DNA from: Euzebya sp.
GTDB lineage: Bacteria; Actinomycetota; Nitriliruptoria; Euzebyales; Euzebyaceae
Reading direction: 5' to 3'
NCBI RefSeq assembly: GCF_964222135.1
Contig: NZ_CAXQBR010000038.1
Location: 1-64,000 of the forward strand
DNA: 64,000 bases
Part shown: positions 1-64,000 of the stretch, piece after piece
How the letters are laid out: the number at the start of each line of letters is the position of its first letter
Position numbering within the stretch: position 1 is the first letter of the stretch
Program-made: the position numbers and the translations under genes
The notes under the pieces: generated by a model
Told to the model about the DNA's origin: nothing
Seen by the model: only the letters and a program-made list of their open reading frames with translations
Databases searched by the model: none

Positions 1-948
1 GATCTCCACCGACGAGGCCGACAGCTTGGCGACGGTCGCCGAGGTCTGGTCGGCCACGTCGACCGCGCGGGAGGCGACGGTGGACGCGGTGGTGGTGTTC
101 TGGGCGATCTCGCGGACGCTGGCGCCCATCTCCTCCACCGCAGCCGACACCGTCTGCACGCTCGCGGACACCTGCTCAGCGGCCGCGGCGGCCACGTTGG
201 CCTGCGCGGAGGTCTCCTCAGCCGAGCTCGACAGCTGCGCGGACACCGCGGCCAGGGAGTCGACGTTGGTCGACACGCCCGTCGCCGAGCCCTGCACCTT
301 GCGGGTCACCGTCCGCGCCACCGACCACGCCAGCGCGAGCCCGCCGGCGACCACCACGAGGGCGACGACGATCGAGATCGTCCGGCTGCGCGTCGCCTGG
401 GCATCGGCGGTCTCGAAGGACTCTGTGGCGATGGCGGCCTGGAGGTCGAGGACCTCGCCGATGGCGTCGTCGGCGGTCTGGTAGGTCGCGGCGTACCCGT
501 CCGTGGCGAGCACCCCGTCGGCGGCGGCCTGTTGCTCGTCACCCGCCTCCAGCACGCTGGTCCACAGCGGCGAGAGGTACCGCCACGACTCCTCCACCGT
601 CGCGAACGTCGCCTCCTCCTCGGCGTCGTGCAGACCCTCACCCAGCTCGGGGAGGGCCACGTCGATGTCGCCGATCGCGTCCGTGATCTCCGCGTCGTTG
701 GCCTGGCGGGCCTCGGCGGTGACGTCGGTCTCGGCCGCGCGCCGCGTGAAGATGTTCAACCGCGCGAGGTCGCTGCGGATCTCCCCCGCGAGACGGGTGG
801 GGTCGTAGGCGTCGGTGTACAACGACTCCATGTTCTGCGTCACCGACGAGGTGGCGGAGATCTGGAACACCGTCAGCGCGCCGAAGGCGACCAGCACGAC
901 GGCGAACGCGGACAGCAGCTGCTTCTTCAGGGTCATCGACGTCAACAT
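1..948 (-). CDS. Methyl-accepting chemotaxis protein, 3' end outside window
   Basis: Membrane chemoreceptor; 316 residues are inside the window and the frame runs off the left edge without a stop. A transmembrane segment lies at about residues 10-30, followed by a helical sensor region (about 31-188) of the four-helix-bundle kind and a second transmembrane segment at about 190-211. The signalling coiled coil begins soon after (SSAEETSAQA near 241, VEEMGASVREIAQN near 271), with little room for a HAMP domain. The start is ATG at 948; an in-frame ATG at 936 is an alternative, since neither has a strong ribosome site. Family assignment is firm; the ligand is unknown. Confidence 0.9.
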   Translation of the reverse strand, partial: MLTSMTLKKQLLSAFAVVLVAFGALTVFQISATSSVTQNMESLYTDAYDPTRLAGEIRSDLARLNIFTRRAAETDVTAEARQANDAEITDAIGDIDVALPELGEGLHDAEEEATFATVEESWRYLSPLWTSVLEAGDEQQAAADGVLATDGYAATYQTADDAIGEVLDLQAAIATESFETADAQATRSRTISIVVALVVVAGGLALAWSVARTVTRKVQGSATGVSTNVDSLAAVSAQLSSSAEETSAQANVAAAAAEQVSASVQTVSAAVEEMGASVREIAQNTTTASTVASRAVDVADQTSATVAKLSASSVEI

Positions 949-1138
949 CTTCGGCTCCGGCTCGTGGGTGTGGGCCCCCGGTCCCGCACTCGATCGGCGT
1001 CCCCCAGGATCAGCTGAGGGTCTGGTCACGGTCTGCACGCCCGCGCTGCGAAGATCCTCCTCCTGGGTCAGGTGGCGCGTGCCCCGCGGCGTACGCATAC
1101 CTGTTCCCGGGTGGAGGCGTGAGCCGGCGGCGACGCCG

Positions 1139-1144
1139 TACCCT
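1139..1144 (+). promoter_or_regulatory. -10 box TACCCT for a leaderless start
   Basis: TACCCT lies 10 bases before the ATG at 1155, the geometry expected when transcription starts at or next to the start codon. No Shine-Dalgarno sequence precedes that ATG. No clear -35 box is seen. Confidence 0.4.
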
Positions 1145-1154
1145 GGGACGCCGC

Positions 1155-2420
1155 ATGCCTGAGACCGCCCAGTCCCCGGTGTCGGACCGGCGCCGCCTGG
1201 CGGCGGTCCACGCCACCCACCTGCTCGACACCGCGCCCGAGGAGGCCTTCGACCGCCTGACCCGCCTCGCGGCCAGGGTGCTCGGCGCATCCGCTGCGTT
1301 CATCACCTTGGTCGACGAGACGCGGTCGTTCTGGAAGAGCCGGACCGGCGTCGACGGCGATGCGACGGAGAACCCGTTGGCGGACTCGTTCTGCCAGTAC
1401 GTGATCGCGAGCGGCGCCCCCCTGATCACCGGGGACGCCGCCACCGACCCGATCACCCGCGACAACCCGTCGATCGCCTCGATGGGCATCGCGGCCTGGG
1501 CCGGCATGCCGGTGCACAGCCCCGACGGGCAGGTGCTCGGCACCTTCTGCGTGGTCGACCAGCGCGTGCGCGAGTGGACGTCCGACGACCTCGAGGTCCT
1601 GTCCGCGCTGGCCGAGGCGGCGACCGGCGAGATCGCCCTGCGCGACGCACTCGACCGGGCGTCGCTGTTCGCCCGCACGCTGCAGCAGAGCCTGCTGCCC
1701 CCCGCGGTGCCGGAGGTGGAGGGGCTCGACGTCGCCGCCGCACACCGGCCCGCGCGCGACGGGTTCGGTGTCCTCGGCGACTTCTACGACGTCTTCGAGA
1801 CCGTGCCGAACCGCTGGTTCGTCACCCTCGGCGGCGTCTGCGGCCACGGGCCGACGGCAGCGGAGACCGCGGTGTCCGCCCGCTGGACCATCCGCGCCGC
1901 CGCCGCGCGGACCCACCACCCATCATCGGTCCTCGAGTCCCTCAACCGGCAGATGGCCCGCCGGCCCGAGGACGAGGCACCGCACCTGACCGCCGTGCTG
2001 CTGTCCCTCGACGCGACGGCTCGGGCCGACGACCCGACCGCACCACTCGAGGTGGCGCTGACCACCGCGGGGCACCCGCCGCCGGTGATCCGGCGGGCGG
2101 ACGGCGCGCTCGAGCAGCTGTACCCCGCCGGCCGGCCCCTCGGCATGTTCGACGACGCCGCCCTGACCGTGGAGACCCTCACCCTCCGACCGGGCGACGC
2201 CCTGGTGCTCGTCACCGACGGCGCGACCGAGGCACGCGACGCAGAGGGACGGCTGATGGGGGAGGAGGGGGTCGTCGCCGCCGTCTTCGCCGACGCCCGC
2301 CATCCCGACGAGACCGCCGCGGAGCTGACCGACCGGGTCATCGCGGCCACCCGCGCCCACCAGGACGGTCCGCTGGTGGACGACGTGGCGGTCGTCGTGC
2401 TGCGGGTGCCGCCCGCCTGA
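1155..2420 (+). CDS. GAF domain / SpoIIE-type PP2C phosphatase
   Basis: Predicted cytoplasmic Ser/Thr phosphatase of about 421 residues, of the kind that controls anti-sigma-factor antagonists or other stress switches. The N-terminal 150 residues form a GAF sensor fold (RLAARVLGASAAFITLVDE, then GMPVHSPDGQVLGTFCVVD). A linker containing LQQSLLPP, typical of RsbU/SpoIIE proteins, leads into the phosphatase domain (GDFYDVF, GHGPTAAETA, LTTAGHPPPVI, LVLVTDGATEARD), whose acidic metal ligands are present. A GTG at 1119 in the same frame would add 12 Arg-rich residues; the ATG at 1155 is preferred because a -10 box sits just upstream. No anti-sigma partner is adjacent, so the target is unknown. 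Confidence 0.88.
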   Translation: MPETAQSPVSDRRRLAAVHATHLLDTAPEEAFDRLTRLAARVLGASAAFITLVDETRSFWKSRTGVDGDATENPLADSFCQYVIASGAPLITGDAATDPITRDNPSIASMGIAAWAGMPVHSPDGQVLGTFCVVDQRVREWTSDDLEVLSALAEAATGEIALRDALDRASLFARTLQQSLLPPAVPEVEGLDVAAAHRPARDGFGVLGDFYDVFETVPNRWFVTLGGVCGHGPTAAETAVSARWTIRAAAARTHHPSSVLESLNRQMARRPEDEAPHLTAVLLSLDATARADDPTAPLEVALTTAGHPPPVIRRADGALEQLYPAGRPLGMFDDAALTVETLTLRPGDALVLVTDGATEARDAEGRLMGEEGVVAAVFADARHPDETAAELTDRVIAATRAHQDGPLVDDVAVVVLRVPPA

Positions 2421-2423
2421 CCG

Positions 2424-3668
2424 TCAGCGGTCGGGGTGCTGGGGACGCTCGGCCAGGCAGTCGACGTACAGGGCATCCCGCAGGGCGAGCTCCCGCGGGT
2501 CGTCCCACAGGTGGAAGCCCGAGCGGTTCGGCGCGTAGCAGAACCCGATGCCGACGTCCGGGTCGGCGAAGCCGAACGAGCCGCCCGCACCGGGCGTGCC
2601 GAAGGCCGCGTCCGCGGCGGTGCCGAAGCGGAAGCGGGGGAACGGCTTGATGTAGCCGAGGCTGAACGTGGTCTCGACCTTCAGGATCTCGTCCTCGAGC
2701 CCCTCCGCGGGTGGGGTGGCGGGATCGCGGAGGGCGGACAGGGTCGCCTCGTCGAGGCCGAGGCACTGGTCGCCGGTCGCGAACTCCCCGTACGCCCGGG
2801 CGACGTCGCGGACCCGTCCGGTGCCGTTCGCGGCGGGGATCTCGGCGCGGAGGATGTCGATGCGGTTGTAGCTGGCGAGCTCCGCCAGCACCGCCGGGTT
2901 CGCGAAGGACCGTGCGGTCGCGCTGCGCGGGTTGAGGAACGCGGCCACGAACCGCCAGGGCAGCTCGTGGACGTGCAGGACCATCTCCGCCGGCTTGTAG
3001 CCGTGGATGAACGCGAGCCGGCCCACATCGACGTCGTCGGGCAGGCCGATGTGGACGTCGAGGTCCAGAGGGCGGGCGATCTCCTCGGCGAAGAACCGGC
3101 CGAGGGACCGGCCGTCGGGGTCCACGCGTCGGATCAGCTCGCCCTCGTACCAGCCGAGGGTGATGCCGTGGTACCCGTGGCGGGTCCCCGGCTGCCAGGC
3201 GGGGGCCTGGGCCGCGATGACGGCGGCCATGCGGTCGAGGTCGAGCAGGTCGTCCACGTCGAGGGGGCTGTCGATGACGGCGAGGCCCGCCTGGTGGCTG
3301 AGGAGCTGGCGCACGGTCACCGCGTCCTTGCCCGCCGCGGCGAACTCCGGCCAGTACCGGGCCACGGGGGCGTCGTAGTCGACCAGCCCGCGGGCGTGGG
3401 CCAGCGCGACGGCCATCGACGCGACGCCCTTGGTCGTCGAGAACATCGTGACGAGGGTGTCCTCGGCCCACGGCAGCCGGCGGTGGCCGTCGCGGTAGCC
3501 GCCCCACAGGTCGACGACGACCTCGCCGTCGCGGACGACCGCGCACGCGGCCCCCACCTCACCGCGGTCGCGGACGTTGCGGCGGAACGCGTCGGCCACC
3601 GGGCCGTAGCCCTCGGCCACGTCGCCCTGCACCTCGAGCTCGGTCGGCACGTCGATCGAGAACACCAC
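2424..3668 (-). CDS. Serine beta-lactamase-fold hydrolase/esterase (PF00144)
   Basis: A 414-residue class C beta-lactamase/EstB-like serine hydrolase. The nucleophile motif SxxK is at residues 77-80 (STTK), and the second active-site tyrosine is in the GYHGITLGW segment. No signal peptide is visible, so it probably acts in the cytoplasm on esters or peptides rather than as a secreted antibiotic-resistance enzyme; this is inference from the subfamily. The start is GTG at 3668, which has an AGGAGGGAG ribosome site 6 bases upstream. It converges on the SpoIIE-phosphatase gene, with only 3 bases between the stops. Confidence 0.85.
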   Translation of the reverse strand: MVFSIDVPTELEVQGDVAEGYGPVADAFRRNVRDRGEVGAACAVVRDGEVVVDLWGGYRDGHRRLPWAEDTLVTMFSTTKGVASMAVALAHARGLVDYDAPVARYWPEFAAAGKDAVTVRQLLSHQAGLAVIDSPLDVDDLLDLDRMAAVIAAQAPAWQPGTRHGYHGITLGWYEGELIRRVDPDGRSLGRFFAEEIARPLDLDVHIGLPDDVDVGRLAFIHGYKPAEMVLHVHELPWRFVAAFLNPRSATARSFANPAVLAELASYNRIDILRAEIPAANGTGRVRDVARAYGEFATGDQCLGLDEATLSALRDPATPPAEGLEDEILKVETTFSLGYIKPFPRFRFGTAADAAFGTPGAGGSFGFADPDVGIGFCYAPNRSGFHLWDDPRELALRDALYVDCLAERPQHPDR

Positions 3669-3772
3669 AGCGGCTCCCTCCTGCTGGCTGACCGGCGGAG
3701 TCTACGGACGCCGGTCCCGAGATGGCGTCTCAGGCCCCCTCGGCAGGGGGGTGCATGGGGTTGAATGCCGGG

Positions 3773-4582
3773 ATGGCCGTGAGACTCAGCGGGTGGCGGA
3801 AGATCTCCGCGGCGACGTGGCGCGCGCCGAGCGACCCGCAGATGTACGGCGATGTGGAGCTCGACGCCCGCCCGCTGCTGGCCTACGTCGAGGCCGCCCG
3901 GGCGGACGGGCACCCGGTGACGGTCACCCACCTGGTCGGCAAGGCCGTCGCCCACGCCCTGGCGCGGAACCCGGACCTGAACGGGCGGATCCGCCTCGGG
4001 CGGTTCGTGCGGCGGCCGACCGTCGACATCTTCTTCATCGCCTCGACGGCGGACGGCGACGAGCTCTCGGGCGTGAAGGTCGCCCGGACCGACGAGAAGG
4101 CCGTGACGGCGATCGCCGACGAGGTCGCGGGCCGCGCGGCTCGGCTCCGCAGCGGTGAGGAGGACGACCTCGGTCAGGCCAAGGGCCTGCTCGACCGGTT
4201 GCCCACCCGGGTGCTGCGGTGGCTGATGGGGCTGCTCGCGGTCCTGTCGATCGACCTCGACCTCGACCTGCCGGCCGTGGGCGTCCGCCGCCAGACCTTC
4301 GGGAGCGCGCTCGTGTCGAGCGTCGGCATGTTCGGCATCGGCCACGCCTACGCGCCGCTGTCGCCGTTCTACCGGGTCCCGTTCCTGGTGCTGGTGGGGG
4401 AGGTGGCCGACCGAGCGGTCGTCGAGGACGGGGTGGTGGTGGCCCGGCCGATGCTGACGGTGTCGGCCACGATGGACCACCGCTACCTCGACGGGTTCCA
4501 CGCCGCCCGGCTGGCCCGCGACCTGCGGGCCTACTGCGCCGACCCGGCGGCGTTCGAGCCGCCGCTGGCCGCTCAGCGGTAG
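3773..4582 (+). CDS. Free-standing 2-oxoacid dehydrogenase acyltransferase (E2 catalytic) domain protein
   Basis: The roughly 269-residue protein matches the catalytic domain of dihydrolipoamide acyltransferases (PF00198) and has no lipoyl or peripheral-subunit-binding domain. The catalytic motif DHRYLDG is near the C-terminus (DHRxxDG in E2 enzymes), with the TFGSALVSSVGMFGI segment before it. Similar lone domains occur in actinobacteria; without lipoyl domains it cannot be a normal E2 core, and may transfer acyl groups from CoA to another acceptor. The ATG at 3773 is preferred over an upstream in-frame ATG at 3722 because homology begins about there. Confidence 0.8.
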   Translation: MAVRLSGWRKISAATWRAPSDPQMYGDVELDARPLLAYVEAARADGHPVTVTHLVGKAVAHALARNPDLNGRIRLGRFVRRPTVDIFFIASTADGDELSGVKVARTDEKAVTAIADEVAGRAARLRSGEEDDLGQAKGLLDRLPTRVLRWLMGLLAVLSIDLDLDLPAVGVRRQTFGSALVSSVGMFGIGHAYAPLSPFYRVPFLVLVGEVADRAVVEDGVVVARPMLTVSATMDHRYLDGFHAARLARDLRAYCADPAAFEPPLAAQR

Positions 4583-4589
4583 GGCGCGC

Positions 4590-5240
4590 TCAGCGGTAGG
4601 TGCGGAGGTGCGCGGCGTCGCCGGTCAGGTGGGCGTGGTCGTTGAAGGTCAGCAGGTGCGTGCCCGACCGGCCCACGATCAGGGTGGTCAGGCCGGCGTT
4701 CACGACGACCCTGTTGAGGGCGACCACACCGTCGGCGCCGAGGCCGAGGAGGTGTGCGACGATCGCGGCGATCACCCCGCCGGAGGTGCTGACGACCGCG
4801 TCACGACCCGACCCGAGGTCGTCTGCGAGCTCGGCGAGCGCCGCGGTGGCACCAGCCGAGAAGTCCCGCCAGCCACCCGCGGCGTCGGCGGTCACCCAGG
4901 CCCCGAGCGACTCGTCGAGCACGGCCTGGAACCGCGTCGGATCACCCATCACCGCGGGGTCGTCACCCACCTCGGCGGCGACCATGCCGACGTGGTCGTA
5001 CTCGTCGAACCGGCTGTCGGTGCGCGGCTCGCCGGACAGGCGCATCGCCGTCATCGCGATCGCGGCGGTCTCGCGCTGGCGTGACAGCGACCCGCTGGCG
5101 ATCAGCGGGTCGCGGAGGCCCCGGCGGGCCAGCTCGGCACCGGCGACGGCCGCCTGCTCCCGCCCGAGGTCGCTGAGGGCGTCGTAGTCCGCCGCCCCGA
5201 AGGAGGCCTGGCCGTGGCGGAGCAGGGTGATCGTGCCGAT
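4590..5240 (-). CDS. Histidine phosphatase family protein, apparent ATC start
   Basis: A phosphoglycerate-mutase-like phosphatase of about 216 residues. The catalytic segment TITLLRHGQ appears at the extreme N-terminus, and the later halves carry the usual STSGGV and FNDHAHL motifs. There is no in-frame ATG, GTG or TTG before the RHG motif: the frame is open upstream for many codons, but the first ATG (5054) would remove the catalytic His. Two consecutive ATC codons (5243 and 5240) follow a GAGGG ribosome site and lie just after the stop of the upstream SRPBCC gene, so initiation at ATC by translational coupling is the simplest reading. A sequencing error is the alternative. Confidence 0.78.
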   Translation of the reverse strand: MGTITLLRHGQASFGAADYDALSDLGREQAAVAGAELARRGLRDPLIASGSLSRQRETAAIAMTAMRLSGEPRTDSRFDEYDHVGMVAAEVGDDPAVMGDPTRFQAVLDESLGAWVTADAAGGWRDFSAGATAALAELADDLGSGRDAVVSTSGGVIAAIVAHLLGLGADGVVALNRVVVNAGLTTLIVGRSGTHLLTFNDHAHLTGDAAHLRTYR

Positions 5241-5251
5241 GATCGCCCTCG

Positions 5252-5713
5252 CTACACGTGGGTCTCGCGGTGGGCGCCGGTCTCGGCGTCGCGGCTCTCG
5301 ATGAAGGCCTTGAACCGCTCGAGGTCGCCCTTGACGCGGCGCTCGGTCACGTTCGTCCAGTCGGCGACCTTCTCGGCGAAGGACTCCGGCTGCCAGGCCA
5401 TGTTCACGGTGACCTCGGTCTGCTGCGGCCCGGCGGCTGCGAACGTCACCTTGCCGGCGTGCGCGACGTCACCCCCGGTCGCGCGCCACATGATGATCTC
5501 GTCCGGGATCTGCTCGGAGATCTCGGTCTCGAAGCTCTTGGAGACCAGCCCGATCTCGGTGGTCCAGCGCAGGTGGGTGTCGTCGAGCTGCTCGACGCGC
5601 TCCACACCCTCCATGAACTCCGGGAACTCCTCGAACTGCGTCCACTGGTTGTAGACGGTCCGCACGGGGCGGTCGACGGTCACGGTCTCGGTGAACTGCT
5701 TGTGTGCGTCCAT
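5252..5713 (-). CDS. SRPBCC (polyketide cyclase/dehydrase-like) protein
   Basis: A 153-residue START/Bet v1-fold protein with the typical opening (VDRPVRTVYNQWTQFEEFPEFM), a central antiparallel sheet and a long C-terminal helix (DWTNVTERRVKGDLERFKAFIES). Such proteins bind small hydrophobic ligands; the substrate is unknown and no polyketide genes are nearby. It is followed after about 10 bases by the histidine phosphatase, so the two are probably co-transcribed. The start is ATG at 5713; TAGGGC, a weak -10-like hexamer, lies 6 bases upstream. Confidence 0.82.
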   Translation of the reverse strand: MDAHKQFTETVTVDRPVRTVYNQWTQFEEFPEFMEGVERVEQLDDTHLRWTTEIGLVSKSFETEISEQIPDEIIMWRATGGDVAHAGKVTFAAAGPQQTEVTVNMAWQPESFAEKVADWTNVTERRVKGDLERFKAFIESRDAETGAHRETHV

Positions 5714-5758
5714 GCCGAGGCCCTACCCGGAACGCCCCGTGGTGATCGGGCCCGGCGA

Positions 5759-6325
5759 TCAGCGCTCGATGCGGCGGGTGAGGATCGGCAGGGCGGCGAC
5801 GGCGAGCGCGATCTTGACCGCGTCACCGATCAGGAAGGGGTAGAGGCCGCCGCTCAGGGCCGCGTCGAACCCGATGAGGGTCGTGAGGTAGCCCACCCCG
5901 CCGAGGTAGATGGTGAGGTTCCCCAGCACCATGCCTGCCGCGACGGTCGCCGGGTTCCGCTGCCAGCCCCGCTGCGCCAGGACGCCGGTCAGGGCGGCGG
6001 CGGCCACGAACCCGAACAGGTAGCCCGCAGTCGGACCGGCGAGTGCGCCGGGACCCGGCGGGACGGTGAACACTGGCAGGCCGGCGACGCCCTCGATCAG
6101 GTAGAGCACGACGGTGCTGGCGGCCAGGGTGGGGCCGAACGCGAAGCCGAGGGCCAGCACGACCAGCGTCTGGGCCGTGATGGGCACCGGCCACATCGGC
6201 ACCGCGATGTGCGCGGACACGGCGAGCGCGGCGCTCCCGGCCACCGCCAGCACCACCTGGCGGGGGATCGACGCGGTCCAGGCCGGACGCGCGGCGGGGA
6301 CGAGGGGCAGGCTGGTCGTGGACAC
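5759..6325 (-). CDS. bioY: Biotin transporter BioY
   Basis: A 188-residue integral membrane substrate-binding (S) component of a biotin ECF transporter. The BioY signatures are clear: VPMWPVPITAQTLVVLALGFAFGP, then GLPVF and the GPTAGYLFGF segment, with about six hydrophobic helices. The GTG at 6325 is chosen because GAAGGAG lies 8 bases upstream; an upstream ATG at 6364 has none. No EcfA or EcfT gene is adjacent, so it either works alone or shares an energising module encoded elsewhere. The gene diverges from the small Cys-rich gene, with a DtxR-like box between them. Confidence 0.92.
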   Translation of the reverse strand: MSTTSLPLVPAARPAWTASIPRQVVLAVAGSAALAVSAHIAVPMWPVPITAQTLVVLALGFAFGPTLAASTVVLYLIEGVAGLPVFTVPPGPGALAGPTAGYLFGFVAAAALTGVLAQRGWQRNPATVAAGMVLGNLTIYLGGVGYLTTLIGFDAALSGGLYPFLIGDAVKIALAVAALPILTRRIER

Positions 6326-6427
6326 CGGGGCTCCTTCGGGACGCGGGAGATCGATGCGCATCATCCCCGTCCGACCCGCCGCCGCACAAATGCCGTCACC
6401 CGATTGGGCCCGGGACGGCCGGGGCTG

Positions 6428-6446
6428 TTAGGTTAGGGGGCCCTAA
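6428..6446. promoter_or_regulatory. DtxR/IdeR-like operator candidate
   Basis: TTAGGTTAGGGGGCCCTAA agrees with the DtxR/IdeR consensus TTAGGTTAGSCTAACCTAA at 15 of 19 positions, including the entire left half and the terminal CCTAA. It sits 28 bases before the small Cys-rich gene at 6475 and about 100 bases before the divergent bioY. The match is seen directly; iron-dependent control is inference. Confidence 0.5.
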
Positions 6447-6474
6447 CGCACCGACGGACGCGCAGAAGGACGTC

Positions 6475-6687
6475 ATGCACGAGAACCCGCTCGGAACCGC
6501 ACGGTCGGCCACCACCACGCTCGACCTCGAGTCCTGCATGGCCTGCGGCCACCTGACCGAGGTCACGGGCTGCTTCCAGCTGCCGGGCCTAGACGGCCCC
6601 GAGCGGTACCTCCGCACCCGCTGCATGCTCGGCCACACCTTCGTCGGCCCCGAGTTCGCCCTGCGCGCGGAGTCCCGCGCCAGCTGA
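6475..6687 (+). CDS. Small Cys-rich putative zinc-ribbon protein
   Basis: A 70-residue protein of no recognised family. Candidate metal ligands are C21-x2-C24 (CMACGH), C33 and C50-x3-H54 (RCMLGH), a layout suggesting a treble-clef or ribbon-like zinc or iron site. It starts at ATG 6475 with AGAAGGA 5 bases upstream, a good ribosome site that supports translation. The DtxR-like box immediately upstream hints at iron-regulated expression. It is followed by three palindromic repeat units and converges on the dehydratase-like gene. Confidence 0.65.
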   Translation: MHENPLGTARSATTTLDLESCMACGHLTEVTGCFQLPGLDGPERYLRTRCMLGHTFVGPEFALRAESRAS

Positions 6688-6714
6688 CCGGCCTGGGGAC
6701 GTGATCCCCTCCCA

Positions 6715-6878
6715 GTGGGTGCGGTTCCCGCTCGCGGCGGCGGGCGGTGCACCCGCTGCGAGGCGCGGCGACTGCGTGGGTGCGGTTCCCGCTCGCACCG
6801 GCGGGCGGTGCACCCACTGCGAGGTGCGGCGACTGCGTGGGTGCGGTTCCCGCTCGCAGCGGCGGGCGGTGCACCCAC
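6715..6878. repeat. 61-bp tandem palindromic repeat, 2.7 copies
   Basis: Units begin at 6715, 6776 and 6837, with a period of exactly 61 bases; the last is cut after 42 bases. Each unit opens with GTGGGTGCGGTTCCCGCTCG and contains GTGGGTGC facing GCACCC(A/G)C about 26 bases later, with a nested CCCGC/GCGGG, so each can fold into a long hairpin. Units differ at only a few positions. The array fills the gap between two converging genes and may act as a bidirectional terminator or REP-like element. Confidence 0.85.
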
Positions 6879-6908
6879 CTGGTGGTCAAGCGACCGACCC
6901 CAAGCGAC

Positions 6909-8399
6909 CTACTCCGACGCCGAGGGGATCCCTGCCAGGTCCCGGGCGTACGCGCGCTTGGCGTCGCGGTCCATCGCGCGGGCGATCTCGATGCGCTGGG
7001 CCTGGGGCGACCCGGCGCCGTGCAGCGACTCGGTCAGGTAGCCCACGGCGTTGCGGCCGATCGTCATGTTCTCGATCAGCCGCATGATCCGCAGCCGGTC
7101 CTCGGTCGGGACGTCCGCCCGTCCGGCGAGCAGGCGCTCGACCAGCGGGCCGATCTCCTCCGACCGCAGGTCGGACTCCGACGGCATGGTCACCATCAGC
7201 CCGCCGGCGATGTCCTGGGCCAGCCGGGCGATCTCGTAGGGGAACCTGGTCACGTTGTGCTTGGCGACGTTCGACAGCATCGCGTCGTTGATCACCGCGC
7301 CGCTCGGGAGGGTCTCCGCCTCGCCCGCCCCGGCCAGACCCGCCGCCCAGATCGTCTCGTTCAGGTGGGTCATCTCCACCAGCTTGTCGGCGATGTGGCT
7401 GGCACCGGGGACCCCGTTGGCGTCCGCGACCTCCGCCGCCGCGCCGATCAGCACGTCACCCAGTCCGGTCTTGCACATGTAGCTGGACCGGTGGTACCGC
7501 GTGAAGCGCTGCACCAACGTCCGGACGGTGTCGACCTCGCCGTCGAGGAACACGTGCTCGTTCGGGATGAACACGTCGTCGAAGTGGACCAGCACCTCCT
7601 GCCCGCCGAAGCGCGCGTTGCCCTGGTCCATCGTCCCCGGTTCGAGCGCACGGGTGTCCGAGGCCTGCCGGCCGTAGACGAACGTGATCCCCGGGGCGGT
7701 GACCGGGACCGCGCCGATGATCGCGAAGTCGCGGTCCTCCGGCGTCAGGTGCTGGGTCGGCATCAGCACGATCCAGTGGCTGTTCCAGCCACCGGTCATG
7801 TGGGCCTTCGCCCCGCGGACCCAGACCCCGTCCTCGCTGCGCCGGACGACCCGGAGGAACACGTCGGGGTCCGCCTGCTCGTGCGGCCGCTTCGACCGGT
7901 CGCCCTTGGGGTCGGTCATGCCGCCGGCCAGGACCAGGTTGTGGCGCTGCAGCCGGGTCAGGAAGTCGAGGAACCGGCGGTGGTAGCCCGTCCCCTCCGC
8001 CTCGTCGACGTCATAGGTGACCGAGTGCAGCGTCGCCACGGCGTCCATGCCGACGCAGCGCTGGAAGCACGTGCCCGTCCGCTGGCCGAGGGCGCGCTGC
8101 ATGCGGTGCTTGGCGACCAGCTCCTCCGGTGACGCCGTCACGTGCAGGAAGCGGTTGACGGGCGCGTCGATCAGGGGGGAGTGGACGGTCGCCAGCTCCG
8201 GGTGCTCCACCGCCAGGTCGTAGGTGGCCCGCATCGCGTTGATCGACGGGAGGATGATCGGGTGGTCGGCGGGCTCGTCGACCCGCTCACCCATCAGGAA
8301 CAGCCGGGTCCCCCGCCCCCGCAGGCTGTCGACGTAGTCCTGCCCGGTCTTGATGGTGGGCATCTCGGCCCACAGCTGCTCGGCCGTCGACGTCGTCAT
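6909..8399 (-). CDS. 4-hydroxybutyryl-CoA dehydratase-like flavoprotein (HpaB/AbfD family)
   Basis: A 496-residue member of the 4-hydroxyphenylacetate 3-hydroxylase/4-hydroxybutyryl-CoA dehydratase superfamily. Unlike HpaB hydroxylases it has a CxxxC motif at C111 and C115 (GTCFQRCVGMDA), plus H303 and C309 (YHRSSYMCK). This order and spacing closely mirror the four [4Fe-4S] ligands known for the clostridial dehydratase (C99, C103, H292, C299). It therefore probably carries FAD and an Fe-S cluster and dehydrates or isomerises a hydroxyacyl-CoA. The start is ATG at 8399, after GGAGGGA. A longer upstream frame is antisense to the next gene and was not accepted. The physiological substrate is unknown. 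Confidence 0.8.
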   Translation of the reverse strand: MTTSTAEQLWAEMPTIKTGQDYVDSLRGRGTRLFLMGERVDEPADHPIILPSINAMRATYDLAVEHPELATVHSPLIDAPVNRFLHVTASPEELVAKHRMQRALGQRTGTCFQRCVGMDAVATLHSVTYDVDEAEGTGYHRRFLDFLTRLQRHNLVLAGGMTDPKGDRSKRPHEQADPDVFLRVVRRSEDGVWVRGAKAHMTGGWNSHWIVLMPTQHLTPEDRDFAIIGAVPVTAPGITFVYGRQASDTRALEPGTMDQGNARFGGQEVLVHFDDVFIPNEHVFLDGEVDTVRTLVQRFTRYHRSSYMCKTGLGDVLIGAAAEVADANGVPGASHIADKLVEMTHLNETIWAAGLAGAGEAETLPSGAVINDAMLSNVAKHNVTRFPYEIARLAQDIAGGLMVTMPSESDLRSEEIGPLVERLLAGRADVPTEDRLRIMRLIENMTIGRNAVGYLTESLHGAGSPQAQRIEIARAMDRDAKRAYARDLAGIPSASE

Positions 8400-8427
8400 G
8401 GGGTCCCTCCAGCGGTCGCGTCCCCCG

Positions 8428-8433
8428 AGGGTA
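8428..8433 (-). promoter_or_regulatory. -10 box TACCCT of the dehydratase-like gene
   Basis: On the minus strand TACCCT lies 28 bases before the ATG at 8399, leaving a leader of about 20 bases that contains the GGAGGGA ribosome site. No clear -35 box is seen. Confidence 0.35.
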
Positions 8434-8500
8434 GTCACCGCGCGACCGCGCGGGGGAGGGTGAGCCGGCGTCTCAGCGGCCTCCACCCACGACGACCGGC

Positions 8501-10789
8501 TCACCCCAGGACGACCGGCTCCTCGGCCACGGCCGCCTGCCTCGCCTCCAGCCACTCGAGCAGCGCCGGGACGGCGAGGGCCGCGGTGTACGCCCAGCCC
8601 TGCACGAGCGCGCAGCCCATGGCGTGGAGGCGGTCGGCCTGGTCGCGGGTCTCCACGCCCTCGGCCACGACGGGCAGTCCGAGGTCGTGGGCGATCCGCA
8701 GGATCCCGCCGACGACCACACCGCGCTCGTCGCTCGACAGGAACGACCGGTCGAGCTTCAGCTGGTCCAGCGCGAAGGTGGCCAGGTAGGACAGCGACGA
8801 GTACCCCGTCCCGAAGTCGTCGAGGCTGACCTTGACGCCCATCGCGCGGAGGGCGTCGAGGGTCTCCGCCGCGGTCCCGTCGTCGAGCAGCACCCCCTCG
8901 GTCACCTCGATGGTGAGGGCACCCGCGTCCAGGCCGTGGGTCGCCAGCGCGTCCGCGACGTCCTGGGTGAACGTGGCCGTCACGAGCTGGGACGCTGAGG
9001 TGTTCACGGCCACGCTCGGCACGTCGTGACCCGCGGCGCGGACGCGGGTGAGGGCCGCGCACGCCTCGAACAGGATGTGGCGTCCGAGGGGGACGATCAG
9101 GCCCGTCTCCTCAGCCAGGTCGATGACCTCGTCGGGGGCGACACGCCCCATGTCGGGGTGGGTCCAGCGCAGGAGCGCCTCCACCCCGGCCACCCGCTGG
9201 TCGGCCAGCGCCACGATCGGCTGCAGGTGCACCTCGACGGAGCCGTCGACCAGGGCCTGGCGGAGCTCGCGCTCGAGCTGGAGCCGTCGCAGGGCCTGGT
9301 GGTGCATCGCCTCGTCGAACCACCGGGTGGTGCCGCCGCCGACGGCCTTGGCGCGGTACATCGCGACGTCGGCGTCGCGCAGCAACGAGTCGGGGCTCGC
9401 CCGACCGGGTCGACCGACGGTGATCCCGATGCTGGTCGACACCGACAGGCGGTGGTGGCGGGCGCCGATGGGTCGCTCGAGGGAGGCGTGCAGCCGCTGC
9501 GCCAGCGCCTCGGCCTGTTCCGCAGGACCGCGGAGCGCGAACGCGAACTCGTCCCCGCCGACCCGTGCCGACAGCACCTCGGGACCGATGAGCTGCTGCC
9601 AGCGGCGGGCGACCTGGCGGATGAGCGCGTCCCCGATGCCGTATCCCAGCCCGTCGTTCACGACCTTCAGGCGGTCGAGGTCGCAGAACAGCAGGCACAC
9701 CTCGTCGTCGTCGCCCGCGGTGCCCGGCGCGAGCCACCCCTCCAGCCGGTCGGCGAGCCACCCGCGGTTCGCGAGCCCGGTCAGGCTGTCGGTCCGGGCG
9801 ATCAGGGCCAGCGCCTCGCGGTCGCGGCGCACCTCGTCGACGACGCGGGTCAGCCGGCGGATGGTCAGGACGATCCGCGCGCACAGGAGGCTGCCCGCCA
9901 GGGCGATCAGCACCCGGCTGACGTCGACGGCGTCCTCGGGGTGGCCGACCATGCCGACGTACCCGGCGAAGACCCCGACCGGGGAGGTCATGGGGATCCA
10001 CCAGGCGGCGTCGCGGCGGCCGTGGCCCGCGCCCACGGCCAGCCCAGCCCGGCCGACGCGCACCAACGCGATGGCGATCAGCAGGGAGCCGAGCAGCAGC
10101 AGCGCCGTCGTCAGGCGGTCGGCGTCCCGGCCGGCACCCAGGTGGAGGGCCGTGGCCACCAGGTGGGACCCGAGTCCCGCCGCCACCACCGCGCGGTCGG
10201 CTCCGACGCCCCGTGCGCGGGCGCCGACCAGGATCATCGCGACCACACCGGCGGCGAGGAGGACCACGAGGACGAGGGCGGCGCTGACGATCCCGCCGCT
10301 CGCGGTGCGCGGGAGGCCGTGCCACGCGGTCACGTAGGTCACGGAGGTCGCGATCAGGCCGACGTCCATCCAGTCCTCGGGCTCCGCCCGGTGCAGCGCC
10401 ATGGCGGGGACCAGCCCGAACCCGACGCCGACGGCCCCGGCGAGGACCGCGGTCAGGACCACCACGTCGGTGTCGCCGACGGCCAGCACGTCGTAGGCGA
10501 GCGCCAGCGCCGCCGCGGACATGCCGACTCCGAAGACCGGCCACCGCGGGGGCTGGACGGCCCGCCGCCGACCGGCCGCGGTGGCGACCAGCCCCACGAC
10601 GCCTGCGGCGGTGGCCAGGAGGACGACGACCGCACGGTGGAGGGGCTCGGGCAGCGCCGTCGTCGCGAGGGCCACCGCGACCGCCACGGCCACGGCTGCC
10701 CACAGGCCCGCGGTCGACCACAGACCCGCGGCAGGCCGCAGCGCGGCGCCCACCGGCGTCCGCCCGTCCGTTCCGCCGTGGAGACCCAT
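8501..10789 (-). CDS. Membrane GGDEF-EAL cyclic-di-GMP signalling protein
   Basis: A protein of about 762 residues. The N-terminal third is hydrophobic, with roughly eight to ten membrane segments and no known sensor signature. It is followed by a diguanylate cyclase domain with an intact VGGDEF motif and a phosphodiesterase domain with VEALLRW, an EVTEG variant, DDFGTGYSSLSYL, KLDRSF and VAEGVET, all residues expected for activity. No RxxD inhibitory site precedes GGDEF. It could therefore make or hydrolyse c-di-GMP. Start choice is uncertain: ATG 10789 is used here, while GTG 10840 in the same frame would add 17 residues. It is divergent from the Lrp/AsnC-type gene. Confidence 0.9.
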   Translation of the reverse strand: MGLHGGTDGRTPVGAALRPAAGLWSTAGLWAAVAVAVAVALATTALPEPLHRAVVVLLATAAGVVGLVATAAGRRRAVQPPRWPVFGVGMSAAALALAYDVLAVGDTDVVVLTAVLAGAVGVGFGLVPAMALHRAEPEDWMDVGLIATSVTYVTAWHGLPRTASGGIVSAALVLVVLLAAGVVAMILVGARARGVGADRAVVAAGLGSHLVATALHLGAGRDADRLTTALLLLGSLLIAIALVRVGRAGLAVGAGHGRRDAAWWIPMTSPVGVFAGYVGMVGHPEDAVDVSRVLIALAGSLLCARIVLTIRRLTRVVDEVRRDREALALIARTDSLTGLANRGWLADRLEGWLAPGTAGDDDEVCLLFCDLDRLKVVNDGLGYGIGDALIRQVARRWQQLIGPEVLSARVGGDEFAFALRGPAEQAEALAQRLHASLERPIGARHHRLSVSTSIGITVGRPGRASPDSLLRDADVAMYRAKAVGGGTTRWFDEAMHHQALRRLQLERELRQALVDGSVEVHLQPIVALADQRVAGVEALLRWTHPDMGRVAPDEVIDLAEETGLIVPLGRHILFEACAALTRVRAAGHDVPSVAVNTSASQLVTATFTQDVADALATHGLDAGALTIEVTEGVLLDDGTAAETLDALRAMGVKVSLDDFGTGYSSLSYLATFALDQLKLDRSFLSSDERGVVVGGILRIAHDLGLPVVAEGVETRDQADRLHAMGCALVQGWAYTAALAVPALLEWLEARQAAVAEEPVVLG

Positions 10790-10847
10790 CGACGTCCGAT
10801 CGGCAGTGCCGGCTGGGACTTGACGGGTCGGATCCTGCACCCCTCCC

Positions 10848-10853
10848 TACACT
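10848..10853 (+). promoter_or_regulatory. -10 box TACACT, leaderless start
   Basis: TACACT lies 8 bases before the ATG at 10862, and no ribosome site is present, so the mRNA probably begins at or next to the start codon. A TTGACG further upstream is 22 bases away, too far for a standard -35. Confidence 0.45.
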
Positions 10854-10861
10854 CGGCCGCC

Positions 10862-11992
10862 ATGGACGCCCCCACGATCCCCGCGACCGTCGACGATCCC
10901 GTCAACGCCCAGATCCTCCGCGTCTCGGAGGACCGGATCCAGGGGTTCCACCGCCAGCCCCTCCGCCGGATCGCCGAGGAGTCCGGCGTCGACGTCGACA
11001 CCGTCGTGGAGCGCATCGCGGCGATGCTGCGGGCCGGCACGATCCGCCGGGTCCGCCAGACGCTGATGACGACGAGCCTGGCCCCCGGCGCGCTGGTCGC
11101 CTGGACGGTGCCGTCGGAGCGGCTGAAGGACGCCTTCGAGCACATGTTCGCCGAGGACCCCTTCAGCGGGCACGTCGTGCTGCGCACGACGGACCGCGAG
11201 ACCCCCGGCAGCCAGTACAAGCTGTGGACCACCCTCAAGGTCCCGCGGCCCTACGACATGGACGCCCACTGCCGGCTCCTCATGGACCGCACCGGCGCGA
11301 CCGGCTACCGGCTGCTGCCGGCGAAGAAGCTGTTCGCCCTCGGCGTCGGCCACGTCCGCCGGCGCGACGTCGAGCCGGGGGACAAGACCCCCGAGCCGGG
11401 GCGGGTGCTCGACACGACGATCATCGACCTGACCGAGCGGGAGTGGCGGGTCCTGATGGCGATGAAGCGGGAGTTCGAACCAGAGGAGCTGCAACCCGAC
11501 CTGTGGGTGCCGCGCGCCGCGGAGGCGGGCGAGACCGTGGAGGACTTCTGCGCGATCGCCGAGGACCTGAACGCCAAGCGGGTCATCGGCCGGTTCTCGA
11601 CGTTCCTCGAGCACGTCAAGGCACACCGCGACGGCACGCGCGTCACCCGCTACAACGCGCTGTTCCACTGGCGGGTGCCGGAGGGGGAGGAGATGCGCGC
11701 CGGCCGCGAGGTCGGGCGCTTCCACTGCATGACCCACGCCTACTGGCGCGAGGGCGGCCCGGAGTTCGCCGACGTGAACATCATGGGCGTGTCCCACGGC
11801 ACCGACAAGGATCGGGTCCTCGCGCACAAGGCCGCGATCGACGAGCACCTCGAGTCCATCGGCATCCCCGTCACCTACACCAACGTGTTCTGGGGCGGCC
11901 GCAGCGAGATCAAGCCGAGCGAGATCAGCCCGATCCGCTACCGCGAGTGGTGCCTCGAGCAGGGCGTCGACCCCGCGACGATGGTGGCCTGA
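10862..11992 (+). CDS. Fused Lrp/AsnC-type, siroheme decarboxylase-like (AhbA/AhbB, NirDL) protein
   Basis: A 376-residue protein built from two similar halves, each an AsnC-like helix-turn-helix followed by an alpha-beta domain. Half one has RIAEESGVDVDTVVERIAAM and then YKLWTTLKVP and RLLPAKKLFALGV. Half two has a second winged-helix-like segment (about residues 195-250) and NIMGVSHG. The YxLWxTL and LPxxKxFxxGV signatures resemble AhbA and AhbB, the paired siroheme decarboxylase subunits also found fused in NirDL proteins. Function may therefore be tetrapyrrole decarboxylation rather than DNA binding, but no haem d1 or alternative haem genes are nearby. A DNA-binding regulator is the alternative. 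Confidence 0.65.
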   Translation: MDAPTIPATVDDPVNAQILRVSEDRIQGFHRQPLRRIAEESGVDVDTVVERIAAMLRAGTIRRVRQTLMTTSLAPGALVAWTVPSERLKDAFEHMFAEDPFSGHVVLRTTDRETPGSQYKLWTTLKVPRPYDMDAHCRLLMDRTGATGYRLLPAKKLFALGVGHVRRRDVEPGDKTPEPGRVLDTTIIDLTEREWRVLMAMKREFEPEELQPDLWVPRAAEAGETVEDFCAIAEDLNAKRVIGRFSTFLEHVKAHRDGTRVTRYNALFHWRVPEGEEMRAGREVGRFHCMTHAYWREGGPEFADVNIMGVSHGTDKDRVLAHKAAIDEHLESIGIPVTYTNVFWGGRSEIKPSEISPIRYREWCLEQGVDPATMVA

Positions 11993-12072
11993 CCCCCGAC
12001 CGGGGCACCATGGGCGCCGCCCGACCCCGGCAGGGTGCCGGGGCACCCACGACGAAGAGGACATCACCGGAC

Positions 12073-12570
12073 ATGGCTGAGATCACGATGGGCGGCAACC
12101 CCGTCCACACCGAGGGCGACCTGCCCGCCGTCGGCGAGAAGGCCCCCGCCTTCACCCTGACCCGGAGCGACATGACGACGGTCACGAGCGACGACCTGGC
12201 GGGCCAGCGGCTGGTCCTCAACATCTTCCCGAGCGTCGACACCGGCGTCTGCGCGGCCAGCGTCCGCGAGTTCAACAGCCGCGCCGCGGACCTCGAGGGG
12301 ACGACGGTGCTGTGCATCTCCGCCGACCTGCCCTTCGCCCAGGCGCGCTTCTGCGGCGGCGAGGACCTCAACGACGTCGTCATGGGCTCGGTCTTCCGCA
12401 ACCCCGAGGTCCTGAGCGACTACGGCGTCCGGCTCGCGGACGGCAAGTTCGCCGGCCTCGCCGCCCGCGCCGTCGTGGTCGTCGACGCCGAGGGGACGGT
12501 GGTGCACTCCCAGCTCGTGCCCGAGATCGGCACCGAACCGGACTACGACGCCGCCCTCGCCACGCTCTGA
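12073..12570 (+). CDS. tpx: Thiol peroxidase
   Basis: A 165-residue atypical two-cysteine peroxiredoxin that reduces peroxides in the cytoplasm using thioredoxin. The peroxidatic cysteine is C60 in PSVDTGVCAASVREFN, and the resolving cysteine is C94 in ARFCGGEDLNDV, matching the spacing of the Tpx family. Length is normal. It starts at ATG 12073, with AGAGGA about 10 bases upstream. It lies 80 bases after the AhbA/B-like gene in the same direction and is followed by a hairpin that probably ends transcription. Confidence 0.95.
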   Translation: MAEITMGGNPVHTEGDLPAVGEKAPAFTLTRSDMTTVTSDDLAGQRLVLNIFPSVDTGVCAASVREFNSRAADLEGTTVLCISADLPFAQARFCGGEDLNDVVMGSVFRNPEVLSDYGVRLADGKFAGLAARAVVVVDAEGTVVHSQLVPEIGTEPDYDAALATL

Positions 12571-12705
12571 CCCGCGTCGCGATCCCGCGGGGCCACCTGG
12601 CCGACCTGTCCACCCCGACGGCTGGGGCAGGACGCCCGGCGTCGGGCATACTGTCCGGACCGGGTCAGGTGGTTGTGGGGAAGCGATCATCAGACTCGTC
12701 CGCGG

Positions 12706-12726
12706 AGCCCGCCCACGTGGCGGGCT
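12706..12726. terminator. Hairpin terminator candidate after tpx
   Basis: AGCCCGCC and GGCGGGCT form an 8-bp perfect stem around a 5-base loop, followed by TCGTCGGTT rather than a long T run. It lies 136 bases past the tpx stop. Confidence 0.45.
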
Positions 12727-12759
12727 TCGTCGGTTCCGGACCCGCCCGCGCGAGGGGCG

Positions 12760-12778
12760 TCCCCCTCCGGGAGGGGGA
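12760..12778. other. Hairpin TCCCCCTC-CGG-GAGGGGGA
   Basis: A perfect 8-bp stem with a 3-base loop lies 66 bases before the CBS-protein start. It may be part of the tpx terminator region or of the CBS gene's 5' leader; its role is unknown. Confidence 0.35.
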
Positions 12779-12843
12779 TCGACGGCGGCCGCGATCGGTG
12801 GGAGGATCGGTGGGGACGAGCCGAACGCCACTGGAGGTCCCGC

Positions 12844-13290
12844 ATGGCACAGACCGTGGAGACGATCATCGCCCGCAAGGGAGGGGCGGTGGTGACCGTC
12901 CCCCCCGCGGCGACGCTGGGGAGGGCCGCCGCGCTCCTGGCCGAGCACAACATCGGCGCCCTGGTCGTGAGCGCCGACGGTGACCGGGTGGACGGGATCC
13001 TGAGCGAGCGGGACATCGTCCGCCGCTTCGCCGCCGACGACGGGGTGGCGACCTCCTCCGTGGCGGTCTCGAGCGCCATGACCGCGGACGTCCACTCCGT
13101 CGAGCCCACCGCGACCGTGGACGAGCTGATGGAGACCATGACCAACCGCCGCATCCGCCACGTCCCCGTCGTGGACGGCGGACGGCTGGTCGGCATCATC
13201 TCCATCGGCGACGTGGTGAAGAACCGCATGGACGAGCTCGAGACCGAACGGGCGTCGCTGCAGCAGTACGTCACCGGGACCAGCTACTAG
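12844..13290 (+). CDS. Two-CBS-domain protein
   Basis: A 148-residue soluble protein made almost entirely of a CBS pair (about residues 10-62 and 78-132), ending in a short charged helix. Signatures include AAALLAEHNIGALVVS, GILSERDIVRRF and HVPVVDGGRLVGIISIGDVV. Such modules bind adenosine nucleotides and often regulate a partner; none is fused here. It starts at ATG 12844, with GGAGG 6 bases upstream. The GNAT gene begins 10 bases after its stop, so the two are probably co-transcribed. Confidence 0.93.
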   Translation: MAQTVETIIARKGGAVVTVPPAATLGRAAALLAEHNIGALVVSADGDRVDGILSERDIVRRFAADDGVATSSVAVSSAMTADVHSVEPTATVDELMETMTNRRIRHVPVVDGGRLVGIISIGDVVKNRMDELETERASLQQYVTGTSY

Positions 13291-13300
13291 CGCCGCCGCC

Positions 13301-13741
13301 GTGGACGACATCACCGTCGCGGTCGAGGACCGCGTGGACGTGGACGCCTACCTGACGGTGATGGCCGGTTCGGGCCTGGCCGACCGGCGGCCGTACGGCG
13401 ACGACGGCCGGGTCGGCGCCCTCCTCGCCCGCAGCGCGCCCGTCGTCGGGGCCCGCACCGCCGAGGGCGAGCTGATCGGCGTCGCCCGGTCGATCAGCGA
13501 CGGCGGGTTCATGACGTTCCTGTGCGACCTCGCGGTCGTCGAGGCCTACCAGGGCCAGGGCATCGCCCGCGAGCTCGTCGAGGTGACCCGCGACGCCTGC
13601 GAGCGCACCCTGCTCGTCGTCACCGCCGCCCCGGACGTCGACGCGTTCTACGACCACCTCGGCCTGCGACGCCACCACTCGACCTGGTACGGGTTGCCCA
13701 CCGACCTGACCGGCTTCCCGAGCCCGCCGGCGACCAGCTGA
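13301..13741 (+). CDS. GNAT-family N-acetyltransferase
   Basis: A 146-residue acetyl-CoA-dependent acyltransferase. The acetyl-CoA binding motif A is visible as CDLAVVEAYQGQGIARELVE, followed by the conserved tyrosine of FYDHLGLR. The GTG at 13301 directly precedes a typical N-terminus and lies 10 bases after the CBS gene, suggesting an operon. Substrate unknown. Confidence 0.85.
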   Translation: MDDITVAVEDRVDVDAYLTVMAGSGLADRRPYGDDGRVGALLARSAPVVGARTAEGELIGVARSISDGGFMTFLCDLAVVEAYQGQGIARELVEVTRDACERTLLVVTAAPDVDAFYDHLGLRRHHSTWYGLPTDLTGFPSPPATS

Positions 13742-13772
13742 ACCGGTCCACCCCCGGCCTGTCCACCCCTCC

Positions 13773-14657
13773 CTAGTCCACCCAGAGGGGGCTCTGGACG
13801 ATGTCGGGACAGCCGATGTTGTTGTGGCCGTAGTAGTCGTCGCGACCCGCGTCGAGGGCGAGGGGCGTGGTGGCGGGGTCGACGCGGTCCGCCCCCTGGT
13901 ACATCACGTCCGCCCGGTCGTCGTCGACGTGGCCGTCGGAGGTGCCGTGGGGGGCGCAGTCGGCCACCGCGCCCATGCCGTGGAGGATCTCGTGGGTGAT
14001 CGTCCGGCTGAGCGGAGAGCCCCACGCCGACGTGGTCGACGGCGTGTGGTTGCAGTTGCCGAGGAACAGCACGACGCCGGCCCGCCCGCCGCGACCGCAG
14101 GTCTGCTGACCGGACCAGGTCGTCTCGGTCCGCAGCGGCGACACGACCACGCCGAACGCGTCGTCGCGCAGGTCGAGGTCGGCCATGATCCGCTCGTACG
14201 CCCTGACCGTCCCCCCGCGCAGCTCCTCGGCCGTCATCGACAGGGTGACCACCCGCGGGGACGAGAGGTCCCCCCGCACCGCACGTCCGGTCTGGGTCTC
14301 CAGCCACAGCGTCGACAGCTCGGCCTCGTGCGCGACCGCGTCCACGAAGTCCGGGTGGACGTCCGCGCCGTCGGGCACCGCGATGATCAGCACCAGGTGG
14401 TCGGGCGGGCCGGTCGGCACGTCCCAGGGGCGCCACGCCGCGGCGACCAGGGCCAGGGCGAGCGCGACCAGGAGCACGAGCGGGACGGGGCGGCGGTACC
14501 AGCGCCGCCGGACGTCCAGGCGCGGTGGCGGGGGAGGGAGCACCGGGAACGGGCGGGTCCGCTCCGCCGCGCTCGGCTCGGTGAACACCGCGCGCGCCAC
14601 GAAGTCGTCGTCGAGGTCCGCGCGGGACGCGTGTCGGGGATCCTCCTGGGTGCTCAC
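13773..14657 (-). CDS. Single-pass membrane metallopeptidase-like protein
   Basis: A 294-residue protein with a proline-rich cytoplasmic N-terminus, one membrane span at about residues 57-75 and an outward-facing domain. The zinc motif HEILHGMG is at residues 222-229, with C234 and H237 close behind (ADCAPH) and a DVMY segment at 250-253 that resembles a metzincin Met-turn. Several cysteines (187, 202, 234, 283) could form disulfides outside the cell. It is probably a surface protease, but its family is not recognised and the third zinc ligand is uncertain. Start is ATG 14657; RBS is weak. Confidence 0.7.
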   Translation of the reverse strand: MSTQEDPRHASRADLDDDFVARAVFTEPSAAERTRPFPVLPPPPPRLDVRRRWYRRPVPLVLLVALALALVAAAWRPWDVPTGPPDHLVLIIAVPDGADVHPDFVDAVAHEAELSTLWLETQTGRAVRGDLSSPRVVTLSMTAEELRGGTVRAYERIMADLDLRDDAFGVVVSPLRTETTWSGQQTCGRGGRAGVVLFLGNCNHTPSTTSAWGSPLSRTITHEILHGMGAVADCAPHGTSDGHVDDDRADVMYQGADRVDPATTPLALDAGRDDYYGHNNIGCPDIVQSPLWVD

Positions 14658-14829
14658 GGGGTACTCACCTCGTACTCACCTCGGCGGGTGCCGCGCCCAC
14701 CTGAGCAGCACGGCCACCGCGGGCGGACCCGCGACGGGCAGGGGGGTGGATCAGGTTCACCTGGTGGCGCGCAGCGTAGCGGCCGCCGCGGCCACGGTCG
14801 CCCGGCTGCCCCGCCAGGTCACCAGCCCG

Positions 14830-17019
14830 TCAGCCAGCCAGCGCGGCGAGCTCCTCGACAACGCCCGCGGCGACGACCGCGTCGCCGCCGAGGACGGTGA
14901 TCGCGGTCGGGGAGAGGTCGGCGAGCGCCTGCCGGGTCGCCGCAGGCACCGCGTCGCGGTCCACCAGCAGGATCGGCGCGCCGTCGGCCACCGCGGCCGG
15001 CGCCCCGACGAGCGCGTCAGCGGTGGCGGTGCCCGAGGCCACGTAGGCGGACGCGGCGTCCGGCAGCTCGCCGGCCACCGCGGCGGCGGTGCCCGCGCGG
15101 TCCGCGCCGGCCAGCCGCTCGACGGGGGTGCCGTAGTCGGCCAGCGCCGTCTCCAGCCCGGGCGACACGGCCGACTCACCGCCGACCACGACGATCCGCT
15201 CGGGGGCGAGGCGACGCAGCTGGGAGTCGACCGCTGCCGGCACCGCGTCCCCCTCGACGAGCAGCACGACGCCGCCGTGGGCACCGGCGGCCGGACCGGC
15301 GGCCAGCGCGTCGGTCGTCGCCGACCCGCCGGCGAGGTAGACCACCGGGACCGGGTCGGGTGCGAAGCGCTCGGCGATGGCCGCCGCGGACTGCACCCGG
15401 TCGGCGCCGGCGACCCGCTCGACGTCCGCGCCGGTCAGGGCAGCGACCTCCTCGAGCACCCCGTCGGACACCGCTGCGGTGCCGCCGGCCACCACCACGC
15501 GGACCGGCGCGAGCACCTCGAGCGCCTCCGCCGTCGCCGACGGCAGGGCGTCGGGCCCGGTCAGCAGCACCGGACCGGCGTGCCGACCGGCGACGGGGCC
15601 GAGGGCCAGCGCGTCGGCAGGCACCTCACCGGTGGCGAGGAACACCGTGGCCGCGCCGTGCGGGAAGGTCTCGGCGGCGACGGCAGCCGCCGTCGCGTAG
15701 CGGTCGGGGCCGGCCAGGCGCGTGACGCCCGTCGCGTCGCCGTCCGGGCCGAGCACCCCGTCGGGGTCGGACAGGATGTCGTGGCGCACCACACCCGGGC
15801 GGACGCGCTGGGGGTGGTCACCGACGTCGATGCGGGCGATCTCGGTCCCGGTGGCGTAGTCGACCACGCCGACGGTGTCGTCGCCCGAGAAGCTGATCCA
15901 GCAGCTGCGCCCGTCCGGGCCGTTGGTGGACCAGTAGGGCTTGGGACCCTCGGTGACGATGCGGTGCTCGCCGCTCTCGACGTCCACCAGGGCCGCGTAG
16001 TCCGACATCGTCCCGGCCACGCACAGGGTCTCGCCGGTCGGGTCGAGCGCCAGGCCGTGGTGGGCGGAGTCGAGCACGTACTGCTCGCGCGGCACCCCCT
16101 CCGCCGCGCCGAGGGGCAGGTCGACGACGTCGAGGACCTCGCCGGCCACCCGGTCGAAGACCACGTAGCCGAAGTGGAACGACACCTGGAAGTAGACGGT
16201 CCGGCCGTCCGGCGCGGGCGCCATCGGCCGGACGGCCGCGCTCATGTCCTCGTACCCCGCGGCCGCCAGGCGCTCCCCGATGTCCCACCGCTCCAGCACC
16301 TCGAGGGACTCGGCATCGACGACCTGGAAGTACCGCTCGCCCTTCGAGGTGTCCTTGACGATGCCGAGCTCGTTCGCGTCGGTCGGGGTGTAGACCCGGC
16401 CGATGCTGGCGTGCAGCACCCGCTGCCCGTCGTCGACGTAGACGTTCTCGTGGGGTGAGTCGCCCGATCCGAACTCGCCGGTCTTCTCACCGGTGGCGGT
16501 GTCGAGCTCGTGGACGACGTTCTCGAGCGAGTCGCTCACCAGCAGGCGCGTCCCGTCGGGCGAGATGGCCATGTGGTCGGCGCGGTACCCCGGCAGGGGG
16601 AAGCGCCACGCGACCAGGCCCGTCAGGAGGTCGATGCTGACCACGTCGGCGAAGCTCGGGCGCGACACGAACACGTACCGCCCGTCGTGGCTGGTGAACA
16701 TGTCGTCGGTGAACTGGTCGTTGCCCTCGCCGATCGCCAGGCGGATCGCGAGGAAGAACGCCAGGCGGGCGGGGTCGAGGGCGATCTCGGCCATCCGCTC
16801 CTCGCGGTCGGGGATCGTGTCGAGCGTGCCGAGGGTCTCGTAGGTCCGCGCGTCGATGACCGTGGCGGTGCCCTCCCAGTTGTTCCCCACGAACATGACC
16901 TGGCGCACCGCGGAGCTGGGCGGCGGCCCCTCGACCGCGGCGGCCGGGGCGGTCGGTCCCGCCACGAGCGCGACGAGCAGCGCCGCGACCAGGGCTGCGG
17001 TGGACGGACGTGCACGCAT
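14830..17019 (-). CDS. Secreted beta-propeller protein with three CW_binding_2 repeats
   Basis: A protein of about 729 residues, exported through a signal peptide (RPSTAALVAALLVALVAGPTAPAAA). Residues about 35-430 form YncE/WD40-like propeller blades (GRYVFVSRPSF, DHMAISPDGTRLLVSDS, HHGLALDPTGETLCVAG). The C-terminal 300 residues carry three cell-wall-binding repeats (for example TRLAGPDRYATAAAVA and VVAGGTAAVSDGVLEEV). These repeats anchor proteins to the cell wall in other Gram-positives. Start ATG 17019 follows GAGGAG; a longer upstream frame adds only an Arg-rich stretch. It diverges from the next, still larger wall protein, and both begin with the same CGAGGAGCAGCCATG leader. Confidence 0.88.
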   Translation of the reverse strand: MRARPSTAALVAALLVALVAGPTAPAAAVEGPPPSSAVRQVMFVGNNWEGTATVIDARTYETLGTLDTIPDREERMAEIALDPARLAFFLAIRLAIGEGNDQFTDDMFTSHDGRYVFVSRPSFADVVSIDLLTGLVAWRFPLPGYRADHMAISPDGTRLLVSDSLENVVHELDTATGEKTGEFGSGDSPHENVYVDDGQRVLHASIGRVYTPTDANELGIVKDTSKGERYFQVVDAESLEVLERWDIGERLAAAGYEDMSAAVRPMAPAPDGRTVYFQVSFHFGYVVFDRVAGEVLDVVDLPLGAAEGVPREQYVLDSAHHGLALDPTGETLCVAGTMSDYAALVDVESGEHRIVTEGPKPYWSTNGPDGRSCWISFSGDDTVGVVDYATGTEIARIDVGDHPQRVRPGVVRHDILSDPDGVLGPDGDATGVTRLAGPDRYATAAAVAAETFPHGAATVFLATGEVPADALALGPVAGRHAGPVLLTGPDALPSATAEALEVLAPVRVVVAGGTAAVSDGVLEEVAALTGADVERVAGADRVQSAAAIAERFAPDPVPVVYLAGGSATTDALAAGPAAGAHGGVVLLVEGDAVPAAVDSQLRRLAPERIVVVGGESAVSPGLETALADYGTPVERLAGADRAGTAAAVAGELPDAASAYVASGTATADALVGAPAAVADGAPILLVDRDAVPAATRQALADLSPTAITVLGGDAVVAAGVVEELAALAG

Positions 17020-17104
17020 GGCTGCTCCTCGACCTCGGGCTCGGCGTCGACCCGGGGGACTGCCGGCCCCGGACTTGGACGCCACCTCCACTTCCGCTGC
17101 GCGG

Positions 17105-17110
17105 ATCGTA
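17105..17110 (-). promoter_or_regulatory. -10 box TACGAT for the minus-strand wall protein
   Basis: TACGAT on the minus strand gives a predicted leader of about 80 bases to the ATG at 17019. On the opposite strand CACACT at 17135-17140 could serve the divergent gene, so the two promoters are about 25 bases apart. Confidence 0.4.
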
Positions 17111-17164
17111 GCGCAGCCGCCGCCCCGGGTGGGGCACACTGACGGCCTTCACCGAGGAGCAGCC

Positions 17165-20100
17165 ATGCAGTCAGCGCTCACGCCACCCCCGTCCACGCCG
17201 TCGCGCCATCGCAGGGGGATCGCCGTGGCCGCGGTCCTCGCGGTCCTGGCGGCCGGCACCTACGCCGCCACCGGGCTGGGCGAGGCCGCCGTCGACTGCC
17301 CGCCCGGCACCGTCCCGGTCGACGCGGTCGAGCCGCGGATCGTCCCGCCGGACCAGTTCGACCAGCTGCCGCCCGAGTACCGCGGGCCGGCGGAGCTGCT
17401 CGAGCTGAACGGCGACTGCAAGCCGGCGCGCCTCGAGTCCTTCGCCGAGCTCGCCGCCCGCAACGCCCAGCAGGACGCACGGGCCAGCGCGCCCTTCATG
17501 CAGGTGGCGGAGGGGGCCCAGTGGGCGGCGGCGGAGCAGCGCGCCGCGATGATCCGCGAGGGGATCGCCGTCAACGGCAGCGACGGGGAGGTCAGCCTCC
17601 ACGGGCAGGGCCCGGTCAACTTCGACGAGGAGCCCTACGACTCCGGCCAGGGCATCGTCGACTCGACCGGTCGCATCGACGACTTCTTCTACGACGAGGT
17701 CAACGGCCGGCTCTTCGCCGCCATCGGCACGGCGGGGGTGTGGCTGAGCGAGGACCTCGGCGAGACCTGGCGCTCGGTCGGCGACGCACTCCCCACCAAC
17801 GTCACGTCGGCGGTCAGCTGGACCCCGTCGGGCGGCCCCGACGGCACGCTCGTGGTCGTCACCGGCGAGCACACCTTCGGCGGGTCCGCCTACACCGGCC
17901 TCGGGGTGTTCTGGTCCGACGACCTCGGTGCCACCTGGACCCGGGCGGAGGGGCCCCCGGGCGGCACCCTCGGCTTCGCCATCGAGGTCGACCCGTCGAA
18001 CCCGGACGTCATCTACGCCGCCACCGGTCGGGGTCTGTGGCGCTCCGCCGACGCCGGCCGCACCTACGCCGACGTGGTGCTGCCGGTCGGCACCTGCGAA
18101 GGCGACTACAACATCGAGACCTGCAACTACGCGCACTTCGTCACCGACGTCGTCGTCAAGGAGCCCGGGGGGGTCGGGGCGGACACCGCCGGCGGCACGG
18201 TCGTCGCCGCGGTCGGCTACCGGGCCGGGACGCTCGAGGACATCTCGGGCGAGTTCATCCACTCCGAGGGCAACGGCGTGTACCGGTCCGACACCGGCGA
18301 GCCGGGCACCTTCGAGCGCCTGACCGGCCTCGCCGACGCCGCCGGCGGCCAGGACCGGCTGGGCCGCATCGAGTACGGCCACGCCGTCGGACCCGAGCAG
18401 GACCACGACTACCTCTACGCCGTCGTCGAGGACGCGGTGCTCTTCAACGGCGGGCCGCAGTACGTGCCGATCCCCGACGGGGTCGACCCGACGGGTCTGC
18501 TCAGCGACACGCCCACCTACCTGAACGGGGTGTACGTCTCCGACGACTTCGGGGCCACCTGGACCCAGCTCGCCGAGGACACCGAGATGAGCACGCTGTG
18601 CACCCTCAACCAGTCGGTGTTCTGCATCCCCGGCGCCATCGAGCCCGGTGTGCAGTCCTGGTACAACATGTGGATCGAGCCCGACCCGACCCGACAGGTC
18701 GGCGGGGTCCCCACCCGTCTGGTCATGGGCCTCGAGGAGGTCTTCCAGAACCGCCTGACGTCCGTCCCGGCCAACACGCCGGCGGTCAGCTTCCAGGTGA
18801 TCGGGGCCTACTACGGCGGGGTGGACTGCCTGCTGGTCGTCACCGACTGCACGGTCTCGTCGAACCTCGGGATCACCACCACCCACCCCGACCAGCACGA
18901 CGGGATCTGGATCCCGACGGTGGGCGAGGACGGCCAGCCCGACGGCGGCGTCCGCCTGCTGGTCGGCCACGACGGCGGCATCTCGAGCCAGCTGCTCGGC
19001 CCGGGTGACGAGGCCAGCCAGTCGACCTGGCGCCTCGACCAGGACGACAACGGCCTGTCGACGATCCTCCCGTACGCGCTCGGGGTGGCGAACGACGGCA
19101 CCGCCGTCGCCGGGCTGCAGGACAACGGGACGATGCTGGTCAGGCCCGAGGCCGACCTCCGCCAGTTCGAGGTGCTCGGCGCCGACGGGACCATCGGGGC
19201 GATCGACCCCGAGGACTCCGACTACGCCTACGCCTCGAGCCAGGGCCACAGCTTGCTGAGCGTCACCTCGGACCGGTTCGCCACCACGACGAGCCTGTCC
19301 CCGGTGCCGAGCGACAACATCCTGTTCGTCCCCCCGTTCGCGATGAACCCGCTCGACACCGACCACGTGATCACCGGCGGCACCCAGGTCGTCGAGAACC
19401 TCGCCGGCCGCGAGGCGACGTCGTCCACGTGGACCCAGGCGATCGACCTCGGCACGACCGACCGCGAGCCGCTGTTCGAGACCGACGTGCCGCCACCGCC
19501 GCGGCAGACCTCCGCCGTCACCGCCTACGGCGACGCCGCGTACGTCGGGTGGTGCGCGCCCTGCCACATCCTGCAGACCCCGTACCCCTACGACTCGGGC
19601 ATCGCGACGAACGTCGGCGCCCCCGACCTGCCCGAACCGGGCACCGACGCCGGCTGGCACGTCGCCGCCGCCGAGGGACTGCCGGAGCGCTACGTCACCG
19701 ACGTCGCCGTCGACCCCTACGACCCGAGCGGCCGGACGGTCTTCGCGACGCTCGGCGGCTACACCCGCCAGTGGGTGCCGCCGGGCACCGGGGCGGATGA
19801 GGCCGAGGCCGTGGGGGAGGGGCACGTGTTCGTCTCCTCCGATGCCGGCGCGACGTTCACCGACATCACCGGGAACCTGCCCGACACCCCGGTCCTGTCC
19901 CTCGCGCAGCGGGGCACCCAGCTGATCGTCGGGACCGAGCTCGGCCCGTTCATCTCCGCCGACCTCGAGGGGTCGGTGTGGGCGCCGCTCGGCGGTGACG
20001 CGTTCCCGTCGGTGCCGGTGACCGACGTCCAGATGAAGGCCGACGACCCCGGCGTGGCCTTCCTCGCCCTCTACGGCCGCGGGATCATGCGCTACGACTT

Positions 20101-21631
20101 CCCGCCCGACAGCCCCGGCGAGGTCCGCCGCCTGGCTGGTGACCAGCGCGTCGCGACGGCGGTGGCGATCAGCGCCGACGTCTTCGCCTCGACCGACACC
20201 GTGGTCCTGGCCCGCGCCGACGACTACGCCGATGCGCTGGCCGGCACGCCGCTCGCCGCGGCGCTCGGGGCCCCGATGCTGCTGACCGGCTCGGCGGCGC
20301 TCGACCCGCTCGTCGCCGCGGAGATCCAGCGGCTCGGCGCGACCCGCGCGGTCCTGCTCGGCGGCGCGACCGCCCTCGCCCCGGCCATCGAGGGACAGCT
20401 CGCCGACGTGGGCGTCACCGACGTGCAGCGGTACGGCGGCGCAGACCGGTTCGGCACCGCGGGGCTGGTCGCCGCGGAGCTGGGTGACGCGACCACCGCG
20501 TGGGTCGTCAAGGGCAACGACGTCGACCCGACCCGCGGCTGGCCGGACGCGATGAGCATCGGCCCCGTCGCGGCCGCCCAGGGCCAGCCGATCCTCCTGA
20601 TCGAGACCGACCGGCTGCCCGCCGAGACCCTCGACGCGCTGTCCGCGGCCGGCATCGAGCGGGTCCGCATCGTCGGCGGCACCGCCGCGGTGCCCGACGC
20701 GATCGCCGACCAGCTGGCCGACGTAGTCGACGTCGGCGACCGGGTCGCCGGTCCCAACCGGTTCGCCACCTCCGTCGCCGCCGCCGAGGAGGGGCGCGCG
20801 GTCGGTCTGTCGCTCGTCAGCACCTGGCTGGCGCGTGCCGACGACTTCGCCGACGCCCTGTCGTCCGGACCGTCCGTGGCCGCGACCGGCGGGGTGCTGC
20901 TGCTGACGGACTCCCGCGGCGTCGAGGAGTCCCTCGAGAGCGGCGACTACCTGGTCGAGCAGATCTGCTCGGTCAGGCTGGCGCGGATCGCCGGCGGCAC
21001 CGCGGCGATCAGCCAGGCCGTCGAGGACGAGGTCGCCGGCCTGCTCGGCGACTGCCCCCTCGGCGTGCCGCCCGTGCCCGAGCAGGACATCCAGCCCGGC
21101 GACGCGGATCCGGACGGGGACGACGGGCCGCCGCCGACCGACGTGGTGGCCGGTCCCTTCGGCTTCGAGGGCGACGCCGAGGGGTGGACGACCGGTGTGG
21201 CCGGCCACCCGCTGTCGATGTGGCGGATGGCTGGTCCCGGCCACGATTCGGACACCTCGTTCCAGGTGTCGCCGTACACCGACCTGGCCGACGCCACCCT
21301 CACCTCGCCCGAGGTGGAGGTCGACGGCTCCCCCGTCGGCATCGAGTGGTGGCAGGCGCTGTCGCTCGAGGGGGGAGGGTTCGACGAGCTGTCGGTGGAG
21401 TGGTCCGCCGACGGCGACGCGTGGACCGAGGTCGCGAGCTACGGCGAGACCGCGGACTTCCCGGCCTTCACCGCCCAGCAGGTCACGTTCACCCCGGAGG
21501 CCGGGACCATCCAGGTCCGCTTCCGCCTGACCTCGGACGAGATCTGCTCGACCGGCACCGAGCTGGTGTGCGGCCGCGACGTGCTGAGCCTGGAGGGTGC
21601 GTTCGTGGACCGCGTCTCGGTCCTCAACTGA
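17165..21631 (+). CDS. Large secreted sortilin/BNR-like propeller protein with CW_binding_2 repeats
   Basis: A 1,488-residue exported protein. After a signal peptide (about residues 19-42) come BNR/sortilin-type blades with Asp-box-like motifs (WLSEDLGETWRSV, WSDDLGATWTRA, YVSDDFGATWTQL, FVSSDAGATFTDI) to about residue 975. Three CW_binding_2 repeats follow (RRLAGDQRVATAVAIS, QRYGGADRFGTAGLVA, DRVAGPNRFATSVAAA), to about 1300. After an acidic linker there is a C-terminal jelly-roll-like domain (FGFEGDAEGWTTG, IQVRFRLTSDE). It is probably a wall-bound adhesin, glycosidase-like or binding protein; no catalytic residues could be assigned. ATG 17165 follows GAGGAG. Confidence 0.9.
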   Translation: MQSALTPPPSTPSRHRRGIAVAAVLAVLAAGTYAATGLGEAAVDCPPGTVPVDAVEPRIVPPDQFDQLPPEYRGPAELLELNGDCKPARLESFAELAARNAQQDARASAPFMQVAEGAQWAAAEQRAAMIREGIAVNGSDGEVSLHGQGPVNFDEEPYDSGQGIVDSTGRIDDFFYDEVNGRLFAAIGTAGVWLSEDLGETWRSVGDALPTNVTSAVSWTPSGGPDGTLVVVTGEHTFGGSAYTGLGVFWSDDLGATWTRAEGPPGGTLGFAIEVDPSNPDVIYAATGRGLWRSADAGRTYADVVLPVGTCEGDYNIETCNYAHFVTDVVVKEPGGVGADTAGGTVVAAVGYRAGTLEDISGEFIHSEGNGVYRSDTGEPGTFERLTGLADAAGGQDRLGRIEYGHAVGPEQDHDYLYAVVEDAVLFNGGPQYVPIPDGVDPTGLLSDTPTYLNGVYVSDDFGATWTQLAEDTEMSTLCTLNQSVFCIPGAIEPGVQSWYNMWIEPDPTRQVGGVPTRLVMGLEEVFQNRLTSVPANTPAVSFQVIGAYYGGVDCLLVVTDCTVSSNLGITTTHPDQHDGIWIPTVGEDGQPDGGVRLLVGHDGGISSQLLGPGDEASQSTWRLDQDDNGLSTILPYALGVANDGTAVAGLQDNGTMLVRPEADLRQFEVLGADGTIGAIDPEDSDYAYASSQGHSLLSVTSDRFATTTSLSPVPSDNILFVPPFAMNPLDTDHVITGGTQVVENLAGREATSSTWTQAIDLGTTDREPLFETDVPPPPRQTSAVTAYGDAAYVGWCAPCHILQTPYPYDSGIATNVGAPDLPEPGTDAGWHVAAAEGLPERYVTDVAVDPYDPSGRTVFATLGGYTRQWVPPGTGADEAEAVGEGHVFVSSDAGATFTDITGNLPDTPVLSLAQRGTQLIVGTELGPFISADLEGSVWAPLGGDAFPSVPVTDVQMKADDPGVAFLALYGRGIMRYDFPPDSPGEVRRLAGDQRVATAVAISADVFASTDTVVLARADDYADALAGTPLAAALGAPMLLTGSAALDPLVAAEIQRLGATRAVLLGGATALAPAIEGQLADVGVTDVQRYGGADRFGTAGLVAAELGDATTAWVVKGNDVDPTRGWPDAMSIGPVAAAQGQPILLIETDRLPAETLDALSAAGIERVRIVGGTAAVPDAIADQLADVVDVGDRVAGPNRFATSVAAAEEGRAVGLSLVSTWLARADDFADALSSGPSVAATGGVLLLTDSRGVEESLESGDYLVEQICSVRLARIAGGTAAISQAVEDEVAGLLGDCPLGVPPVPEQDIQPGDADPDGDDGPPPTDVVAGPFGFEGDAEGWTTGVAGHPLSMWRMAGPGHDSDTSFQVSPYTDLADATLTSPEVEVDGSPVGIEWWQALSLEGGGFDELSVEWSADGDAWTEVASYGETADFPAFTAQQVTFTPEAGTIQVRFRLTSDEICSTGTELVCGRDVLSLEGAFVDRVSVLN

Positions 21632-21647
21632 CGTCCGGGCCCCCGGG

Positions 21648-21653
21648 TAGCGT
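21648..21653 (+). promoter_or_regulatory. -10 box TAGCGT, leaderless start
   Basis: TAGCGT lies 8 bases before the ATG at 21662 with no ribosome site between, inside the 30-base gap after the wall-protein stop. Confidence 0.4.
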
Positions 21654-21661
21654 GTGCGGCC

Positions 21662-22546
21662 ATGCCGATCGCTGACGTCAACGGGATCCAGCTCAGCTAC
21701 GAGGAGGCCGGTCCGGCGGACGGGCCGGCCCTGCTCCTGGTCATGGGCCTGGGCGCCCAGCGGGTCGGTTGGCCGCCGTACCTGATCGAGCCGCTGGCCG
21801 ACGCCGGCGTGCGGGTGGTCGCCTACGACAACCGCGACGTCGGCGAGTCCACCTGGCTCGACCACGCCCCGCCCGTCGGCCTGGCCGAGCTGTTCGGCAG
21901 CTTCCGCGCCGGCAGGCCGCTCCCGCCGCCGTACACCCTCAGCGACATGGCCGCCGACGGCATCGCGCTGCTCGACCACCTGGACATCCCCGCCGCCCAC
22001 GTGGCCGGCGCGTCGATGGGCGGGATGATCGTGCAGCGCATGGCCGTCGAGCACCCCGGACGGGTCCTGTCGCTGACCTCGGTGATGTCGACGCCGGGCG
22101 ACCCGTCGCTGCCCGGACCGACGCCGGCGGCGACCGAGGCGCTGCTGTCACCGACCCCGACCGACGACCGCGAGACCTATGTGGCGGTCAGCCTCGAGAA
22201 GCGCAAGGTGCTCGGCAGCCCCGGGCTCGCGTGGGACGACGAGTGGGTCGTCGAGGCGATCGGCACCAGCTACGACCGCGGGGTGAACCCGGCCGGGTTC
22301 CTGCGCCAGTACCACGCGATCCTGTCCGACGGCGACCGCACCGCCGACCTCGCCGGCCTCGACGTCCCCGCGCTGGTGGTCCACGGCGCCGACGACCCGC
22401 TCATCCCCGTGGCCGCCGGCCGGGCCACCGCCGCGGCGATCCCCGGTGCTCGGCTCGAGGAGATCGGTGGCATGGGCCATGACATCCCGCCGGCCGCCGC
22501 CGAGCGCATGGTCGAGCTGCTGCTCCCCCTCGTCCTCGGCAGCTGA
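21662..22546 (+). CDS. Alpha/beta hydrolase
   Basis: A 294-residue cytoplasmic alpha/beta-hydrolase. The nucleophile is S118 in GASMGG; the acid is in HGADDPLIP and the histidine in GGMGHDIP, all in canonical order. YDNRDVGEST near residue 55 is typical of the aclacinomycin-methylesterase/haloperoxidase-like branch. Substrate unknown. It lies 30 bases after the wall-protein gene but appears to have its own promoter, and it converges on the F420-type oxidoreductase pair. Confidence 0.88.
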   Translation: MPIADVNGIQLSYEEAGPADGPALLLVMGLGAQRVGWPPYLIEPLADAGVRVVAYDNRDVGESTWLDHAPPVGLAELFGSFRAGRPLPPPYTLSDMAADGIALLDHLDIPAAHVAGASMGGMIVQRMAVEHPGRVLSLTSVMSTPGDPSLPGPTPAATEALLSPTPTDDRETYVAVSLEKRKVLGSPGLAWDDEWVVEAIGTSYDRGVNPAGFLRQYHAILSDGDRTADLAGLDVPALVVHGADDPLIPVAAGRATAAAIPGARLEEIGGMGHDIPPAAAERMVELLLPLVLGS

Positions 22547-22567
22547 GGGCCGCGGGTCCAGACGCCG

Positions 22568-23392
22568 TCAGAGGAGGGTCCGCGCGTACCTCTCCACCCT
22601 GGCGCGGGTCTCCGCGGGCGCCTCGGCCGGCAGGGCGCAGAGGATCCGGGTGACGCCGAGGTCCCGGTACTCCGCCACGAGCTCCGGACGCGGACCGGGC
22701 TGGTAGATCGTCACCGGCACCGGCTCACGACCGGCTGCCTCCGCCTTCGCGCGCAGCTCCTCGAGCCGCGCGGCCAGGGCCGGGCCCCGCCCGCCGATCG
22801 GGATCCAGCCGTCGGCGTGGTCGAGGACCCGGTCGATGACCGTGGGGCCCCAGCCGGCGAGCAGGACGGGCACGTGGTGCCCGGGCTTGGGCCACTGCCA
22901 GGTGGGTGCGAAGTCGATGTGGGTGCCGTGGTACTCCGCTTCCTCGGCGGTCCACAGGACGCGCATCGCCTCGATCCGCTCGCGCATCTGGGCGAACCGG
23001 TCGTCGCCGGCGACGCCGTGGTCCTCCATCTCCTCGACGTTCCAGCCGGGGCCGACGCCGAAGAGGAACCGGCCGCCGCTCAGCAGCTGCAGGCTGGCGA
23101 CGGCCTTCGCGAGCGTGATCGGGTGGTGCTGGTTGACCAGGCAGATGCCGGTGCCGAGCCGCAGGCGCTCGGTGGTCGCCGCCACCGCGCTCAACGCCAC
23201 GAACGGATCCCAGGTCCGGGCGTACTCGGCCGGCAGCTCCCCGCCGGCGGGGTAGGGGGTGCGCCGGCTGGTGGGGATGTGGGTGTGCTCGGTGACGAAC
23301 AGCGACTCGAAGCCGCGGTCCTCCGCGAGCTGCCCGAGCTCGACGGGGTCGAGGGAGGTGTCGGTGGGGAAGTAGACGAGGCCGATGTCCAC
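22568..23392 (-). CDS. LLM-class F420-dependent oxidoreductase
   Basis: A 274-residue luciferase-like TIM-barrel oxidoreductase. Family markers are FESLFVTEHTHIPTS, ERLRLGTGICLVNQHHPITLAKAVASLQLLSGGRFLFGVG and DGWIPIGGRG. Enzymes of this subgroup in actinobacteria use coenzyme F420 for hydride transfer; substrates are rarely known. Its start lies 11 bases after the stop of a second LLM gene, so the two probably form an operon. Confidence 0.9.
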   Translation of the reverse strand: MDIGLVYFPTDTSLDPVELGQLAEDRGFESLFVTEHTHIPTSRRTPYPAGGELPAEYARTWDPFVALSAVAATTERLRLGTGICLVNQHHPITLAKAVASLQLLSGGRFLFGVGPGWNVEEMEDHGVAGDDRFAQMRERIEAMRVLWTAEEAEYHGTHIDFAPTWQWPKPGHHVPVLLAGWGPTVIDRVLDHADGWIPIGGRGPALAARLEELRAKAEAAGREPVPVTIYQPGPRPELVAEYRDLGVTRILCALPAEAPAETRARVERYARTLL

Positions 23393-23403
23393 GGGAGCGC
23401 CGA

Positions 23404-24393
23404 TCAGCTGAGCGCAGCGGCGGCGGCGCGGAGGGTGCGGCGCACCTCAGCCGGGCCGGGGGCGAGGGGTTCGATGGCCGCCACGGTCACCCCCGCGTCG
23501 AGGTGCTCGCGGACGCGCGCCGCCACGTGGTCCTCGTCGCCGATGATGAGCAGGTCGTGCGCCATCCGGTCGGAGTAGGCCGCGACCATGCCGGCGGAGT
23601 CCCCCCGCTCGGAGGCGGCCAGGATCCCGTCGGCCTCGTCGACGTACCCGAGCCAGCGGAAGAAGCGGTTGTAGCCGGTCGTCGCCGCGTACGGCGCGAA
23701 GACGTGCTTGAGCATCGCGGTTGCGGCCGGCACGTCGTCGGTGACGACGGTCATCAGGCGGGCGACGACGGGGTAGCCGTCGAGGGTCCGACCGGCCCGC
23801 TCGGCGCCGGCGCGGACCTCTGCCAGCATCGTGGGGACGTGCTCGGGCGCCATCTGGTTGAGGCACACGCCGTCGGCGACCTCGCCGGCCAGCTGCAGCG
23901 ACTTGGGGTTCAGCGACCCGAGCAGCAGCGGGACGGGGGTCGGGGCGGGCAGGCCGTACTTGAACCCGCCGACCCGCACCAGCTCGCCGTCGAGGGTCGA
24001 CCGCTCACCGGCGAGGATCGGCTTGAGCGCTTCCGCCATCTCGCGGACGTGGGTCAGGGGCCGCTCCCAGGGCTGTCCCGCGAAGCGGGTGACCAGCACC
24101 TCCGACGACGCGCCGATGCCCAGGCTGAACCGCCCGCCGGTCAGCTCGGCGAGCGTCAGCGCCGCCCGGCCGAGCACGAACGCCGAGCGGGTCTGGACCG
24201 GCACGACGGCGACGCCGAGGTCGAGGTCGGTGCGGACGGCCAACGCCCCGAGCAGCGCGAAGCAGTCGTGGCCGACGACCTCGTCGACCCAGGCGGCGGT
24301 GTAGCCCCAGCCGGCGGCCTCCTCGGCGATGGCGAGCGACTCCTCTGCCGAGCAGCCGGCGAAGGCGGGTGAGACGGCGAGCGTCGGGGACAT
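23404..24393 (-). CDS. LLM-class F420-dependent oxidoreductase
   Basis: A 329-residue luciferase-like protein from a different subgroup to its downstream neighbour (GWGYTAAWVDEVVGHDCFALLGALA, LTLAELTGGRFSLGIGAS, GVCLNQMAPEHV). A flavin or F420 cofactor is expected from the family. The start is ATG 24393, with GAGGGAG 7 bases upstream; a much longer frame extends upstream on this strand but is antisense to the next gene. First gene of the two-gene unit. Confidence 0.9.
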   Translation of the reverse strand: MSPTLAVSPAFAGCSAEESLAIAEEAAGWGYTAAWVDEVVGHDCFALLGALAVRTDLDLGVAVVPVQTRSAFVLGRAALTLAELTGGRFSLGIGASSEVLVTRFAGQPWERPLTHVREMAEALKPILAGERSTLDGELVRVGGFKYGLPAPTPVPLLLGSLNPKSLQLAGEVADGVCLNQMAPEHVPTMLAEVRAGAERAGRTLDGYPVVARLMTVVTDDVPAATAMLKHVFAPYAATTGYNRFFRWLGYVDEADGILAASERGDSAGMVAAYSDRMAHDLLIIGDEDHVAARVREHLDAGVTVAAIEPLAPGPAEVRRTLRAAAAALS

Positions 24394-24492
24394 GGGTGCT
24401 CCCTCAGGGGGTCGGGGTCGGTGCACCGTAGTGCATCGCGTCGCGGGACCGGGTGCGGGGGGTTCGGGCTCTACAGTTCGTCGGGCACGGCC

Positions 24493-26058
24493 ATGACCGC
24501 CACCTCCACCGCGCTGCTCGGCCGGGTCGCACCCCTGCGCACCCGGGCCGCCGCGCCTGACCGCCGCCGGCATCGACGGGCCGTGGCCCTCGCCGGCGTG
24601 GTCGCCGTGGTCGAGGGAGGGGCGCTGGTCGCCGTCGGGGCGTCCCCGGCCGTCGCGGTGCTGGGCGCGGCCCCGCTGCCGCTCGGGGCGGTCCACGACC
24701 TCGCCCTGGTGGCTGCGCTGCCCCTCCCGACCGAGGCCGCGCTCGCCACCCTCGCCGTCGGCGTGGTCGCCCGCGGCCTGTGGTGGCGGGTCCTCACCGG
24801 CGGACCGCCGGGCGGGGGAGCGGCCGGGGTCGGTCGCGCCATCGGGGTCAGCGCGGGCGCGACGGCGGCCATGGCGCTGCCCGCCGCGCTCGCCGTCACC
24901 GCCGGGGTCATCGGGGTGGCCGCCCTGACCTGGGGCGTGCTCGTGCTGGCCCTGGCGGTCGCGGTCGCCCTGAGCGGGGTGGTCGGCTCGAGCGCCGCCC
25001 GGGTCGTCGGCGTCGTCGTCGGGGTGACCGCCGTCGGCGCGCTCGTCCACGCCGGGCCGCCCGTCGCCGGCGGGGCCGCCGCCGGCATCGGGGCGGCGGC
25101 CCTCACCGCGGCCCACCACCTTCCGGGGGTGTCAGCCCCGCTCGGGACGTGGCGCCAGGCCGGCCGTCGGCTGGTGGTCCTGCTCGTCGTGCCCGCCCTA
25201 GTCGCCGCCGGCGGGTACGCCCTGCTGGAGGGCGCGCCGTCGCGCATCCCCGGCATCACCGCCGCACCGGTCCGCGCCGCCGACGGGGGCGGGGAGGGGC
25301 CCCCGATCCTCGTCGTCGACGGCTTCGGCACGATGTGGCGGGCCCGCCCGCCGCTCGGCGGGTCCCGGCCGGTGTGGGCGTTCTCCTACGCGGGAGCGGG
25401 AGCCGACGGGCTGCCGCAGCCCGACCTGCCCGCCGACACCGCCAGGGGGGTCCGTGCGGTGGTCCCCGACCTCGTGGCGCAGGTCCGGACGCTGGCGGCG
25501 GCGCACCGCGACCGGGTCACCGTCGTGGGCATCAGCCAGGGCGCCCTCCTCGCGCGGACCGCGGCGGCGGAGGGGCGGCTCGACGGACTCGTCGATCGGC
25601 TCGTCCTGGTGGACCTGCCGGCGGGCGTCGGCTACCTCGCCCCCGCGGACCGGCCGGGCGGTGACGCGGTGACCGGCGCCGCCCTCGCGGCGACGGCGTG
25701 GCTGGTCGAGCTCGTCAGCCCCCTGCAGGTCGATCCCGCCGGCGCGCTGCCCCGTGAGCTGGCCGGGTGCCGCCTGCCGTCCCCGACCGCGCCGACGGGG
25801 CTGGCGGAGGTGCGGTTCCGCTCGATCACCGACAGCGTCGCGGAGGTGCCCGCCGCGCCGCCCGACGTCCGCACCGGTCACCTGCCGAGCGCCCACGCGC
25901 TCACCCTGCGGGTCGAGGCCAGCCGGACGGCGTTGCGGGGGGCCGCTGCGGGGGACCCGCCGGCGTCGGGCGGACTCGACCGGGTCGCTGCCGGGCTGGA
26001 GCACCTCGCGGCGCCGTGGCGCCTCCCACCGATCCCCGGGGCGTGCGGGATCGGGTGA
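24493..26058 (+). CDS. Membrane protein with C-terminal alpha/beta-hydrolase-like domain
   Basis: A 521-residue protein. Residues about 30-245 hold some six hydrophobic segments rich in Ala, Val and Gly, followed by a domain of about 270 residues that opens with GPPILVVDGFGTMW and has a GxSxG elbow at S348 (VVGISQGALLA). A histidine near GHLPSAHALTL could complete a triad, but the acid is unclear. It is probably a membrane-tethered hydrolase facing outward. Start ATG 24493 has TACAGT about 15 bases upstream and no ribosome site. Family not otherwise recognised. Confidence 0.65.
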   Translation: MTATSTALLGRVAPLRTRAAAPDRRRHRRAVALAGVVAVVEGGALVAVGASPAVAVLGAAPLPLGAVHDLALVAALPLPTEAALATLAVGVVARGLWWRVLTGGPPGGGAAGVGRAIGVSAGATAAMALPAALAVTAGVIGVAALTWGVLVLALAVAVALSGVVGSSAARVVGVVVGVTAVGALVHAGPPVAGGAAAGIGAAALTAAHHLPGVSAPLGTWRQAGRRLVVLLVVPALVAAGGYALLEGAPSRIPGITAAPVRAADGGGEGPPILVVDGFGTMWRARPPLGGSRPVWAFSYAGAGADGLPQPDLPADTARGVRAVVPDLVAQVRTLAAAHRDRVTVVGISQGALLARTAAAEGRLDGLVDRLVLVDLPAGVGYLAPADRPGGDAVTGAALAATAWLVELVSPLQVDPAGALPRELAGCRLPSPTAPTGLAEVRFRSITDSVAEVPAAPPDVRTGHLPSAHALTLRVEASRTALRGAAAGDPPASGGLDRVAAGLEHLAAPWRLPPIPGACGIG

Positions 26059-26083
26059 GGGGAGGGGTCGGGTGAGGGGAGGG

Positions 26084-26662
26084 TCAGTTGAGGGCGGGGT
26101 TGGGCGTCACGGTCGTGAAGACCCCGCCCTGGCGGCGGAGCACGTCGTGCCACAGGCCCTCGGGCTCGGCGGTGAAGGGGTCGGCCGGGCGGGACTCGAC
26201 CACGAACCACGACCCGCCCTCGATCTCCGCGTCCAGCTGGGTCGGCCCCCACCCGGCGTAGCCGGCGAAGACGCGCAGGTCTGCGATCGCGCCGACGTCG
26301 CTCAGCGGGCCGTCGCCCAAGCTGATCACCCCGAGCTCCCCGACGACCTCCTGCCAGCGCTCCGCGTCGGCCACCGACGGGACCCGCGCCAGGGCGATCA
26401 CCGCGTTGGGGCGGACCGGACCGCCCACGAAGATCACCGGCGGGTCGTCGACCACGGTGTCCCAGGAGCCGAGCAGGCCGTCGGGCGGGCCGCTCATCGC
26501 CTCGCCCACCGGGAGCTCGCTGGGCCGGTTCAGGACCACGCCGAGGGTCCCGTCGTCGTCGTGCTCGAGGAGCAGCACGACGGTGCCCTCGAAGTTCGGG
26601 TCTTCGAGATCGGGCGTGGCGACCACCAGCCGCCCGCGCGCAGGGTTGAGGTTCGCGCCCAC
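26084..26662 (-). CDS. YqgE/AlgH family protein (UPF0301)
   Basis: A protein of about 192 residues matching the YqgE/AlgH family: GRLVVATPDLEDPNFEGTVVLLLEHDDDGTLGVVLNRPS at the N-terminus, GGPVRP in the middle and FAGYAGWGPTQLDAEIEGGSWFVV near the C-terminus, the most conserved part of the family. Function is not established. The start is uncertain: GTG 26662 is chosen because family homology begins there and TACGGT lies 7 bases upstream, but the frame stays open to 26923. It is divergent from the sigma factor gene. Confidence 0.85.
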   Translation of the reverse strand: MGANLNPARGRLVVATPDLEDPNFEGTVVLLLEHDDDGTLGVVLNRPSELPVGEAMSGPPDGLLGSWDTVVDDPPVIFVGGPVRPNAVIALARVPSVADAERWQEVVGELGVISLGDGPLSDVGAIADLRVFAGYAGWGPTQLDAEIEGGSWFVVESRPADPFTAEPEGLWHDVLRRQGGVFTTVTPNPALN

Positions 26663-26951
26663 GGGGAACACCGTACCCAAGGCCCGCTCGGCCACGCCGA
26701 CGGCGAAGCCGTCCACCCGCGGGTCCACACCCTGTCCGCGCGCGGAATTGCGCTCCCGACCGAGAACGGGCACAGTAGCAGGCTCCTCCCGGTCCGCAGG
26801 GTCCGAATGACTCGTATGCGACTGACCCTGGCCGATGGGGAGTGTTGAACACCTTCCGCGGGGAAGAACCATCGGCAGTCGCGCGTTCACCCCCGTGTCC
26901 CCCCCACCTGCAGACGTGTCCACCGATAGCCCAGAGGGAGTCTGACAACCC

Positions 26952-27869
26952 TTGATCAGAACTGTTCCCGAAGACCTTCTGGATCTCTACTTCAACGAGC
27001 TCGGCACCGTGAACCTCCTCACGGCCGCGGACGAGGTGCGCCTCGCCAAGGCCATCGAGGCGGGGAACGAGGCCGCCGCGACCCTCGAGTCCGGTGAGTT
27101 CGACGAGGCCGACCGGCGCATGCTCGAACGGCGCGTGCGCGAGGGCCAGAACGCCTTCAACCACTTCGTGTCCGCCAACCTGCGCCTCGTCGTCAACATC
27201 GCGGCGAAGTTCTCCAACCGGACCAAGCTCGGGCTCGACGAGCTGATCCAGGAGGGGAACCTGGGCCTCATCCGTGCAGTCGAGAAGTTCGACTGGACGA
27301 AGGGGTTCAAGTTCTCCACCTACGCCACCTGGTGGATCCGCCAGGCGATCCAGCGCGGCATCGCGGCGAACGAGCGGACCATCCGCCTGCCCGTCGCCAT
27401 GCACGACGCGGTCGTCAAGATCCGCGCCGCCCGGTCGCGGCTCGAAGCCGAGAACGGCGAGGAGCCCACGATCGAGGAGCTGGCCGAGGCGACCCGCCTG
27501 ACGCCCGCCAAGGTCGAGGATGCCCTCGAGCACATGCGCAGCGTCGCGTCCCTGGACCGCCAGGTCGGCGACGACAGCGACTCGAGCGAGCTGGGTGACT
27601 TCGTCGCCACCGAGCCCGACAGCTTCACCGACGAGGTCGCCGACAACGAGGTCCGCGGCGAGCTGCGCAGCGCCGTCAGCCACCTCGACGACCGGTCCGC
27701 CTACGTGCTGACCCGTCGCTTCGGCCTGGACGGCCGCGACCCGCTGACGCTCGACGCGCTCGGCAAGGAGCTCGACATCAGCCGCGAGTCCGTGCGCAAG
27801 ATCGAGGGCCGTGCCCTCGAGAGCCTGCGCCGCGACATGGCCGGTGTCGGCGCCGCCGACGTCGCCTGA
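26952..27869 (+). CDS. Group 2 RNA polymerase sigma-70 factor
   Basis: A 305-residue sigma factor with regions 1.2, 2, 3 and 4 but no region 1.1, and so most like the alternative group 2 factors (SigB/HrdA type) rather than the housekeeping factor. Visible parts: DLYFNELGTVNLLTAADEVRLAKAIE (1.2), FVSANLRLVVNIAAKF and GFKFSTYATWWIRQAIQR (2.1-2.4), RLPVAMHD (3.0) and LTLDALGKELDISRESVRKI (4.2). The start appears to be TTG 26952, with GAGGGAG about 10 bases upstream. A strong hairpin follows. Stress or stationary-phase role is inferred from the group. Confidence 0.93.
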   Translation: MIRTVPEDLLDLYFNELGTVNLLTAADEVRLAKAIEAGNEAAATLESGEFDEADRRMLERRVREGQNAFNHFVSANLRLVVNIAAKFSNRTKLGLDELIQEGNLGLIRAVEKFDWTKGFKFSTYATWWIRQAIQRGIAANERTIRLPVAMHDAVVKIRAARSRLEAENGEEPTIEELAEATRLTPAKVEDALEHMRSVASLDRQVGDDSDSSELGDFVATEPDSFTDEVADNEVRGELRSAVSHLDDRSAYVLTRRFGLDGRDPLTLDALGKELDISRESVRKIEGRALESLRRDMAGVGAADVA

Positions 27870-27889
27870 CCGGCTGAGACGCAGTCCAC

Positions 27890-27918
27890 GATGCCCGGGG
27901 CCTCTGGCCCCGGGCATC
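27890..27918 (+). terminator. Strong hairpin after the sigma factor gene
   Basis: GATGCCCGGGGCC and GGCCCCGGGCATC form a perfect 13-bp stem with the 3-base loop TCT, 21 bases past the sigma stop. There is no T run, as usual in high-GC actinobacteria. Confidence 0.8.
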
Positions 27919-27963
27919 GACCGTTTCCGGGACGCCCCGTCGGGAATGCTGCCGGCGTCAATG

Positions 27964-27981
27964 TAGTTACAATTGAAACTA
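27964..27981. promoter_or_regulatory. AT-rich palindromic operator, MarR/MhqR-like
   Basis: TAGTTACAATTGAAACTA is palindromic at 16 of 18 positions, an AT-rich island in GC-rich DNA. It contains TACAAT, a good -10 hexamer, so a bound repressor would block the promoter of the dioxygenase gene that starts 25 bases later. The arm geometry suits a MarR-type dimer. No MarR gene is present in the window. Confidence 0.6.
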
Positions 27982-28006
27982 GAACCCCGGCGCAGGAGCA
28001 CCCCTG

Positions 28007-29029
28007 ATGGCACACCCCCACGGCATCCACCACGTCACGGCGATCGCGACCGACCCGCAGGCCAACGTGGACTTCTACATCTCCGTGCTCGGGCTGCGGC
28101 TGGTCAAGACCACGGTCAACTTCGACGACCCGGGGACCTACCACCTGTACTACGGCGACGAGGCGGGGTCGCCGGGGACCGTCCTGACGTTCTTCCCCTG
28201 GCCGGGTGCGCCGCGCGGGCGCGTCGGCACGGGCCAGGCCACCACCGTGGCGTTCAGCGTGCCGGAGGGCGCGCTCGGCTGGTGGGACGACCACCTGACG
28301 CGGCTCGGCATCGACCACTCCGGCCCCGCGCGGCGCCTCGAGGAGGAGGTCGTGAGCCTGCGCGACCCCGACGGCATGGTCCTCGAGCTGGTCGCCCACG
28401 CCGGCTCGGCGGACGCCCCGCCGTGGGAGCGGGGCCCGATCGGTGCCGACGCCGCCGTCCGCGGGTTCCACTCGGTGACCCTGACCGAGCAGGACCTCGA
28501 CCCCACCCACCAGATGATGGCCGAGCGCCTGAGCTTCCAGGTGGTCGCAGAGGACGGGGGTCGGGTCCGCTACGACGCCGGCGCCACGGGCATCGGCACC
28601 ATCGTGGACGTCGTCGGCCAGCCCGGCGGTCCGCGGGGCCTGACCGCGGCCGGCACCGTCCACCACGTGGCCTTCCGGGCCCCGGACCTCGCCACCGAGA
28701 TGGACTGGCGCGGCGAGCTGCTCGACCAGGGCGTCAACGTGACCGAGATGCGTGACCGGCAGTACTTCAAGTCGATCTACTTCCGCGAGCCCGGCGGGGT
28801 CCTGTTCGAGATCGCGACCGACGAGCCGGGCTTCACCGCCGACGAGCCCCTGCTCGAGCTGGGCCGCCACCTCAAGCTGCCGCCGTGGCTCGAGCCCAGC
28901 CGCGAGCAGATCGCCGCCACCCTCCCGCAGCTCAAGATCCCCGCGGTCAACTACCCCGGCCTCGACACCGAGGCGGTCCTCCCCGACCGGGCCACGGCCG
29001 GGCCGACCGGGGGTGGAGCGGACGCGTGA
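28007..29029 (+). CDS. Ring-cleaving dioxygenase, MhqO-like (VOC family)
   Basis: A 340-residue protein of two paired glyoxalase/VOC modules with metal ligands in HGIHHVT (start of module one), VHHVAF and the late VLFEIATD. Closest in layout to MhqO/LinE-type hydroquinone or catechol ring-cleaving dioxygenases: GLRLVKTTVNFDDPGTYHLYYGD is characteristic. It is expected to use Fe(II) to open quinol rings. It begins at ATG 28007 with AGGAG 9 bases upstream, behind the AT-rich palindrome, and overlaps the next gene by 4 bases. Confidence 0.85.
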   Translation: MAHPHGIHHVTAIATDPQANVDFYISVLGLRLVKTTVNFDDPGTYHLYYGDEAGSPGTVLTFFPWPGAPRGRVGTGQATTVAFSVPEGALGWWDDHLTRLGIDHSGPARRLEEEVVSLRDPDGMVLELVAHAGSADAPPWERGPIGADAAVRGFHSVTLTEQDLDPTHQMMAERLSFQVVAEDGGRVRYDAGATGIGTIVDVVGQPGGPRGLTAAGTVHHVAFRAPDLATEMDWRGELLDQGVNVTEMRDRQYFKSIYFREPGGVLFEIATDEPGFTADEPLLELGRHLKLPPWLEPSREQIAATLPQLKIPAVNYPGLDTEAVLPDRATAGPTGGGADA

Positions 29030-29688
29030 CCGACCTCGACCTCCACCACCACGTCCACCACCCGGCGGACGGCGGGGTGACCACCACCCTCGTCCTGCTG
29101 CACGGCACCGGCGGCGACGAGCACCCGCTCGTCGACCTCGCGCGCGCCATCGCGCCCGGTGCCGGGCTGCTCGGCGTGCGCGGCAACGTGCGCGAGGGCG
29201 GCACCACCAACCGGTTCTTCCGCCGGGTCGCCGAGGGCGTGTTCGACGCCGAGGACGTCGCCCGCCGCACCGACGAGCTGGCGCGCTTCCTCACCGCCGC
29301 CGTCGACGCCTACGACCTCGATCCCACCGGGCTGCTGGCCGTCGGGTTCTCGAACGGCGCGAACGTCGGCGCCGCCACGATGCTGCGGCACCCCGCCCTG
29401 CTCCGCGGCGGGGTCCTCGTCTCGAGCATGCTGCCCCTCACGCCCGATCCGGTGCCCGACCTCGCCCACGCCGCCGTGCTGATGGTCCAGGGACGCGTGG
29501 ACCCCTACGCCCCGGCGGACTCCGCGGAGGCGTTGGCCCGGGCGTTGGCCGATGCGGGCGCCGCCGTCGAGGTGGCCTGGCACGACGACGGGCACAGCCT
29601 GGGCCCCGCCCAGGCCCGCACGGCGGGTGAGTGGCTGCGGCGCTGGCAGGCCGTGTCCGCCACCGATCCGGATGCCGCACCCGCCTGA
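29026..29688 (+). CDS. Carboxylesterase/phospholipase-like hydrolase, MhqD-like
   Basis: A 220-residue alpha/beta hydrolase of the phospholipase/carboxylesterase family. Motifs: LVLLHGTGGDEHPLVDLARAI, nucleophile elbow GFSNGAN, acid in QGRVDPYAP and His in HDDGHSLG. Its GTG start overlaps the TGA of the dioxygenase gene (GTGA), so translation is coupled. In Bacillus, MhqD- and MhqO-type proteins are induced together by quinones; the same pairing here supports a quinone or catechol detoxification role. Confidence 0.85.
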   Translation: MTDLDLHHHVHHPADGGVTTTLVLLHGTGGDEHPLVDLARAIAPGAGLLGVRGNVREGGTTNRFFRRVAEGVFDAEDVARRTDELARFLTAAVDAYDLDPTGLLAVGFSNGANVGAATMLRHPALLRGGVLVSSMLPLTPDPVPDLAHAAVLMVQGRVDPYAPADSAEALARALADAGAAVEVAWHDDGHSLGPAQARTAGEWLRRWQAVSATDPDAAPA

Positions 29689-29778
29689 CATCGCGAGCTC
29701 GGGTCTCATCGCCGACCCACCTACACTGACCCGGGTCACCGGACGGTCCGGCGACGCGCGAGGTGAGAGGGCACCGCA

Positions 29779-30939
29779 GTGGACTTCCGCGACACCGCCG
29801 AGGAGGCCGCGTTCCGCGAGGAGGCAGCCGGGTGGATCGCCGACCGGTTGGGCGGCATCCCCCACCCCCACCCGGCGGACCACGGCGAGAAGACCGACAA
29901 CGCCCGCTGGTGGCAGTCCCAGCTCGCCGACGGCGGCTACCTCGGCCTGACCTGGCCCGAGGCGTACGGCGGCAAGGGCCTGCCGATCGCCTACGAGGCC
30001 ATCTTCAACGCCGAGTCCGCGCGCCAGCACGCGCCGGTGGGCATCAACATGCTCGGCGTGATCCTCGCCGGACCGACGATCCTGGTCCACGGCACCGAGG
30101 AGCAGAAGGCCCACTACCTGCCGCGGATCCTCAACGGCGACGACATCTGGTGCCAGGGCTTCTCCGAACCAGGCGCGGGCAGCGACCTCGCCGGCCTGCG
30201 CAGCCGGGCCGAGGCGGTCGACGGCGGGTGGGTCGTCAACGGCCAGAAGGTCTGGACGTCCTTCGCCCACGCCGCGAACCGCTGCATGCTGCTGGCCCGG
30301 ACCGCCTCGGTGTCTGAGACCGGATCGGCGCACCGCGGCATCACGTACTTCCTGGCGGACACCGACGACTTCGAGATCCGGCCCCTCGTGATGATCAACG
30401 GGGACGCCGACTTCAACGAGATGTTCCTCTCCGACGTCCACGTCCCCGGCGACCGGGTGCTCGGCGAGCTCGGCGGCGGCTGGAAGGTCGCGCTGACCAC
30501 GCTGGGCTTCGAGCGCGGCTCGCTCGCCTTCGCGCTGTCCGCCGAGGCGGACGCGGCCCTCGATCGCCTGGTGGCGCGGATCCGCAGCGCGGGCCTGGCC
30601 GACGAGCCCGACCTCGCGCGCGAGGGCGGGCGGCTCGCGGCGGACGTCCGGTCGCTGTCCCTCACCACCACCCGGCAGATGTCCGCGCTGCTGCAGGGCC
30701 AGACCCCCGGCGGGGACGGATCGGCGGTGAAGCTCGCCTGGGCGCAGACGATGCAGGCCATGACCCGCCTGGCCGTGCGCATCGGCGGGGACGTCGGCGT
30801 CACCGCCGACGACCGCGACGACGCCGCGTGGATCAGCGGGTTCCTGCGGGCCCGCGGCAACTCCGTCGAGGGCGGCACCGACGAGATCCAGAAGTCGATC
30901 ATCGCCGAGCGCGTCCTCGGCCTGCCCCGGTCCCGCTGA
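29779..30939 (+). CDS. Acyl-CoA dehydrogenase, large subunit type
   Basis: A 386-residue FAD-dependent acyl-CoA dehydrogenase. Signatures: WCQGFSEPGAGSDLAGLRSRAE (FAD/substrate loop), GGWVVNGQKVWTSFAHAA, and the C-terminal NSVEGGTDEIQKSIIAERVLGLPR. The start is GTG 29779, after a GAGAGGG site. The gene is followed after 23 bases by a shorter, divergent acyl-CoA dehydrogenase, an arrangement typical of the alpha2-beta2 FadE pairs that act on steroid or branched side chains in mycobacteria. The natural substrate cannot be told from the sequence. TACACT at 29722-29727 may be the -10 box. Confidence 0.92.
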   Translation: MDFRDTAEEAAFREEAAGWIADRLGGIPHPHPADHGEKTDNARWWQSQLADGGYLGLTWPEAYGGKGLPIAYEAIFNAESARQHAPVGINMLGVILAGPTILVHGTEEQKAHYLPRILNGDDIWCQGFSEPGAGSDLAGLRSRAEAVDGGWVVNGQKVWTSFAHAANRCMLLARTASVSETGSAHRGITYFLADTDDFEIRPLVMINGDADFNEMFLSDVHVPGDRVLGELGGGWKVALTTLGFERGSLAFALSAEADAALDRLVARIRSAGLADEPDLAREGGRLAADVRSLSLTTTRQMSALLQGQTPGGDGSAVKLAWAQTMQAMTRLAVRIGGDVGVTADDRDDAAWISGFLRARGNSVEGGTDEIQKSIIAERVLGLPRSR

Positions 30940-30962
30940 CCGACCCCACCCGAGGAGCCCCC

Positions 30963-31922
30963 GTGCACGCTGTGCTCACCGACGAGCAGACCGCCATCGC
31001 CGACGCCGCCCGCGACCTCGCCGCCGACGGCCTGGCCGGCGCCCGCCCCGCCCTCGACGGCGGTGACCTGCCCGCCCAGCCGGACCGCGCCCTCTTCGAG
31101 GGGTTCAACGGCCTCGGCGTCGACGAGGCCGCGGGTGGCGCCGGCGGCACGCTCGTCGAGCGGGGCCTGGTCGCCCGCGAGCTCGGGCGGACCGTCACCC
31201 CGACGGCGTGGCTGGCCCACCAGCTGGCCCTGCAGGTGGCGGCCGGGGCCGGCCTGGACGTCACCGACGGGATGCGCGCGGACGCCCGCTGGTCCGTGGC
31301 CGACGGTGACCTCGGGCTCGTCCGCCACGGCGTGGGGGCGGAGGTCGTCGTGGTCGTCGACGGCGACGGCGTCGAGCTGCGGCCCGTCGGCGACGCGGAG
31401 CCGCGCCGCGCCATGGACGCCTCCCGCCCCGTCGCCGAGGTGTCCCTCGGCCCGGTCATCGCGCGACGTGACGTCGGGGGGCGCGACGCGCTGGCCCGCG
31501 CCCGTGCGGTCATCGCAGCCTCCCTCGCCGGCACCGGGCTCGGCGCGGTCGAGCGGGCCGCGGCCTACGCCCTCGAGCGCGAGCAGTTCGGCAAGCCCAT
31601 CGCGATCTTCCAGGGCGTCAGCCACCAGCTCGCCGAGGCGTGGACCGCCGTCGAGCTGTCGTGGTCCCTCGCGCTGTACGCCTGCTGGGCGGTCGCGGGA
31701 TCCCGCCCCGACGCGGCGCAGGCCGTCGACGCGGCGGTCGCCAAGGCGGGCAACGCGGCGATCTTCGCCGCGGAGCGGGCCATGCAGGTCCACGGCGGCA
31801 TCGGCATCACCTGGGAGGCCGACCCGCACCTCTTCCTCAGGCGGGCGATGGGGGACGACGCGTGGCTCGGCGGCAGCCGCGACGCGGAGCTGGCGCTCGG
31901 CCGGGCGGTGCTGGCCGGCTGA
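30963..31922 (+). CDS. Acyl-CoA dehydrogenase, short partner subunit
   Basis: A 319-residue acyl-CoA dehydrogenase homologue in which the middle beta-domain is much reduced, while the C-terminal helical domain is well kept (YALEREQFGKPIAIFQGVSHQLAE, AAERAMQVHGGIGITWEADPHLFLRRA). Such short proteins form a heterotetramer with a full-length partner, here the preceding gene. The GTG at 30963 has GAGGAG 5 bases upstream. An upstream in-frame start overlapping the previous gene was not used. Confidence 0.88.
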   Translation: MHAVLTDEQTAIADAARDLAADGLAGARPALDGGDLPAQPDRALFEGFNGLGVDEAAGGAGGTLVERGLVARELGRTVTPTAWLAHQLALQVAAGAGLDVTDGMRADARWSVADGDLGLVRHGVGAEVVVVVDGDGVELRPVGDAEPRRAMDASRPVAEVSLGPVIARRDVGGRDALARARAVIAASLAGTGLGAVERAAAYALEREQFGKPIAIFQGVSHQLAEAWTAVELSWSLALYACWAVAGSRPDAAQAVDAAVAKAGNAAIFAAERAMQVHGGIGITWEADPHLFLRRAMGDDAWLGGSRDAELALGRAVLAG

Positions 31923-31928
31923 CCGGCG

Positions 31929-34211
31929 TCAGCCGGCGGCGGTGACCTCCGGGAACGGCCAGCCGTTGGCCCGACAGGCCCCCAGCCCGCCGGTCTGCTG
32001 CATCATGACCGGCGCGAGCGCGCCGGCGGTGGTGCAGTACTCGTGGCCGTGCCCGAGCCCGTGGCCCACCTCGTGGTTGACGAGGTACTCGCGGTAGACG
32101 CCCAGGTCGGCGTGGAACGGCGGCACCCCGACGGTCCAGCGGTCGAGGTTCAGCATCGCCCGGTACCCGTCCCAGCACGACACCCGCCCGCCGGTCCGCA
32201 GGCCCACCCGGCCGCAGAGGTCGTCGACGGTGGCCGGGCGGGCCACCACCACGCGGATGCGGGCGAGCTGGGACAGGCCGACCCGGCGCCACGCGATCCC
32301 GCCCTCCGCCCCGCCGGGTGTGGTCATCCCGTCGGCGGTCCACGACCGCGGGTCGGTGAGGATGGCGGTCACCTCCGCCTCCACGGCCGCCACGTCGAGA
32401 CCGGTCTCCGGCTCGACCTCCACGGAGTAGGTCACCACCCGCCCCTCGCCGACCTGCGCGTCGCTGCCGCCGGCGACCACCCAGCCCTCGGGCGAGACCG
32501 TGTCGGAGGGGTCGAGCCCGACGACGGACTCGAACCGCTGGTGGCGGGTCGCGGCCCGCTCACCGGTCCCGGTCGTGATCGCGGTGGTGATGACCACCGG
32601 GACCGGGGCGTCGCGCCCGCCGGGTTCGAGGGGGAGGGGGAGGGGTGGACGGTCCCCGCCCCGCCAGGTCACGCGACGTCCGTCGACGCGGGTCGTGCCC
32701 GGCCACTCGTAGCCGTGCAGCGAGACGTGGACCACCGCGTCGGTGACGGCCTCGGCGGCGGTGACGGTCGCCGACAGGCCCTCACGCGCGTCGAGCAGGG
32801 CCTCGACCGCCGGTGCGCCCTGGCCGTCGAACCACGCGCGCCGCAGGTCCGTCGCCAGGTCGTCGACGTGCCCGGTGATGGCCCGGCCCGCGGGGTCGAT
32901 CAGCGGGACGACGGGGTCGGCGGCGACCGCGTCGACGTCGAGAGCCGGCGTCGTCGCGAGCGACGGCAGCAGCGGGTCGTCGACCGGGCCGGCGACCTCC
33001 GGCGGGGCGGTCGGCGTCACCACGGTCACCCGCTCCGGCCGCGTCCGGGCCACCCACTCCGCGGCGGCCGCGGCGCCGATGAGGACCGGCCGGTCGGCGT
33101 CCGCGGCGGCGGCCCCCACGACCGCTCGACCGCGGTCGGCGGTGTCGGCCACCACGACCGCCTCCTGGGCGGCCGGGGGTGCCAGGTCGTCGTCGCTCGC
33201 CACCGCGCCCTCCGCCATCGCGGCGACGACCCGGTCGCGGCTGGCAGCCGGCAGGTCCGCGGACAGCAGCAGCTGGGGGTGCGCGGCGACCTGCGCGGCC
33301 ACGTCCTCGGGGAGCGGGATGTCCCGGTCTGCATCCACCGGGGCCAGATCCACCAGGGTCAGGTCCGCACCGAGCTCGGCGGCGGCGACCGCACCGGCGA
33401 GGGCCCGGTCGAAGGGTTCGGCTGGTGCGACGACCAGGGTGGGCTTGGCGCCGACCGCGGCGTCGACGTGGGACATGGCCGCGGCGACGGTCGCCGCGGC
33501 GCTGCCGCCGCCGATGCGCTCGGCCGGGCGGCCGGCGGCCGTGAGGTCGGCCATGACGGCGTCCGCGACGCCCTCGGGGCCGCCGAGCACCAGCGGCGTG
33601 CCGGTGGTGGCGTCGATGCGCGCCCACTCCGCGGGTGTGAGGACGTCCTGGCCGACCCCGACCACGACCGCGTCGAGGCGGGCGGCGAGGACGGGCGCGG
33701 CCAGGCCGAGCTCGGGGCGGCCGAGGTCCACCAGCAGCGCCGGGCCGGTGCGCGGCCCGAGCGGGTCGACGCGGACGGCCAGGGCGGTGGCGGGCTCGGA
33801 CGCCTCGGCGACCTCGAGGCCGGACACCACGACCTGCCAGCTCCGCAGCGGTCCGTGGTCGCCGACCACGGCCTCGATCCGGTGGATGCCGGGCGGGAGG
33901 GTGACCTCGACGCCAACCAGGCCGCTCAGGTCACCGTCGGGGTCGACCGGGCGGCCGACCGCAGGCTCGCCGTCCACGAGGAAAGCGAGCTCGGCCGGGT
34001 CCGCACCGTCCACCCGGGCGGCGATCACCACCGGGCCGGCCTCGACGACCGCGCCGGGTGCCGGCAGCGGGTCGGACACCGCCGGCGGGTCCGCGATCTC
34101 GACGCGCTGACCGGCCCGGGCTGGCGGCAGCAGCATGGCGACGGACAGGCACGCCAGGGCGCAGGCGAGCGCCAACCGGGCGCGGCGACGGCGGGGAAGA
34201 GCGGTCGACAC
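31929..34211 (-). CDS. Secreted DUF3152 metzincin-like zinc peptidase
   Basis: A 760-residue exported protein with a signal peptide (ARLALACALACLSVAMLLPPARAG). The middle has degenerate CW_binding_2-like stretches (TPLVLGGPEGVADAVMADLTAAG). The C-terminal 190 residues form the DUF3152 domain with HEVGHGLGHGH at 713-723, an HExxHxxGxxH zinc site, and PVMMQQ as likely Met-turn; CRVGL-type and SCWDG segments are also present. The start used is GTG 34211, where a signal peptide begins; GTG 34229 adds six residues. It is a tandem paralogue of the next gene. Protease activity is inferred from the motif. Confidence 0.85.
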   Translation of the reverse strand: MSTALPRRRRARLALACALACLSVAMLLPPARAGQRVEIADPPAVSDPLPAPGAVVEAGPVVIAARVDGADPAELAFLVDGEPAVGRPVDPDGDLSGLVGVEVTLPPGIHRIEAVVGDHGPLRSWQVVVSGLEVAEASEPATALAVRVDPLGPRTGPALLVDLGRPELGLAAPVLAARLDAVVVGVGQDVLTPAEWARIDATTGTPLVLGGPEGVADAVMADLTAAGRPAERIGGGSAAATVAAAMSHVDAAVGAKPTLVVAPAEPFDRALAGAVAAAELGADLTLVDLAPVDADRDIPLPEDVAAQVAAHPQLLLSADLPAASRDRVVAAMAEGAVASDDDLAPPAAQEAVVVADTADRGRAVVGAAAADADRPVLIGAAAAAEWVARTRPERVTVVTPTAPPEVAGPVDDPLLPSLATTPALDVDAVAADPVVPLIDPAGRAITGHVDDLATDLRRAWFDGQGAPAVEALLDAREGLSATVTAAEAVTDAVVHVSLHGYEWPGTTRVDGRRVTWRGGDRPPLPLPLEPGGRDAPVPVVITTAITTGTGERAATRHQRFESVVGLDPSDTVSPEGWVVAGGSDAQVGEGRVVTYSVEVEPETGLDVAAVEAEVTAILTDPRSWTADGMTTPGGAEGGIAWRRVGLSQLARIRVVVARPATVDDLCGRVGLRTGGRVSCWDGYRAMLNLDRWTVGVPPFHADLGVYREYLVNHEVGHGLGHGHEYCTTAGALAPVMMQQTGGLGACRANGWPFPEVTAAG

Positions 34212-34398
34212 CCCCACATCATGGACCACCGCCGCCCGATTCCCGCGGGTTGTCGACGATCGGGTCGGTCAGCCCGAGTCCTGGAGGGTGGATCTGGGGC
34301 CCGGTTCCGTCGCGCGGATGTGCAGATCGGCCAGGGGAGTGGCGCACGTGCACATCGGCGGGGCGGGCCTGGCCGCCGCCCCTGCTCTGCGCCGGAGC

Positions 34399-36441
34399 TC
34401 AGCCGTGCGGGTACGGCCAGCCGTTGGCGACGCAGCCGCCGAGGCCCTTGGACTGCTGCATCATCACCGGGGCGATCTGGCCCCGTCCCGGGCAGGAGAC
34501 GTGGCCGAAGCCGAGGCCGTGGCCGACCTCGTGGCTGACGAGGTACTGGCGGTAGACGGTCAGGTCGGTGTGGAACGGCGCGACGCCGGTGTTCCAGCGC
34601 GTGAGGTTGAGCATGGTGCGACGGCCGTCCCAGCAGGACAGCCGACCGCCGGTGTCGAGGCCGACCCGGCGGCAGTAGGCGTCGACCGTGCTCGGCGGGG
34701 CGATGACGACGCGGATGCCCGCCTGCCCCGACGTCCCGACCCGCTGGAGGGACCGGGCCCCCCTGGCCGTCCACCCGCGGGTGGGGTCGAGCAGGATCGA
34801 CTCGACCTCCGCGGTGACCGCCGACAGGTCGAGCCCGGTGCCCGGCGCGAGCTCGACGCTGAAGGTGCGCAGCGGTCCGGACCCCACCACCGCGCTCTGG
34901 CCGCCGGCGACCGTGAACCCCTCGGGTGAGGTGGAGGTCAGCGGCGCGATGGCCGCGGTCCCGTCGGCGGCGACGTGGCGCAGGTGTCCCCGGGCGGCCA
35001 CGGCCGCGGTGATCGCCAGCGGGGCGGACGTCGGGGCCGACGGCTCGAGACCCGGGGGGAGGCTGGGCCGCGGACCGGCGGTCCAGACCACGCGGTCCCC
35101 CTCGATGGCGGTCCGACCGTCCCACTCCACCCCGTGGACCGTGACGTGGACCGCGGCGCCGTCCACCGGCCGGTCGGCCTGCAGCACGACCGTGGGGTCC
35201 GCCGGGTCGACCGACGCGGTCACCGCAGGTGCGTCGGGCCCGTCGACCCACCACGCCCGCACCACCTCGGGGGCGACCTGCCCGACCGCGCTGACCGCTG
35301 CCGGCCGCGACCGGGCCACCCGGTCGGCGGCGTCCCCGGCGGTGACGGCGACGTCGGCGTGCACCGCGGCACGGGCGACGAGGGCGGCGAGGCCCGGTGC
35401 GACGTCGCCGTCGACCACCCAGAGCGGGCGGACGGCGGTCGGAGCGCCATCCAGGCCCCCGGCCGGGAGGTCGCCGACCGTCGCGTCGACCGCGGCCGCG
35501 CGGACCGCGTCGACGACGTCGGCGGTCAGGCCGGGACCCAGCAGCACCTCGGCCCGCCCCGCCAGGGCGTCCCGGGCCTGCGGCGGCAGGCCGTCGGCGT
35601 CGGCGAGGACCAGCGCGGCGCCCCGCGCGGTCGCGGCGACCGCCGCGCGCAGGGCCCCGGTCAGCGGCTCGGCCGGCGCGACCACGGCTGGTGCCGGGAC
35701 GGCCCTGCCGTCGCGGCTGTAGACCCGCGCGGCCCGGACCCGGTCCGCGGCGGCGGCTGCCCCCTCTGCGGCGGTCCCGCTGCCGACCCGCTCGACGACC
35801 CACCCCGCGTCGGCCAGCGCCGTGGTCACGTCCGGTCCGACGGCGTCCAGGCCGCCCAGGACGACCACGGGGTCGCCGGGCCCGCGGACCTCGGCGATCG
35901 CCGCGACGGTCGCCTCGGGCATGTCGGCCTGGCCGGTCGGCAGCACGAGCGCGCCGAGGGCGGCGCCGAGCGGGCCGGCAGACAGCGCCAGCTCGGGTCG
36001 TCCGGGGTTCACCAGCAGGACCGGACGGGCCGGCCCGCCAGAACCGGACGCCTGCCGCGCGACCACGAGGGGGTCGTCGCCGACCGGCGCCACCCGGACC
36101 CCCGCGGCGTGGACCGGCCAGCTGCGCGCGACCACGCCGTCGACGACGACCGCCAGGGTGTGCGGACCGGGCGCCAGGTCGACCGGGGTCCCCAGCGGGC
36201 CCACGTCGACGCCGTCCACCTGCACCGAGGACGTCTGGCCGCCTCGCACGTCGGCGGACACCGCGGTGGGCCCCGCCTCCACCACCGCGTGGGGTGGCGG
36301 GTGGGGGGAGCGGACCGCCACGGCCTGGTGGTACCCGCCCGTGGGCGCCGCCGTCCGGCCGACGGCGGGGACGGTGGGGAGGGCGAGGGCCGCGACGGCG
36401 AGCAGTGCGGTCGCGGCGTGGCGGAGCGGACGGGCGCGCAT
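34399..36441 (-). CDS. Secreted DUF3152 metzincin-like zinc peptidase, paralogue
   Basis: A 680-residue exported protein with the same plan as its downstream neighbour: signal peptide (RHAATALLAVAALALPTVPAVG), pseudo-repeat middle (DPVVVLGGLDAVGPDVTTALADAG), then a DUF3152 domain with HEVGHGLGFGH at 637-647 and PVMMQQSKGLGGC. The last 200 residues of the two proteins are very alike, whereas the middles have diverged, so they come from an old tandem duplication. The 187-base gap between them holds an inverted repeat GATGTGCA/TGCACATC (34317-34356). ATG 36441 is the only good start before the signal peptide. Confidence 0.87.
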   Translation of the reverse strand: MRARPLRHAATALLAVAALALPTVPAVGRTAAPTGGYHQAVAVRSPHPPPHAVVEAGPTAVSADVRGGQTSSVQVDGVDVGPLGTPVDLAPGPHTLAVVVDGVVARSWPVHAAGVRVAPVGDDPLVVARQASGSGGPARPVLLVNPGRPELALSAGPLGAALGALVLPTGQADMPEATVAAIAEVRGPGDPVVVLGGLDAVGPDVTTALADAGWVVERVGSGTAAEGAAAAADRVRAARVYSRDGRAVPAPAVVAPAEPLTGALRAAVAATARGAALVLADADGLPPQARDALAGRAEVLLGPGLTADVVDAVRAAAVDATVGDLPAGGLDGAPTAVRPLWVVDGDVAPGLAALVARAAVHADVAVTAGDAADRVARSRPAAVSAVGQVAPEVVRAWWVDGPDAPAVTASVDPADPTVVLQADRPVDGAAVHVTVHGVEWDGRTAIEGDRVVWTAGPRPSLPPGLEPSAPTSAPLAITAAVAARGHLRHVAADGTAAIAPLTSTSPEGFTVAGGQSAVVGSGPLRTFSVELAPGTGLDLSAVTAEVESILLDPTRGWTARGARSLQRVGTSGQAGIRVVIAPPSTVDAYCRRVGLDTGGRLSCWDGRRTMLNLTRWNTGVAPFHTDLTVYRQYLVSHEVGHGLGFGHVSCPGRGQIAPVMMQQSKGLGGCVANGWPYPHG

Positions 36442-36527
36442 CGCCCTGAGGCTGCCAGGTCGGGCGTCGTCGCGCTGGTCCGAGGGGGGCGGTGTCGCCG
36501 GCCGGCCACCCCGGGCAGGTTCAGGAC

Positions 36528-37409
36528 ATGACCGACACCGACACCCCCGCCGCCGCGAGCGGCACGATCCAGATCGGCGACGCCACGGTGCACCGCATGG
36601 GCTACGGCGCCATGCGCATCACCGGCAAGGGCATCTGGGGCCCGCCGCCCGATCACGACACGGCCATCACCGTCCTCCGCACCGCCGTCGAGCTGGGCGT
36701 CGACTTCATCGACACCGCCGACAGCTACGGGCCGGAGGTCTCAGAGGACCTGATCCGCGAGGCGCTGCACCCCTACGACGGCGTGACGATCGCCACCAAG
36801 GGCGGGTTGACCCGGAGCGGACCGGACGAGTGGCGGCCGGTCGGCCGGCCCGAGTACCTGCGCCAGTGCGTGGAGATGAGCCTGCGCCGCCTCGACGTCG
36901 AGGCCATCGACCTGTGGCAGCTCCACCGCATCGACCGGAAGGTCCCCGCCGAGGAGCAGTTCGGGTTCATGGCCGAGATGGTCCAGCAGGGCAAGGTGAA
37001 GGCCGTCGGCCTCTCCCAGGTCGACGTCGACCAGCTGTCCGCCGCCCGCGAGGTGGTCGAGATCGCCTCGGTCCAGAACCTCTACAACCTGGCGGACCGG
37101 TCGAGCGCGGACGTGGTCAGCTACTGCGAGGCCGAGGGCATCGCCTTCATCCCGTGGTTCCCGATCGCCGCCGCGCAGCTGGCCGACGGCGAGCACACCC
37201 AGGGGGAGACCGCCCTCGCCCAGGTCGCCGAGGAGGTCGGCGCCACGCCGGCGCAGGTGAGCCTCGCCTGGCTGCTCGCGTCCTCGCCGGTCCAGGTCCC
37301 GATCCCCGGCACGGGGTCGGTCGAGCACCTCCGCGAGAACGTCGCGGCCGCCGCCGTCGAGCTGAGCGACGAGCAGGTCCAGCGCCTCACCGACATGGTC
37401 GACGGCTAG
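36528..37409 (+). CDS. Aldo/keto reductase
   Basis: A 293-residue NADPH-dependent TIM-barrel reductase. The catalytic tetrad is readable: Asp and Tyr in DFIDTADSYG, Lys in IATKGG and His in LWQLHRID; the cofactor site is VPIPGTGSVEHLRENV. The ATG at 36528 follows TTCAGGA. The subgroup resembles the oxidoreductases that act on small aldehydes; substrate unknown. A long hairpin follows the stop. Confidence 0.93.
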   Translation: MTDTDTPAAASGTIQIGDATVHRMGYGAMRITGKGIWGPPPDHDTAITVLRTAVELGVDFIDTADSYGPEVSEDLIREALHPYDGVTIATKGGLTRSGPDEWRPVGRPEYLRQCVEMSLRRLDVEAIDLWQLHRIDRKVPAEEQFGFMAEMVQQGKVKAVGLSQVDVDQLSAAREVVEIASVQNLYNLADRSSADVVSYCEAEGIAFIPWFPIAAAQLADGEHTQGETALAQVAEEVGATPAQVSLAWLLASSPVQVPIPGTGSVEHLRENVAAAAVELSDEQVQRLTDMVDG

Positions 37410-37420
37410 GCACCTCCCTG

Positions 37421-37463
37421 GTGTGTCGGGACACCTGTCGCGATGACGGGTGTTCCGACACAC
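37421..37463. terminator. 19-bp-stem hairpin after the aldo/keto reductase
   Basis: GTGTGTCGGGACACCTGTC pairs with GACGGGTGTTCCGACACAC around the loop GCGAT; 17 Watson-Crick and 2 G-U pairs, with no bulge. It lies 12 bases after the stop and 37 bases before the next ATG. It could end the reductase transcript, but it is longer than any other terminator here and could also be a mobile-element remnant or a 5' leader structure. Confidence 0.6.
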
Positions 37464-37499
37464 TGCCGCCAGGACCGCCCAGCACAGGAGGAGAGCGCC

Positions 37500-38918
37500 A
37501 TGGCCGAGGAGTACGACGTCGTCGTCATCGGAGCGGGACCCGCGGGCGAGAACGCCGCCGACCGCGCCGTCAAGGGCGGCCTGTCCGTCGCCGTCGTGGA
37601 GCGCGAGCTCGTCGGCGGGGAGTGCTCGTACTGGGCGTGCATGCCCTCGAAGGCCCTGCTGCGACCTGGCCAGGCCCTGACGGAGATCCTCCGAGTCCCC
37701 GGCGCCCGCGAGGCCGCGATGGGGGCCCTCGACGTCGAGGCGGCCCTCGGCTTCCGCGACGCGCTGAGCGGTGACGGCGCCACCGACGACGGCGGGCAGG
37801 TCGAGTGGCTCTCCTCCGCCGGGATCGACCTGGTCCGCGGGCACGGCCGGCTGGCCGGTGACCGCACGGTCCAGGTGACCGCGGACGACGGCGCGGTCCG
37901 GACCCTCACCGCACGCCGCGCCGTCGTCATCGGCGTCGGCACGGTCGCTGCCGTGCCGCCGGTGGAGGGGCTGCGCGACATCCGGGTCTGGGACAACCGC
38001 GACGTCACCCAGGCCACGGCCGTCCCACACCGGCTGATCGTGCTCGGCGGCGGCCCGGTCGGGTGTGAGATGGCCCAGGCGTGGCGCTGGCTCGGCGCCC
38101 ACGAGGTCACCCTGGTCGAGATGGCCGACCGCCTGCTCCCGCGCGAGGAGCCCTTCGCCGGAGAGGAGCTGGCCGACTCCCTCCGGGAGATGGGCATCGA
38201 CGTCCGCACCGGCACCGCGCTCGAGTCGGTCAGCCGGTCGGCCGACGACGCGCCGGTCACCGCCCGGCTGTCGGACGGGACCGAGGTCGAGGCTGACGAG
38301 ATCCTGGTCGCGGTGGGCCGGCGGCCGCTGACCGACGACCTCGGCCTCGACACGGTCGGGCTCGAGCCGGGCGGGTCGATCGAGGTCGACGACCACCTGC
38401 GCGCCACCGGGGTGGAGGGGGGGTGGCTGTACGTCGTCGGCGATGCCAACGGCCGGTCGCTGCTGACCCACCAGGGCAAGTACCAGGCGCGCATCGCGGG
38501 TGACCACATCGCCGGGACGCTGTCGGGCGAGGCCGTCGAGCGGGGCGCGTTCGCCGACCACGCCGCCGTGCCGCGGGTGGTCTTCACCGACCCGCAGGTC
38601 GCCGCGGTGGGGCTGACCGAGGCGCAGGCCCGCGCGCAGGGCCTCGACGTCCGCGTCGTCACCCCCCCCACGGGCGGCACGGCCGGGGCGGCGGCGATGG
38701 GGGAGGGGCTCGGCGGCACCTCCTGCCTGGTCATCGACGAGTCACGCCGGGTCGTCGTCGGCGCGACGTTCGTCGGGCAGGGGGCGGGGGAGATGATCCA
38801 CGCCGCGACGATCGCCGTGGTCGGCGAGGTCACGCTCGACCGGCTGTGGCACGCCGTCCCCGCCTTCCCGACCGTCAGCGAGATGTGGCTGCGCTTCCTC
38901 GAGGCCTACGGCCTGTAG
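37500..38918 (+). CDS. Pyridine nucleotide-disulfide oxidoreductase (Lpd/mercuric reductase type)
   Basis: A 472-residue FAD flavoprotein with DVVVIGAGPAGENAA (FAD fold, residues 6-20), the redox-active disulfide C42-x4-C47 in GGECSYWACMPSK, a second Rossmann site (LIVLGGGPVGCEMAQ) and LYVVGDANG. The C-terminal dimer interface contains HAVPAFPTVSEMW. It lacks the HPTLSE segment usual in true dihydrolipoyl dehydrogenase, and no 2-oxoacid dehydrogenase genes are adjacent, so the substrate could be another disulfide or metal. ATG 37500 has AGGAGGAG 7 bases upstream. Confidence 0.9.
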   Translation: MAEEYDVVVIGAGPAGENAADRAVKGGLSVAVVERELVGGECSYWACMPSKALLRPGQALTEILRVPGAREAAMGALDVEAALGFRDALSGDGATDDGGQVEWLSSAGIDLVRGHGRLAGDRTVQVTADDGAVRTLTARRAVVIGVGTVAAVPPVEGLRDIRVWDNRDVTQATAVPHRLIVLGGGPVGCEMAQAWRWLGAHEVTLVEMADRLLPREEPFAGEELADSLREMGIDVRTGTALESVSRSADDAPVTARLSDGTEVEADEILVAVGRRPLTDDLGLDTVGLEPGGSIEVDDHLRATGVEGGWLYVVGDANGRSLLTHQGKYQARIAGDHIAGTLSGEAVERGAFADHAAVPRVVFTDPQVAAVGLTEAQARAQGLDVRVVTPPTGGTAGAAAMGEGLGGTSCLVIDESRRVVVGATFVGQGAGEMIHAATIAVVGEVTLDRLWHAVPAFPTVSEMWLRFLEAYGL

Positions 38919-38927
38919 ACCGCCCGG

Positions 38928-39947
38928 TCAGGACCGGCTGACGGCCCAGAGCGAGCCGCTGCCCTCGCTGGCGGTCACGTAGGAGCGGCCGTCGGGGAGG
39001 TAGGCGACGGCCTCGCCCTGCCCCTCGGGTGCGGCGGGGAGCTCTGCGGCGGTCCAGGCGGCCAGGTCGCTGAGGGGTGCGCCGGGGGAGGGGGCGGTCA
39101 GCTCGACGACGCTGTCGTAGGTGCGCAGCAGGACGCGGGAGCCGTCGTGGCTCGCGTCGGCGCCGGTGACGGACAGGCCGACGAACCCGGTCAGCAGCGG
39201 ACTCGACGGCTGGGGGACCGGCATCTGCCCGGTCTGGACCAGCGCGCCGTCGGCGAAGGCGGTGGCGGCCATGACCCGCGTCGTCCCCTCCTCCTTCGTC
39301 AGCACGATCGGCAGGCCGTCCGCGCCCACGACCAGCGCCTCGGCGTCGACCGGGCCGGAGGGGTAGGTGTAGCGGGCGGTCGTCGCGACGGCGGTCGTGT
39401 CGCCCGGCGCGGGCTCGCCGATCCGGTGGATCGCGATCGCCTCCCGGCCCGCGACGTTGTCGCCGATGTCGGCCAGGTAGAGGCAGGGGGAGGGATCGCC
39501 GGCCCCGCACGGACCGGCGGCGAGGTCCTCCAGGTTCACCGCGTCCAGGCCGTCGACGGTGACCTCGGCGGCCGTCGTGCCGTCGTGGCGCACCCCGATC
39601 ACCTGCGACGTCCCGGTGGCGTCGTCGACCAGCCACAGCAGGTCGGGCTCGCGCCGGCTGGCGGCGATCCCGCTGACCTCGGGCGCGAGGCCGACGTCGA
39701 AGCTGCCGAGCAGCTCGGGGGCCCCGGGCTCGCCCGGCGTCGCGGGTGTCGCGGGTGTTGAAGGGGTCGCCGGAGGGGTCGGAGGGGTGGACGGGGCGGC
39801 CGCCGTCGTCGACGCGGCAACCGGCGCAGGCCGCGCGGTCGCGTGCGGGTCCAGCCCCTCCACCCCAGGCGAACAGCCCGCCAGGACGAGTGCGAGCACC
39901 AGCGCCAGGACCATCCGGCACGGGACGGGCGCGGTGGGCGGACGCAT
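38928..39947 (-). CDS. Predicted lipoprotein with propeller-like domain
   Basis: A 339-residue protein beginning with a lipoprotein signal (VLALVLALVLAGC, lipobox LAGC), a Pro/Thr/Ala-rich linker of about 50 residues and a propeller-like region (LGSFDVGLAPEVSGIAASR, LEDLAAGPCGAGDPSPCLYLADIGDN, EGQGEAVAYLPDGRSYVTASEG). It is expected to be tethered to the outer membrane face. No enzymatic motif was found. The start is ATG 39947, with TACGCT 6 bases before it. Confidence 0.78.
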   Translation of the reverse strand: MRPPTAPVPCRMVLALVLALVLAGCSPGVEGLDPHATARPAPVAASTTAAAPSTPPTPPATPSTPATPATPGEPGAPELLGSFDVGLAPEVSGIAASRREPDLLWLVDDATGTSQVIGVRHDGTTAAEVTVDGLDAVNLEDLAAGPCGAGDPSPCLYLADIGDNVAGREAIAIHRIGEPAPGDTTAVATTARYTYPSGPVDAEALVVGADGLPIVLTKEEGTTRVMAATAFADGALVQTGQMPVPQPSSPLLTGFVGLSVTGADASHDGSRVLLRTYDSVVELTAPSPGAPLSDLAAWTAAELPAAPEGQGEAVAYLPDGRSYVTASEGSGSLWAVSRS

Positions 39948-39953
39948 CCCGCG

Positions 39954-39959
39954 AGCGTA
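39954..39959 (-). promoter_or_regulatory. -10 box TACGCT, leaderless start of lipoprotein gene
   Basis: TACGCT on the minus strand is separated from the ATG at 39947 by 6 bases (CGCGGG), with no ribosome site. Confidence 0.4.
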
Positions 39960-40011
39960 CCCCCGGCCCCGGCGCACCCCGTCCCCGCCCCCGCACCACG
40001 GCCCACCCCAG

Positions 40012-40340
40012 CACCACGGATCAACCACAACAGAGGTCCAGATGGCCCTCCGTGGTGGTCGATCCGTGCGCCGGTCCCCGCGACCCGCCGGATGCAATCG
40101 ACATCCTCTGGGCCCGCGGGGGTGGTGTCCGTGGATGGATTTGACACCGTTGCGGCATCGACTCCACCGGCAGGTGGGGTTCAGGTGGCTCGAATGGTCC
40201 AGAGGGGCTGGAGGGACTGGTGGGGTCGTGGGACGGTGTCGAATCCATCCCGTGGGGGGTCGGTCACGGTGTCGAATCCATCCCGGCGGGACCGACCGCG
40301 CGCGGTTCGCGGACCGCACGGCCTGTGGTCGATCCGTGCG
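40012..40340. repeat. Intergenic cluster of related short motifs, no gene
   Basis: The 414 bases between 39948 and 40361 contain no supportable gene. They hold repeated words: ACGGTGTCGAATCCATCCCG at 40233-40252 and 40266-40285 (identical), an inverted near-copy at 40131-40150, GTGGTCGATCCGTGCG at 40055-40070 and 40325-40340 (identical), an inverted near-copy at 40012-40028, and a looser inverted copy at 40090-40106. All share a GTCGA(A)TCC core. They lie between two divergent genes and look like clustered protein-binding sites. Confidence 0.7.
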
Positions 40341-40361
40341 GGACCGTCGAAGCTGGGCGAC

Positions 40362-40757
40362 ATGGCGCACCCACCCGCAGACGTCCCCGGCGGCCCGCTC
40401 GACGACCAGCTCGGCGACCCCCGCGTGGTCCACGCGATCGGGGCGGAGGAGTGGGCGGCCGCGGGGGAGGCGGTGCGGCCGCCGTCGCTCGAGAGCGAGG
40501 GGTTCATCCACCTCTCCACCCCCTCCCAGATCGCGTGGGTCTGCGACCAGCGCTACGCGGACCGCGACGACCTCGTGCTCCTGGTCGTGCACCCCGACGA
40601 CCTGCCGATCGACCTGGTCTGGGAGGACTGCGAGGAGGTCGGCCAGGACTTCCCGCACCTGTACGCGCCCCTCCCGCGGACGGCGGTCCAGGCGGTGCTC
40701 GACTACCGCCCCGGCCCCGACGGGCGGTACCCGCCACCGGAGCTGCCGACGCGCTGA
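40362..40757 (+). CDS. DUF952 family protein
   Basis: A 131-residue protein with the DUF952 (PF06108) signatures SEGFIHLSTPSQIA near residue 45 and FPHLYAPLPRTAV near residue 100. The fold resembles small ADP-ribosyl-transferase-like proteins, but the biochemical role is unknown. It starts at ATG 40362 with only a weak ribosome site. It precedes the helicase gene by 55 bases; the helicase seems to have its own -10 box. Confidence 0.82.
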   Translation: MAHPPADVPGGPLDDQLGDPRVVHAIGAEEWAAAGEAVRPPSLESEGFIHLSTPSQIAWVCDQRYADRDDLVLLVVHPDDLPIDLVWEDCEEVGQDFPHLYAPLPRTAVQAVLDYRPGPDGRYPPPELPTR

Positions 40758-40800
40758 CGCGCGAGGACGCCACCTCTCGACCTCGAACGTGCGTACGACG

Positions 40801-40806
40801 TAGCCT
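40801..40806 (+). promoter_or_regulatory. -10 box TAGCCT, leaderless start of helicase gene
   Basis: TAGCCT lies 6 bases (GAACGC) before the ATG at 40813, with no Shine-Dalgarno sequence. Confidence 0.45.
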
Positions 40807-40812
40807 GAACGC

Positions 40813-42891
40813 ATGTTCGCCTCGACGGAGACCGAGACCGATCCGTTCGCCCGCCTGAACGCCGCCCAGCGGGAGGCGGTCGATCACGACGGCGGGCCGC
40901 TGCTGGTCCTGGCCGGCGCCGGCACGGGCAAGACCACCACGCTGGCCGCGCGCGTCGCCCGGCTGGTGCGGGACGGGACGGACCCCGAGCGGATCCTCCT
41001 GCTCACCTTCACCCGCCGGGCAGCGGGGGAGATGCGCTCGCGGGCCGCGCGGATGGTCGCGGCCAGCGGCACCGACGCCCGGACCGGGCGCGTCGTGGGC
41101 GGCACCTTCCACGCCGTCGCCAACTCCCTCCTGCGCCGCTACGCCGACCGGATCGGGCTGGCCTGCGACTTCGGCCTGCTCGACGCGATCGACGCCGAGG
41201 ACCTGATGGACCTGGTCCGTGACGACCTCGGCGTGGCGCAGGGCGCCTCCCGGTTCCCCCGCAAGGGCACCCTCGCCGCGATCTACACGCGGGTCGTCAA
41301 CGCCCGGACGCCGCTCGAGACCGTCCTCGAACAGCACTTCGGCTGGTGTGCGGAGCACCGCGAGGCGATCGGCCGGGTGTTCAGCGCCTACACGGCCCGC
41401 AAGCGCGACCGGAACCTCCTCGACTACGACGACCTGCTGCTCCACTGGAAGGTCCTGGCCGAGGCCCCCGGCATCGGCGACGAGCTGGGCGCCGCCTTCG
41501 ACCACGTCCTGGTCGACGAGTACCAGGACACCAACGCCCTGCAGGCCGAGATCGTCCAGGCGCTGCGCCGCCACGACGACCGCGTGACGGTGGTCGGCGA
41601 CGACGCCCAGGCCATCTACGCCTTCCGGGCCGCGAGCGTCGACCACATCCTCCGATTCCCCGAGGCCTTCTCCGGCACCACGATCGTGCGGCTCGAGCGG
41701 AGCTACCGCTCGACCCAGCCGGTCCTCGACACCGCGAACGCCCTGGTCACCCAGATGCCGCAGGTGATCGCGAACCCGGCGTTCGGCAAGGCCCTCCACT
41801 CCGACCGGATGGAGGGGGACCGGCCGCGCCTCCACACCTGCCACGACGAGGAGGACCAGTCGGTCCGGATCTGCGAGGCGGTCCTCGCCCGTCGTGAGGA
41901 GGGGACCGCCCTCAGCGCCCAGGCGGTGCTGTTCCGGACCGGGCACCACTCCGCCCACCTGGAGCTCGAGCTCAGCCGCCGCAACATCCCGTTCGTGAAG
42001 TACGGCGGGCTCAAGTACCTCGAGGCCGCGCACGTCAAGGACCTCCTCGCGCTGCTGCGGATCCTCGACAACGGGTCCGACGAGCTGGCCTGGTTCCGGA
42101 TCCTCCAGCGCGTCGAGGGGATCGGACCGGCCCGCGCCCGGGCGGTCATGGCCGACCTGGCGGGCGGCACGCCCGACCAGGCCGTCGGCCGGCTCGCCCG
42201 CTGGGGGGACCCCGATGACGTGGGCGCGGACCTCCCGCCGGCGAGCCGTACCGCCCTCGGTGCCCTCGCGACCGCGCTGGCCGACGCCTCCGCCATCGGG
42301 GAGGTGTCTGCGCAGGTCCAGCGCCTCGCGGAGTGGTACGCGCCGGTCCTGGCCCAGACCTTCGACGACCCGGCGCCGCGGCTGGCGGACCTCTCCCAGC
42401 TCGAGGCCCTCGCCGCCGGTGCGCCCGACCGGACGACGTTCCTCGACGACCTCGTCCTCGACCCGCCGGCGTCGACCGGCGACCTGGCCGGCCCGCCGCT
42501 GCTCGACGAGGACCACCTCGTCCTGTCCACCATCCACTCGGCGAAGGGGCTCGAGTGGGACGCCGTCCACCTGATCCACGCGAGCGACGGGATGATCCCG
42601 TCGGACATGAGCACCGGCCGGCCCGAGGAGGTGGAGGAGGAGCGCCGCCTGCTCTACGTCGCGCTCACCCGGGCGCGCGACTCCCTCGACGCGTACGTCC
42701 CGCTGCGCTACCACCACCAGCGCTTCGGCGGGTCCGACCGTCACAGCTACGGCCAGGTCAGCCGGTTCATCCAGGGACCGGTGCGCGACACGATGCAGCG
42801 GGTCGGCCCGACGGCGCGCGAGCGGGCGGTGCCGGTGCTGGCCGGCGGCGCCACCGCCCAGGTGGACGCGCTGCTCGAGGGGCTGTGGTGA
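40813..42891 (+). CDS. UvrD/PcrA-type superfamily 1 DNA helicase
   Basis: A 692-residue ATP-dependent 3'-5' helicase. Motifs in order: Q motif LNAAQREAV, Walker A GAGTGKTT at 35-42, LLTFTRRAAGEM (Ia), VLVDEYQDTNALQ (II), GDDAQAIYAFR (III), ERSYRSTQPVL (IV), STIHSAKGLEWDAVHL (V) and LLYVALTRARD (VI). Length is normal for a short UvrD-like protein without a fused nuclease domain. Likely role is DNA repair or replication-fork processing. It is translated from a probable leaderless transcript. Confidence 0.94.
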   Translation: MFASTETETDPFARLNAAQREAVDHDGGPLLVLAGAGTGKTTTLAARVARLVRDGTDPERILLLTFTRRAAGEMRSRAARMVAASGTDARTGRVVGGTFHAVANSLLRRYADRIGLACDFGLLDAIDAEDLMDLVRDDLGVAQGASRFPRKGTLAAIYTRVVNARTPLETVLEQHFGWCAEHREAIGRVFSAYTARKRDRNLLDYDDLLLHWKVLAEAPGIGDELGAAFDHVLVDEYQDTNALQAEIVQALRRHDDRVTVVGDDAQAIYAFRAASVDHILRFPEAFSGTTIVRLERSYRSTQPVLDTANALVTQMPQVIANPAFGKALHSDRMEGDRPRLHTCHDEEDQSVRICEAVLARREEGTALSAQAVLFRTGHHSAHLELELSRRNIPFVKYGGLKYLEAAHVKDLLALLRILDNGSDELAWFRILQRVEGIGPARARAVMADLAGGTPDQAVGRLARWGDPDDVGADLPPASRTALGALATALADASAIGEVSAQVQRLAEWYAPVLAQTFDDPAPRLADLSQLEALAAGAPDRTTFLDDLVLDPPASTGDLAGPPLLDEDHLVLSTIHSAKGLEWDAVHLIHASDGMIPSDMSTGRPEEVEEERRLLYVALTRARDSLDAYVPLRYHHQRFGGSDRHSYGQVSRFIQGPVRDTMQRVGPTARERAVPVLAGGATAQVDALLEGLW

Positions 42892-42902
42892 ACGTGATCC
42901 TG

Positions 42903-42930
42903 GTGACAACGAGGCGTGGCCGTGTAATCA
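42903..42930 (+). promoter_or_regulatory. Promoter GTGACA-16-TAATCA
   Basis: GTGACA at 42903-42908 and TAATCA at 42925-42930 with a 16-base spacer place the transcription start about at the ATG (42938), so the protease mRNA is probably leaderless. Confidence 0.45.
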
Positions 42931-42937
42931 TGTAAGC

Positions 42938-43807
42938 ATGACCATCGACCTGGCCGCGCTGGCCGCCACCGCAGGACCCGCCGTCGTGGGCGTCGCCCGG
43001 GGCCGCCACAGGGGCGGGACCGGGACCGTCATCGCCACCGACACGATCGTGACCGCCGCGCACACCGCCGGCGGCGCCCCCCGCGTGACCGTCCACCTCG
43101 GCGACGGCCGGACCGTCTCGGGGGACGTGGCGGGCGTCGACGAGGACCTCGACCTCGCCGTCGTCACCGCCGACCTCGGGGGGATCACGCCGCTCGCCTG
43201 GGGTGACGGGACCGGCCTCGCCGTCGGGGACCAGGTCGCGGCGCTGGCCGCACCTGACGGCACGACCCGGACGACGATCGGGACGATCGCCGCGGTGGGC
43301 AGCCGGCTGCGCACCCGCACCGGCTCGCCTGTCGACCGGCTCGTCGAGCACACCGCCCCGTTGGTCCGCGGCGCCTCCGGTGGCCCGGTGCTCGATGCCG
43401 ATGGCACGGTCGTCGCCCTCGATCTCAACCGCCTCGACGGTGGGCTCTACCAGGCCGTCGTCGTCGATGACGACCTGCGCACCACGGTGGCGGCCCTCGC
43501 GGAGGGGACCCGCCCCGACCGCCCGCGGCTCGGCATCAGCGCCACCCCCGACCGGATGACCGCCCACCTGCGCGACGCGGTCGGGCTCCCCCCGCGCGAC
43601 GGCGTGCTGGTCGCCGGGGTGGCGGAGGGGTCACCGGCTGCGACGGCCGGGCTGTCGCGCGGTGACCTGATCGTCGCGGTCGACGACCAGCCCCTCCACC
43701 GGACCGACGACCTCCTCCTCGCCCTGCGCCGCAGGGCCGGCGTGGCCGTCACCCTCGACGTGGTCCGCGGCGTCGACGAGCGGACCGTCGAGGTCGCGCT
43801 GACCTGA
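42938..43807 (+). CDS. HtrA-like trypsin-fold protease with PDZ domain, no signal peptide
   Basis: A 289-residue S1C-type serine protease with catalytic H42 (TAAHTAGG), D72 (EDLDLAVV) and S147 (RGASGGPVLD), followed by a PDZ domain at about 200-285 (VLVAGVAEGSPAATAGLSRGDLIVAVDDQPLH). Unlike most HtrA/DegP proteins it has no signal peptide or membrane anchor, so a cytoplasmic quality-control or regulatory role is likely. The ATG at 42938 is supported by a promoter that ends right there. It converges on the Spo0H-like sigma gene. Confidence 0.88.
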   Translation: MTIDLAALAATAGPAVVGVARGRHRGGTGTVIATDTIVTAAHTAGGAPRVTVHLGDGRTVSGDVAGVDEDLDLAVVTADLGGITPLAWGDGTGLAVGDQVAALAAPDGTTRTTIGTIAAVGSRLRTRTGSPVDRLVEHTAPLVRGASGGPVLDADGTVVALDLNRLDGGLYQAVVVDDDLRTTVAALAEGTRPDRPRLGISATPDRMTAHLRDAVGLPPRDGVLVAGVAEGSPAATAGLSRGDLIVAVDDQPLHRTDDLLLALRRRAGVAVTLDVVRGVDERTVEVALT

Positions 43808-43825
43808 CCGGCGCCCGCGCGGCCC

Positions 43826-44461
43826 TCAGGCCGCCGCGGCCACCCGCTGGTCGAGGTACCCGCCGAGCTTGCGCCGGATGCGCTGCACCGCGTTGTCGAC
43901 GGCCTTGACGTGGCGGCCCAGGTCCTCGGCGATGACGGCGTAGGACTCGCCGCTCACGTACCGGGTCAGCACGTCGGCCTCGAGGTCGGTCAGCACGGTC
44001 GCGCAGTAGGAGCGCAGCTGGTCCACCTCCGCCTGCCAGGTCACGTGCGTCGCGGGGTCGTCGTCGACCTGGACGACCACGGCGCCGGCCGGGCGGTCGT
44101 CGCCGGGCTCCTCCGGCCCGTCGAGCGGGACGTAGGCGTTCAGCGGCGAGTGCTTCAGCCGGGTCGCCCCCTTCACCGCGGTGAGCACCTGCCGGGTGAC
44201 GCACATGTCGGCGAAGGCCCGGAAGCAGGGGTGCTTGTCGTGGTCGTAGTCCCGCACCGCCTTGTACAGCCCGATCATCCCCTCCTGGACGACGTCCTGG
44301 TGATCGCCGCCAGCCAGGAAGTAGCTGCGCGCCTTGCTGCGGACCAGGGGCCGCAGACGGCCGATGACCTCCGCCAGGGCCACGTCGTCCCCGGCTCGTG
44401 CCAGGAGCACCAGGTCCTCATCGCTCAGCGAGGTCCCTCGATCCGCACTGCGACGTTCCAC
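43826..44461 (-). CDS. Spo0H/SigH-like RNA polymerase sigma factor
   Basis: A 211-residue sigma factor strikingly like Bacillus SigH (Spo0H): DHQDVVQEGMIGLYKAVRDYD, then CFRAFADMCVTRQVLTAVK and ATRLKHSPLNAYVPLDG. Region 4 is EADVLTRYVSGESYAVIAEDLGRHVKAVDNAVQRIRRKL. In Firmicutes this factor controls early stationary-phase and sporulation genes; what it controls in this actinobacterium is unknown. Start is GTG 44461, after a GGGACGG-like ribosome site. No anti-sigma gene is adjacent. Confidence 0.9.
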   Translation of the reverse strand: MERRSADRGTSLSDEDLVLLARAGDDVALAEVIGRLRPLVRSKARSYFLAGGDHQDVVQEGMIGLYKAVRDYDHDKHPCFRAFADMCVTRQVLTAVKGATRLKHSPLNAYVPLDGPEEPGDDRPAGAVVVQVDDDPATHVTWQAEVDQLRSYCATVLTDLEADVLTRYVSGESYAVIAEDLGRHVKAVDNAVQRIRRKLGGYLDQRVAAAA

Positions 44462-44533
44462 GCGTCCGTCCCACCATTCAGTCGTCGGCCTGCGATCAAC
44501 CCAACGACGACGACGCCGTGGCGTTACGCCCCC

Positions 44534-45034
44534 TCACCCGCGGGAGCGCACCCAGTCCCGCCGCATCTGGGTCAGCTCGAGGTCGCGACGGGTGGCGGGG
44601 TGGACCACGAGGCCCAGCACGACGAGGTTCGCGAGGCCCGCCCCGATCCCCCAGATCGCGTTCGGTCCCGGGTCCCCGCCGAGCGTCGGGCCACCGGCCA
44701 GCAGCAGGGCGACGACCCCGTAGGTGCCGAGGATGAAGGTCGCGGCACCGAACGCCGACGGCGAGCGGCGGAGGAGCAGCGCGCCGGCGAAGAGGTGCGG
44801 CAGGCACAGCAGCCACTGCACGACCGCGAGGATCGTCGCCACGGTCCCGCTCGCGTCCAGCCCGATCCCGGTCGCGACGAGGGTCTCGTCCTCCACCCCG
44901 GTCTGCAGGGTGAGGAACGTCCACAGCGCGAAGGCCAGGGACAGCCCGACGGTCCCCAGCCCGGCGGCCGTGGTCGTGGGCGCCCGCCCCGCGTCGGCCA
45001 GCTCCGGTGGCAGGCCCGCCCGGGTGTCAGCCAT
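44534..45034 (-). CDS. Four-helix membrane protein coupled to typA
   Basis: A 166-residue protein with four likely membrane segments (about residues 25-45, 60-85, 95-115 and 125-145) and a short basic C-terminal tail (ATRRDLELTQMRRDW). No family recognised. Its ATG (45034) overlaps the end of typA by eight bases (ATGGCTGA), which shows co-translation with TypA. A longer upstream frame inside typA was rejected. Confidence 0.7.
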   Translation of the reverse strand: MADTRAGLPPELADAGRAPTTTAAGLGTVGLSLAFALWTFLTLQTGVEDETLVATGIGLDASGTVATILAVVQWLLCLPHLFAGALLLRRSPSAFGAATFILGTYGVVALLLAGGPTLGGDPGPNAIWGIGAGLANLVVLGLVVHPATRRDLELTQMRRDWVRSRG

Positions 45035-46949
45035 CGTGCTTCGCGCGCTTCGCCTCCCGAGCGCGCTGGACCTGGTCCAGCTCCACCTTCCGCAGGCGGA
45101 CCGCGTCCGGGGTGACCTCGACGCACTCGTCACCGCGGATCCACTCGAGGCACTGCTCGAGCGCCATGACCTTGGGGGGCGTGAGGCGGACGAGCTCCTC
45201 ACCGGTGGCCGAGCGGATGTTGTTGAGCTTCTTCTCCTTGGTGACGTTGATGTCCATGTCCTCGCCACGGGCGTTCTCGCCGACGATCATCCCCTCGTAG
45301 ACCTCCTCGCCGGGCTTGACGAACATCACGCCGCGGTCCGACAGGTTCTGCAGGGCGAAGGAGGTGGCGGGACCGAGGCGGTCGGCGACCAGGGAGCCGC
45401 TGGCGCGGGTGCGGACCTCGCCCATCCACGGGACGTACTCCTCGAAGCTGCGGTTGAGCACCCCGGTGCCGCGCGTCGCGGTGAGGAACTCGGTGCGGAA
45501 CCCGATCAGTCCGCGGGTCGGGGCGTGGTACTCCGCCCTGATCCACCCGGTCCCGTGGTTGGTCATGGCCACCATGATCCCCCGGCGCTCGGCCACCAGC
45601 TGGGTGACGGTCCCGGAGTGCTCCTCGGGCACGTCGACGGTGACCCGCTCGAGCGGCTCGTGGCGCACGCCGTCGATCTCCTGGGGGATGACCTGCGGCT
45701 TGCCGACGGTCAGCTCGAAGCCCTCACGCCGCATCTGCTCCACCAGGATGGCCAGCTGCAGCTCGCCACGGCCCTTCACCTCCCACGCGTCCGGGCGCTC
45801 GGTCGGGGAGACCCGCAGGGCGACGTTGCCGACCAGCTCGCGGTCCAGGCGGTCCTTCAGGACGCGGGCGGTGACCTTGTCGCCCGACCGGCCCGACAGC
45901 GGCGAGGTGTTGATGCCGATCGTCATGGCCAGGGTCGGCTCGTCGATGCGGATCGCCGGCAGGGCACGCGGGTCCTCCGGATCCCCGAGCGTGTCACCGA
46001 TCATGACCTCGTCGATGCCCGCGACGGCGCAGATCCCGCCCGGGCCGACCGAGTCGACGCCGACGCGCTCGAGCCCCTCGGTCGCGAACAGCTCGACCAC
46101 CTTCACGCGGGTGGTCACCCCTCCCTCGGCGATCCAGGCGACCTGCTGGCCCTTGCGGATCGTCCCGTTGTGCACCCGGCACAGCGCCAGGCGGCCCAGG
46201 TAGGGCGAGGCGTCGAGGTTGGTGACGAGCGCCTGGAGGGGCGCCTCCGCGTCGTAGGAGGGGGCGGGGATGGTCCCGAGGATCGTCTCGAACAGCGGCG
46301 CCAGGTCCGTGCCCGGCTCGTCGGCCGCCAGGCTGGCCGTGCCCGCCTTCGCGTTCGTGTACACGATCGGGAAGTCGATCGCGTCCTCGGGGACGTCGAG
46401 GTCGAACAGCAGCTCGAAGACCTCGTCGACGACCTCGGCGGGGCGGGCATCGGGTCGGTCGATCTTGTTGATGACCAGGATCATCGGGAGGTGGGTGGCC
46501 TCGACCCCCGCCGCCTGCGTGGCCGCCGCGCCCGGGGCGCGCATCGACATGGCCTTGCGGAGGACGAAGCGGGTCTGGGGGAGCGGCCCCTCCGCCGCGT
46601 CGACCAACAGGACGATCCCGTCGACCATCGTCAGCGCCCGCTCGACCTCGCCGCCGAAGTCGGCATGCCCGGGCGTGTCGACGATCGTGATCAACACCTC
46701 GTCCCGCTCGTCGGTCGCCGGCGCCCGGACCGACGTGTGCTTCGCGAGGATGGTGATGCCCTTCTCGCGCTCGAGGTCCATCGAGTCCATGACCCGGTTG
46801 GCGACGTCCTGGTTCTCCCGGAACGTGCCGGACTGGTGCAGCATCGCGTCGACGAGGGTGGTCTTGCCGTGGTCGACGTGGGCGACGATCGCGATGTTGC
46901 GCAGGTCGTCGCGGGTGCGCCAGGCGGTGGAGGTGTCGGTCGAGGTCAT
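45027..46949 (-). CDS. typA: GTP-binding protein TypA/BipA
   Basis: A 640-residue translational GTPase of the ribosome-binding BipA family, active in stress or low-temperature adaptation and ribosome assembly in other bacteria. G-domain motifs: [24 protein letters not shown] and [10 protein letters not shown]. The later domains include the family segment [28 protein letters not shown] and the C-terminal [22 protein letters not shown]. The start is ATG 46949, with TGGAG close upstream; a longer frame to 47012 is not needed. It is followed by, and overlaps, a membrane protein gene. Confidence 0.96.
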
Positions 46950-47016
46950 GGGCTCCAGGATGCCCGTCGCCCACGAGCCCACAGGCTGGCCGGCCGCCGT
47001 GGCATCCGGCACCCGG

Positions 47017-48879
47017 TCATGACAGGAAGGCCGTCAGCTCCCACGGCCCTGACTCGGTCGGGTCCCGGTGGGTGGCGAGGAGCGTGTAGGTCCCCGCGTG
47101 GGGGACGCCGACCTCGATGTGCGCATCACCCCCCTGGCCGCTGTCGTCGTCCTCGGCGACGACGGTCCCGTCCGGCGCCAGCAGCTGGAGGTAGCTGTCG
47201 ACCTCGTCGGACCGCAGGTCGGCGGTGAGGACGTCCCCGTCCGCCGCCTCGACGGTGAACGCGACCGCCTGCGCCTCGGTGAGGTCCCCGGAGAACGTGC
47301 CCGCCATGTCCCCTCCGAGCGCCCGCACCTCCACCGGGGCGGCGACGACCTCGTAGGCGCCCGCGGAGTCCCCCGCGAAGTCGGCCAGGAGCAGGGTGAG
47401 GGGGGCGAGGGACGGGTCGACCGGGTGGGCGATCAGGGCGTCGTGGCCGTCCACGCCGCCGCCGAGGTCGTCGTCGGCCAGCTGCTCGACCCCGTCGGCG
47501 TCCTGCAGGCTGATCACCGGGTCGACGTCACCGGAGCCCCGCGCGAGGAGCCAGACGTACGGCGCCTCCGGGGTCGGGACCCGGAAGGCCTGGGCACGGC
47601 CGGCCTCGAGCTCGCCCGCGGCCACCGCCCCCGGCTCGAGCACCTGCACCTCGTCGTAGGGGACCGAGGGGGCCTCGGCCAGGCCGATCGGCGCCAGCTC
47701 GTCGACGTCCGGTCCGTCGTCGGCCGTCGACCCGTCGCCGGACCGCAGGGCCAGCGCCACGCCCACCACGCCGATGACCGCCACGAGCCCGCCGACGAGG
47801 ACGAGTCGCCGACCGCCCCCCCTGGCGCTGCCGTCGGCACCTGCCGGACCGGCGACGCCCACCGGCGGTGCGGGCGGCGCCACCCCGACCGCCGTCGACA
47901 GGAGGTCGGGCACCGCCGGGGTCGCGGGGGGGGTGGGGCGGGCGGCGGGTGGCACCGGGGGCAGGTCGGGCGCGGGCGCCCCCGCGGCGTCGAGGGCGGC
48001 GATCAGCCGTGCGGCGAACGCCGCAGCGCTCGGCGGTCGGTCGGCCGGGTCCTTCGCCATCGCCTCGACGATCGCGTCCTGGACCGCGGCGGGGACGTCG
48101 GTGTCCAACCGCGGCACGGGTGCGGTCAGGATGCGGTGGAGGTGGGGGAGGACGGACTCGTCGGTGTCGACGGCGAAGGCAGAGGCGCCCGCGATCAGCG
48201 CGTACAGCGTCGACGCCAGGCCGTAGACGTCGGATGCCACGCTCGGCCGGTGCCCGTTCAACACCTCGGGGGCGGCGTGGGCCAGGCTGGCCGTCACCTG
48301 CCCGCTGGTCGTCTCCGGCCCGCCGACCACCCGGGCGATGCCGAAGTCGCTCAGGACCACGTCGCCGTAGCGGCCGACCAGGATGTTCGCCGGCTTGATG
48401 TCGCGGTGCAGCACCCCGGCGTCGTGGGCGGCGCCGAGCGCGCCGCAGAGGCGGATGCCGATGCCGCAGGCCTCCTGCCAGCCGACCGGCCGGCCGGCGT
48501 CGAGCCGGTCCTGCAGCGACCCGCCCGCGTAGAAGGGCATGAGCAGGTACGGCCGTCCCGCCGGCGTGGTCCCGGCGTCGTGGACCGTGGCGATCGCGGG
48601 GTGGGTGCTCAGCAGGCCGAGCGCGTGGCGCTCGCGCTCGAACCGGGCGAGCGACCGGTCGTCGAGCCGCCGGTCGAGCACCTTGACCGCGACCTCGCGG
48701 CCGAACGCCGGCTGGTGCGCGCGGTACACGGTGGCGAACCCGCCGCGACCGACCTCCTCCACGCCGGTCAGCCCCGGGATGCCGAGGTCCTCGGCACCGT
48801 CAGCCGCGACCTGCGGCCCATCGGGGGGCATGCGGCGCATGCTACGCCTGCGCAGGTCGTGGTGGAGGGGTGTCGTCAT
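47017..48879 (-). CDS. Membrane Ser/Thr protein kinase with PPC-like extracellular region
   Basis: A protein of about 620 residues. The kinase domain (about 35-295) has [18 protein letters not shown] (lysine), [18 protein letters not shown] and AAPEVLNG, so it should be active. A Pro/Ala-rich linker leads to one membrane span ([19 protein letters not shown]) and an outer part with two bacterial pre-peptidase-like (PPC) repeats (VSLQDADG-type and [19 protein letters not shown]) in place of the usual PASTA domains. The start is uncertain: ATG 48879, 48840 and 48831 are all in frame. It is divergent from the wall-protein gene, which may be functionally linked. Confidence 0.88.
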
Positions 48880-48988
48880 CAGCTCGCAAGGCCTCCGAAG
48901 CGGACCCGAAGGATCTCCGAAGGCGGCCTGAAGGGCGGTCGGCACCGTCGTGGACATGCATCCCGCATCGACCACGAGGAGTGAAGAG

Positions 48989-51421
48989 ATGTCATCCCCC
49001 CTGCACCGCCTGCGACGTCGCGTCGCCGGCCTGCTGACCGCCGCCGTGCTGGCGGCGGTGGCGCTGATCGCCGCCCCCGGCGTGGCCCTGGCCGAGTCGG
49101 CGGCTGTCCGACTCGTTGCCGACGACCCGGTCGGCACCGCGGCGCTGCTGAGCGCCTACGCCTTCCCCGAGGGCGCCGACCAGGTCCTGATCGGCACCGT
49201 CGCCGCGTTCCCAGACAACCTCGCCTCCGGCGTGCTGCAGGACGGCCGCCCGCTGCTGCTGACCGACCCCGATGGCCTGGACGATGCCGTCGCCGACGAG
49301 ATCACCCGCCTCGGCGCCACCGCGGCGACCGTGCTCGGCGGTGAGGCAGCCGTGTCGGCCGCCGTCGTCGACGACCTGACCGCCCTCGGGCTGGCCGTCG
49401 ACCGCCTCGAGGGCCCGACCCGCATCGAGACCGCCATCGACATCGCGGCGGCGACGGGCGCCACCGAGGTGCTCCTCGCCCGCGCGTTCCCTGCTGACGG
49501 CGCCACCGACCCCTCACAGGCCTTCGCCGACAGCCTCGGCGCCGGCGCGCTGGCGGCCGACCGGGGCATCCCGGTCCTGCTCACCCAGACCGAGGTGCTG
49601 ACCGCCTCCACGGCCGCCCACATCGCCGACGCCGGCATCACCGACGTCACGCTGGTCGGCGGCGTCGCGGCGGTCTCCGAGGACGTCGCCGACGCGCTCG
49701 AGGACCTCGGCGTGACCACCAGCCGGATCGCCGGCGACACCCGCTTCGACACCGCGGTCGCGCTCAACGCCGCCCGCGACCTCGGGCAGGCCTCGACGAT
49801 CGTCCTCACCGAGGGACAGGCCGGTGACGCCTGGATCGCCGGGTTCGCCGCCGCCGCCCACGCCGGTGCCACCACCGCGCCGGTGCTGCTGAGCAACGGG
49901 GCCGACCTGCCCGCCCCCACCGCCGAGGCCGTCCAGGTCGCCGCGGACGCGGGCCAGGACGTCACACTCCTCTGCACCCCGTCGGTGCACCCCGACGCCT
50001 GTGCGGCCGCCGCGGCGACCCTCGGCGCGACCGTGGTCGACGTGACCGCCGAGGACCTGCCCCTCGGTCCCGATGGGCCGCCGGCGGCCGAGACCGACGC
50101 CCCGCAGCTCGTCAGCGTCGAGATCGTCGACGGTGACGCGACCACCACCACCTTCGCGGCCACCTTCGACGAACCCATCCAGCTGGTCGACGAGACCAGG
50201 TTCTTCGCGGTCTCCCCGTGGTTCGACCTCGACGAGATCGGCCGCGGCACCCTCGCCGCCGTCGACCCCGCCGCACCCGAGACCCTGGTCGTCCAGACCG
50301 ACGCCGACGAGCTGCTCCGCGAGCGCCTGGTGACCGCGTACGCGGCCGACGGCGTCGTCCAGGACGTCGACGGGAACCTCAGCACGCCCGGCACCGCCCC
50401 GGTCCAGGACGTCGTCCTCGAGGGCAACCGCACCGACGGCCCCGACCTGATCGCGGTGTCCTTCGACCCGGGCGCCACCGCTGCTGGCGACGGCGACGAG
50501 ACCGTCGACTTCACCTTCGACGCCCCGATCGCCTCGACCGGCGCGCCCGCGGAGTTCCAGGTCGTGCCCGGCACCCTCCCCGCCATCGCCTACAACCCGT
50601 CGGCGGTCGCCGTGGTCGACGACGTCACCGTCCGCGCCACCTTCGGCTTCGGGCAGCTGAGCGACGACGCGTGGGGCGACGTCGTCCGGGCCACCTCGAG
50701 CGCCGGTGCCGCCATCGACGCCGCCGGCCGTGCGTCCGCGCCCATCAGCGTGGACGTCGGCGAGCCGAGCGACCTGCCCGACCTCGTCGAGGTCATCCCC
50801 TCCATCGAGACCCGGGAGGTGGTGTTCCGCTTCGACGAGCCGATCTCGATCGTGAACCCCGACGAGTTCTTCGTCTACGACGTCGACGGCATGACCTACG
50901 GCCACGCCGCCTTCATCCTCGACACCCAGCAGACCGGCCCCGACGAGGTCACCGTGACCTTCGGCGGCGACGCCGTCCACGAGGGCACCGTCGGCGGGCA
51001 CGTCCGCGCTGCGGCGGTCGCCGATGCGGACGGGGGCAACGCCCGACGCGCCTCGGTCGGCGTCACCGGGGAGTACGCCGGGGGCTACACGTCCGGCCCC
51101 GACGCGGTGGACGTCGTCCGCCGCGACATGACCGACGGCGTCGGTGGCGTCACCGGCATCGAGCTGGTCATCACCTTCGACGAGCCCGTCACCACCGGGG
51201 CCCAGCCCCCGATCGTCTACGCCGCGAACGGCACCGCGACCGAGCTCGGCCTGGCCGCCTGCGCCGACGGGGACGAGCCCACCCAGGTCGTCTGCGGAGT
51301 CCCGACGGGGGACCCGGCCGAGCAGCCGATCGCCGACGCCACCGCCGTGGGCCTGCCCGGCGGCCTGGCTGACGGCGTGCTGGCCGGCAGCGCCCCCGCC
51401 ACCCTCGGGGTGACCGGCTAG
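48989..51421 (+). CDS. Secreted cell-wall-binding repeat 2 protein
   Basis: An 810-residue exported protein. A signal peptide (RRVAGLLTAAVLAAVALIAAPGVALA) is followed by CW_binding_2 repeats to about residue 355 (ITRLGATAATVLGGEAAVSAAVV, DRLEGPTRIETAIDIA, SRIAGDTRFDTAVALN). The C-terminal half is a set of Ig/SLH-free beta-sandwich repeats with the recurring FDEPI motif (ATFDEPIQLVD, FRFDEPISIVN, ITFDEPVTTG), each about 110 residues. It is probably wall-attached and surface exposed. The ATG at 48989 has GAGGAG 7 bases upstream. A GC-rich terminator follows. Confidence 0.9.
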   Translation: MSSPLHRLRRRVAGLLTAAVLAAVALIAAPGVALAESAAVRLVADDPVGTAALLSAYAFPEGADQVLIGTVAAFPDNLASGVLQDGRPLLLTDPDGLDDAVADEITRLGATAATVLGGEAAVSAAVVDDLTALGLAVDRLEGPTRIETAIDIAAATGATEVLLARAFPADGATDPSQAFADSLGAGALAADRGIPVLLTQTEVLTASTAAHIADAGITDVTLVGGVAAVSEDVADALEDLGVTTSRIAGDTRFDTAVALNAARDLGQASTIVLTEGQAGDAWIAGFAAAAHAGATTAPVLLSNGADLPAPTAEAVQVAADAGQDVTLLCTPSVHPDACAAAAATLGATVVDVTAEDLPLGPDGPPAAETDAPQLVSVEIVDGDATTTTFAATFDEPIQLVDETRFFAVSPWFDLDEIGRGTLAAVDPAAPETLVVQTDADELLRERLVTAYAADGVVQDVDGNLSTPGTAPVQDVVLEGNRTDGPDLIAVSFDPGATAAGDGDETVDFTFDAPIASTGAPAEFQVVPGTLPAIAYNPSAVAVVDDVTVRATFGFGQLSDDAWGDVVRATSSAGAAIDAAGRASAPISVDVGEPSDLPDLVEVIPSIETREVVFRFDEPISIVNPDEFFVYDVDGMTYGHAAFILDTQQTGPDEVTVTFGGDAVHEGTVGGHVRAAAVADADGGNARRASVGVTGEYAGGYTSGPDAVDVVRRDMTDGVGGVTGIELVITFDEPVTTGAQPPIVYAANGTATELGLAACADGDEPTQVVCGVPTGDPAEQPIADATAVGLPGGLADGVLAGSAPATLGVTG

Positions 51422-51469
51422 CCGGCGACCCCGCGACCAGAGGGGCCGCCCACGCCCGCCCCTCCGACG

Positions 51470-51492
51470 CCCCGCCGCACCCCGCGGCGGGG
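51470..51492 (+). terminator. GC-rich terminator after the wall protein
   Basis: CCCCGCCGC and GCGGCGGGG form a perfect 9-bp stem with loop ACCCC, 49 bases past the stop codon. Confidence 0.65.
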
Positions 51493-51505
51493 CCGTCGTC
51501 GTCCC

Positions 51506-51697
51506 GGGACCCGCGTGGTCCCGCGCGGCACCTGCCCTCCCCCGGCCAGATGGTGGATGTGGCCCGAACCGGGGCGAGATCCACCAGGTGGACGAGCGGG
51601 CGAGGGATGGGCAACTGGCGGTCGATGCGGGCCCGGCAGGAGGCGTAGGATCGCCGTCCACGCGGGTGCTGGTGGGACGGGACGCGTGGTCCCGTCC
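51506..51697. promoter_or_regulatory. Palindrome-rich regulatory region of the BTAD regulator gene
   Basis: The 302 bases between 51422 and 51723 contain no gene. After the terminator they hold GGGACC-CGCGT-GGTCCC (51506-51522), TGGTGGAT and ATCCACCA 20 bases apart (51551-51586), a TAGGAT -10 candidate (51646-51651) and GGACGGGAC-GCGTG-GTCCCGTCC (51675-51697, perfect 9-bp stem). The first and last share the GGGAC-GCGTGGTCCCG word, so they may be two sites for one dimeric protein; the last is also in the predicted mRNA leader. Confidence 0.5.
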
Positions 51698-51723
51698 GGC
51701 CACCCCGGTGCGGCTCTCCTGCC

Positions 51724-54700
51724 ATGACCCCGCACTCGAGCACGCCGACCCTCCCGCCGTACCTCGTCCCGCGGCCGGAGCTGGAGTCGCGCCTCGGCTC
51801 GGTGGCCACCCCTGTCATCGCCGTGTGCGCGGGCTCCGGCTGGGGCAAGACCACCGGGCTCGCGGTGTGGGGGAGGGGACGCCACACGGCGTGGGCTCGC
51901 CTCGGTCCGTCGGCGGCGAGCACCTCCGGCATCGTGCGGGCCATCACCACCGCGCTCCGATCGGCCCGTCCCGACCTGACCGAGGGCGAACGGCTCACCC
52001 TCGACGTCATCGCCGCCGGCGGTGGGGCGGACGACAGCGCGATCGAGGTCCAAGCCGCCGACCTCGCCGCCGCGATGGGCTGGGTCCTGGCCGCCCCCGC
52101 CGCCCTCGTGCTCGACGAGGCGGACCACCTGGCGGCCGGCTCGCCCGGCGCCCAGCTCGTGGACGCGCTGCTCCGCCAGCTGCCCCGAGGGGTGCAGGTG
52201 GCGATCGCCAGCCAGCACCCGACCGGCATCGACCTCGACGCCCTGCGAGCCCGCGCGGCGGTGACCGAGATCGACACCGACGCGCTGCGGCTCGACGCCG
52301 CCGGCGTCGACGCCCTGGTCCGCGGGGTGCTCGACGACCCCGGCGCCGCGCTGGGCCCGGCCGTGCGCCGACTCACCGGCGGGTGGCCCGAGGCGGTCCG
52401 GCTCGTCGCCCTCTCCCTGGTCGAGATCCCCGCCGACCGGCGGGTGGTCGAGCTGGAGGCCTCCGGTCGCGGGCTCGTCGCCGTCAGCGCGCACCTGCGG
52501 ACCGAGGTCCTGCCGCGCCTCGACCCCGCCCTCGTCGACGTCCTCACCTGGGGGACCGTGGCGCCCGGCCTCGACCCGGCGCTCTGCGAGGCCCTCGGCG
52601 CGCCCCCGGGTGCGGTGGAGCAGCTCGCCGCCCGCGGGCTGGTCCAACCCGGCGAGGACGACGGGAGCCCGCTGGTCTCCCCCCTCGTCGCCTCGACGCT
52701 CCAGGTCCGCGACGAGGTCGCCATCCGCCGGGCGGTGGTCGACGCGCTGGGGGCGATCGACCGGCCGGTCGCAGCCATGGAGGTGGCGCTCGCCTCCGGT
52801 GACCCCGACCTGGTCGCCGACGTGCTGCTCCAGCACGTCAGCTACCTCACCCGGACCGCCGAGATGGACGTGATCGTGCGGGCCGGGGCGCTGCTCGACA
52901 TCTCGCGGCGCACCCCGGAGCTCGAGGTCGTGATCGCGGACGCGCACCTGATCCGCAACGAGTGGACCGAGGCCCTCGACTGCCTCCGGCGGGCCGGTGC
53001 CGGGTCGGACGCCCTGCCGGCGCCGGTGGCGTGGCGCCTGGGCCTCCTCCTGTACCTCCGCTGGCAGATCCCGGAGGCCCTGGCCGTCTTCGACGCGGCT
53101 GCCCCGATCGACCCCGACGACTGGGAGGCCGGCATCCTGCGCGGCGGGGAGGCCTTCGCCCGCCTCCTGGTCGGCCAGCACGACGCGGCACGGGACTGCG
53201 CATCCGTCGCCCTCGACATCGGTGCGCGCACGCAGAACCCCTACGTGCTCTGCGCTGCCCACACCGCGATGCACGCGCTCTGCTCGAGCGAGGGCGACCG
53301 CACCACCGCCGAGCGCCACCACCGGGATGCCCGCGACTACGCCCAGCGGTACGGCGCCGTGCTGATGGAGGTCCGGCTCGCGAGCAACCACATGAGCGCG
53401 CTGGTCGAGCAGGGGCGCTACGCGGAGGCGATCGCGGAGGCCGAGACCTGCCTGCCCCCCGCCGACCGCGCCGGCCACGCCGCCAGCCGGCTGCTCGTCA
53501 TGACGAACCTCGCCGAGGCCCACCGCCGCAGCGGCGATCTCGCCGCCGCCGAGCACCACGCCACCGAGGCGATCGAGATCGGTCGTCGCGGCGGGATCGG
53601 CCTCGGCGTCTACCCCGGCATCGTCCTCGCCGACGTGCACCGCGACCGCGGCGACATCGAGCAGGCCTGCGGCCGCTACGCCGAGGCCGCCCGGGCGGCA
53701 CGGTCGACCGGGGACGCCCAGGCGGTCGTCCTCGCCCTCTCAGGTGCCGCCCGCGTCACCGTCGATGCGTCAGCGGCCCACGGCTACGCCGGCGAGGCGG
53801 TCGTGGCCGCCACCGGCACCCTGCGGCTCCCCGCCAGGCTGGCGCGCGCCTGGACCGCCCTGCGCCTGGGGCAGGTCGCAGAGGCTCGTGCGGATGCCCG
53901 CTGGGTGCTCGCCGAAGCCCGCCGCAGCGGCGTGACGTGGGCGCAGGCCGAGGCCGAGGAGGCCCTCGCCGCGCTGGCCGAGGACCCCGGCGAACGCGAC
54001 GACCGGCTGGCGGCAGCCGCGGCCGTGCACGACCGGACCGGCGCCGCGCTCGACGCGCTCCGCGTCGCCCACGCCCGGGCGCGGATCGCGGGGGACCTCG
54101 TGGCCGTGCAGGCGGCGGCGACCGGCCGCCGCGCCGCGGGTGTGCACGACCGGGTCGTGGAGGTCGCCGGGCTCGACCAGGTCCTCGCGGGGCTCCTCGA
54201 CGCGGACGGCGAGGCGGCGGACGATGCCGCCGTGCGGGTCTTCACCTTCGGCGGCTTCGCGCTGCACCGCGACGGCGCGCCGGTCGCGACGTCCGACTGG
54301 GGGTCCCGGAAGCCGCGGGACCTGCTGCAGATCCTGATCGCACGCCGCGGTCAGCGGGTGGCGCGGGGCGTGCTGCTCGAGACGCTGTGGCCCGGCGAGG
54401 ATCCCGACCGCGTCGGCAACCGCCTGTCGGTGGCGCTCTCGACGCTGCGCGGCGTGCTCGACCCCGACAAGCGCCACGCACCGGACCACTTCGTCGCCGC
54501 GGACCCCTCGGCGGTGTGGGTGGACCTCCGCCACCTCGACGTCGACCTGCAGCGCTTCCACGAGGCGATGGGTCGCGCCCGCGCCGCGGTCGCCGCCGGC
54601 CGCCCGGACGCCGAGGAGCGGTGCGAGGAGGCGGCCGGCGTGTACGCCGGCGAGTTCCTCGCCGACCTGCCGTACGAGGACTGGGCGATCCCCGCCCGCG

Positions 54701-54978
54701 AGGAGGCCCGGGCCGCCCACCTCGAGTCGCTCCGCCACCTGGTGGCGCTGGCCGGCGCCCGCGGCGACCACGACGCGGCGGTCCGCGCGTCCCTCCGCCT
54801 GCTGGCCGAGGACCCCTACGACGAGGACGCCTACGCCGAGCTGATCGGCATCTGCTCCGCCGCGGGACGCCACGGCGAGGCGCAGCGCCACTACCGCCAG
54901 TACGTCGCGCAGATGCGCCGCCTCGGCATCCCGCCGATGCCGTTCCCCGGCGTCAGCGGCCTGCGCGGCATCGCCTGA
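51724..54978 (+). CDS. Large BTAD-type regulator with P-loop ATPase and TPR-like middle
   Basis: A 1,084-residue MalT/LAL-like signalling protein whose output domain is at the C-terminus. A Walker A motif GSGWGKTT is at residues 37-44, with ALVLDEADHL as Walker B; helical TPR-like repeats run from about 330 to 790. The C-terminal part has a winged helix of the SARP/OmpR type (VFTFGGFALHRDGAPV near 839, SRKPRDLLQILIARRGQRV) and a bacterial transcriptional activation domain (about 945-1075). It likely binds DNA in response to an unknown inducer. ATG 51724 has no good ribosome site. Palindromes upstream suggest autoregulation. Confidence 0.88.
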   Translation: MTPHSSTPTLPPYLVPRPELESRLGSVATPVIAVCAGSGWGKTTGLAVWGRGRHTAWARLGPSAASTSGIVRAITTALRSARPDLTEGERLTLDVIAAGGGADDSAIEVQAADLAAAMGWVLAAPAALVLDEADHLAAGSPGAQLVDALLRQLPRGVQVAIASQHPTGIDLDALRARAAVTEIDTDALRLDAAGVDALVRGVLDDPGAALGPAVRRLTGGWPEAVRLVALSLVEIPADRRVVELEASGRGLVAVSAHLRTEVLPRLDPALVDVLTWGTVAPGLDPALCEALGAPPGAVEQLAARGLVQPGEDDGSPLVSPLVASTLQVRDEVAIRRAVVDALGAIDRPVAAMEVALASGDPDLVADVLLQHVSYLTRTAEMDVIVRAGALLDISRRTPELEVVIADAHLIRNEWTEALDCLRRAGAGSDALPAPVAWRLGLLLYLRWQIPEALAVFDAAAPIDPDDWEAGILRGGEAFARLLVGQHDAARDCASVALDIGARTQNPYVLCAAHTAMHALCSSEGDRTTAERHHRDARDYAQRYGAVLMEVRLASNHMSALVEQGRYAEAIAEAETCLPPADRAGHAASRLLVMTNLAEAHRRSGDLAAAEHHATEAIEIGRRGGIGLGVYPGIVLADVHRDRGDIEQACGRYAEAARAARSTGDAQAVVLALSGAARVTVDASAAHGYAGEAVVAATGTLRLPARLARAWTALRLGQVAEARADARWVLAEARRSGVTWAQAEAEEALAALAEDPGERDDRLAAAAAVHDRTGAALDALRVAHARARIAGDLVAVQAAATGRRAAGVHDRVVEVAGLDQVLAGLLDADGEAADDAAVRVFTFGGFALHRDGAPVATSDWGSRKPRDLLQILIARRGQRVARGVLLETLWPGEDPDRVGNRLSVALSTLRGVLDPDKRHAPDHFVAADPSAVWVDLRHLDVDLQRFHEAMGRARAAVAAGRPDAEERCEEAAGVYAGEFLADLPYEDWAIPAREEARAAHLESLRHLVALAGARGDHDAAVRASLRLLAEDPYDEDAYAELIGICSAAGRHGEAQRHYRQYVAQMRRLGIPPMPFPGVSGLRGIA

Positions 54979-54981
54979 GGG

Positions 54982-56055
54982 TCAGGCCCCCAGCGCGGCG
55001 TAGCCGGGCTTGATGACGTCGTTGATCAGGGCGAGGCGCCGGTCGAAGGGCCAGAAGGCGGACTTCATCGCGTTGATGGTCACCCAGCGCAGGTCGGCGA
55101 GCGTCCACCCGAACGTCTCGACCATCGCCTGCAGCTCCGACGTCATCGACACGCCCGACATCAGCCGGTTGTCGGTGTTCACCGTCACCCTGAAGCGGAG
55201 GTCCTTCAGCAACTGGATCGGGTGCTCGGCCAGCGACGGCGCGGCCCCGGTGTTGACGTTCGACGTCGGGCACATCTCGAGGGGGATGCGGCGGTCGCGC
55301 ACGAACGCCGCCAGCCGCCCGAGCGTCGCCTCCCCGTCGTCACCGCGCGCGACCTCGATGTCGTCGACGATCCGGACGCCGTGGCCGAGCCGCTCGGCGC
55401 CGCAGAACTGCAGCGCCTCCCAGATCGAGGCCAGCCCGAACGCCTCCCCCGCGTGGATGGTGACGTGGGAGTTCTCGCGGTGGATCAGCTGGAACGCGTC
55501 GAGGTGGCGCGTCGGGGGGTGCCCGGCCTCCGCCCCGGCGATGTCGAATCCGACCACGCCGGCGTCGCGGTGGCGCATCGCCAGCTCGGCGATCTCGAGG
55601 GACACCGCCGCGTGGCGCATCGCCGTCACCAGCGTCCCGATGGTGATCGGGTGGTCGGCCATGCCCCGGTCGAACCCGGCCAGCACCGCCTCGACGACCG
55701 CGTCCATTGCCAGCCCGCGGTCGATGTGCAGCTCGGGGGCGAAGCGGATCTCGGCGTAGACCACCCCGTCGGCGGCCAGGTCGGCGGCGGCCTCGTAGGC
55801 CACCCGCTCGAGCGCCTCGGCGGTCTGCATCACGCCGACGGTGTGGCGGAACCCCTCCAGGTACAGCTCGAGGCTCTTGCGGTCCGCGCCGCGGGTGAAC
55901 CACGCCGCCAGCTCGTCCGGATCCGTCGTGGGCAGGTCGGCGTACCCCTTGGCGTCGGCCAGCTCGATGACGGTCGCCGGGCGCAACCCGCCGTCCAGGT
56001 GGTCGTGCAGCAGGACCTTCGGGGCGGACCGGATCGTGTCGAGGTCGAGGGGCAT
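54982..56055 (-). CDS. add: Adenosine deaminase
   Basis: A 357-residue zinc TIM-barrel enzyme converting adenosine (or deoxyadenosine) to inosine in purine salvage. Zinc and catalytic motifs: HDHLDGG (HxH), [15 protein letters not shown] and [10 protein letters not shown], in which the second Asp of the usual TDDP is Asn, a form seen in actinobacterial enzymes. [10 protein letters not shown] is also typical. ATG 56055 is used; ATG 56067 and 56076 in frame are alternatives, since ribosome sites are weak. It diverges from the esterase gene, with 40 bases between starts, and converges on the BTAD regulator with 3 bases between stops. Confidence 0.92.
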
Positions 56056-56095
56056 GGGGACGATCATGCCCGACATGCGCCAAGATGGGGCGACC

Positions 56096-57031
56096 ATGAC
56101 CTTGGACCCCCAGATCGCCGCGTTCCTCGCCGCCGCCGAGGCCGCGGGACGACCCGCACTGCACGAGCACCCCTCACCCGCCGACGCGCGCGCGGCGTTC
56201 CGCGAGCTGGCCCTCGCCCGCCGCGGAGACGGGCCCGCGCCAGGTCCGGAGTGCGCCGTGGAGGGGTTCAACCGCGACGGGCTGTGGGCCCGCATCTACC
56301 GGCCGCTGAACCGCTCGGTGCACGAGGGCCCGATGCCGCTGGTCGTCTACTTCCACGGGGGCGGCTGGGTCGTCGGGGACCTCGACACCCACGACGTCCA
56401 GGCCCGGGCGTTCGTGGACCTGCCGGCCGTGGTCGTCAGCGTCGAGTACCGCCTCGCCCCCGACCACCCCTTCCCGGCTGCCCACGAGGACGCGTGGGAC
56501 TGGATCGGCTGGGCCGTCGCCGGGATGGGTGACTGGAGCCACACCGACCGGCTGGTGCTGGCGGGCGACTCGGCGGGCGGGCTGCTCGCCGCGTCCGCGG
56601 CCCAGCGCTGGCGCGACACCGCCGCCGAGCGGCCCGACGGGCCGGACCTCGCCGCCCAGTGCCTGATCTACCCGGCGCTCGACCCCTCCATGGACAGCCC
56701 GTCGCACCGGGCCAACGCCGAGGGCTACTACCTGACCGGTGACATGATGCGGTGGTTCTACGACGCCTACCAGCCGGGGGAGGGGTTCTCCCCGATCGAG
56801 CTCGACGACCTCGCCGGGTTGGCGCCGGCGGTGATCGCGACGGCCGGCTACGACCCCCTGGCGGACGACGGGCTCCGCTACGGCGCCCGGCTCCGCGAGG
56901 CCGGGGTGTCGGCCGCCAACCTCCACTTCGACGGGCTCATCCACGGCTTCTTCGGCATGGGCGGCGCGTCGGCGGCCGCGCGCAGCGCCGTCGAGGGGAC
57001 CGTGGGCGCGCTGCGGGGCCTGCTGCGCTGA
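56096..57031 (+). CDS. HSL-family (GDXG) esterase/lipase
   Basis: A 311-residue alpha/beta hydrolase of the hormone-sensitive-lipase family: oxyanion motif [11 protein letters not shown], nucleophile in GDSAGGLLA, acid in [11 protein letters not shown] and His in GLIHGFFGM. Such enzymes hydrolyse short acyl esters. CAAGAT lies 9 bases before ATG 56096, possibly the -10 box of a leaderless mRNA. It converges on the small hypothetical gene after 4 bases. Confidence 0.92.
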
Positions 57032-57035
57032 TCCC

Positions 57036-57494
57036 TCAGGCGAGCTGGCGCTGCACGGCTTCTCTGAGCTCGGCGTCGAAGCGGCGCTCGACCACGGTGA
57101 GCCGCTCCGCCCGCTCGATCTCGTCGCCGACCGCACCGGTCCAGCGGGCGGCCGCGTCGGCGCCGCGCGCCCGGGCCGCCGCCTCGAGGTCCGCCTCGTC
57201 GATCCACCGTCCGACGTTGGCGAGCATCGCCAGGCGCTCCATCTGGTCCTCGACGCCGCGGACGTCGTCGAGGTAGGCGTCCAGGAGGACCTCCACGCCG
57301 TCGTCGACGTCGTCGAGGACGAGCTGGGCGAGCTCCATCACGTGGTTGATCGACCGCTCGTCGTGGAACCACACGGCCAGCTCGGCGGCCCGCTCGGCGC
57401 GCTCGCGACCGGGGTCGGTCTTGGTGCGGAGGCGCTTCAGCTCGCGGTTGCGCTCGGTGCGCTCCCGCTCGGGGTTCGGAAGCTTGTAGGCCAT
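57036..57494 (-). CDS. Small charged helical protein of unknown function
   Basis: A 152-residue soluble protein rich in Arg, Glu, Ala and Leu and predicted to be almost fully helical. The N-terminal 40 residues are highly charged (ERERTERNRELKRLRTK) and may form a coiled coil; the rest has acidic helices (QLVLDDVDDGVEVLLDAYLDDV). No family recognised and no cysteine. ATG 57494. It is supported mainly by its isolated position and codon use. Confidence 0.55.
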   Translation of the reverse strand: MAYKLPNPERERTERNRELKRLRTKTDPGRERAERAAELAVWFHDERSINHVMELAQLVLDDVDDGVEVLLDAYLDDVRGVEDQMERLAMLANVGRWIDEADLEAAARARGADAAARWTGAVGDEIERAERLTVVERRFDAELREAVQRQLA

Positions 57495-57548
57495 CGGCGG
57501 CTCGTCCCCTCTCCCGGCGGCTGCGTGCGGCGGCTCGGGCGCTCCAGG

Positions 57549-58979
57549 CTACACAGCGGCCGTGCGGTCACCGGCGGCGGCGAACGGCGCACGCGCGCCG
57601 AGCGCCATCTTGCCGGGGTTGAGGATCCCCTCGGGGTCGAGCGCCTGCTTGATCTGGCGCTGCACCGCGAGGGAGGCCGGACCGACCTCCCGCTCGAGCC
57701 AGCCGTCCTTCAGCAAGCCGACGCCGTGCTCGCCCGTGGTGGTGCCGCCGAGCTCGAGCGCCGCGGTGAGGATGTCGTCGAACGCGAGCATCGAGCGGGC
57801 GTGCTCGTCGGCGTCGTCGGCCGCCCAGCACAGGGTCGGGTGCATGTTGCCGTCACCGGCGTGGCCGTAGGAGTAGATCTCGATCCCCCGCTCGGCGGCG
57901 ATGCGCTCGGTCGCCTCGATCAGGGCGGGGACGCGGGAGCGGGGCACGCCGACGTCCTCGAGCAGGGCCACCCCGCGCTGCTCGACGGCCGGCAGCGCCA
58001 TGCGCCGGGCCTGCAGCAGCGCCTCACCCTCGTCTGGGTCGTCGGTCCGGGCGATGTAGGACGCCCCGTTCGCGTTGCACGCGGCCTCGATCGCCGTGAC
58101 GTGCTCGCTGCGGGCGGGTCCCGCCAGGTCGCTCTGGATCAGGAGCAGCGCCGCCGCGTCGGTGTCGAGGTCCATGCGCTGGAAGTCGTTGACGGCCCCG
58201 ATGGTCGACCGGTCCATGATCTCGCACAGGGCAGGCGGCTCGCCGGCGCAGATGGCCGCCACGGCGGTGCCCGCATCGGCCAGGGAGTCGAAGAACGCCA
58301 CCAGCGTCGAGGCGGGCGGGGGGAGGGGCCGGACCCGCAGGATGGCCCTGGTGACCACGCCGAGGGTCCCCTCGGACCCCACGAACAGCGACGTCAGGTC
58401 GTAGCCGGCGACGGACTTGATCGTCTTCGCGCCCGTCGTCACGAGCGTCCCGTCGGCCATGACGACCTCGAGCCCGGCGACCCAGTCGCGGGTCACGCCG
58501 TACTTGACGCAGCACAGCCCGCCGGCGTTCGTCGCGACGTTCCCGCCGATCGAGCAGAACGCCATCGAGGCGGGGTCCGGCGGGTACCACAGCCCGTCGA
58601 CGGCCAGTTGCTGCTTGAGCGCGAGGTTCATGATCCCCGGCTCGACGGTGCACAGCCGGTCGACCGGGTCGACGTCGAGGACCGACGTCATGTGCTCGAC
58701 GCTCAGGACGATGCCGCCGTCGATCGCGTTCGACCCGCCGTGCAGGCCGGCGCCGGCGCCGCGGGGCACGACCGGGACGCGGTGGCGGTGGGCCGTGCGC
58801 ATGACGGTCTGGACCTCGCCGGTGGTGCGCGCCCTGACCACCGCCGCGGGGGTGCCGGCGGGCAGGTCCGGCGCCCGGTCGTGGCGGTAGCTCGCCAGGA
58901 CGTCCGGGTCGGTGAGCAGGCGGCCCGTCGGCAGGGTCCTGGTCAGCTCGGCGATCGCGTCAGCGGCTCGGTCCTGCAT
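57549..58979 (-). CDS. FAD-linked oxidase, GlcD/D-lactate dehydrogenase-like
   Basis: A 476-residue VAO-type flavoprotein with the FAD-binding PP-loop VPRGAGAGLHGGSNAIDGGIVLS, AFCSIGGNVATNAGGLCCVKYGVTRDW, and the C-terminal substrate domain with SYGHAGDGNMHP and GTTTGEHGVGLLK. It oxidises a 2-hydroxyacid such as glycolate or D-lactate in related enzymes. No GlcE or GlcF partners are adjacent. The start is ATG 58979, with TAGGGT 8 bases upstream. Confidence 0.92.
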   Translation of the reverse strand: MQDRAADAIAELTRTLPTGRLLTDPDVLASYRHDRAPDLPAGTPAAVVRARTTGEVQTVMRTAHRHRVPVVPRGAGAGLHGGSNAIDGGIVLSVEHMTSVLDVDPVDRLCTVEPGIMNLALKQQLAVDGLWYPPDPASMAFCSIGGNVATNAGGLCCVKYGVTRDWVAGLEVVMADGTLVTTGAKTIKSVAGYDLTSLFVGSEGTLGVVTRAILRVRPLPPPASTLVAFFDSLADAGTAVAAICAGEPPALCEIMDRSTIGAVNDFQRMDLDTDAAALLLIQSDLAGPARSEHVTAIEAACNANGASYIARTDDPDEGEALLQARRMALPAVEQRGVALLEDVGVPRSRVPALIEATERIAAERGIEIYSYGHAGDGNMHPTLCWAADDADEHARSMLAFDDILTAALELGGTTTGEHGVGLLKDGWLEREVGPASLAVQRQIKQALDPEGILNPGKMALGARAPFAAAGDRTAAV

Positions 58980-58987
58980 CGCCCCAG

Positions 58988-58993
58988 ACCCTA
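58988..58993 (-). promoter_or_regulatory. -10 box TAGGGT, leaderless start of GlcD-like gene
   Basis: TAGGGT on the minus strand is 8 bases (CTGGGGCG) from the ATG at 58979, another leaderless arrangement. Confidence 0.4.
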
Positions 58994-59020
58994 CTCCCGA
59001 CCGGGTGTGTCGACGCACCA

Positions 59021-59038
59021 GACCCCTTGGGAGGGGTC
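59021..59038. terminator. Hairpin between ACT gene and GlcD-like gene
   Basis: GACCCCT and AGGGGTC form a 7-bp stem with loop TGGG, 17 bases past the stop of the ACT-domain gene. Probably ends its transcript. Confidence 0.5.
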
Positions 59039-59054
59039 ACAGGCCGGTCCGGAC

Positions 59055-59354
59055 CTACAGCGGCACGGCCACAGGGCGGCCGACGAGGGCCCGGCGGACG
59101 CTGGGGAGGGACTCGATCCGGCTGATGACGGTGTCGAGCCGATCGGCGGGCCCGGACACCTCGACGGTGGCGAGCGCGTGCGGGCGGGCCGTCGTGGCGG
59201 GGGAGAAGCGGAGCTCGCCGACGATGAGCCCCCGCCCCTCCACCAGCGCGAGCACGCGGGCCAGCGCGCGGCAGCGGTCGTCGAGGTGCAGGGTCAGCAC
59301 CTGGCGGTCGGACTCGTCGCGGGGGGCGACGGCCTGTGCCTGGAGGGTGTCCAC
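59055..59354 (-). CDS. ACT-domain protein resembling acetolactate synthase small subunit
   Basis: A 99-residue single ACT-like domain: QVLTLHLDDRCRALARVLALVEGRGLIVGELRFSP and PADRLDTVISRIESLPSVRRAL, which follow the beta-alpha-beta pattern of IlvN/IlvM-type regulatory subunits. No acetolactate synthase large subunit is nearby, so it may bind amino acids for some other enzyme. The GTG at 59354 follows GAGGA. The 180 bases upstream hold a candidate leader peptide, hairpin and promoter that would suit attenuation. Confidence 0.7.
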   Translation of the reverse strand: MDTLQAQAVAPRDESDRQVLTLHLDDRCRALARVLALVEGRGLIVGELRFSPATTARPHALATVEVSGPADRLDTVISRIESLPSVRRALVGRPVAVPL

Positions 59355-59406
59355 GGTGTTCGTCCTCGGTCGTGGGCGGTGGCTGCGACCGGTGACGAGG
59401 GGGAGC

Positions 59407-59433
59407 CACCGGGCCGCTCCTGCCTGCCCGGTG
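59407..59433 (-). other. Hairpin between leader peptide and ACT-domain gene
   Basis: CACCGGGC and GCCCGGTG form a perfect 8-bp stem with an 11-base loop in the ACT gene's leader. There is no T run, so it is a possible attenuator or structured spacer only. Confidence 0.35.
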
Positions 59434-59447
59434 TCTCGATCGGGGGG

Positions 59448-59531
59448 CTAGGAGGGCCCGCCCGCGATGATGGCAGCTGGAGCGCAGCGACGTACGAGCG
59501 TCGCGAGGGCGGCAACCGGCGTGCGGGTCAT
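59448..59531 (-). CDS. Candidate 27-residue leader peptide
   Basis: A short frame, MTRTPVAALATLVRR followed by CAPAAIIAGGPS, starts at ATG 59531, 9 bases after the TAGTGT box, and ends 93 bases before the ACT-domain gene. Val, Leu and Ile make up 6 of 27 residues, with two Ile codons together close to the stop. This is what an attenuation peptide sensing branched-chain amino acids would look like, but Ala dominates, so the call is tentative. Confidence 0.35.
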   Translation of the reverse strand: MTRTPVAALATLVRRCAPAAIIAGGPS

Positions 59532-59540
59532 CGGCTGCGC

Positions 59541-59546
59541 ACACTA
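59541..59546 (-). promoter_or_regulatory. -10 box TAGTGT for the ACT transcript
   Basis: TAGTGT on the minus strand precedes the leader-peptide ATG (59531) by 9 bases, so the leader mRNA may begin at that codon. Confidence 0.4.
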
Positions 59547-59549
59547 GCA

Positions 59550-59561
59550 CCCCCCGGGGGG
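59550..59561. other. CCCCCCGGGGGG palindrome between divergent promoters
   Basis: A perfect 12-base palindrome sits between the minus-strand box at 59541-59546 and the plus-strand box at 59569-59574. It could be a site shared by both promoters or a simple compositional run. Confidence 0.4.
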
Positions 59562-59568
59562 CGACGGG

Positions 59569-59574
59569 TACCGT
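59569..59574 (+). promoter_or_regulatory. -10 box TACCGT, leaderless start of tyrS
   Basis: TACCGT lies 8 bases before the tyrS ATG at 59583, with no ribosome site. This rules out a T-box riboswitch in the leader if transcription starts here. Confidence 0.4.
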
Positions 59575-59582
59575 CGCGCACC

Positions 59583-60866
59583 ATGTCGACCCCGAACCCG
59601 CTGGACACCCTCATCGCCCGCGGCTTCGTGCAGGACGTCACCGACGCCGACGGCCTGCGCGCCGCACTCGACGCCGGCCAGGTCACCTTCTACTACGGCA
59701 TGGACCCGACGGCGGCGTCCCTCCACGCCGGCAACCTGATCGGCCTCATGGCGATGAGCTGGCTGCAGCGCGCCGGGCACCGCCCGATCGCCCTGGCCGG
59801 CGGGGGGACCGGGCGCATCGGGGACCCGTCGGGTCGGGACACCGAGCGGCAGGTCCTCGACGACGCGACGCTCGAGGCCAACCTCGCCGGGATCCGCCGG
59901 GACATCGAGCGGTTCGTCGACCTCGAGCGCGGGGTGCTGGTCGACAACCACGACTGGCTCGGCCAGCTCGACCTGATGGGCTTCCTCCGCGACGTCGGCA
60001 AGGTCATCAGCGTCAACCAGATGCTCGCCCGCGAGTCGGTCCGCCGGCGCCTCGAGTCCCGCGACCAGGGGCTCACCTTCACCGAGTTCTGCTACCAGCT
60101 CCTGCAGGCCTACGACTTCGCCCACCTCCACGCCGCGGAGGGCTGCACCCTGCAGATCGGCGGCAGCGACCAGTGGGGCAACATCACCGCCGGCACCGAC
60201 CTGGTCCGCCGCCTCCACGACGCCCAGGCGTTCGGGCTGGTGTGGCCGCTGCTCACCACCGCGAGCGGGGCGAAGTTCGGCAAGTCGGCCGGCAACGCGG
60301 TGTGGCTCGACGCCGACATGACCTCGCCGTACGCGTACTACCAGTACTGGATCAACGCGGCGGACGACGACGTGGAGCGGTTCCTCAAGCTGTTCACGTT
60401 CCTCGACCTCGACGAGATCGCCGACGTCATGGCGGCCCACGCCGAGGCCCCCCACCGCCGGACGGCCCAGCGGCGCCTGGCGGAGGAGGCGACCCGCATC
60501 GTCCACGGGGAGGAGGGGGTGGCCGACGCCGTCCGCGCCACCGAGGTGCTGTTCGGCGACGAGCCGTTCACGGGGTTGGGCGATGCCGTCCTCGCCGAGG
60601 CCTTCGCCGGCGCGCCGAGCGTCGACGTGCCGGCCGGTGCGCTGGCCGACGGCATGACCGTCGCCGAGCTGATGACCACCGCCGGCGCGGCCAAGTCGTC
60701 CAGCGAGGCCCGGCGGCTGGTCGGCCAGGGCGGCGTGCGGCTCAACAACGTCGTGGTGGACGACGCGACCCGGCCGGTCGCCGACGCCGATCGCACGACC
60801 CCCTCCACCCTGGTCCTGCGGGTCGGCAAGAAGCGGTACCACCTGGTCCGCGTCACCGACGCCTGA
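59583..60866 (+). CDS. tyrS: Tyrosyl-tRNA synthetase
   Basis: A 427-residue class I aminoacyl-tRNA synthetase charging tRNA-Tyr. The HIGH motif appears as HAGN in SLHAGNLIGL, KMSKS as KFGKS in ASGAKFGKSAGNAV, and the tyrosine pocket as FTEFCYQLLQAYDF and GGSDQWGN. The C-terminal S4 RNA-binding domain (SSSEARRLVGQGGVRLNN) is present. The length is normal. It is divergent from the ACT-domain gene. Confidence 0.97.
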   Translation: MSTPNPLDTLIARGFVQDVTDADGLRAALDAGQVTFYYGMDPTAASLHAGNLIGLMAMSWLQRAGHRPIALAGGGTGRIGDPSGRDTERQVLDDATLEANLAGIRRDIERFVDLERGVLVDNHDWLGQLDLMGFLRDVGKVISVNQMLARESVRRRLESRDQGLTFTEFCYQLLQAYDFAHLHAAEGCTLQIGGSDQWGNITAGTDLVRRLHDAQAFGLVWPLLTTASGAKFGKSAGNAVWLDADMTSPYAYYQYWINAADDDVERFLKLFTFLDLDEIADVMAAHAEAPHRRTAQRRLAEEATRIVHGEEGVADAVRATEVLFGDEPFTGLGDAVLAEAFAGAPSVDVPAGALADGMTVAELMTTAGAAKSSSEARRLVGQGGVRLNNVVVDDATRPVADADRTTPSTLVLRVGKKRYHLVRVTDA

Positions 60867-60888
60867 GCGACGCGCGACCCCCGACCCG

Positions 60889-62484
60889 CTACCCCCGGGA
60901 GGGGTGCTCGGACTGGACCAGCTGGCGCTTCAGCACCTTCCCCGTCGCGGTCCGCGGCAGCGCGTCGACCACGACGACCCGCTTGGGGACCTTGACCCGG
61001 GAGAGGCGCTCGCGCAGCCAGGTCCGCAGCTCCTCCGGCTCGACGTCCCCCGCGACGTAGGCCCACAGGACCTGGCCGTAGGTCTCGTCGTCCATGCCGA
61101 TGACCGCCGCCTCGACGACCGCCGGGTGGCCGGCGATGGCCTCCTCGACCTCGGAGGGGTAGATGTTCTCGCCCCCCGAGATGATCATCTCGTCGCGCCG
61201 TCCGGTCACGTAGAGGTACCCGTCGGCGTCGACGAAGCCGAGGTCCCCGATGTCCCACGCGCCACGGTGGCCGTCCGCGCCGGTGTAGCCGCTGAACTCC
61301 ATGCCGGTCGACACGTGCAGCGCCCCGACCTCGCCCGGGCCGAGCCGCTCCCCGTGCTCGTCGAGCACCTCCACCCGCATCCCCGGGCCCGGCCGGCCGA
61401 CCGTGCCGCGCCGCTCGCGGAAGTCCGTCGGCGTCGAGATCGCCACCCACCCGGCCTCGGTCGAGCCGTACAGGTCGTACACGATCTCGCCCCAGCGGCG
61501 CTGCGCCTCGTCGCGCAGGGACGCCGCGAGCGCCGATCCGCTGGTCAGCACGATCCGCAGGGGCGACGGCGAGGCCGGCTCGGGGTGGTCGAGCACCTGG
61601 CGGACCATGATCGGCACCATCACGGCCGCGGTGACGTCGTGCACCCGGACGTCGCGCTCGAACGTCGCCGGGTCGACCGTCCGGGGCAGGACGAGGGTCG
61701 CGCCGATCAGGCAGGCCGCCGCGGCCATGCCGCTCCCGAACGCGTGGAACAGGGGTGGCAGGACCATGACCCGGTGGCCCCGCCGCAACGGCACCTTGGC
61801 GACGAAGCCGAGCAGCGCGCCGGCCTGGGACAGCCCGACGGTCCGCTCGGCCCCCTTCGGCGCCCCGGTCGTGCCCGAGGTGTGGATCACCACCTTCGAG
61901 GTGCCCCGGGCGAACGGCGCGCTGGTCGACGCCGCCGCGAGCGCCTGCTCGTACTCCCCGTCCGGTCCCACGCCCAGCAGGACCGGCGGGTCGTCGAGCA
62001 GCCGGAGCGCCCGCTCGGCGACGGCGCGGAACTCCGCGTCGCAGACCAGCACCGCGGGGCGCTGCATGTGCAGGATCCGCGCGATCTCGCTGGCCGTCGA
62101 CCAGGTGTTCAACGGGGCGGGCGCGAGCCCGGCCCGGCCGCCGGCGGCGTAGCACTCGACCGCCTCCCGACCGTTGCGCAGCAGGAACGCGACGACGCCG
62201 CCCGGTTCGGAGTGGTCGCCGAGCACGTTGGCCAGGCGGGTCACCCGGCGGTCGAGCTCCCCCCAGGTCACCATCCCACCCTCGTCGATGATCGCGACCG
62301 CGTCCGGTTGGGTGTGGGCCTGGTAGGCCACGGCCAGGCCGAGGTTCGGGCGCACCAGCGGCAGCTCCAGCAGCAGCCCCACGAGCGACGGCGTGGGCAG
62401 CAGCGGGCGGATGACCCCCGCCCGCGCCAGACCGGCCAGGCCGGCGGTCACGTCCCGGGCGGAGAGTGGCGGCAGGCCGAACAT
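60889..62484 (-). CDS. AMP-binding acyl-CoA ligase (FadD-like)
   Basis: A 531-residue ANL-superfamily ligase activating a carboxylic acid with ATP and CoA. Motifs: HTSGTTGAPKGAER (phosphate loop), YDLYGSTEAGWV, GRRDEMIISGGENIYPSEVE (hinge) and the catalytic lysine in LPRTATGKVLKRQL. The N-terminus has a hydrophobic stretch, as in several FadD proteins. Substrate probably a fatty or related acid. The start is ATG 62484; a longer upstream frame runs antisense into the next gene and was rejected. It diverges from mmsA. Confidence 0.93.
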   Translation of the reverse strand: MFGLPPLSARDVTAGLAGLARAGVIRPLLPTPSLVGLLLELPLVRPNLGLAVAYQAHTQPDAVAIIDEGGMVTWGELDRRVTRLANVLGDHSEPGGVVAFLLRNGREAVECYAAGGRAGLAPAPLNTWSTASEIARILHMQRPAVLVCDAEFRAVAERALRLLDDPPVLLGVGPDGEYEQALAAASTSAPFARGTSKVVIHTSGTTGAPKGAERTVGLSQAGALLGFVAKVPLRRGHRVMVLPPLFHAFGSGMAAAACLIGATLVLPRTVDPATFERDVRVHDVTAAVMVPIMVRQVLDHPEPASPSPLRIVLTSGSALAASLRDEAQRRWGEIVYDLYGSTEAGWVAISTPTDFRERRGTVGRPGPGMRVEVLDEHGERLGPGEVGALHVSTGMEFSGYTGADGHRGAWDIGDLGFVDADGYLYVTGRRDEMIISGGENIYPSEVEEAIAGHPAVVEAAVIGMDDETYGQVLWAYVAGDVEPEELRTWLRERLSRVKVPKRVVVVDALPRTATGKVLKRQLVQSEHPSRG

Positions 62485-62554
62485 CCGCCACAGCGTCGCA
62501 CGGCCGCGGGGATCGGTGACAATCGGCCGACCACCGGCACAGGAGGACCCGCAC

Positions 62555-64000
62555 GTGACCACGACCATCCCGCACTGGATCGGCGGCCGCGCGGTCGTGT
62601 CCGCGTCGGGCCGGACCGCCCCGGTGCACAACCCGGCCACGGGTCGCCAGACCGGCACGGTCGGCCTGGCCGACGACGCCGAGGTCGACGCGGCGGTCGC
62701 ATCCGCGCTGGTCGCCGCCGCGAGCTGGCGCGACACGTCCCTCGCCGCCCGCACCGAGATCATGTTCCGCTTCCGCGACCTGGTGGACGCCCACCGCGAC
62801 GACCTCGCCGCGACCCTCACCGCCGAGCACGGCAAGGTCCTGTCCGACGCCGCCGGCGAGGTGGCGCGCGGCCTCGAGAACATCGAGTTCGCCTGCGGGC
62901 TCGCGCACCTGCTGAAGGGGGAGCACTCCGAGCAGGTCTCCGGCGGCGTCGACGTGCACTCGGTCCGCCACCCGCTCGGGGTGATGGCCGGGATCACGCC
63001 GTTCAACTTCCCGGCGATGGTGCCGCTGTGGATGTTCCCGACCGCGATCGCCTGCGGGAACGCCTTCGTCCTGAAGCCCTCGGAGAAGGACCCGTCGGTC
63101 ACGCTCCTCCTCGCGCGGCTGCTCGCCGAGGCGGGGCTGCCGGACGGCGTGCTGACCGTCGTCCAGGGGGACCGGGTCGCTGCCGACCGGTTGCTCGCCC
63201 ACCCCGACGTGGCGGCGGTCAGCTTCGTCGGGTCGACCCCGGTGGCCCGGTCGGTCTACGCCACCGCCGCGGCCGCCGGCAAGCGGGTGCAGGCCCTCGG
63301 CGGGGCGAAGAACCACATGGTGGTCATGCCCGACGCGGACCTCGACGTGGCTGCGGACGCGGCGGTCAGCGCCGCCTACGGCTCGGCGGGCGAGCGGTGC
63401 ATGGCGATCAGCGTCGTCGTGGCCGTGGGCGACGCAGCGGACCCCTTGGTCGCCGGGATCGACGCGCGGATCGACGGGATCGTCGTCGGCGACGGCACCG
63501 ACCCCGCCACCGGCATGGGCCCGCTGATCACCGCCGCGCACCGCGACCGCGTGGCCGGCTACGTCGCCGCGGGCGAGGCCGAGGGCGCCACCGTCGTCCG
63601 CGACGGCCGGGGAGGCGTGCCGGCCGAGGGGTTCTTCCTCGCCCCGAGCCTCCTGGACGACGTCACCCCGGAGATGTCGGTCTACCGCGACGAGATCTTC
63701 GGGCCCGTGCTGTGCGTCCTCCGCGCTCCGACCTACGCCGACGCCGTCGCCCTCGTCAACGCGAACCCGTGGGGCAACGGCGCGGCGATCTTCACCCGCG
63801 ACGGCGGCGCGGCGCGCCGCTTCGGCCGCGACGTCACCGCCGGCATGGTGGGTGTGAACGTCCCCATCCCCGTCCCGGTCGCCAGCTACTCCTTCGGGGG
63901 GTGGGACGCGTCGCTGTTCGGCGACCTCGCGATCTACGGCCCCGACGGCATCCGGTTCTGCACCCGCCAGAAGGTCATCACGTCCCGCTGGCCGGCCGAG
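62555..64000 (+). CDS. mmsA: Methylmalonate-semialdehyde dehydrogenase (CoA-acylating), 3' end outside window
   Basis: 482 residues are inside the window; the frame is open at the right edge with only the last few residues missing, judged from the usual length near 500. It is an NAD- and CoA-dependent aldehyde dehydrogenase of valine and inositol breakdown. Signatures: GVMAGITPFNFPAMVPLWMF, FVLKPSEKDPS, ALGGAKNHMVVMPDAD and the catalytic C282 in GSAGERCMAIS. GTG 62555 has AGGAGG 9 bases upstream. It starts divergently from the acyl-CoA ligase gene. Confidence 0.94.
   Translation, partial: MTTTIPHWIGGRAVVSASGRTAPVHNPATGRQTGTVGLADDAEVDAAVASALVAAASWRDTSLAARTEIMFRFRDLVDAHRDDLAATLTAEHGKVLSDAAGEVARGLENIEFACGLAHLLKGEHSEQVSGGVDVHSVRHPLGVMAGITPFNFPAMVPLWMFPTAIACGNAFVLKPSEKDPSVTLLLARLLAEAGLPDGVLTVVQGDRVAADRLLAHPDVAAVSFVGSTPVARSVYATAAAAGKRVQALGGAKNHMVVMPDADLDVAADAAVSAAYGSAGERCMAISVVVAVGDAADPLVAGIDARIDGIVVGDGTDPATGMGPLITAAHRDRVAGYVAAGEAEGATVVRDGRGGVPAEGFFLAPSLLDDVTPEMSVYRDEIFGPVLCVLRAPTYADAVALVNANPWGNGAAIFTRDGGAARRFGRDVTAGMVGVNVPIPVPVASYSFGGWDASLFGDLAIYGPDGIRFCTRQKVITSRWPAE

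Follow-up and report, generated by a model that had tools for sequence, protein, structure and literature searches.

As described by Bertels and Rainey 2011 (PMC3116915), RAYTs are IS200-like tyrosine transposases encoded by single-copy, mutually distinct genes that each adjoin their own repeat family, and a REPIN is a hairpin made up of a pair of REPs. The repeat arrays studied here share with this system, as portrayed there, distinct enzyme genes with repeats of their own, dispersed extragenic inverted repeats and several families per genome, but their enzyme appears to be a winged-helix/Vsr-like nuclease rather than a Y1/HUH tyrosine transposase, and they are made up of two to six sites in helical register with unpaired inner sites and unshared spacers. 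The ends of the transposon Tn7 (TnsA/TnsB) are a case of phased, multi-site transposase binding in which a PD-(D/E)XK nuclease is involved. They resemble our arrays in having several same-strand sites per side in opposing orientation and such a nuclease (predicted in our case), but an array here measures only about 60-270 bp and is free of cargo, and instead of lying within an array, the gene has a complete one on either side. With Vsr-like homing endonucleases, among which we count PDB entry 3r3p (presumably I-Bth0305I), the system has in common a weak similarity of the nuclease domain (E 0.43) and a gene placed at its own putative recognition sequence, but it differs by the lack of an intron or intein, by many arrays per genome and by an added AbiEi-like N-terminus.

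AbiEi is a family of antitoxins and regulators, and actinobacterial AbiEi_4/DUF559 proteins share domain matches with the array-linked proteins, but a link to dispersed arrays was not found for them in the literature accessible to us. More specifically, none of the open-licence PMC papers searched named both DUF559 and AbiEi, the titles and abstract openings of the DUF559 papers among them do not describe such arrays, and no description of nuclease-paired phased arrays was found in the accessible parts of this literature at large. Judging from sequence features, these genes and repeats look like a previously undescribed kind of bacterial gene-plus-repeat system, and we consider it probable that they form a cognate nuclease-array partnership which resembles REPIN/RAYT yet is built from unrelated parts.

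Site families in the gap and across the genome

The window, a stretch of 64,000 nucleotides on contig C38 of genome G000 (111 contigs, 5.06 Mb in total), contains a gap between the start of a minus-strand ORF at 39947 and an ATG at 40363 in which a motif scan placed seven sites of two kinds at 40012-40340. The initial annotation had reported six or more copies of one shared motif there; its count holds, but the sites split over two families, A (word GATGTCGAWTCCATCC) and B (word GTGGTCGATCCGTGC), which had been merged since both contain TCGA(A)TCC. The two pairs of identical repeats and the inverted near-copies on which it was built were recovered by a repeat search and are non-random genome-wide: ACGGTGTCGAATCCATCCCG occurs at 40233 and 40266, GTGGTCGATCCGTGCG at 40055 and 40325, and inverted near-copies lie at 40133-40150 (94%) and 40015-40029 (93%), with a weaker inverted copy at 40090. 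Across the whole window, four of five A-like matches (up to three mismatches; shuffle mean 1.67) and all three B matches (up to two mismatches; shuffle mean 0.85) fall into this gap.

The complete family A array (40090-40283) comprises two minus-strand sites at 40090-40104 (outer left, three mismatches) and 40133-40147 (inner left, one mismatch) followed by two exact plus-strand sites at 40236-40250 (inner right) and 40269-40283 (outer right, 33 bp from the inner site), giving the order --++ with spacings of 43, 102 and 33 bp (16-mers). It is enclosed by family B sites, of which a minus-strand site at 40014-40028 (two mismatches to the B word) and an exact plus-strand site at 40055-40069 stand at the 41 bp typical of most B arrays, and another exact plus-strand site follows at 40325-40339, 270 bp from the second. 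This outer spacing is 72-74 bp in 11 of 13 other B arrays and 84 bp in the remaining two, and because the A array, with 194 bp between its outer site ends, fills the excess length of the window's B array, A looks as if it had been placed inside B. The inverted words CCCGCCGG (40084-40091) and CCGGCGGG (40283-40290) bordering the A array are a possible insertion boundary; by eye, no such borders were seen at other A arrays. We found no relative with the same gap by which to prove an insertion of A, and the right neighbour had no match in G001-G004.

As had been stated, the genes on either side of the gap diverge. The left neighbour (38928-39947, minus strand) is a lipoprotein-like ORF by virtue of a lipobox recognized by eye and has no Pfam match, and the right one (40363-40757, plus strand, 130 aa) lacks any Pfam match at E<=0.001, including the DUF952 to which it had been assigned. 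Elsewhere in the window, a 61-bp unit is repeated three times in tandem at 6715-6897 (copies 93% and 80% identical to the first), and minus-strand regions at 31950-32285 and 34408-34743, which are 76% identical over 75 and 252 bp, probably represent a duplicated gene that resembles secreted metalloproteases by eye.

Genome-wide, word A has 86 sites with up to two mismatches, 43 on each strand (none for the reversed control), and word B at least 108 (13 for the reversed control). Fetched clusters amount to 22 A arrays including that of the window, at least 18 B arrays (17 and the window's, among the matches listed) and at least seven arrays of a third family, C, with the word GGAGTCGATCCGTGC; these counts leave out isolated two-mismatch A matches at C7:44086, C49:38377, C50:27585 and C75:82604, many isolated two-mismatch B matches and single C matches at C3:45881 and C45:31273. 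The annotation had held that dispersal of the word to random sites would speak against its reading; the sites are indeed dispersed, but in ordered arrays rather than at random. Arrays span about 60-270 bp and hold two to six sites, with those of one strand facing those of the other. All minus sites lie left of the plus sites in each of the 22 A arrays, 18 of which are exactly --++; B arrays mostly follow the pattern [-]41[+]73[+] or its mirror image; and the inner sites of six out of seven C arrays are 92-93 bp apart, with extra sites 21-75 bp outward. Spacers between sites are mostly unrelated apart from a few short matches and, in six of the seven C arrays, a common central stretch of ca. 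28 bp in register, and no common ends beyond the sites were seen among the arrays.

A central core independent of family, TGACCTGC, was considered and rejected as not general, being found with up to one mismatch in the centres of 6/7 C, 5/17 B, 3/13 F, 1/8 E and 4/22 A arrays (for E and F, see below). One B array (L089, contig C1 of G000, ca. 2180) lies immediately upstream of what by eye is a tRNA-like start, GGGGGCTGTAGCTCAGT.

Spacings between neighbouring sites on the same strand follow the DNA helix, with R=0.87 at a period of 10.55 bp (n=109, from 67 arrays of five families), a value that none of 2000 random sets reached. When each distinct length is counted once, R is 0.70 at the same period (n=21), a figure in which inheritance cannot inflate the register signal. 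Opposite-strand spacings cluster at 41-42, 91-93, 101-105 and 113-117 bp and are less clean: they give 0.79 at 10.5 bp, yet the period that fits them best is 12.45 bp, which is why the claim of helical register rests on the same-strand set. In REPINs, repeat doublets pair as hairpins; here, by contrast, the two facing inner sites of one array, minus and plus, are no more alike than sites taken across arrays in any of the five families, and shuffled pairings were as alike or more so in 1723 (A), 1944 (B), 2000 (C), 404 (E) and 786 (F) of 2000 cases each. This lack of arm concordance together with the helical spacing fits proteins on double-stranded DNA. The prediction of a multi-site binding array thus gains good support from conserved sites amid unconserved spacers, helical register and the absence of any sign of hairpin pairing.

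Genes enclosed by arrays of their own motif

At three places in G000, a single gene is framed by two arrays of the same family (A, B or C) that stand ca. 1.1-1.3 kb from each other; these three genes are paralogs with 35-38% pairwise identity. A profile of their proteins found five homologs in this genome at E<=1e-5, i.e., the A, B and C proteins themselves, D as a fourth (C55:24645-25643, E 1.6e-87) and, more remote, one encoded on contig C83 (E 2e-7). A fourth motif, GGTGCACCGAGAGTTCGA, is present in inverted copies on both sides of the D gene, and all four close paralogs of G000 therefore sit between arrays of their own motif. A further two B arrays, on contig C62 (5963 and 7030), enclose an ORF that looks unrelated.

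Profile comparison suggests that these proteins begin with a winged helix like that of AbiEi and end in a nuclease domain of the Vsr/DUF559 type. Among eight family members, Pfam at E<=0.1 detects AbiEi_4 in five and DUF559 in four (best 4.5e-9), and no transposase domain was found by Pfam among the array-linked genes. The B protein scores 35.7 bits for AbiEi_4 (PF13338; cutoff 25) and the A protein 23.5, just below, while the DUF559 matches of both are under the Pfam cutoff and the C protein has no Pfam match at E<=1. Residues E212, D240, E251 and H257 (A-protein numbering), which we take to be those expected of a nuclease-fold active site, are invariant in all eight members, and a profile search of the PDB retrieved the endonuclease-like protein 3hrl with E 0.001 and the mobile intron protein 3r3p with E 0.43.

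Homologs of the gene occur in eight of 150 genomes at E<=1e-20 and in eight of 66 genomes of the class at E<=1e-30, G000 included in both cases, and the gene is present in all three same-genus species (G001, G002 and G003). There, too, all four genes (one each in G001 and G003 and two in G002) are located between arrays of their own motif. A blind count of repeats in 420-bp flanks gave 5-13 copies for seven of the eight genus-level genes and four for L151; five copies were reached by 2/120 and four by 21/120 random flanks. As with RAYT genes, cognate repeats are thus found beside the enzyme gene at all eight genus-level genes, if weakly at L151. The flank count for L152, whose right flank measures only 170 bp, is an artefact, and the matches at L143 are all direct repeats.

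The words themselves are far more restricted than the gene: word A occurs in four of 61 genomes, with one copy in each of the three besides G000, and word B in nine, with one or two copies in each of the eight others, making both essentially private to G000. The relatives have motifs of their own, and F, E and a D-type motif are likewise dispersed, chiefly in those genomes. Motif F (GAGGCGAWTCCGTCG) has 36 matches in G003, 10 in G001, three in G002 and two in G000, with four matches of altered core in G001/G003 left out of the fetched arrays; motif E has 12 in G001 and four in G003; and a D-type motif has 28 in G002 and nine in G000 and is missing from G001 and G003. Across eight proteins, the correlation of protein and motif similarity is weak (Mantel rho 0.32, p 0.068; 0.38, p 0.022 for the N-terminus).

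Five more distant homologs were also inspected, of which four have nothing clear in their surroundings. The fifth, L147 from another family of the order (G015), lies between identical 47-bp inverted repeats at 1411-1457 and 2478-2524 (GCAGCGCGGACA ... TGTCCGCGCT), a two-sided arrangement which suggests that the placement of the gene between repeats may reach beyond the genus. The homolog of G006 (L150/L188) has one in-frame TGA within its reading frame and is perhaps a decaying gene.

Array positions and motif switching among relatives

Array positions persist between species even where the motif changes. Nine of the 13 G001 loci that were fetched share their gap with an array or gene locus of G003; four of these gaps hold F in both species, two hold E in both, and three hold different motifs (L175/L157, L176/L167 and the gene locus L181/L184). 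At L181/L184, the flanks are 94.8% and 86.7% identical, but the nuclease gene between them only 67% at the DNA and 63% at the protein level, and the arrays carry different words. Likewise, at three of 41 G000 loci, the corresponding gap in G001 or G003 contains arrays of a different motif, with both flanks matching at L083 (A opposite F) and at L093 (B array, gene and B array opposite F) and a single flank at L104 (C opposite F); for the other 38, including that of the window, there was no shared gap among the 30 loci of G001/G003 compared. Orthologous F arrays have kept their sites and in some cases also a central GCAGGTCAG stretch, while their spacers differ. At L179 (G001, contig C13, 2912-3240), an E array stands beside an F array, which makes this a second gap with two families. 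A different kind of repetition is seen at L175 (G001, contig C6, ca. 3064-3180), where the E array has next to it a repeated 36-bp unit that includes one half of an E site.

Interpretation of the arrays and their proposed partner proteins

In our favoured reading, each array in the window would be non-coding DNA that serves as the binding platform of one particular winged-helix/nuclease protein, drawn from a sequence-specific family with a predicted Vsr/DUF559-like PD-(D/E)XK fold whose members would read a site of roughly 15 bp. Several molecules would bind cooperatively, in helical register and opposing orientation, and hold the array looped or wrapped. One enzyme would thereby go with a population of cognate repeats, its gene flanked on both sides by arrays of the matching motif and many further arrays, lacking the gene, scattered over intergenic positions; it might also cleave DNA, and arrays might spread by nuclease-driven insertion or repair. 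Enzyme and motif would be replaced jointly, whereas the places occupied by arrays tend to be kept.

As to its purpose, such a partnership might replicate in the manner of REPINs or might serve the host as an architectural system, and the arrays may or may not be mobile. Similar spacers are nearly absent, which argues against the recent copying expected of purely mobile elements and speaks for arrays that have been maintained over long times; turnover by competing families is favoured by motif switching and by the apparent nesting of A in B. Tentatively, we entertain the idea of an intragenomic replicator, or a semi-domesticated system, that belongs to a new class: each nuclease would have a private array population and new families would colonise the gaps of older arrays, such that specificity and many sites are replaced together and positions are kept. 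The colonisation part of this proposal builds on A inside B in the window and on E, F, A, B and C meeting at shared gaps.

Alternatively, the proteins might be domesticated nucleoid or regulatory proteins whose arrays are selected for insulating gene 3' ends, for looping or for supercoil control, a possibility on the doubtful side that draws support from sites kept amid diverging spacers (orthologous arrays included), from positions persisting between species and from helically phased same-strand spacings. It would also suit a preference for 3' ends, since arrays are faced by 76 of these and by 52 5' ends. Harder to reconcile with a host role are the switching of motif families between sister species at the same gaps, a gene of only 67% DNA identity between flanks of 95% and 87% at the E/F locus, and nuclease-signature residues that are invariant in 8/8 proteins. 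Furthermore, the neighbouring genes have no function in common, as no Pfam family recurs in more than two of 60 neighbours (60 examined of 83), and a regulon was rejected on the grounds that neighbours lack a common family.

It is improbable that the array regulates its two flanking genes or serves as a partition site, both of which the annotation had proposed and which a multi-site array in a divergent gap would seem to invite. Arrays of the same families recur in over 40 further gaps whose neighbouring genes are unrelated, and among 61 arrays with both neighbours scored, divergent promoter gaps are avoided and form the rarest class (5, compared to 17 convergent and 39 tandem gaps; genes were called by a GC3 heuristic, which scored the window as '++' though it is divergent). 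A parS-like partition system, in which ParB binds a few sites clustered around oriC, is further at odds with A and B sites dispersed over many contigs in several families of arrays and with a partner that is predicted to be a winged-helix/nuclease protein.

Ordinary MITEs moved by a conventional transposase would likewise be dispersed, intergenic and inverted, and could land inside one another as A seems to have done in B, but their copies are alike along their length and have defined ends. We rate them as very improbable given that sites alone are shared, with mostly unrelated spacers and no common ends seen beyond the sites, that array lengths vary in helical steps and that Pfam does not identify the linked gene as a transposase. 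Inverted sites near gene 3' ends might suggest RNA hairpins or transcription terminators, but these can practically be set aside with inner inverted sites lacking concordance in all five families, spacing that tracks the double helix and up to six sites per array.

AbiEi_4/DUF559 proteins are known by sequence, and a comparable role was not found described in the literature accessible to us; the present analysis connects some of them, in four species, with a DNA target that is defined and can be tested. If the proposed partnership holds, the problem of one enzyme and a population of repeats that is known from REPIN/RAYT would have been solved a second time, by unrelated means. It would also provide natural pairs of protein and site with fast-changing specificity, which may be useful for understanding how winged helices recognize DNA and how a number of sites can change together.
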